A stretch of 22,006 nucleotides of DNA from a virus, in IMG/VR virus record IMGVR_UViG_3300001827_000082, positions 1 to 22,006 of that record; one strand, given 5' to 3'. The translations under genes and the position numbers were made by a program. The notes under the pieces were generated by a model. It saw only the letters and a list, made by a program, of their open reading frames with translations. It made no database searches and was not told where the DNA came from. This document shows positions 1-22,006 of this stretch, in pieces (the stretch's first letter is position 1; each line of letters starts with the position of its first letter).

Positions 1-22
1 ATCGCCGAGCGCAGCGAGGCGA
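1..22. repeat. Inverted-repeat element, left copy
   Basis: TCGCC (2-6) and GGCGA (18-22) can pair around an 11-nt loop. The layout, ATCGCCGAG then 5 nt then CGAGGCG, recurs at 669-687 with a 3-nt centre, on the other side of the minus-strand gene pair. It lies just after the stop of the minus-strand gene ending at 38, so it could act as a transcription stop for that operon. The window begins here, so any following T-tract cannot be seen. Function is inferred. Confidence 0.4.
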
Positions 23-37
23 CTACGATGATAGTAG

Positions 38-373
38 TCACCAATAAAGCTCGATTGGATAGTCAGGCTCGCCGAAGCACACCTTGCGGAAGTCATCGCT
101 TGGAGCGCATACCATCAGGTACTCTTCGAGCTCATCTGGCTGGCAGTAGGAGCCGTCGCACCACAGATACACGTAGATCGACTTATCCACTGGCGGCAAA
201 TTGCCGTAGAGTGCAGTCCAACCGTTTGGGAATACACGACCGGCCTGAAAGAACTGACCGTTGTCGCAGTCACTATTCTCGATCAGGCATATGTATCGCA
301 GGTTGAAGACGCTGTGTTTAGGGCCACCACCAAATGTATAGGACCCATGCGTAACTGTGTAGAGAGCACTCAT
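38..373 (-). CDS. Hypothetical six-cysteine protein, 111 aa
   Basis: Not recognised as a known family. I place the start at the ATG at 373, not at the longer-frame ATG at 418, because a strong GGAGG ribosome binding site lies 7 nt upstream and because this ATG overlaps the stop of the preceding minus-strand gene in an ATGA arrangement. That implies translational coupling. The product (MSALYTV...) is acidic and aromatic-rich, with six cysteines (C29, C36, C72, C77, C89, C99). It has no predicted signal peptide or membrane segment, so a metal-binding or small folded protein is possible, but no motif decides this. It is transcribed opposite to the structural genes, which suggests membership of the early or accessory region. 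The reading frame is likely real; the function is unknown. Confidence 0.7.
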   Translation of the reverse strand: MSALYTVTHGSYTFGGGPKHSVFNLRYICLIENSDCDNGQFFQAGRVFPNGWTALYGNLPPVDKSIYVYLWCDGSYCQPDELEEYLMVCAPSDDFRKVCFGEPDYPIELYW

Positions 374-627
374 GATAGTACCTCCACTTTGTCCTGCTTG
401 AAGCCGGTGATGACCCAATGGCCTGCCTTGTTGCTGGCGAACACCGCATGGGTTGGCTTACCAGCTAGCTCGTAGGTCTTACCCTTAGCTATGAAGCCAT
501 TGGGGAAGTGCTCGTCGAGCTCGATAATCCCGAAGTTAGGATTGCCGGTGATAGTAGCCACCTTTGACGAGAGCCACTTACATGCTGTCGCACTCTTGAT
601 GACGAGCGCTTGAGGTTTTGTAGTCAT
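370..627 (-). CDS. Hypothetical small protein, 85 aa
   Basis: First gene of the minus-strand pair. ATG at 627 follows an AGGAGG Shine-Dalgarno with good spacing, so initiation should be strong. The stop TGA (370-372) overlaps the ATG of the next gene. The product begins MTTKPQALVIKSATACKW and ends with short beta-rich segments (KGKTYELAGKPTHAVF, GHWVITGFK), which looks like a compact beta-barrel or SH3-like fold. That fold is an impression only. There is one cysteine, no signal peptide and no transmembrane segment. I do not recognise a family. Its position next to the late operon but on the other strand fits an early accessory or host-takeover gene. Confidence 0.7.
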   Translation of the reverse strand: MTTKPQALVIKSATACKWLSSKVATITGNPNFGIIELDEHFPNGFIAKGKTYELAGKPTHAVFASNKAGHWVITGFKQDKVEVLS

Positions 628-668
628 GATCTGTCCTCCTATGGACTGTTAACTCACAGGCATCAGCG

Positions 669-687
669 ATCGCCGAGGAACGAGGCG
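669..687. repeat. Inverted-repeat element, right copy
   Basis: ATCGCCGAG-GAA-CGAGGCG, the second copy of the element at 1-22. CGCC (671-674) can pair with GGCG (684-687). The two copies bracket the minus-strand gene pair in direct orientation about 668 bp apart. The function is not known. Confidence 0.4.
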
Positions 688-701
688 CACAGGTCTAGCG
701 G

Positions 702-759
702 AAAATCGGGAGTAGGTTCATTGGCACGAAATCGGAGTTAGGTTCAATGTCGGAATCGC
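702..759. repeat. Imperfect tandem repeat of about 25 bp
   Basis: Unit 1 (from 703) AAATCGGGAGTAGGTTCATT and unit 2 (from 729) AAATCGGAGTTAGGTTCAAT match at most positions. A weaker third start, GAATCGCGGA, begins at 753. Spacing is 26 then 24 nt, about 2.5 helical turns. Repeats of this kind in a divergent intergenic region may be regulator-binding sites or repeated phage promoters. Only the repetition itself is seen. Confidence 0.45.
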
Positions 760-895
760 GGAACGGGGTAGCGAATCAGCACCAACTACAAAAACCCACA
801 CACGACTTTCCTCCAATATTTTTTTCAAAAATTTTTTGCAGGATTTTTTTCCTAAAAGATGTCAGAATATAAGGAAGGCTAATATTAGGAGTGCT

Positions 896-1384
896 ATGAA
901 CGCGGCCACACAACAGGTCGTAGCTCAGTCTGTATATGCCACCAAGGGCTTAAAAACCCTTAGTCGTCAGAAAGAAATGTTTTGTTTCCATCTGGCGTCA
1001 GGCGCGAGCCCAGCAGCTGCGGGTAAAGCAGTGGGAGCTCCAGCTGAGCAGGCATTGGACTGGGCTAAAGACCCGCAGATACGCGAGGTAGTAGACGGAA
1101 TCCACTCAACACAAGTTGAGGGCGTCCGTTTCACTCGCGAAAAACTGTCGTCCATGCTTCTTCAGAGCTACTACAAGGCAGCTACAGCCACCGAAGAAAT
1201 CGCTGCTGTACGGGAAATCGGAAAACTTCAGGGATTGTATGCCCCTGAAACAACAGAGCTGACTGTGAACCTCAACAATTCCAAGCAGCTCGAAAATCTG
1301 AGTGACGCCGAACTGGCCAAGTTGGCCGGTATGGATAACCCAACAGTTATTGAGGGCGATTTTACGGAGCTAGCAGATGATTGA
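896..1384 (+). CDS. terS: Terminase small subunit, 162 aa
   Basis: DNA-recognition subunit of the packaging motor, which binds phage DNA and hands it to the large terminase. The ATG at 896 is chosen over an upstream TTG at 836 because TAGGAG sits just upstream and because the 20-residue extension would be read from a T-rich non-coding tract. Residues 23-60 (SRQKEMFCFHLASGASPAAAG... through the WAKDPQIR region) look like the N-terminal helix-turn-helix of phage small terminases, followed by a helical stretch. REIGKLQGLYAPE (107-118) is a segment typical of this family. The tail is acidic. The length is normal for the family, and the large terminase lies 69 nt downstream. Its stop overlaps the start of a 28-codon gene. 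Confidence 0.8.
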   Translation: MNAATQQVVAQSVYATKGLKTLSRQKEMFCFHLASGASPAAAGKAVGAPAEQALDWAKDPQIREVVDGIHSTQVEGVRFTREKLSSMLLQSYYKAATATEEIAAVREIGKLQGLYAPETTELTVNLNNSKQLENLSDAELAKLAGMDNPTVIEGDFTELADD

Positions 1385-1463
1385 TTCGAATCTCGCCCTG
1401 TCTTGGGTCCTTGCTTTTATAGCAGCGCTAGCTTTCATATTGCTTTGCTATTATGACAACTGA
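1377..1463 (+). CDS. 28-aa single-helix membrane microprotein between TerS and TerL
   Basis: ATG at 1377 overlaps the stop of the small terminase (ATGATTGA), and its own TGA (1461-1463) lies 11 nt inside the large terminase, whose ATG is at 1453. The product, MIDSNLALSWVLAFIAALAF plus ILLCYYDN, is a short polar start, one hydrophobic helix of about 18 residues and a polar end with one cysteine. A GGAG lies about 8 nt before this ATG, while the large-terminase ATG has no recognisable Shine-Dalgarno, so ribosomes finishing this gene could start TerL. It could be a membrane peptide such as a tiny holin-like or accessory protein, or mainly a translational bridge. No family is recognised. Evidence for coding is the tight double overlap and the clear hydrophobic helix. 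Confidence 0.5.
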   Translation: MIDSNLALSWVLAFIAALAFILLCYYDN

Positions 1464-2958
1464 ATTCGACGCAACAGAACAGGCGAAAGCCGAAATTGCA
1501 CGCCGCGTCATGGCGCGGAAGCACCTGCTGTCTTTTATTCAACGTCACAACGATAACTACAAAGCGGGTTGGGTACACAAAGATATCTGTCGCCGCCTCG
1601 AAAAATTCAGCCAAGACGTGCAAGACCAGAAGTCACCGCGTCTTATGCTGTTTATGCCACCACGACACGGCAAATCGGAGATCGCCTCTCGCTGTTTCCC
1701 CGCGTGGCACCTCGGACACGCCCCACAACATGAAGTGATCGCCTGTTCCTACTCCGGTTCTTTGGCAATGGGGTTCTCAAGGAAGGTACGGTCCATGATC
1801 AGGGACCCTCTGTATGGCAAGGTGTTCCCAGAATGTCAGTTAGATCCCGAGTCGCAAAGCGCAGAAGCATGGTTAACCACCGAAGGCGGTGGGTACACAG
1901 CGGCAGGGGTTGGCGGACCGATCACGGGGAAGGGTGCACACATCCTAGTGATCGACGATCCGGTGAAGAACAGGGAAGAAGCGGAGTCCGAGACGACAAG
2001 AAGGTCGATTAAAGACTGGTATACGTCAACCGCGTACACCCGATTGGCTCCAGGTGGTGGTGTTTTGGTGATTTTGACCCGCTGGCACGACGATGACCTT
2101 GCTGGATGGCTACTTGGAGAGCAGGAAGCGGGCGGCGATGAGTGGGAAGTGATCAAATATCCGGCGATCGCCGAGGAAGATGAAGAATTTCGTCCAAAAG
2201 GCGCTGCTTTACACGCTGATCGCTACCCGTTACCCGCTTTACAGCGTATTCGTAACGCAATTGGTAGCCGAGATTGGTCTGCACTGTACCAACAGGAGCC
2301 AGTTTCGGACGAAGGGGCCTATTTCCAACGGTCCATGATCAGATATTACAAGCCTCAAGACATCAATCGCGACCAAATGACGCTATACGCGGCGTGGGAC
2401 CTCGCGATTGGTAAAAAAGAACGGAATGACTTCTCCGTTGGCGTCGTTGCGGGCATCGATACCAACGACAACATGTTTATTTTGCACGTTGAGCGCGGTC
2501 GATGGGACGGCGGTGAGCTGGTAGACCACATTTTAGACCTATACGACGCTTGGCGACCGTCGATCGTCGGTATCGAACGTGGTCACATCGAAATGGCGCT
2601 TGGACCGTTCCTCGAAAAGCGGATCAGAGAGCGCGGACTGTACGAAATGTACGTCAAAGACTTAAAAACAGGCCGTCGAGACAAGGAGGCGCGAGCCAGA
2701 GCGATCCAAGGGCGGATGCAACAGGGGATGGTGTTCTTCCCTACAGGCACAGATTGGACTGATTTGCTAGTAAACGAGCTTCTCAGATTCCCGAACGGGG
2801 TTCACGACGACCAAGTGGATGCACTTGCGTGGCTCGGTCAGATGATGAGTGAGTTCCATACGTGGCGAGAACGAGCCGAAGCGCCCCCGCCGAGTTGGAG
2901 GGACAAGTTACCAGGTCTCATGAGAGGCGATAGGTACAGGTCCCCGATGAGCGCTTAG
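1453..2958 (+). CDS. terL: Terminase large subunit, 501 aa
   Basis: ATP-driven packaging motor and headful/cutting nuclease that docks on the portal. The N-terminal ATPase shows a Walker A-type PPRHGKSE (69-76), Walker B ILVIDDP (164-170) and the coupling-type motif LTRWHDDD (209-216). The C-terminal RNase H-like nuclease shows its acidic residues in AAWDLA (D316), VGIERG (E375) and FPNGVHDDQVDAL (D452/D453, D456). The PPRHGKS form of the P-loop and the HDDQVDA ending are typical of the Terminase_6-type large terminases of many podo- and siphoviruses. The length is normal and both domains look intact. The start overlaps the end of the 28-codon gene and lacks a clear ribosome binding site, which suggests translational coupling. 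Confidence 0.95.
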   Translation: MTTEFDATEQAKAEIARRVMARKHLLSFIQRHNDNYKAGWVHKDICRRLEKFSQDVQDQKSPRLMLFMPPRHGKSEIASRCFPAWHLGHAPQHEVIACSYSGSLAMGFSRKVRSMIRDPLYGKVFPECQLDPESQSAEAWLTTEGGGYTAAGVGGPITGKGAHILVIDDPVKNREEAESETTRRSIKDWYTSTAYTRLAPGGGVLVILTRWHDDDLAGWLLGEQEAGGDEWEVIKYPAIAEEDEEFRPKGAALHADRYPLPALQRIRNAIGSRDWSALYQQEPVSDEGAYFQRSMIRYYKPQDINRDQMTLYAAWDLAIGKKERNDFSVGVVAGIDTNDNMFILHVERGRWDGGELVDHILDLYDAWRPSIVGIERGHIEMALGPFLEKRIRERGLYEMYVKDLKTGRRDKEARARAIQGRMQQGMVFFPTGTDWTDLLVNELLRFPNGVHDDQVDALAWLGQMMSEFHTWRERAEAPPPSWRDKLPGLMRGDRYRSPMSA

Positions 2959-2968
2959 GAGATAAGTT

Positions 2969-3175
2969 ATGCCTGTATTAGTTGGTTGGACATTGATCGT
3001 AGCTTTACAAGTACCAAACACGTCGTATTTACAAGGGGTAGGTCAACCAGAGCACGGCCTGACCCTTGAGCAGTGCATTAAGAAAGCGGCGACGATTATG
3101 TCGGATTTTTCAACCCCACAACTAGCAATGTGCTCGCCCATCTATAAACAAGTGAACAACGGAGACCCGACGTAA
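2969..3175 (+). CDS. Small two-cysteine protein with hydrophobic N-terminus, 68 aa
   Basis: The ATG at 2969 follows AGGAG with good spacing, 10 nt after the large terminase. The stop TAA shares its last base with the portal ATG (TAATG). The N-terminus MPVLVGWTLIVALQ is short and hydrophobic without a positive charge, so it may be a weak signal sequence or membrane anchor. Two cysteines (C36, C55) flank a helix (LEQCIKKAATIM...QLAMC) and could form a disulphide if exported. Small genes of this design, a hydrophobic start then a spaced cysteine pair, often sit between terminase and portal in related phages, in my recollection. The role is unknown; a periplasmic or membrane lysis-related role is only one possibility. 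Confidence 0.65.
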   Translation: MPVLVGWTLIVALQVPNTSYLQGVGQPEHGLTLEQCIKKAATIMSDFSTPQLAMCSPIYKQVNNGDPT

Positions 3176-5274
3176 TGGCCGACAAGAAAACACAGGAGAT
3201 TCAAGTCGCGAGGAACCAGTGGAATAGGTACACGCGTGCTCGTGACTCTGGCCATTTGGACTACTGCGATATGGCGAAAAAATGCGATGCGTATTATCGT
3301 GGTGATCAGTGGGACGAAATGGATAAGCAGCAGCTGGAGTCAGAAGGACGGCCAGCGCTGACGATCAACACGATCCTATCCACTGTGAACACGGTCCTTG
3401 GGCATCAGGCTGCGCAACGTGCAGATATCCTGTTCAAACCTCGGCGAAACGCCGATCAAGGTCTCGCCGATACGGTGACTAAGGTGTTCAAGCACGTCCT
3501 CGATAACTGTGACTACGAGTTCATGGAGTCACAGATCTTTTCAGATGGTGTGGTGCAAGACCGTGGTTATTTCGACGTACGTATTGACTATGACGACAAC
3601 GACAATGGCGAGATCCGCATCGAGGCGGAAGATCCATTAGACATTCTCCCTGACCCAGATGCGAAAGATTATGACCCCAAAAACTGGCAAGAAGTATTCA
3701 AGACACGATGGATGGCGCTCGACGAGATCGAAGAGCTCTACGGAAAAGATAAAGCCGATTCGCTTCGCTATCTCGCTGAAAGCGGAGCCCACTACGGTCG
3801 AGACAGTTTTGAATTCCGCGAGACAACCGAGGGCTTCGGCGATACGGACCTCTCGAATTGGCGTCTTGATGAGACGGAAGGGGACGAAGGGGCGGCGGTA
3901 CGAGCGGTACGTGTTATCGAGCGTCAGCATAGAAAACTTGTTAACACGCCGTTTTTCCTTCGCCCTGCAACCGGCGATATGCGCCAAGTGCCAGGAAACA
4001 TGTCAGATGATGACGCTAGAGCGTTTGCTGAAACAAATGGGCTTATCATCACTAAAAAACTCGTCCGTCGAGTCAAATGGACCGTCACAGCAGACCAAGT
4101 AGTTCTGCACGACGACTGGTCACCGTACTCTGACTTTACGATCGTTCCGTACTTCCCGTACTTCCGCCGTGGTAAGCCATTCGGCATCGTACGTAATCTA
4201 CTGTCCCCACAGGAGCAGCTGAACAAGGTTGCGTCGCAAGAACTGCACATCGTTAATACCACAGCGAACTCTGGCTGGATTGTTGAGAACGGCTCGTTGT
4301 CGAATATGGACGAGGACGAACTGACAGAACGCGGAGCAGAGACGGGTCTGGTACTGGTTCATAACCGTGGTTCTTCACCTCCACAGAAGATTAACCCGAA
4401 TCAGATCCCAACTGGGCTCGACCGTATCGCTGGTCAGGCGCAGGCTCGGATTCGCGAGATCTCTGGTATCAGCGAGGCGTTGCTCGGTACAGAAGGACCA
4501 GAGGTATCAGGTGTTGCGCTCGAACAGAAACGCTCAGCTGGTCAGGTACAGATTCAGGTTCCAATGGAGAATCTGCGTCGTACGCGGCAGATACTCGCAA
4601 GAAGGGTACTGGACTTGATCCAATCGTTCTACACTGAGCCGCGTATCTTGCAGATTACGGACGAAAACGACCCATTGAAGCCGCGTACTGAGTTCCCAGT
4701 GAACCAGATCGACCCACAGACTGGTGAGGTGGTTAACGATCTGACGATCGGCGAGTACGACATCCTCGTATCCAGTGCACCAGCACGCGATAATTTCCAT
4801 GACATGCAGTTTGCGCAGGCACTTAGCCTACGGCAGGCAGGCGTCATGATTCCAGACGACATGATCGTTGAGTACTCGCATCTTCACCGTAAAGGTGAGT
4901 TGGCGAAGATGATTCGTCAGATCTCTGGTCGTGAGCTAACGCCAGAACAGCAGCAGATCAAGCAGCTGCAAACACAGCTTGCTATGCAGAACGCACAGCT
5001 TGAGGTAGCGAAACTTGAAGCAGAAGTCGCGAAGCTACAAGCCGAGGCGCAGTATAAGTCCGCGCAGGCTCGTACAGAGGGTGCGGCGCCAGAGATGGAG
5101 TTGCAGAAGATGCAATCAGAACTCCAGCGTCGTCAACAAGAACTCGCCGCACGAGTAGAGATGAGCAAGATGTCTCGTGAAAACTCGATGGCGCAATCAG
5201 AACTTTCAGCCGCTACGAAAATGGCGCAGGAAGCAATTAAGAACCAAGGCAATATAGGACTAGGAAATGACTGA
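3175..5274 (+). CDS. P22-like portal protein, 699 aa
   Basis: Forms the dodecameric ring at one vertex through which DNA is packaged and ejected. Family features include YYRGDQWDEMD followed by EGRPALTINTILS (about 40-70), a typical portal N-terminal signature, and DPLDILPDPDAKDYD (about 152-166). A conserved core runs to about residue 560 with SGISEALLGTEGPEVSG. The length is close to P22 gp1 (725 aa). From about residue 588 the chain becomes a Gln/Ala/Lys/Glu-rich coiled coil to the end, matching the helical barrel extension of P22-type portals that projects into the head. The 1-nt overlap upstream and 8-nt overlap with the scaffold gene (ATGACTGA) place it in the packaging-head operon. Confidence 0.9.
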   Translation: MADKKTQEIQVARNQWNRYTRARDSGHLDYCDMAKKCDAYYRGDQWDEMDKQQLESEGRPALTINTILSTVNTVLGHQAAQRADILFKPRRNADQGLADTVTKVFKHVLDNCDYEFMESQIFSDGVVQDRGYFDVRIDYDDNDNGEIRIEAEDPLDILPDPDAKDYDPKNWQEVFKTRWMALDEIEELYGKDKADSLRYLAESGAHYGRDSFEFRETTEGFGDTDLSNWRLDETEGDEGAAVRAVRVIERQHRKLVNTPFFLRPATGDMRQVPGNMSDDDARAFAETNGLIITKKLVRRVKWTVTADQVVLHDDWSPYSDFTIVPYFPYFRRGKPFGIVRNLLSPQEQLNKVASQELHIVNTTANSGWIVENGSLSNMDEDELTERGAETGLVLVHNRGSSPPQKINPNQIPTGLDRIAGQAQARIREISGISEALLGTEGPEVSGVALEQKRSAGQVQIQVPMENLRRTRQILARRVLDLIQSFYTEPRILQITDENDPLKPRTEFPVNQIDPQTGEVVNDLTIGEYDILVSSAPARDNFHDMQFAQALSLRQAGVMIPDDMIVEYSHLHRKGELAKMIRQISGRELTPEQQQIKQLQTQLAMQNAQLEVAKLEAEVAKLQAEAQYKSAQARTEGAAPEMELQKMQSELQRRQQELAARVEMSKMSRENSMAQSELSAATKMAQEAIKNQGNIGLGND

Positions 5275-6304
5275 AGCAGCAGAAAACCAAGAGCTTGGAT
5301 GGACCCCATCGAAGTTTGACGATGACACATCTGGGCTAGATCGAGGAGATAGCATTGGACTCGCTGAGACGGAGGAGGTTCAAGAGGCAGTTGCTGAAGA
5401 ACAAACAGAAGACAGCGCTGAGATTGCAGAAGAAGTACCAGTGGAAGATATCACTGAGGATGCGGAAGAAGTTGAAGCGGGAGATGAAGTTGTCGAAGAC
5501 GAAGCGCCAGCTGATACCGATGAGAGCGATGATGTTGTGGCTGAAGATCCAGAACCTGAACAGGATCAGAAAAAGAAACAGCACATGATCCCCAAGGATC
5601 GCTTGGATCAGGAGCTTGCAAAACGCCGTCAGCTTGAGAATAGACTCAAAGAGCTAGAGGAAAAAACTGCGGAGAAGCCACAAGAGACGGTTGATTTCGA
5701 TTTTGATGACGCCGAAACCAAGTACATGGAGGCCGTTCTCGACGGAGAAACTGAGAAAGCGAAGCAGATTCGCGCTGAGATCCGTACAATGGAACGCCAA
5801 CAGATGCAACTTGAGTTGCAACAGTCTATGGCTCAGACCTCTCAACAGACTCAGGCGCAGATCCGTCTTGAGGCCGCTGTAAAAGAGGTGACTGCAGCGC
5901 ACCCATATCTGGATTTGAACAGCCCAGACGCAAACCAAGACCTAATTAACGAGACAAACGAGCTCATGAGCGGGTTTTTGAATGCAGGCTACGACGCTGT
6001 TGACGCCTTAAATAAGGCCGTTGGCTACACGACGCAGAGTATGGGTATCAATGCGCCAGTTGGTGAGGAGGCAGTCATACCTAACGCGGTCGATAAGAAG
6101 GTCGTTGCGGATAAAGTTGCTAAGAAGACGGCAGATTCTGCGGCGAAAAAGGCACAAGCTGCGAGCCAGCAACCCCCTAAATTAGGCGGTGAGTCGCAAC
6201 GTTCTCGCGATGACAACGTCGTTGATATCTTCAAGATGTCGGATAAGGAGCTGAATCAGCTGTCCGATGAGCAGCTGCGTAAGTTGCGCGGTGACTTTGG
6301 CTAA
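5267..6304 (+). CDS. Capsid scaffolding protein, 345 aa
   Basis: Assists procapsid assembly and normally leaves the shell before or during packaging. Identification rests on position (between portal and capsid) and composition. Residues 1-105 are strongly acidic (runs of Glu, Asp, Ala and Val). Residues 105-210 form a long charged coiled coil with Gln-rich stretches (RQQMQLELQQSMAQTSQQ). Residues 255-315 are rich in Lys and Ala, and the end (MSDKELNQLSDEQLRKLRGDFG) is a short amphipathic helix of the kind that binds capsid protein. There is no protease motif, so I do not call it a protease-scaffold fusion. AGGA lies just before the ATG, which overlaps the portal stop by 8 nt. Confidence 0.75.
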   Translation: MTEAAENQELGWTPSKFDDDTSGLDRGDSIGLAETEEVQEAVAEEQTEDSAEIAEEVPVEDITEDAEEVEAGDEVVEDEAPADTDESDDVVAEDPEPEQDQKKKQHMIPKDRLDQELAKRRQLENRLKELEEKTAEKPQETVDFDFDDAETKYMEAVLDGETEKAKQIRAEIRTMERQQMQLELQQSMAQTSQQTQAQIRLEAAVKEVTAAHPYLDLNSPDANQDLINETNELMSGFLNAGYDAVDALNKAVGYTTQSMGINAPVGEEAVIPNAVDKKVVADKVAKKTADSAAKKAQAASQQPPKLGGESQRSRDDNVVDIFKMSDKELNQLSDEQLRKLRGDFG

Positions 6305-6312
6305 TCTATAAT
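6284..6312 (+). promoter_or_regulatory. Likely sigma70 promoter before the 87-aa gene and capsid gene
   Basis: A perfect -10 hexamer TATAAT (6307-6312) lies exactly 17 nt after TTGCGC (6284-6289, three of six matches to TTGACA, with the TTG part intact). It overlaps the scaffold stop and would start RNA near 6319, about 22 nt before the next ATG. A separate promoter here would raise capsid-protein output above scaffold and portal. Prediction from sequence only. Confidence 0.5.
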
Positions 6313-6340
6313 ATTAGTAGTCCTTATTTTAAGGTGTGAA

Positions 6341-6604
6341 ATGGCGATATCGTTCTCAAATAGTGCTGGTAACGTAACTCAAACAGATAATGGTTATCTG
6401 TTAGTTAAGTTAACAGTAGATTCTGACACCAAGGTAATCGCGGTTAGCAACACTGATGCCGCTGTTGTCGAAGTCAAAGCGTATTTACGAGATGTTTCGG
6501 GCGCACAAGCCACAATAGATTCGATTGAAGCTATTGGCACGAGTGTCCAAGGCGTCATCGATGCGGGCGGTATACCAAAAGAAGACACTTTAGATACGGC
6601 CTAA
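6341..6604 (+). CDS. Small hypothetical head-region protein, 87 aa
   Basis: ATG at 6341 follows AAGGTG. The product (MAISFSNSAGNVTQTDNGYL...) is beta-rich, without cysteines, charged clusters or a membrane helix, and ends in a short acidic tail (PKEDTLDTA). Its place between scaffold and major capsid, behind a likely promoter of its own, suggests an abundantly made small virion part such as a capsid decoration or stabilising protein. That role is inferred from position and size, not from homology. The repeated Val/Asp/Ala pattern (KLTVDSDTKVIAVSNTDAAVVEVKAYL) suits a small beta-sandwich. It is followed by a 157-nt hairpin-rich leader before the capsid gene. Confidence 0.65.
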   Translation: MAISFSNSAGNVTQTDNGYLLVKLTVDSDTKVIAVSNTDAAVVEVKAYLRDVSGAQATIDSIEAIGTSVQGVIDAGGIPKEDTLDTA

Positions 6605-6761
6605 TTTCGTACTTCTGTAAACGATATTACAGACGTTTGGGGCGGCGAAACTGCCCCCGTGTTCACTCACGTAAAAAAGCTGTTTTTTGTTTCGTTGGAC
6701 CACGATACGGCCAGAAGGTGGGCGTTAGCCCGAATATAGCTTCTATTGCGAGGTAAGCAAA
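6605..6761 (+). promoter_or_regulatory. Hairpin-rich leader of the major capsid gene
   Basis: A 157-nt non-coding stretch in a genome whose genes otherwise nearly touch. In order it holds: TCTGTAA/TTACAGA (6614-6620, 6627-6633, 6-nt loop); GGGGCGG/CTGCCCC (6639-6645, 6651-6657, loop CGAAA, one G-U pair); CGTG/CACG (6658-6661, 6668-6671); AAAAAA-gctg-TTTTTT (6673-6688); and GGGC-gtta-GCCC (6720-6731). A GAGGT ribosome binding site (6750-6754) follows, with ATG at 6762. The stems are visible. Possible roles in mRNA stability, processing or partial termination ahead of the most abundant virion protein are inferred. Confidence 0.55.
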
Positions 6762-7886
6762 ATGGCATTAACTAACTTTGCCGCGCTGACCGACGAACAA
6801 AAAACGGTTTGGTCACGCGATTTCTGGCGTCAAGCACGCAACAACTCTTTTATTATGCAGTTCGCAGGTCAGGGCCCTAACGCTCTTGTCCAGCAAGTAA
6901 CTGATCTTACAAAGAACGAGAAGGGCGCACGCGCTGTTCTTACTCTGATCGCTGAGTTGGAAGGCGACGGTGCTGTAGGTGACTACACACTGGAGAACAA
7001 CGAAGAAGCAGTGAAGGCATACGACACTGTGATCCGTATTGACCAAATGCGTAACGCAAACCGTATCGCTGGTCGCATGGCGGATCAGAAGTCGATCGTA
7101 AACTTCCGTGAAACTTCTCGCGACGTTCTTGCATATTGGTACGCAGATCGTATCGATCAGTTAGCGTTCTTGACGCTCGCTGGTGTCGGCTACGACAAGC
7201 GTCCAAACGGCGCAACTCGTCCTTCAGGCGCAACTGGTCTGAACTTGTCTGATCTTGAGTTCTCAGCAGACGTTTCAGCTCCAACTGCAAACCGCCACTT
7301 AATCGCTAAGTCAGACGGTACTGTAGGTACTGGTGATCTAGCGGCAGACGGTAACATTGGTTACAAGACCATTGTTAACCTGAAGGCGTACGCGAAAGAC
7401 CACTACATCCGTGGTGTTAAAGGAACAGGCGGTGCAGAAATGTATCATATGTTCGTTACTCCACAGATCATGGCTCAGCTCAAGCTGGACACTGACTTCA
7501 TCGCTAATGTCCGCAACGCAGGCATCCGTGGTGATAGTAACGCGCTCTTCCAAGGCTCTGAGTCAGTCATGGTTGATGGCGTAATGGTCCACGAGTTCCG
7601 CCACGTCTATCACACTGACCAAGCTGCTTCTGGTAGCAAGTTCGGTTCAGCTGGCGACGTTGACGGTACACGTACTCTGTTCTGCGGTGCGCAGGCTCTG
7701 GGTATGGCTGACCTTGGCAACGCTGAGTGGTACGAAGATGAATTCGACTACGGCAACCAGTACGCGATTTCAGTATCCAAGATTCTTGGATTCTTGAAGC
7801 CTAAGTACAAGCCAGTAGCGAACACAACTTCTACACCAGACACTAAAGAAGACTTTGGTGTGATTGCTCTGGACGTTGCTAACTAA
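6762..7886 (+). CDS. Major capsid protein, N4-gp56-like family, 374 aa
   Basis: Main shell protein of the icosahedral head. The N-terminus (ALTNFAALTDEQKTVWSRDF) and the following conserved block with NEKGARAVLTLIAELEGDG are characteristic of the N4-gp56 family of HK97-fold capsid proteins. Further support comes from LENNEEAVKAYDTVIRIDQM and NANRIAGRMADQKSIVNFRE, from the late FCGAQALGMADLGNAEWYEDEFDYGNQYAIS block and from GFLKPKY. The length is within the family's usual range and no N-terminal delta/protease cleavage region is evident. The context is ideal: scaffold upstream, a strong terminator directly downstream, its own leader and a good GAGGT ribosome site. Codon choice looks more biased toward GGT, CGT, AAC and GCA than in neighbours, which fits high expression. 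Confidence 0.92.
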   Translation: MALTNFAALTDEQKTVWSRDFWRQARNNSFIMQFAGQGPNALVQQVTDLTKNEKGARAVLTLIAELEGDGAVGDYTLENNEEAVKAYDTVIRIDQMRNANRIAGRMADQKSIVNFRETSRDVLAYWYADRIDQLAFLTLAGVGYDKRPNGATRPSGATGLNLSDLEFSADVSAPTANRHLIAKSDGTVGTGDLAADGNIGYKTIVNLKAYAKDHYIRGVKGTGGAEMYHMFVTPQIMAQLKLDTDFIANVRNAGIRGDSNALFQGSESVMVDGVMVHEFRHVYHTDQAASGSKFGSAGDVDGTRTLFCGAQALGMADLGNAEWYEDEFDYGNQYAISVSKILGFLKPKYKPVANTTSTPDTKEDFGVIALDVAN

Positions 7887-7899
7887 ATAGCAACAACTG

Positions 7900-7924
7900 A
7901 CCCGCCCTTCGGGGCGGGTTTCTA
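7900..7924 (+). terminator. UUCG-capped intrinsic terminator after the capsid gene
   Basis: ACCCGCCC (7900-7907), loop TTCG (7908-7911), GGGCGGGT (7912-7919): a perfect 8-bp GC-rich stem with the very stable UUCG tetraloop, beginning 14 nt after the capsid stop. The following tract TTTCT is short in T, so termination may be partial and let some RNA continue into the head-completion genes. Confidence 0.85.
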
Positions 7925-7936
7925 CTAGGAAAGGTT

Positions 7937-8272
7937 ATGAAGCTTGTTAGTACAAAAAGGATCACAGTCCCATCCCTTAGTGGGGCGATTATTCTGTTCA
8001 ACCCTGGACAGCCAGTTGAAGTCGATGAGCGTGACGTTCTTGCGTGTAAGGATCGAGGTTGCGTACCGGCTGATAAAGTCCAAGCTGTTGTGGAGACGCT
8101 GGATAGAAATGAGGAAATTGCCGCCGCCATACAGACCTTGTTGGATGAGGGCGACGAAAAGAATTTTACGTCGATGGGTGACCCGAAAGTAAAACCCATT
8201 GAGCGCGTACTTGGGTACGACATCACAGCAGCGGAGCGGGATGCTGCGTGGGCATTGATCAACGGGGAATGA
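7937..8272 (+). CDS. Capsid-adjacent conserved phage protein, 111 aa
   Basis: ATG at 7937 follows AGGAAAGG. The N-terminal half (KRITVPSLSGAIILFNPGQPVEVDERDVLACKDRGCVPAD, two cysteines at about 37 and 42) resembles a small beta domain found in proteins encoded next to capsid genes in many tailed phages. The C-terminal half (about 50-110) is helical and includes an IAAAIQTLLDEGDEKNFTSMGDPKVKP segment, then VLGYDITAAERDAAW. I recall similar two-part proteins beside N4-gp56-like capsid genes, but their function is not established; a head-completion or minor head role is plausible. The next gene starts one base after its stop. Confidence 0.6.
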   Translation: MKLVSTKRITVPSLSGAIILFNPGQPVEVDERDVLACKDRGCVPADKVQAVVETLDRNEEIAAAIQTLLDEGDEKNFTSMGDPKVKPIERVLGYDITAAERDAAWALINGE

Positions 8273-8273
8273 A

Positions 8274-8921
8274 ATGGCGACAGCAGCGCATATTATAGAT
8301 CGGGCCAAACTTCAGTTGGCCGACCCTCATTTGACGCGCTGGTCAGAAGCCGAGTTAATCAAATATATAAATGATGGGCAGCGAGAAGTTGTTCTGTATA
8401 AACCCGATGCGTCGTCTGCGAATACCAATGTCGCATTGGTTGCTGGTAGCAAGCAGGCGATGCCATCGGACTCAATACGTTTAGTAAGTGTAGTCCGAAA
8501 CACCTCAGAGGAGTCAAAACGCGCTATCCGCCCTGTACCTAGGGAAACGTTAGATCGTTTTAAACCGAATTGGCACGACGAAAAGCAGAGTGCTGAAGTA
8601 CAGCATTTTGTGTTCGATGAGAATGACCAGAACGTGTTTTATGTATACCCGCCCAACAACGGCAACGGAAGGGTTGAAGTCATGTACACCCAATCACCGG
8701 CTGATGTTGACGCCACAACAGATTCATTAGGGGTCGCAGATGCTTACGCAAACGCTGTATTGGACTATGTTCTATACCGCGCATTTGCCAAAGACGCTGA
8801 TATACCGTCGTCAGCGCAACGCGCAAACGGTTACTACCAAGGATTTATGAACGCGATTAGCGGAAAAGGCCAAATCGACGTTCTTGTGTCCCCTCAAGTT
8901 GAACCACAGGCGCAGCCATGA
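8274..8921 (+). CDS. Head-tail adaptor protein (DUF6682/SU10-adaptor-like), 215 aa
   Basis: Likely binds below the portal and links it to the tail. The N-terminus (IIDRAKLQLADPHLTRWSEA, ELIKYINDGQREVVLYKPDA) followed by VALVAGSKQAMPSDSIRLVSVVRN matches the pattern of phage adaptor proteins of the DUF6682/SU10 type: a helix pair with RWSExELxxYINDGQRE, then a beta domain. The middle (VFYVYPPNNGNGRVEVMYTQSPA) and the ADAYANAVLDYVLYRAFAKDA helix, followed by a second helix with YYQGFMNAI, are also typical. The length is near that of T7 gp11 (196 aa). Its stop overlaps the start of the next gene (ATGA). The specific family name is from memory; the adaptor role is well supported by position and pattern. 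Confidence 0.78.
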   Translation: MATAAHIIDRAKLQLADPHLTRWSEAELIKYINDGQREVVLYKPDASSANTNVALVAGSKQAMPSDSIRLVSVVRNTSEESKRAIRPVPRETLDRFKPNWHDEKQSAEVQHFVFDENDQNVFYVYPPNNGNGRVEVMYTQSPADVDATTDSLGVADAYANAVLDYVLYRAFAKDADIPSSAQRANGYYQGFMNAISGKGQIDVLVSPQVEPQAQP

Positions 8922-9556
8922 AGTATTTAGAAGCCGTTCCAGACGTATTAACGCAGATTCCATCGGCTCCTGACTTCGTAATTACAGCCGCTATGAACCG
9001 CTCAGCTCGGAAATTCTGCGAGCAATCAGGCGTGTATAGGCTACGTGTTGAGGATTTGACGGTTCGCGAAGGCATTCAGAACTATGATTTCGCTGATTTT
9101 CTGCCGCGCGAAACAGTCGTCCACAAGATTGATAGTGTGCTTGTAGAGAACAAGCGCCTTGAGCCAGCGACATTCAAGTATGTGTCTCAGCAGCTTCGCG
9201 GCGCTCGGCTAGCTGAGAGAGGCAAAGCGCAGTACTTCGTACCGCACCAGTCATCACAGATCAATATTTGGCCGATACCAGAAGGTACGCTGAAGAAAGC
9301 GCTGGAAGCACAACTTATCCTGAAGCCGTCTCGTAGCGCTGATGAGGTAGAGGACTGGTTTGGCGAGAAGTACTTTGAAGCTTTGATTGCTGGCACAGTA
9401 GCCGAGATGTCCCGCACACCGAATACAGAGTTTTATAACCCAAATCTCTTCCCGCTCATGGAGCAGTACTTCATGTCAGCGATTATGGAAGCGAAGAAAG
9501 AGGCGACAGGCGCCGACCGCGCCGTGCCTAGAAAGGTTAAATACGGCGGGTATTGA
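8918..9556 (+). CDS. Probable head-tail connector/tail protein, 212 aa
   Basis: Overlaps the adaptor gene by four bases (ATGA), so the two are probably made together. Visible features are an N-terminal helical part (PDVLTQIPSAPDFVITAAMNRSARKFCEQ), then beta-rich segments with LRVEDLTVREGIQNYDFADFLPRETVVHKIDSVLVENKRL. A C-terminal pair of helices (WFGEKYFEALIAGTVAEM and LFPLMEQYFMSAIMEAKKEATG) ends in a basic tail. The plan, a helix, a beta domain with a YxF turn before a VxxIxSV strand, and a helix pair, resembles tail adaptor or stopper proteins of short-tailed phages and is partly like the preceding gene product. I cannot assign a precise family. Confidence 0.6.
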   Translation: MKYLEAVPDVLTQIPSAPDFVITAAMNRSARKFCEQSGVYRLRVEDLTVREGIQNYDFADFLPRETVVHKIDSVLVENKRLEPATFKYVSQQLRGARLAERGKAQYFVPHQSSQINIWPIPEGTLKKALEAQLILKPSRSADEVEDWFGEKYFEALIAGTVAEMSRTPNTEFYNPNLFPLMEQYFMSAIMEAKKEATGADRAVPRKVKYGGY

Positions 9557-9987
9557 TGCTCACATTACGCTCAACTTCAGGAGCAGAGCTTAGAAATAAC
9601 TGGCCATGGGTCGAGCACGGTATACAGACGATCATAAGGAAAACAGGATCAGAATTTATAGCGGCGGACATATACGCCGCAATAATGCTGAAAAACCTGT
9701 TTCTTTATTGGATTGTTGAAGACGCATACACCATCGGTTTCACAGTGGTTAGTGAGGCTGATACAGCGTACAACGGAGCCAAATCTCTATATTTAGATCA
9801 TACATACGTAGATACGAAATATATGAGAGACGGTTTACTTGAAGATCTTGATTTAGCCTTTGGAGATCTTGCGGTAAAATGCGATTGTACAAGTCTAGAA
9901 TTTAATTCTCCTAGGATGGGGTGGGGAAGACGCTTAAAGCGTATGGGCTGGAAGCCGTACACTGTGGTTTATAAGCGGGACTTATAA
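9556..9987 (+). CDS. GNAT-like phage protein in the T7 gp13 position, 143 aa
   Basis: The stop of the previous gene and this ATG share a base (TGATG), so I start at 9556 and not at the in-frame TTG one codon earlier. The fold pattern suggests a GNAT acetyltransferase-like domain: helices with FIAADIYAAIMLKNLFLYWIVED, a strand with YTIGFTVVSE, LYLDHTYVDTKYMRDGLLEDLDLAFGDLA, and the ending MGWGRRLKRMGWKPYTVVYKRDL, which matches the GWxRxLxxxGxxPYxxxxxK ending of phage GNAT-like proteins. The usual acetyl-CoA loop (Q/RxxGxG/A) is not visible, so catalysis is doubtful. T7 gp13 (138 aa), in the same gene position, is also GNAT-like and needed for virion morphogenesis. That comparison rests on order, size and fold pattern. 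Confidence 0.6.
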   Translation: MLTLRSTSGAELRNNWPWVEHGIQTIIRKTGSEFIAADIYAAIMLKNLFLYWIVEDAYTIGFTVVSEADTAYNGAKSLYLDHTYVDTKYMRDGLLEDLDLAFGDLAVKCDCTSLEFNSPRMGWGRRLKRMGWKPYTVVYKRDL

Positions 9988-10796
9988 TGGGCAAAGGTAG
10001 TAAGCCAAAAACTCCAGAGGCGAGCGCTAACGAAAAGGCACTTGCCGATATTTCGTTAGACATCTACGCCGACTACAAAGACCGTTATCGGGGCTTAGAA
10101 GATGACCTCATCGCCGATTCTAGTGTGGACAGAACTTCCAGAATCCAAGGCCGTACAAACGTAGACACTCAGAAAGCCTTATCTGCCAATAACGATATTG
10201 CGTTAAGCCGAGCTGGTACATCTGGAGGGCTAGGTTCAGGCGCGTCTGTAGCAAACTATGACGCGGGGGAGACGGGTGGAGCGCTTGCTGTAGCCAACCA
10301 AGGCGGATTTGTAGCGGGCGGGAACGAACTGTTACAACGCAAGACATCAGCTCTTAGCGCAGTTCAGGCTGGCGAAGATGTGTCGCGTGCGGGCATTGCA
10401 CAGGCAGCGAATGTTGCAAACCGCAACACTATTGCTTCTTTCCAAGATGCGCAGAATCGTAAGCTTTCCAATGCGCAAGCGGTTGAGGCGGCTATTGCGG
10501 GCGGGGTTCAAGGGTACATGCAGGGCCAGCAGTACGGCGCTAATCAGCAGATGATCGCAGATACAAAGGCGGCAAGAGATGCGGCAGCTGCAGCGGACAT
10601 CAATAAGATGCAAAACCAATATTTCTCCGGCCCGATGCAACTGGCCGCTCCCGCACAACCATTCTCTTTATACAGCCCACATATGATTGGCGGTCGCATT
10701 CCAGGGGTTCCTTTGGCCCCATACCGAGCGCCTAATCGCGGGATTAGCTTTGTAGATAACACTCAGATACCTATGCGTCTTGGAGTACGTAGATAA
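9987..10796 (+). CDS. Putative internal virion/ejection protein, T7 gp14-like position, 269 aa
   Basis: Starts at an ATG sharing a base with the previous TAA (TAATG). The N-terminus is basic (MGKGSKPKTPEASANEKALA). The middle, about 45-190, is a low-complexity Ala/Gly/Gln/Asn helical region with many small residues (LSRAGTSGGLGSGASVANYD, AGIAQAANVANRNTIASFQDAQNRK) and an AVEAAIAGGVQGYMQGQQYG segment. The end is Pro-rich (PHMIGGRIPGVPLAPYRAP). This is the composition of ejection proteins that enter the host envelope ahead of DNA (compare T7 gp14). The function is inferred from order and composition; there is no diagnostic motif. Confidence 0.6.
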   Translation: MGKGSKPKTPEASANEKALADISLDIYADYKDRYRGLEDDLIADSSVDRTSRIQGRTNVDTQKALSANNDIALSRAGTSGGLGSGASVANYDAGETGGALAVANQGGFVAGGNELLQRKTSALSAVQAGEDVSRAGIAQAANVANRNTIASFQDAQNRKLSNAQAVEAAIAGGVQGYMQGQQYGANQQMIADTKAARDAAAAADINKMQNQYFSGPMQLAAPAQPFSLYSPHMIGGRIPGVPLAPYRAPNRGISFVDNTQIPMRLGVRR

Positions 10797-11302
10797 TGGC
10801 TTATCGTGATGAAGAACTAGCGAACATGACTCGTGAGGATTACGAGTACAGGCGTGGACTACTAAAGCCATTAGAAGACGAACTGTTCGGCATGAAGGAC
10901 GATACTTCAATCATAGATAACGCACGCGAGCAGGTTGGGACCATCCAAGAACGTGGTACTGAGCAGATCGATCGCCAGATGAGCCGCTATGGAACAGCGC
11001 GTACTGGCGCACAAGCAGTAGCAGCAGACAGAAGTCTTGGTTTAGCTACCGCGCAAACAGGGACCGATCTGCTAAATAACGCAGCGATTGATCAAGAAGA
11101 ACGAAACTTAGGCGTGCTAGGAACTCTTGTTGCTGGAGGTCGTAAAAAACAAAAAGGCGCTTTGGCAGGACTTGGTGATGTAGCCGGTATGGAGAGCCAG
11201 CGTATTGCAGCTGGTAATCAAGCGCGTGCACAGTGGCGCGCACAACGTAATCAAACAATCGGAACCTTAGCGACCTTCGCTGGGTTCGCAATGGGGCTTT
11301 AA
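10796..11302 (+). CDS. Putative internal virion protein, 168 aa
   Basis: The ATG overlaps the previous stop by one base (TAATG). The N-terminal 60 residues are strongly charged and helical (ANMTREDYEYRRGLLKPLED...), the middle has small-residue helices (MSRYGTARTGAQAVAADRSL), and the C-terminus ends in a hydrophobic segment TIGTLATFAGFAMGL that could insert in a membrane. Part of the middle resembles the preceding protein in style (SR.GT....GA, then Asn/Ala helices), so the two may be distant duplicates or a split T7 gp14-like function. There are no cysteines. It probably belongs to the ejection complex formed with the two large proteins that follow. Confidence 0.6.
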   Translation: MAYRDEELANMTREDYEYRRGLLKPLEDELFGMKDDTSIIDNAREQVGTIQERGTEQIDRQMSRYGTARTGAQAVAADRSLGLATAQTGTDLLNNAAIDQEERNLGVLGTLVAGGRKKQKGALAGLGDVAGMESQRIAAGNQARAQWRAQRNQTIGTLATFAGFAMGL

Positions 11303-11304
11303 TC

Positions 11305-13500
11305 ATGGCTGGTTATTCTGACATTCTTGGTAGCTTCCTCACTGCGCAGAACCAGCAGCTGAATACCCAGTATCGCTTGGCCTCGCTCGAAGAACAACAG
11401 CGTCAAAACAGAACGCGTAATGAGCAGTTTGATCGGCAGTTCACTGCTGACCAACAGCAGCGGAATTTTGCTAACTCCATCACTAACCAAGAATTAGCGC
11501 TACGACGAAACGAAGACGCTAGGGCTCAGCTACTAACCGATAATCAAGAGCGTTTAAGACTACGTGCAGAAGCATCTCAAGCGCTATACCAGTTACCTGG
11601 AGTTGGAGCTGAAAGTAGTATCGCTGAAGCATATAAAAGCGGCGCCCTAACAGATGAGAGACTCGGCCTGTTTTTACGTACTCACGGTAGTGCGCTCGGC
11701 CTGTTCGACGGCCCTGATGGTAGCCCACGGGTATTTCATAGCATCGCTCCAGCATTAGATGCCAATGGCCAGCCTATCGAAGGGCAATTTGTTATCAACG
11801 TAACAAACCCTAGGACGGGAACGACTGGTGTTGTCACCAGCGAGGGTGGCACTGATCCTAGAGAAGGGGTAGAAACATTTTCTGGGGCAGCTCTAGAGGC
11901 GCTACTCGATCGAGTAGACAGTACAGCCCGCACTATGCGCGGGCAGCTGAGTCGCTTTGACCTAGTGCAGATGTCGAATCGACAAGCAGCGGTCAACGCG
12001 TCGATGCCAAAATCCCAGCTACAGCAGTCGCTAGGCGCATCTGCGATGCCTCAAACAACTGCTACAGCTACTCCGCAAGCGCCGATCCTTTCTGCGACTC
12101 CAGCGACGGCTAATGCGGGAGTCGGCAGTGAAGATTTAATACCATCAGTGGGCGGTAAACCTTCTCGGGATAGCGCCGGTCGTCCAATAGATGATTACAA
12201 CACACAACCAGAACCTGCCACTACGCGGCTTGGGGAGCTGGAATTGTATGTTGATACTCTTGATGAAGAGATCGCTAACGCGCGGAACGCATATAGTAAG
12301 TCAGGCGGGATGTTTTCTGCGCAAGGTCGAAGCATCGAGAAAGATATACAAGCTCTTACGCAACAAAAACAAGCTGCATTAGCTCAAATTAAGCAGCTTC
12401 AGCCAAATAACGCCGTATCCCCAGCAGATCAAGTTCCAGGACCATCGGATACAAGCGGAATACGCAAAGCACTTGCTGATTTACGTCAGACACAAGCGGC
12501 GCCACAAACACAAGGCGAGCGCGTAGCCAGCACCGCGCAACAGTTAGTTGGGTCGATATACGGTGATCTTAACAGACAGCGCAATGAAGGTTTGGGCATG
12601 ATGGACGCTGGCCGTAACTATCGCGGCGCTAACGTATCTGCTGACGATATGGGTCGGATTATTTACGCTGGGCAAAAACGTAAGGCTTACGATCTAACTG
12701 GATCTGCGTACGACGTACAGGGTCTGAATGATACTGCTGTAAACAATATGCTATCTGGTGACGATGCGAGAGGCACTGGATTGGCGCAGGCGAATGCGAG
12801 CATAACCGCTGGGCAGAATATGGTGCAGGACGCTAACACACGTATCGCAACGATGCGTAATACAGACGTTACTGACCGGAGAGAGCGCGAGAAGATGGCA
12901 CTTTCTCAAGGCGAAAAGGCAGATGCGGCGTACAACGCGGCTACACAGGCGCTTCCAGGAGAAATGGAAGCCGCCATGGCGAAGTACGAGATCTTCGGTG
13001 AAAAAGCGCAGACTGCCGCGCAGAAAGGCATGACCGCCGTAATGGGGTCAATCGCAGGTCAGCCTAACGCAGTTAAGAACGCTTACAAATATCTGTTAGT
13101 TCAACCTGATGAGCGTCGCGCTATTGCAGACGGAACAATAGAACTACAACGTGTAATCGATGACGTAGACGACGGAGCACGTTGGATTGAACCAGAAGGA
13201 CGGTTCTATAAGTGGTTGCAAACTCGTAACGGTGTGAAATTCGTACAAGACTTCCTTAACCCAGATATGCCTGATCCTAGATCCATGGACTTAATGTTCT
13301 TAGCTAAGGCTTCTGGGCTAGGCGTCAGAGAGTTTTTGGTAGACGTAGTAAGCCAAGCGACAAACCAACGCACCTCTTCAATAACGCCGAAACAAATGCA
13401 GGCGTTAACAACTAACTTGGTGAAACTGAGACAGGCTGGAATCAAATTCCCACCAAATGAGATGAAAGCCTTCATGATCGAAGAACTGAAGAAGGGCTAA
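11305..13500 (+). CDS. Putative large internal virion protein, T7 gp15-like position, 731 aa
   Basis: ATG at 11305, two bases after the previous stop. The length is close to T7 gp15 (747 aa) and its position, before a giant gp16-sized protein, is the same. Residues 1-100 are a Gln/Arg/Asn-rich helical stretch (QLNTQYRLASLEEQQRQNRT). A small beta-type domain with VFHSIAPALDANGQPIEGQF follows at about 145-190. Residues 235-300 are a Thr/Ala/Pro linker. Residues 307-372 form a coiled coil (LGELELYVDTLDEEIANARN...ALTQQKQAALAQIKQLQP), then come long helices to about 560. The last 150 residues are a globular helical part with WIEPEGRFYKWLQTRNGVKF. No enzymatic motif is visible. It is likely a structural component of the ejection tube. 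Confidence 0.65.
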   Translation: MAGYSDILGSFLTAQNQQLNTQYRLASLEEQQRQNRTRNEQFDRQFTADQQQRNFANSITNQELALRRNEDARAQLLTDNQERLRLRAEASQALYQLPGVGAESSIAEAYKSGALTDERLGLFLRTHGSALGLFDGPDGSPRVFHSIAPALDANGQPIEGQFVINVTNPRTGTTGVVTSEGGTDPREGVETFSGAALEALLDRVDSTARTMRGQLSRFDLVQMSNRQAAVNASMPKSQLQQSLGASAMPQTTATATPQAPILSATPATANAGVGSEDLIPSVGGKPSRDSAGRPIDDYNTQPEPATTRLGELELYVDTLDEEIANARNAYSKSGGMFSAQGRSIEKDIQALTQQKQAALAQIKQLQPNNAVSPADQVPGPSDTSGIRKALADLRQTQAAPQTQGERVASTAQQLVGSIYGDLNRQRNEGLGMMDAGRNYRGANVSADDMGRIIYAGQKRKAYDLTGSAYDVQGLNDTAVNNMLSGDDARGTGLAQANASITAGQNMVQDANTRIATMRNTDVTDRREREKMALSQGEKADAAYNAATQALPGEMEAAMAKYEIFGEKAQTAAQKGMTAVMGSIAGQPNAVKNAYKYLLVQPDERRAIADGTIELQRVIDDVDDGARWIEPEGRFYKWLQTRNGVKFVQDFLNPDMPDPRSMDLMFLAKASGLGVREFLVDVVSQATNQRTSSITPKQMQALTTNLVKLRQAGIKFPPNEMKAFMIEELKKG

Positions 13501-13503
13501 GGT

Positions 13504-16500
13504 ATGGACCCAGTCGCGATCGATCGTATTCGCGCAAATATCGATCTAGCTAACGCCATGTCTAGCGATAACTTGGCGCCCGCTGATCAGCAGTATATCG
13601 ACGTAATCCAGAACTTCACCCGCGCTCAAGGGTTCACCTCTACACCAACACCTAATTTCGCCCAGCGTGCTTTGCTAGCTGGTAAAGAATCTTGGAAAGC
13701 GTCACTAAATTACTTTGACGCTGTAATGCAAGATAAGATCGGCAACCGTGAAGGCTACATATCAGCGATGACCAGCGCTGCCGATAAACAAGTTCTCGCT
13801 AAAGGTATGCGCGATGCTGAAGGCATCAAGTCGTTTGAGACGCTTCTCGATGACGGTAGCGCAGGCGATTGGCTAAAGTATTTTGCATTCACAGGTTTAG
13901 AGACGGCTCCGCACATTGCAGCTACCTTTGCTTCTGCAGGAGCTGGCCTCACTGTTGGGGCAGGCTTAAAAGGGTTACGGGCTCTTGCAGCACGGAAAGC
14001 CAAATCGCTTGCTCAAGACAAGTTCATTCGTAACGCGTCATTATATAGCGCGTTTGCCCATGAGTACGCTGTTGGTACTGGTGAGACCATGGGATTCACT
14101 GGTGATTCTAACGCGTCGCTAATCGCTGGCGCACCTTACGCGGCTGCAAACCTCTACGCAACTGTGGCGTTAAGCGCCGGTATCTTAAAGCAGGCGGTTG
14201 GCACGCCCGCCGAAAAACAAGCCCGCACGTATTTCCAACGCGTACTTGCACAGACCGCACGCGGCGCAGCACTTGAGGGCGTCACTGAAGCATTCCAAGC
14301 AGAGGTCCAGCTTTTAGCAAAAGCAGCGACTGATCCAAACTTTGATATAAATAGCGCTGACGCAAACATGATGCGTTTAGAAGCTGCTGTTGCAGGAACT
14401 GTGTTAGGCGGAACAATTAGTGGAGCAGGCTCATCCATCACTGCACCGTTCGCCGGTCCAACAGGAAACTTCCGCGCTGGTGCCCAACAAGCCGACCAAG
14501 ATTTCCAAGAGGGAATGGATTCGGTCAACCAAGGGCCAGTACAAGGCGAACTTGATCTTGAACCCCGCGAACCAGAGTCAGGATTCATCCCAGAAACTGA
14601 CGAGCAGATCGCTACACAGCTTAAAGAGTTGATCGATGGTCGAGGCCGCGAAGCTGTCCAGCTGACTAATCAAACCATGGACCCAGAGAAACTGGCAGAA
14701 ATCGGTCTCCAGCAGATAGAGCTCGATGCACCAGAGCAAGGCGTCCTAATCGTACGCGCCGACCAAGACGCGGCAGAGATTAAAGCGGCATTTCAGTCGG
14801 GTTCACGAGATGTGCTTGGGAACGGCACGATCAATAAACCAACACAGATGGACATGTTTGACGGGGAGGAAACGCAAGTTGTTCGCTCTGTTAACTCTGA
14901 CGGCAGTAGGGGCGCTGATGTTGTGGTTACCCCTGACACAGAGGCGGCGGTTACAGCGGCTCAAGAAGCTAAGTCAGACGTTGGGAAGACCGAGAAAGTA
15001 ACAGCTAAAGAAGCCGCGAAAAAACGCGTCGCTGATGACATTGACTTCCCAGATGAAATACTTGATGCATTAGAAGTTGACGCACTAGACGGCAACGAAC
15101 GGCCAGATTCTTTTGAGACCCAAGAACAAGAAGCGCAGAACCAAGGGTTGTCAATTGTTGATGAAGAGATTGATACAGCCGCGCAAGAGTTACGCAAAAT
15201 GGCGAGCGGCGCTCGTGGCACAGCAGGAGTTGAGCGCAGCGACGGTAATCGTGGTCCACGGCTATACCAAGTTGCAGCGCTGAAATCATTCTTTGAGTCT
15301 GCTGACTTTAATAACGAAGCGCCGCCAGCAGGCAGAACTTATCAAGCAGGTAAGAAAAAAGTACCGCTACGCCCAGCGATGAAAGAGGTTATCGGTTTCG
15401 TTAGCCCAGAACAGAAAAAGGCGCGGGACGAGAAAGGCAAGTTACTTAAAGACGAAAACGGCAAACAGATACTAGTCGATGGTCAAAACGAGGTTGAGAT
15501 TTTCGATCTCAAAGCTTTGGCTATGGCGGGCTGGCGTCAGCTGCAAAAAGACGGTGCTACAGCAAAAACCACTCGTGAGATGTTGGAGCAAGGGTTAACG
15601 CAAGCGTACGGAACTCTTGCCCTTGCAGGGTATGTACCTGTCGAACAAGGCGCGTATGGAGGGTTCAATTTAGCGTTGACTCCAGATAAGCGTTTTGGGC
15701 GCGGCGATAAGTCTGTACCTGTCAGCCCAGAGTTAGCACGAACAGTAAACGACGGTTTTTCTAGAGAGGCCGCTACGCAAGGCGTAGAGATGCAGGCATA
15801 CGATGAGTTTGGGCGCCCAATAGAAGGCCAAACCTCACAATTGCCCAGTATCGATGCGATGAGCCGCCGTGGTGCTGATAACAACCGCCGCGCTCCTCAA
15901 GTGGACATGGATTCAGCTGTTGAAATAAACCGTCGTATTGTAACCGACGCGGGAGAAAGCCCTCCAAGACGCCGTATTGTTAACATAGATACGCCTGACG
16001 CACGAATAGAAACTTTAAGCGGGCCTCGTGGAGATCAGTTGAGAAATGCGCAAGGAGTAGCGGCGCTTACTCTTCCTACGTACCAGCGTAACGCTGGTAC
16101 GGGCGGGCCTGACGACAGCACAGTAAACATAGTTGAATCGGAGCGTCTAACAAACCCAGACGGTTCAGATCGTTTTATCCCGATAGATGATCAGGCTGAG
16201 ATCGAAAGAGGTGAAAACCAATTTGATGACGGGCCCGAACCAGCACGTAGAAACGACTCTGAAATTATAAGTAATGCGAATAACGAAAGGCGTTTCGAGA
16301 CCTGGAATAGGGTAGCGGCAATTGCATCACCAACTGCAAACGTAAAGATTGCAACAGGGTCTAAACTGGGTGACCCAACAATAGCGATGATTAAGAACCT
16401 TGCGAATGCAATTAAGCTGACAGACACGAAGGTGTTGATTATCGATTCAGATTCCGCCGATGCATTCTTGAGAAAAGAGAATAAGGTGGAAGGTGAGCCA

Positions 16501-19353
16501 ACACGGCAGCGGATTGACGAAAACTTCCGAAGCGTTGTTTATGACGCCGTCCGTGGTAACCCAATGGGCCGATCTATCGTTGATCCAACGTTGGGATACG
16601 GCGTGGTGTTTATTAACACGCGCAAGATAAATAGCTTAAAAAATAAAGTCGGACGTAAGTTTGTTCCTAAGTCTAAAGCTGAGAAAGCGGCCCTTACAGC
16701 GTGGACAATCTCACACGAGTTAGGTCACCAGTATTTTAGAAGCACCATTGCCGCGTTACCAAAAGCAGATAAGGCAGCACTATACACCCTCTTCAACCAA
16801 GACGAATCCCGTCAGTGGTATCTCGATCAGTACGCAATAAGAGATGAAGACGGCAATGTAGTGAGCCAAGACCCAGCGCAAGCCGCTAACGAATGGTTCG
16901 CTGATCGAATTGCTGCGGTCAACATGAAGATCATTGGTAGACGACGGGTTGCCGTGTTGCCGTTTGATGATAGTACTGTTGCTGGTAAAGCGATGAATAA
17001 GGTTGCGGCAAGTATCGCAGCAGTGTTCGACGCCATTTTTAAGGTTTGGCAAACCAAGTTTGCTACTGACAAACGACGCCCAATGCATTCTAACCCAGCA
17101 TTTAACTCGTGGTTAACCAACGCAGTGCGGCGTAAAGATCAGGCGATACGAGAAGCGGTTTCTATTAAAGAGACAGAGCGCGAGCAGTTGCGAACCCAAG
17201 AGTACAATAGAGATCCATCAACGGACCTTTTCCCGCTTGATGATGAGTCTGTCGCCGCCCAAGAACAACTAGACGCATTACGCAGCAAACCTCTTGAATT
17301 AGATAAAGAGATATACAGAGCAAAGACAGGACGCGCTACAGAACGTAAGGTAGACGACTTCGACCTCGATCAGTTTATTGATGATTACAACATCCCGCGC
17401 AACCGTATCCAGTTTGAGCAGACAGCACAGACGGCGTATGAAAAAGGCGTTGGGTCGATGCTCGGTAAGTTGTTCTTCTCTGCGCATGAGCAGCTGTCTG
17501 TGATGGGCCCAGCGGGCAAAAGACTCGCTGATATGCTTTATAAGAAGTCATCGACCGTAGGTCGAGGCGGTTTCATCAATAAAGCAGACCGCGCATACCA
17601 AAGCGCAATCGGCACTTTGTACGAACGACTTCCAAAAGATAAAGAAACGATGACTCAGGTACTCGATGAGTACGCTGTGTGGCGAGAGAACGGAGCGGAT
17701 ATGAATAATATTCCACCGGCAATACGTCGTTATCATCGTACGTTGTCTCAATTCTTTGACCGAATGGCTCAGTATGCCGCTCGCGCAAACCCTGATTTCC
17801 GTGATCGCATACGCGAGAACTACTTCCCGCACATGTATGATCCAGAAAAGCTGAACGACCCGCAGAAGCAAGAGGCGTTAGCGCAACTGGTATTAGCCAA
17901 ACATCCAGACTTGTATCAAGACTCAGGGATCGAAGGTGCACGCCAGTCGGTACGCGGGTTAAGAGCAGGACTGTCAGCGCGTACGCAGTCGCCAGATCCT
18001 AAAGGCGTAACTGCGCACTCAGCGGAACAACGGACGTGGACAAACTTAACGTACGGAGAGTTGAAAGAGCTCAACGTACTCTACGACGTACGCGGTGCTG
18101 TGTTTAAGTACGCTCGTGAGATGACGCGTATGGCTGAGTTCAACCGTATGTTCGGCGAACAGCGTACCCAGATGGATCGTAACGGGAACCTCTACGAGAC
18201 TTGGCAACCAGACCAAAAGATTCGTACTGCTATCGAGCAGCTGCCAGAAGAGAAACAAGCGCAAGCCCGCGTGATTGTTGATGGAATGCTAGGCCGTCTC
18301 GGCAAGAAAGCAAACCCGCAATGGACCGAGGCGCAGTCATGGATGATGAGCCTACAGTTCATGGCAACACTGTCGTTTGCCACTCTTGCGTCACTGCCCG
18401 ATATTATGATGCCAGCGCTTCGCAGCCGAGAGTTTTCTGGGCTTGCTGAAAACATCAACCAGATAACCAAGATGCTCAGCAAAGAAGGGCGCCAAGAGAT
18501 GTACGAACTCGCGTACACCACAGGTGCTGTCTCTACTGATCTGGTTCATGAGTCAATTATCTCTGGGTATGGCTCAGAGTGGATGTCATCTAAGCCTCGA
18601 AAGGTAACAGATACATTCTTCAAAGTGATCGGGCTCGAACAGTGGACACGCATGACACGAGTGATCGCTACGAGTTTTGCAAAAGACTTCCTTATCAAGC
18701 ACGCAACACAACCGAATGCACGGTCTGAGCGTTATTTAGCAGAGTTGGAAATTGACGCACCGACGATCCAAGCATGGCTTAACAGCGATCAGAACTTTGA
18801 CTCACCAGAGGGGCGCCGCGTCAAGATAGCGATGCTGAACTTTACTGATGAGGCAGTCCTAAGACCAAATGCAGCAGAGCGCCCGACGTACATGTCAGAC
18901 CCTCGGTTCATGATCTTTGGTCAGTTGAAAGGTTTCTTCTACAGCTTCGGTCAAAAAGTGGTTGGTGGTTTGTATCGTGAGATGCAGTCACGGCAAGCTG
19001 CTGGGGAAAGCATCTCGTCATCGATGACGCCTATGCTTCTGGCAAGCGTTGCTTTGATGCCGCTTGCTGCCGTAGCTCTCAGTATCCGTGAGGGTATTAA
19101 GTACGAAGAAGGCGAAGCACCTACTGATGAAATGAACATACCTGAGTACATGTTCGAAGTCATGACTCGCGCAGGGTTCTTGGGACCACTAGAAATTCCA
19201 CGGGCGATGTTCCAAGCAGAGCAATACGGACAACCGTTTTGGGCAGCGCCACTTGGACCAACGGTGGGGACAGGTCTAGACCTAGTCAACTCGAAGGGCT
19301 TTAGCGGCCTAGAGGGGCTTCTCCCAGCGTACAACACGGGGATTTATAATTGA
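13504..19353 (+). CDS. Giant ejection protein with HExxH metallopeptidase domain, 1949 aa
   Basis: Sits where T7 places gp16 (1318 aa), last of the internal virion genes before the fibre genes, but is much longer. Residues 126-156, 202-232 and 292-318 are hydrophobic, with a GAALEGVTEAFQAEV segment (about 254-268) common in large phage and polyvalent proteins. Residues 320-960 are mostly Asp/Glu/Gln-rich linkers with a small ordered part near 600-750. SHELGHQYF carries HExxH (H1071, E1072, H1075), and NEWFADR (E1130) supplies a likely third zinc ligand, as in gluzincins of the ImmA/IrrE type. Residues 1400-1949 form a helical C-terminal domain reminiscent of large polyvalent-protein-associated domains, with a membrane-like segment at about 1840-1862. 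No lytic transglycosylase motif was seen. Confidence 0.75.
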   Translation: MDPVAIDRIRANIDLANAMSSDNLAPADQQYIDVIQNFTRAQGFTSTPTPNFAQRALLAGKESWKASLNYFDAVMQDKIGNREGYISAMTSAADKQVLAKGMRDAEGIKSFETLLDDGSAGDWLKYFAFTGLETAPHIAATFASAGAGLTVGAGLKGLRALAARKAKSLAQDKFIRNASLYSAFAHEYAVGTGETMGFTGDSNASLIAGAPYAAANLYATVALSAGILKQAVGTPAEKQARTYFQRVLAQTARGAALEGVTEAFQAEVQLLAKAATDPNFDINSADANMMRLEAAVAGTVLGGTISGAGSSITAPFAGPTGNFRAGAQQADQDFQEGMDSVNQGPVQGELDLEPREPESGFIPETDEQIATQLKELIDGRGREAVQLTNQTMDPEKLAEIGLQQIELDAPEQGVLIVRADQDAAEIKAAFQSGSRDVLGNGTINKPTQMDMFDGEETQVVRSVNSDGSRGADVVVTPDTEAAVTAAQEAKSDVGKTEKVTAKEAAKKRVADDIDFPDEILDALEVDALDGNERPDSFETQEQEAQNQGLSIVDEEIDTAAQELRKMASGARGTAGVERSDGNRGPRLYQVAALKSFFESADFNNEAPPAGRTYQAGKKKVPLRPAMKEVIGFVSPEQKKARDEKGKLLKDENGKQILVDGQNEVEIFDLKALAMAGWRQLQKDGATAKTTREMLEQGLTQAYGTLALAGYVPVEQGAYGGFNLALTPDKRFGRGDKSVPVSPELARTVNDGFSREAATQGVEMQAYDEFGRPIEGQTSQLPSIDAMSRRGADNNRRAPQVDMDSAVEINRRIVTDAGESPPRRRIVNIDTPDARIETLSGPRGDQLRNAQGVAALTLPTYQRNAGTGGPDDSTVNIVESERLTNPDGSDRFIPIDDQAEIERGENQFDDGPEPARRNDSEIISNANNERRFETWNRVAAIASPTANVKIATGSKLGDPTIAMIKNLANAIKLTDTKVLIIDSDSADAFLRKENKVEGEPTRQRIDENFRSVVYDAVRGNPMGRSIVDPTLGYGVVFINTRKINSLKNKVGRKFVPKSKAEKAALTAWTISHELGHQYFRSTIAALPKADKAALYTLFNQDESRQWYLDQYAIRDEDGNVVSQDPAQAANEWFADRIAAVNMKIIGRRRVAVLPFDDSTVAGKAMNKVAASIAAVFDAIFKVWQTKFATDKRRPMHSNPAFNSWLTNAVRRKDQAIREAVSIKETEREQLRTQEYNRDPSTDLFPLDDESVAAQEQLDALRSKPLELDKEIYRAKTGRATERKVDDFDLDQFIDDYNIPRNRIQFEQTAQTAYEKGVGSMLGKLFFSAHEQLSVMGPAGKRLADMLYKKSSTVGRGGFINKADRAYQSAIGTLYERLPKDKETMTQVLDEYAVWRENGADMNNIPPAIRRYHRTLSQFFDRMAQYAARANPDFRDRIRENYFPHMYDPEKLNDPQKQEALAQLVLAKHPDLYQDSGIEGARQSVRGLRAGLSARTQSPDPKGVTAHSAEQRTWTNLTYGELKELNVLYDVRGAVFKYAREMTRMAEFNRMFGEQRTQMDRNGNLYETWQPDQKIRTAIEQLPEEKQAQARVIVDGMLGRLGKKANPQWTEAQSWMMSLQFMATLSFATLASLPDIMMPALRSREFSGLAENINQITKMLSKEGRQEMYELAYTTGAVSTDLVHESIISGYGSEWMSSKPRKVTDTFFKVIGLEQWTRMTRVIATSFAKDFLIKHATQPNARSERYLAELEIDAPTIQAWLNSDQNFDSPEGRRVKIAMLNFTDEAVLRPNAAERPTYMSDPRFMIFGQLKGFFYSFGQKVVGGLYREMQSRQAAGESISSSMTPMLLASVALMPLAAVALSIREGIKYEEGEAPTDEMNIPEYMFEVMTRAGFLGPLEIPRAMFQAEQYGQPFWAAPLGPTVGTGLDLVNSKGFSGLEGLLPAYNTGIYN
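16079..16101. repeat. Perfect 23-nt palindrome inside the giant gene
   Basis: CGTACCAGCG (16079-16088), centre TAA, CGCTGGTACG (16092-16101). The flanking T and A of the centre also pair, so eleven bases on each side mirror around one base. It lies in the low-complexity linker before the metallopeptidase domain (codons about 860-866). There is no T-tract after it, so it is not a usual terminator. A protein-binding or recombination site, or an RNA hairpin slowing ribosomes at a domain boundary, are possible. Confidence 0.6.
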
Positions 19354-19381
19354 TGAGGTTATCAGTACCCCTTATAATTGA
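19344..19381. repeat. Direct repeat TTATAATTGA, two copies 28 bp apart
   Basis: Identical 10-bp copies at 19344-19353 and 19372-19381. The right copy contains the -10 box of the promoter described here and the left copy runs into its -35 box. The left copy also forms the last codons of the giant gene. The 28-bp offset is close to the distance between -35 and -10 start points plus a few bases, so duplication of a promoter element is plausible. Confidence 0.6.
19350..19378 (+). promoter_or_regulatory. Sigma70 promoter for the tail/fibre genes
   Basis: TTGATG (19350-19355, four of six to TTGACA) and a perfect TATAAT (19373-19378) are exactly 17 nt apart. The -35 box overlaps the stop of the giant gene. 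RNA would start near 19385, leaving a leader of about 20 nt with an AGGA ribosome site before ATG at 19406. A second TATAAT (19345-19350) lies within a duplicated TTATAATTGA at 19344-19353 and 19372-19381. Confidence 0.65.
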
Positions 19382-19405
19382 AACTGGCCAATATAGGATT
19401 TAGCC

Positions 19406-19789
19406 ATGGCTTACTATGACACGATTTATGCGGTAAAAGGCGATACGCTGCCAGAGGTGCAGCTGACTCTGCGCGACTCGAATACAGCTGCTGAAGGTCA
19501 AACGCTCGATCCTGACGACGAAACAACTTGGGCGCCAATAGACCTGACAGGCGCAACTGTTCGAGTAAAACTACGGCTCCTTGGAGAAGACACACTTGCG
19601 GCCAACCTTACGGCAGTTCGCGTCGAACCTTTCACCAACGGTAAAGCGTTTTTTCAGTTCCAAGATGCCGGTGCAAGCGTCCTTACGGAAGAGGGTGTCT
19701 ACGAAGGCGAGATAGAGATCACGTACAGCAACGGCGGCATACATACGATTTACGATATGTTACGCCTCAATGTGAGAGATGACTTCTGA
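19406..19789 (+). CDS. BppU-N-like baseplate/fibre adaptor domain protein, 127 aa
   Basis: First gene after the fibre promoter. The sequence follows the pattern of the N-terminal domain of the lactococcal phage upper baseplate protein and its many relatives: a start with KGDTLPEVQLTLRD, then PIDLTGATVRVKLRLLGEDT, NGKAFFQFQD and EEGVYEGEIEITYSNGGIHT followed by YDMLRLNVRDDF. These are successive strands of a small beta-sandwich that anchors receptor-binding proteins. The whole protein is just this domain, so it likely works as an adaptor between tail and fibre. An AGGA ribosome site precedes it and its stop shares a base with the next ATG (TGATG). The family assignment comes from pattern memory. 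Confidence 0.65.
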   Translation: MAYYDTIYAVKGDTLPEVQLTLRDSNTAAEGQTLDPDDETTWAPIDLTGATVRVKLRLLGEDTLAANLTAVRVEPFTNGKAFFQFQDAGASVLTEEGVYEGEIEITYSNGGIHTIYDMLRLNVRDDF

Positions 19790-21144
19790 TGAATATTAGG
19801 GTCAGTCTCTCACTTGTTAAGCCAAAAACTTCTGTTGGTCATGTTAGCCCAGAAGCAGCGCTTGATAATACAAAACTAGAGGCCGGTACTGACTACGAAA
19901 AACTTGTCACGTCAATAGCATCAAAATACGCGTCTGATAACCGCTTTGAATTTGATCAAGCTGCACCTTTAGACATAACGATCGTCAATACTACTAAGGT
20001 ACTTGCTGATCATTCTATAGTCGCAGAAAACATATCAAAAGGTATTACTACAAGACCTAGCGATTCCGCTGGGTTATCGGACAAAGTGGTCACCTTGTTG
20101 ATGATAAACCGCCGTTTCGTTGACACGGCGAGCGTATCTTCAGATATACGAAACATTGATTCTTCTAAAGCATTCTCAGACTCGTACTACGGAGTAACTT
20201 CGGCCCCAACTTTTAGTATTGGTAAGTTGCTCCAAGACCACGCGTATGCAACTGACGACTTCTTTGGCGAAACAAACGTCGATGACGATCAGAGTATGGT
20301 TTTTACCAAAGTGTCTGCTTCATCTGCGTCATCGACCGATAACTTTGACAGGACGGTTTCGTTTAACAGAGTCTTCTACGATTCTCTAAACAACCAAGTC
20401 GTAGATTCTTTCGGCATCAGCTCTACAAAGATTTTTGTCGAAAATTATTCTGCTACGGACAACGTAGATCAGTTTGCTGTAACCAAATCGTTGACTGATA
20501 CTGCCTCTACGCAATCCCAGACTACGTTCAGCCTCAGTGCAACAAAACAAGATGAACTAAGAGCGTCAGATGTATTTACACGCGACGTGTCGTTTAGTAG
20601 AGATTTTGCGGATGACGGAAGCGTCACAGATAACGCTGATCTATCAGTAGCTAAAGCAGCGTCAGATAGCGCCGTATTTTTTGCTAGTTGGGAATCTTGG
20701 GCAGCATATTACTATCCGGAAGAAAATCAGCAAGAGCTTATAAGCGCGGTTCAGCAATTTCAGTGGGACCCTAATGGCAACCGTGCCCCTGATTTCTTCT
20801 GGTTTGGACCACAGTTCGATGTAACAAAACCTGTCGAAGATTCTTTTAACGTCCAAGATACGTTTACTCGCTCTGTTACTAGCTCTCGCTCTTTCACAGA
20901 TCGAGTTTTTCTTACAGACGACATCAACGGGCTAGCGTCGCTCGATGATGATCAAACCATGCTTTTCAATAAGTTTGTTACTCACACCATTTTAACGAGC
21001 GACAGCGATCCAGAACTGTCATTCGAAAAGAATATAACTGACTCAGGGGCGGTTTCCGATTCTGGTCAGTTATACGCGCAAGGGTACATGGACAACATGG
21101 ACTATTTTGCACTCGGTTATGTCGGGACTACCGGCTCATTTTAA
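19789..21144 (+). CDS. Repeat-rich putative tail fibre protein, 451 aa
   Basis: Built of degenerate repeats rich in Asp, Ser, Thr, Phe and Val, with almost no cysteine. The clearest unit is TD.F.R.VS..R.F.D....TD, seen at about residues 184-209 (TDNFDRTVSFNRVFYD), 261-286 (SDVFTRDVSFSRDFADDGSV) and 357-382 (QDTFTRSVTSSRSFTDRVFL). These are separated by shorter units of the type K.L.D.A...D (AVTKSLTDTAS, SVAKAASDSA, DVTKPVEDSF). An aromatic insertion (about 302-345, SWESWAAYYYPEENQ and an FQWDPNGNRAPDFFWFGPQF segment) interrupts the array and could carry a binding site. Similar repeats occur in fibre-region proteins of other phages, in my recollection. Adhesion or host contact is the likely role. 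Confidence 0.65.
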   Translation: MNIRVSLSLVKPKTSVGHVSPEAALDNTKLEAGTDYEKLVTSIASKYASDNRFEFDQAAPLDITIVNTTKVLADHSIVAENISKGITTRPSDSAGLSDKVVTLLMINRRFVDTASVSSDIRNIDSSKAFSDSYYGVTSAPTFSIGKLLQDHAYATDDFFGETNVDDDQSMVFTKVSASSASSTDNFDRTVSFNRVFYDSLNNQVVDSFGISSTKIFVENYSATDNVDQFAVTKSLTDTASTQSQTTFSLSATKQDELRASDVFTRDVSFSRDFADDGSVTDNADLSVAKAASDSAVFFASWESWAAYYYPEENQQELISAVQQFQWDPNGNRAPDFFWFGPQFDVTKPVEDSFNVQDTFTRSVTSSRSFTDRVFLTDDINGLASLDDDQTMLFNKFVTHTILTSDSDPELSFEKNITDSGAVSDSGQLYAQGYMDNMDYFALGYVGTTGSF

Positions 21145-21155
21145 GGAGATGAAAG

Positions 21156-21623
21156 ATGGCTTCTGTTAAAGAAAGCTTGAAAGTCAAAGGGCGGGTCGGG
21201 ATTGTCCTCAAAGACAAAGACGGCCAAATTAAAGAAACACGGCAGATTGACAACCTCGTCGTTGCAGCTGGGTTAGCGCACATCGCTAGACGGTTAGAAG
21301 GTACTTCTACCGAACTTATGACTCACATGGGCATAGGTGACAACTCTAACGGTACTCAGCCAACGCCACAGTCTGGCGACACTCAACTAACTAATCAGTT
21401 AGAAAGCAGAAAGGAGGTCACTAAGTCAGTGGATGGTACAACAGTCACTTACAACGCCACCTTCGGCGAAAATGAGAGCGAGGGTGCGATTACTGAGGCC
21501 GGAATTTTTTCACAAGCAACCGACGGCGTCATGTTGTGTCGTGTGGGCTTCCCCGTCGTAAACAAGGGTTTAGCGGACTCGATGACGGTTTCCTGGGAAG
21601 TCAGTTTAGTGTCTAGCTCTTAA
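21156..21623 (+). CDS. Probable tail-tip/collar-type protein, 155 aa
   Basis: The ATG at 21156 follows AAGGAG with ideal spacing. The sequence shows a start with basic beta strands (KVKGRVGIVLKDKDGQIKET), a HMGIGDNSNGTQPTPQSGDT loop, then RKEVTKSVDGTTVTYNATFG and EGAITEAGIFSQATDGVMLC. It ends with strands RVGFPVVNKGLADSMTVSWE. The GIGDN...GDTQL...TVTY.ATFGE.E..G.ITEAGIF...DG.ML.RVGF..V.K pattern is frequent in small phage tail and fibre-associated proteins. I cannot name the exact family. It lies between the repeat protein and the fibre gene, which suits a tail-tip part. Confidence 0.6.
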   Translation: MASVKESLKVKGRVGIVLKDKDGQIKETRQIDNLVVAAGLAHIARRLEGTSTELMTHMGIGDNSNGTQPTPQSGDTQLTNQLESRKEVTKSVDGTTVTYNATFGENESEGAITEAGIFSQATDGVMLCRVGFPVVNKGLADSMTVSWEVSLVSSS

Positions 21624-21643
21624 CGTGTAGAGGCCCCAATATC

Positions 21644-22006
21644 ATGGCAAATATAACGCTCAGAAGCAGTAAGGATACCGGCCTCACTAACGAGGAGATG
21701 GACGGTAACCTGACTGCTTTGAATACCGAGCTAGGTACTACGCTAAAAAACGACACACAGTTTGGCGGCGCTTTATCTGGTACGTATAACCAAATTGCCA
21801 TTGGGGCCAATACTATTGGGCCTTCTCAGATTAACGCTAGCGGTTCAGCTGGGCAGTTTCTTAAACTAGGTAATGAGACTCTTTCATACGCTAACGTATT
21901 AGAAGCCTCGACTCTGCAAACGGCTACTGGTGCGGCTGGTTCAAGCGTCGCGTGGAACTCAAGTACCAATACCTTAACTATCCCTAAAGGCGATACTGGC
22001 GATACC
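21644..22006 (+). CDS. Tail fibre protein, N-terminal part (runs off window), at least 121 aa
   Basis: An open frame runs from ATG at 21644 to the last base without a stop; 121 codons are visible. The N-terminus, MANITLRSSKDTGLTNEEMD followed by GNLTALNTELG, is the short anchor common at the start of many phage fibre proteins (LT..E.D.N...LN). It is followed by beta-rich low-complexity Ser/Ala/Gly/Thr sequence. The final visible residues, TIPKGDTGDT, begin Gly-X-Y triplets typical of collagen-like fibre shafts. The receptor-binding end lies beyond the window. Only a weak AGAGG lies upstream, with long spacing, so the start is less certain than the gene itself. Confidence 0.75.
   Translation, partial: MANITLRSSKDTGLTNEEMDGNLTALNTELGTTLKNDTQFGGALSGTYNQIAIGANTIGPSQINASGSAGQFLKLGNETLSYANVLEASTLQTATGAAGSSVAWNSSTNTLTIPKGDTGDT

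Follow-up and report, generated by a model that had tools for sequence, protein, structure and literature searches.

The window, meaning the whole stretch of 22,006 nucleotides of viral DNA that was analysed, belongs to a podovirus whose portal is of the P22 type (Pfam P22_portal, E 6e-118). The genes run from terminase, portal, and capsid through two structural proteins to products of 144, 269, 168, 731, and 1949 residues, followed by fibre-type genes. The 168-731-1949 order parallels that of gp52-gp51-gp50 in phage N4. The ejection-type genes and the parts of the largest product are as follows.

10796..11302, plus strand: 168-residue protein, probable small ejection protein (gene order only; weak PHROG match of unknown function)
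11305..13500, plus strand: 731-residue protein, probable second ejection protein (gene order as in N4 gp52-gp51-gp50; no family match)
13504..19353, plus strand: open reading frame for the giant ejection/virion protein of 1949 residues, downstream of genes for the portal, the capsid, structural proteins, and two smaller products of ejection type (match to PHROG 30152, "virion structural protein," E 2e-25)
13504..14463, plus strand: N-terminal scaffold, residues 1-320, resembling the N-terminus of compact LUZ24-type proteins
14464..16350, plus strand: variable middle region, residues 321-949, no recognised domain
16351..17073, plus strand: predicted zinc metallopeptidase core, residues 950-1190 (AlphaFold2 model, 41-sequence alignment)
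16714..16728, plus strand: HELGH, residues 1071-1075, the two predicted zinc-ligand histidines and catalytic glutamate (H, E, and H invariant in 41 sequences)
16891..16893, plus strand: E1130 of NEWFAD, predicted third zinc ligand (invariant in 41 sequences), on the helix after the HExxH helix
17074..17361, plus strand: charged linker, residues 1191-1286, 30% identical to its counterpart in relative L004
17362..19350, plus strand: conserved C-terminal scaffold, residues 1287-1949, 63% identical to L004

The first-pass annotation had called the 1949-residue product a giant ejection protein, and the surroundings support this. Its gene closes an ejection-type block (168, 731, and 1949 residues) that follows the portal, capsid, and structural genes, and its scaffold is common to LUZ24-type particle proteins. 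Going by gene order and by this similarity to particle proteins, it is probably a giant virion protein that is ejected with the DNA. Pfam and PHROG searches of the giant protein and the three preceding gene products found no transglycosylase domain. Further upstream (window 9553-9987), the 144-residue product starts with TTG and by eye looks like a GNAT acetyltransferase, with nothing in Pfam or PHROGs. A longer identical contig, L001, carries a collagen/S74 fibre gene and an M15 wall peptidase gene downstream. The fibre (L001:18141-20093) has collagen-like repeats and, at its C-terminus, an S74 self-cleaving chaperone domain, and the M15-type wall peptidase (L001:23101-23550, Pfam E 1e-14) is likely the endolysin.

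Two scaffold ends frame the giant protein. The N-terminal scaffold is shared, more weakly than the C-terminal one, with compact relatives (window protein against tf gp51, E 4e-4; phiA008 against BroderSalsa, E 8e-9), and the last ~390 residues of the C-terminal scaffold are common to KPP25, phiA008, LUZ24-type proteins, and more than 200 metagenomic phage proteins. The middle region, residues 321-949, has no match in Pfam or NCBIfam and is mostly missing in the compact LUZ24-type relatives. The peptidase slot is fixed between the variable middle region and the conserved C-terminal scaffold. The stretch 16675-17080, which holds the motifs, is open and in frame within the 1949-residue reading frame (13504-19353), and the positions given for them at first pass are exact: HExxH, which occurs once in the protein, lies at residues 1071-1075, and the glutamate at 1130 falls within NEWFADR (residues 1129-1135).

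Relatives were sought in viral contigs by the C-terminal region alone, so the motif played no part in their choice. A first scan returned 24 new loci, every one of them with an HExxH upstream. A second scan, for which the profile of the C-terminal region was broader, found 249 relatives, of which the best 80 were taken; these gave 40 non-redundant sequences, 36 with enough upstream sequence. In all 36 of these non-redundant full-length relatives from the best 80 of 249, an HExxH lies 391-472 residues upstream of the C-terminal match, and this sample leans to close relatives because the profile was built mostly from peptidase-bearing proteins, the loci taken were the most query-like, and a few contigs recur in both scans. 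The HExxH residues and the downstream glutamate align in 37/37 sequences (the 36 relatives and the window protein), so the conservation on which the proposed site had been made to depend is present. Across 41 aligned domains with a mean identity of 18%, H1071, E1072, H1075, and E1130 are the sole invariant columns. Searches that started from the domain itself were uninformative: an exact-match DNA pattern for SHELGHQYF hit no locus, and tblastn of the domain alone against cultured phages gave chance-level matches only.

One relative, L004, is a full-length, collinear protein of 1868 residues that is 47% identical to the window protein overall. It keeps the motifs as SHELGHQYF and NEFFADQ, and its counterpart of the linker is proline-rich. 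Identity in the peptidase core is only 35%, compared with 63% in the C-terminal scaffold and 25% in middle-region residues 741-935. The peptidase domain is under purifying selection, with dN/dS of ~0.1 in unsaturated close pairs (L044/L049, 0.15/1.53; L058/L059, 0.21/2.24); the ratio is ~0.5 (0.51/1.07) in L033/L035, two sequences that lie further apart and have the other zincin type described below. L058, L059, and L060 also carry the scaffold; they are binned under Endozoicomonas and a Campbellbacteria genome and are probably phage contigs.

The predicted fold agrees with a zinc peptidase. An AlphaFold2 model from a 26-sequence alignment has a mean pLDDT of 78 and a pTM of 0.76, with pLDDT mostly 88-97 over the active region (construct residues 111-190). 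Its elements follow the zincin topology: a helix (8-20), strands (28-32, 73-77, and 84-88), and two further helices (109-133 and 175-194), with extra helices at 33-43 and 57-69. The HExxH is on helix 109-133 and E1130 is on the later helix 175-194; modelling of a longer construct from fewer sequences gave the same picture. As far as the placing of the helices goes, the model agrees with the check set at first pass, which was whether a predicted structure would keep these residues together. The domain has the features of a gluzincin of clan MA(E), namely an HExxH with both histidines and the glutamate and, on a downstream helix, a glutamate as the predicted third ligand. Together with the conservation among relatives, this backs the original claim that the giant virion/ejection protein holds an intact zinc site of gluzincin type. 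By analogy with the zincin family, from which zinc binding and proteolysis are carried over, the domain is probably an active gluzincin-type peptidase.

Placing the domain in a named family is harder. No curated family covers it, there is no Pfam match (Peptidase_M78, PF06114, included), and single-sequence Pfam and PDB searches with the domain gave nothing usable. When the relatives were searched singly, zincin families came up: Peptidase_M78 was matched by 12/41 (best 1.1e-7), M48 by 5/41, and DUF4344 and DUF6782 by 2 each. The suggested comparison with ImmA/IrrE therefore stands at the level of fold and motif, with M78 matches in the relatives; it fails for the window protein itself, which is unmatched. 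Foldseek against the PDB gave no match below E 0.001. The leading matches were to a gluzincin, anthrax lethal factor (probability 0.96, E 0.007; in a second run 0.90, E 0.039), and a few in the second set appear to be to its isolated N-terminal domain, which has the same fold but lacks the active site. Among predicted viral structures, the best match (E 2e-4, probability 1.0) was a large phage protein that bears the name "large polyvalent protein associated domain-containing", with several of the same name lower down.

The compact relatives (1021-1043 residues; Slicky01, 1222 residues) have neither the long middle region nor the HExxH. No gene resembling the missing peptidase, and no neighbouring HExxH gene, was found in the fetched neighbourhood of these proteins. 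A giant can therefore be described as a compact protein plus a long middle region and a peptidase, and the peptidase accompanies the long middle region in all giants examined. The compact set is five proteins, four of them LUZ24-like, and it stayed small because scanning with the scaffold of the compact LUZ24-type proteins yielded no new relatives.

Among cultured phages, KPP25 and phiA008 have giants that share the C-terminal scaffold. In the KPP25-type giants, the same slot holds a second zincin type, with HESxH or HEAxH followed by EExxAYMxQFW. It is found in most of L006, L027-L030, and L032-L039; L031 is of the EWFAD type. In a profile comparison between the KPP25 and EEWFAD types the motifs align at E 4e-4 with a low probability of 36%, and the two could be either distant relatives or convergent fill-ins of one slot. 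Other arrangements were seen as well. In Roseobacter phage CRP-810 (L011:1-8224), the giant gene is split into two overlapping genes. Of these, gp35 carries two HExxH motifs and gp34 the C-terminal scaffold, and alignment puts the break after the relatives' peptidase position, near the linker at 1191-1286 of the window protein. A 3736-residue relative with an open 5' end (L020:2-11209) has three HExxH motifs (1437, 1990, and 2845), the first above the Peptidase_M48 cut-off, and a 2651-residue relative (L028:3215-11167) has two, with a sub-threshold LPD23 match (E 1.5e-5).

What the peptidase is for has several possible answers, and the weights given to them here are our judgement. The motif is short and might have been a match without function, but composition predicts 0.005 copies in the protein, and all 36 relatives fetched by their C-terminal region keep an HExxH, compared with 0.5% of shuffled sequences in a 400-residue slot. 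The motif is therefore not a product of chance; conservation refutes that reading, and its probability is negligible. Cutting of the peptide cross-links of the cell wall, in place of the T7 transglycosylase, is suggested by the textbook wall-cutting domain of T7 gp16 at the corresponding gene position. However, the window domain matches no wall-binding or wall-peptidase family, its nearest folds are protein-cutting gluzincins, and the M15 wall peptidase is encoded separately downstream on L001, so a wall-cutting enzyme was rejected as very unlikely. Somewhat more room is left for a mainly structural zincin fold that would hold zinc and be needed for the giant protein to fold or be packaged, while cutting little or nothing, as perhaps in the C1 domain of the N4 virion RNA polymerase. 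The N4 region with the comparable HExxH domain is needed for encapsidation, and that protein is packaged unprocessed (PMC5512222); N4 C1 also has a later NEF motif and aligns weakly with the window domain (E 6e-4; E 2e-4). Yet the general-base glutamate is invariant in 41 sequences at such low mean identity, although a zinc site of purely structural function could do without it, which makes this role improbable.

The explanation we favour, with about an even chance of being right, is that the peptidase cuts its own polypeptide or co-ejected partners rather than a host target. H1071, H1075, and E1130 would bind zinc and E1072 would activate water, as in other zincins; this catalytic glutamate is kept in 41/41 sequences, not the zinc ligands alone. 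The giant protein would go into the cell with the DNA, and during or after ejection the peptidase would cut phage polypeptides, either its own chain close by or those of its partners. Candidate sites in its own chain are the poorly conserved linkers at ~740-940 or 1191-1286, where a cut would free the middle cargo from the scaffold. Such processing is favoured because every giant examined has the peptidase and its presence goes with the extra middle region, and processing is supported by the place of the peptidase at the boundary between middle region and scaffold, near which the CRP-810 gene is split. It is weakened by the case of N4, in which a comparable domain stands before the C-terminal domain of a protein packaged unprocessed; P1 DdrB is processed before packaging (PMC5512222). 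The analysis turned up no cut site or cleavage product, and a search of the literature on KPP25 found no virion cleavage data. Processing is also weakened because the core diverges faster than the scaffold, which may also reflect adaptation to targets in the host. An injected effector that cuts a host envelope or cytoplasmic protein soon after entry is thus the main competitor, though a clearly less probable one. Polyvalent proteins as a class have been proposed to be injected, and both self-processing and host proteins have been put forward as the work of their peptidases (PMC5512222); the filling of one slot by two zincin groups (HExGH..EEWFAD and HESxH..EExxAY) in different phages would suit a host effector too. 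An effector of this kind would be expected to be patchy, yet the peptidase is present in 36/36 of the giants examined and its place in the chain is fixed.

Taken further, processing of phage polypeptides leads to a tentative picture, which we consider rather doubtful, of a widespread short-tailed phage group whose largest ejection protein has two conserved scaffold ends, variable cargo, and an obligatory release peptidase at the junction of cargo and scaffold. Two diverged zincin types would fill the slot, and phages free of the cargo would also be free of the peptidase. Predictions of peptidases in phage ejection proteins go back years, and their substrates are still unsettled. In the present family, which is large and easily recognised by its scaffold, the peptidase is strictly conserved. 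Cultured members exist both with it (Aeromonas phage phiA008, and Pseudomonas phage KPP25 with the other zincin type) and without it (the LUZ24-type phages), and the choice between self-processing and a host target is therefore directly testable.

Peptidase domains in giant phage proteins of this kind are already known, and the window protein adds one more member. Of the systems compared, T7 gp16 is a giant ejection protein with a wall-cutting lytic transglycosylase. The window protein resembles it in size class and gene position; unlike gp16, it has no lytic transglycosylase detectable with Pfam or PHROG. A polyvalent protein in the strict sense combines two or more unrelated activities in one chain and is delivered into the host with the DNA. 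The peptidase is the only activity recognised in the 1949-residue protein, and no second enzyme activity was found with Pfam, PHROG, or NCBIfam. Peptidase M78 (ImmA/IrrE) shares the gluzincin motif and is the Pfam family that matched the largest number of relatives, but the window protein is itself unmatched and no regulator domain or partner was seen. Anthrax lethal factor, the best match among solved structures, is alike at the level of fold only (10-13% identity, TM-score 0.29-0.40), which implies no kinship in function or delivery. The LUZ24-type virion proteins (tf gp51 and the LUZ24 particle protein) are annotated phage particle proteins with the same N- and C-terminal scaffold; they differ in being ~1040 residues long, without the long middle region or the peptidase.

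According to Iyer et al. (2017, PMC5512222), no domain is commoner in polyvalent proteins than the zincin-like peptidase, and the C-terminal part of the N4 virion RNA polymerase is one of the examples. Of the kinds already known, this one is nearest to the window domain. The window domain is like these peptidases in being part of a very large phage protein whose gene lies among virion genes and, in the model, in having an HExxH helix, a glutamate on a later helix, and a small zincin core of sheet plus helices (PMC5512222). It differs in that it matches none of the curated Pfam polyvalent-peptidase models, and none of these is among the families listed for the relatives. The N4 virion RNA polymerase (gp50) is similar in layout. 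A whole-length relationship was rejected, since the window protein has no polymerase match and profile comparison finds no detectable similarity between the N4 C-terminal domain and the window scaffold (E 0.4). Similarity to N4 C1 is weak (E 6e-4 with N4 alone; 0.01 and 2e-4 with the N4 family), and a profile comparison of C1 with the KPP25-type zincin gave nothing. The N4-family C1 domains do keep the H, E, and H and the glutamate of NEFMAW. In the 2025 structure of the N4 polymerase, the C1 domain with the HExxH is followed by a large helical C2 (PMC12633501), just as the window's HExxH domain stands directly before its large C-terminal part, and both proteins are the last and largest of three ejection-type proteins encoded in the same order.
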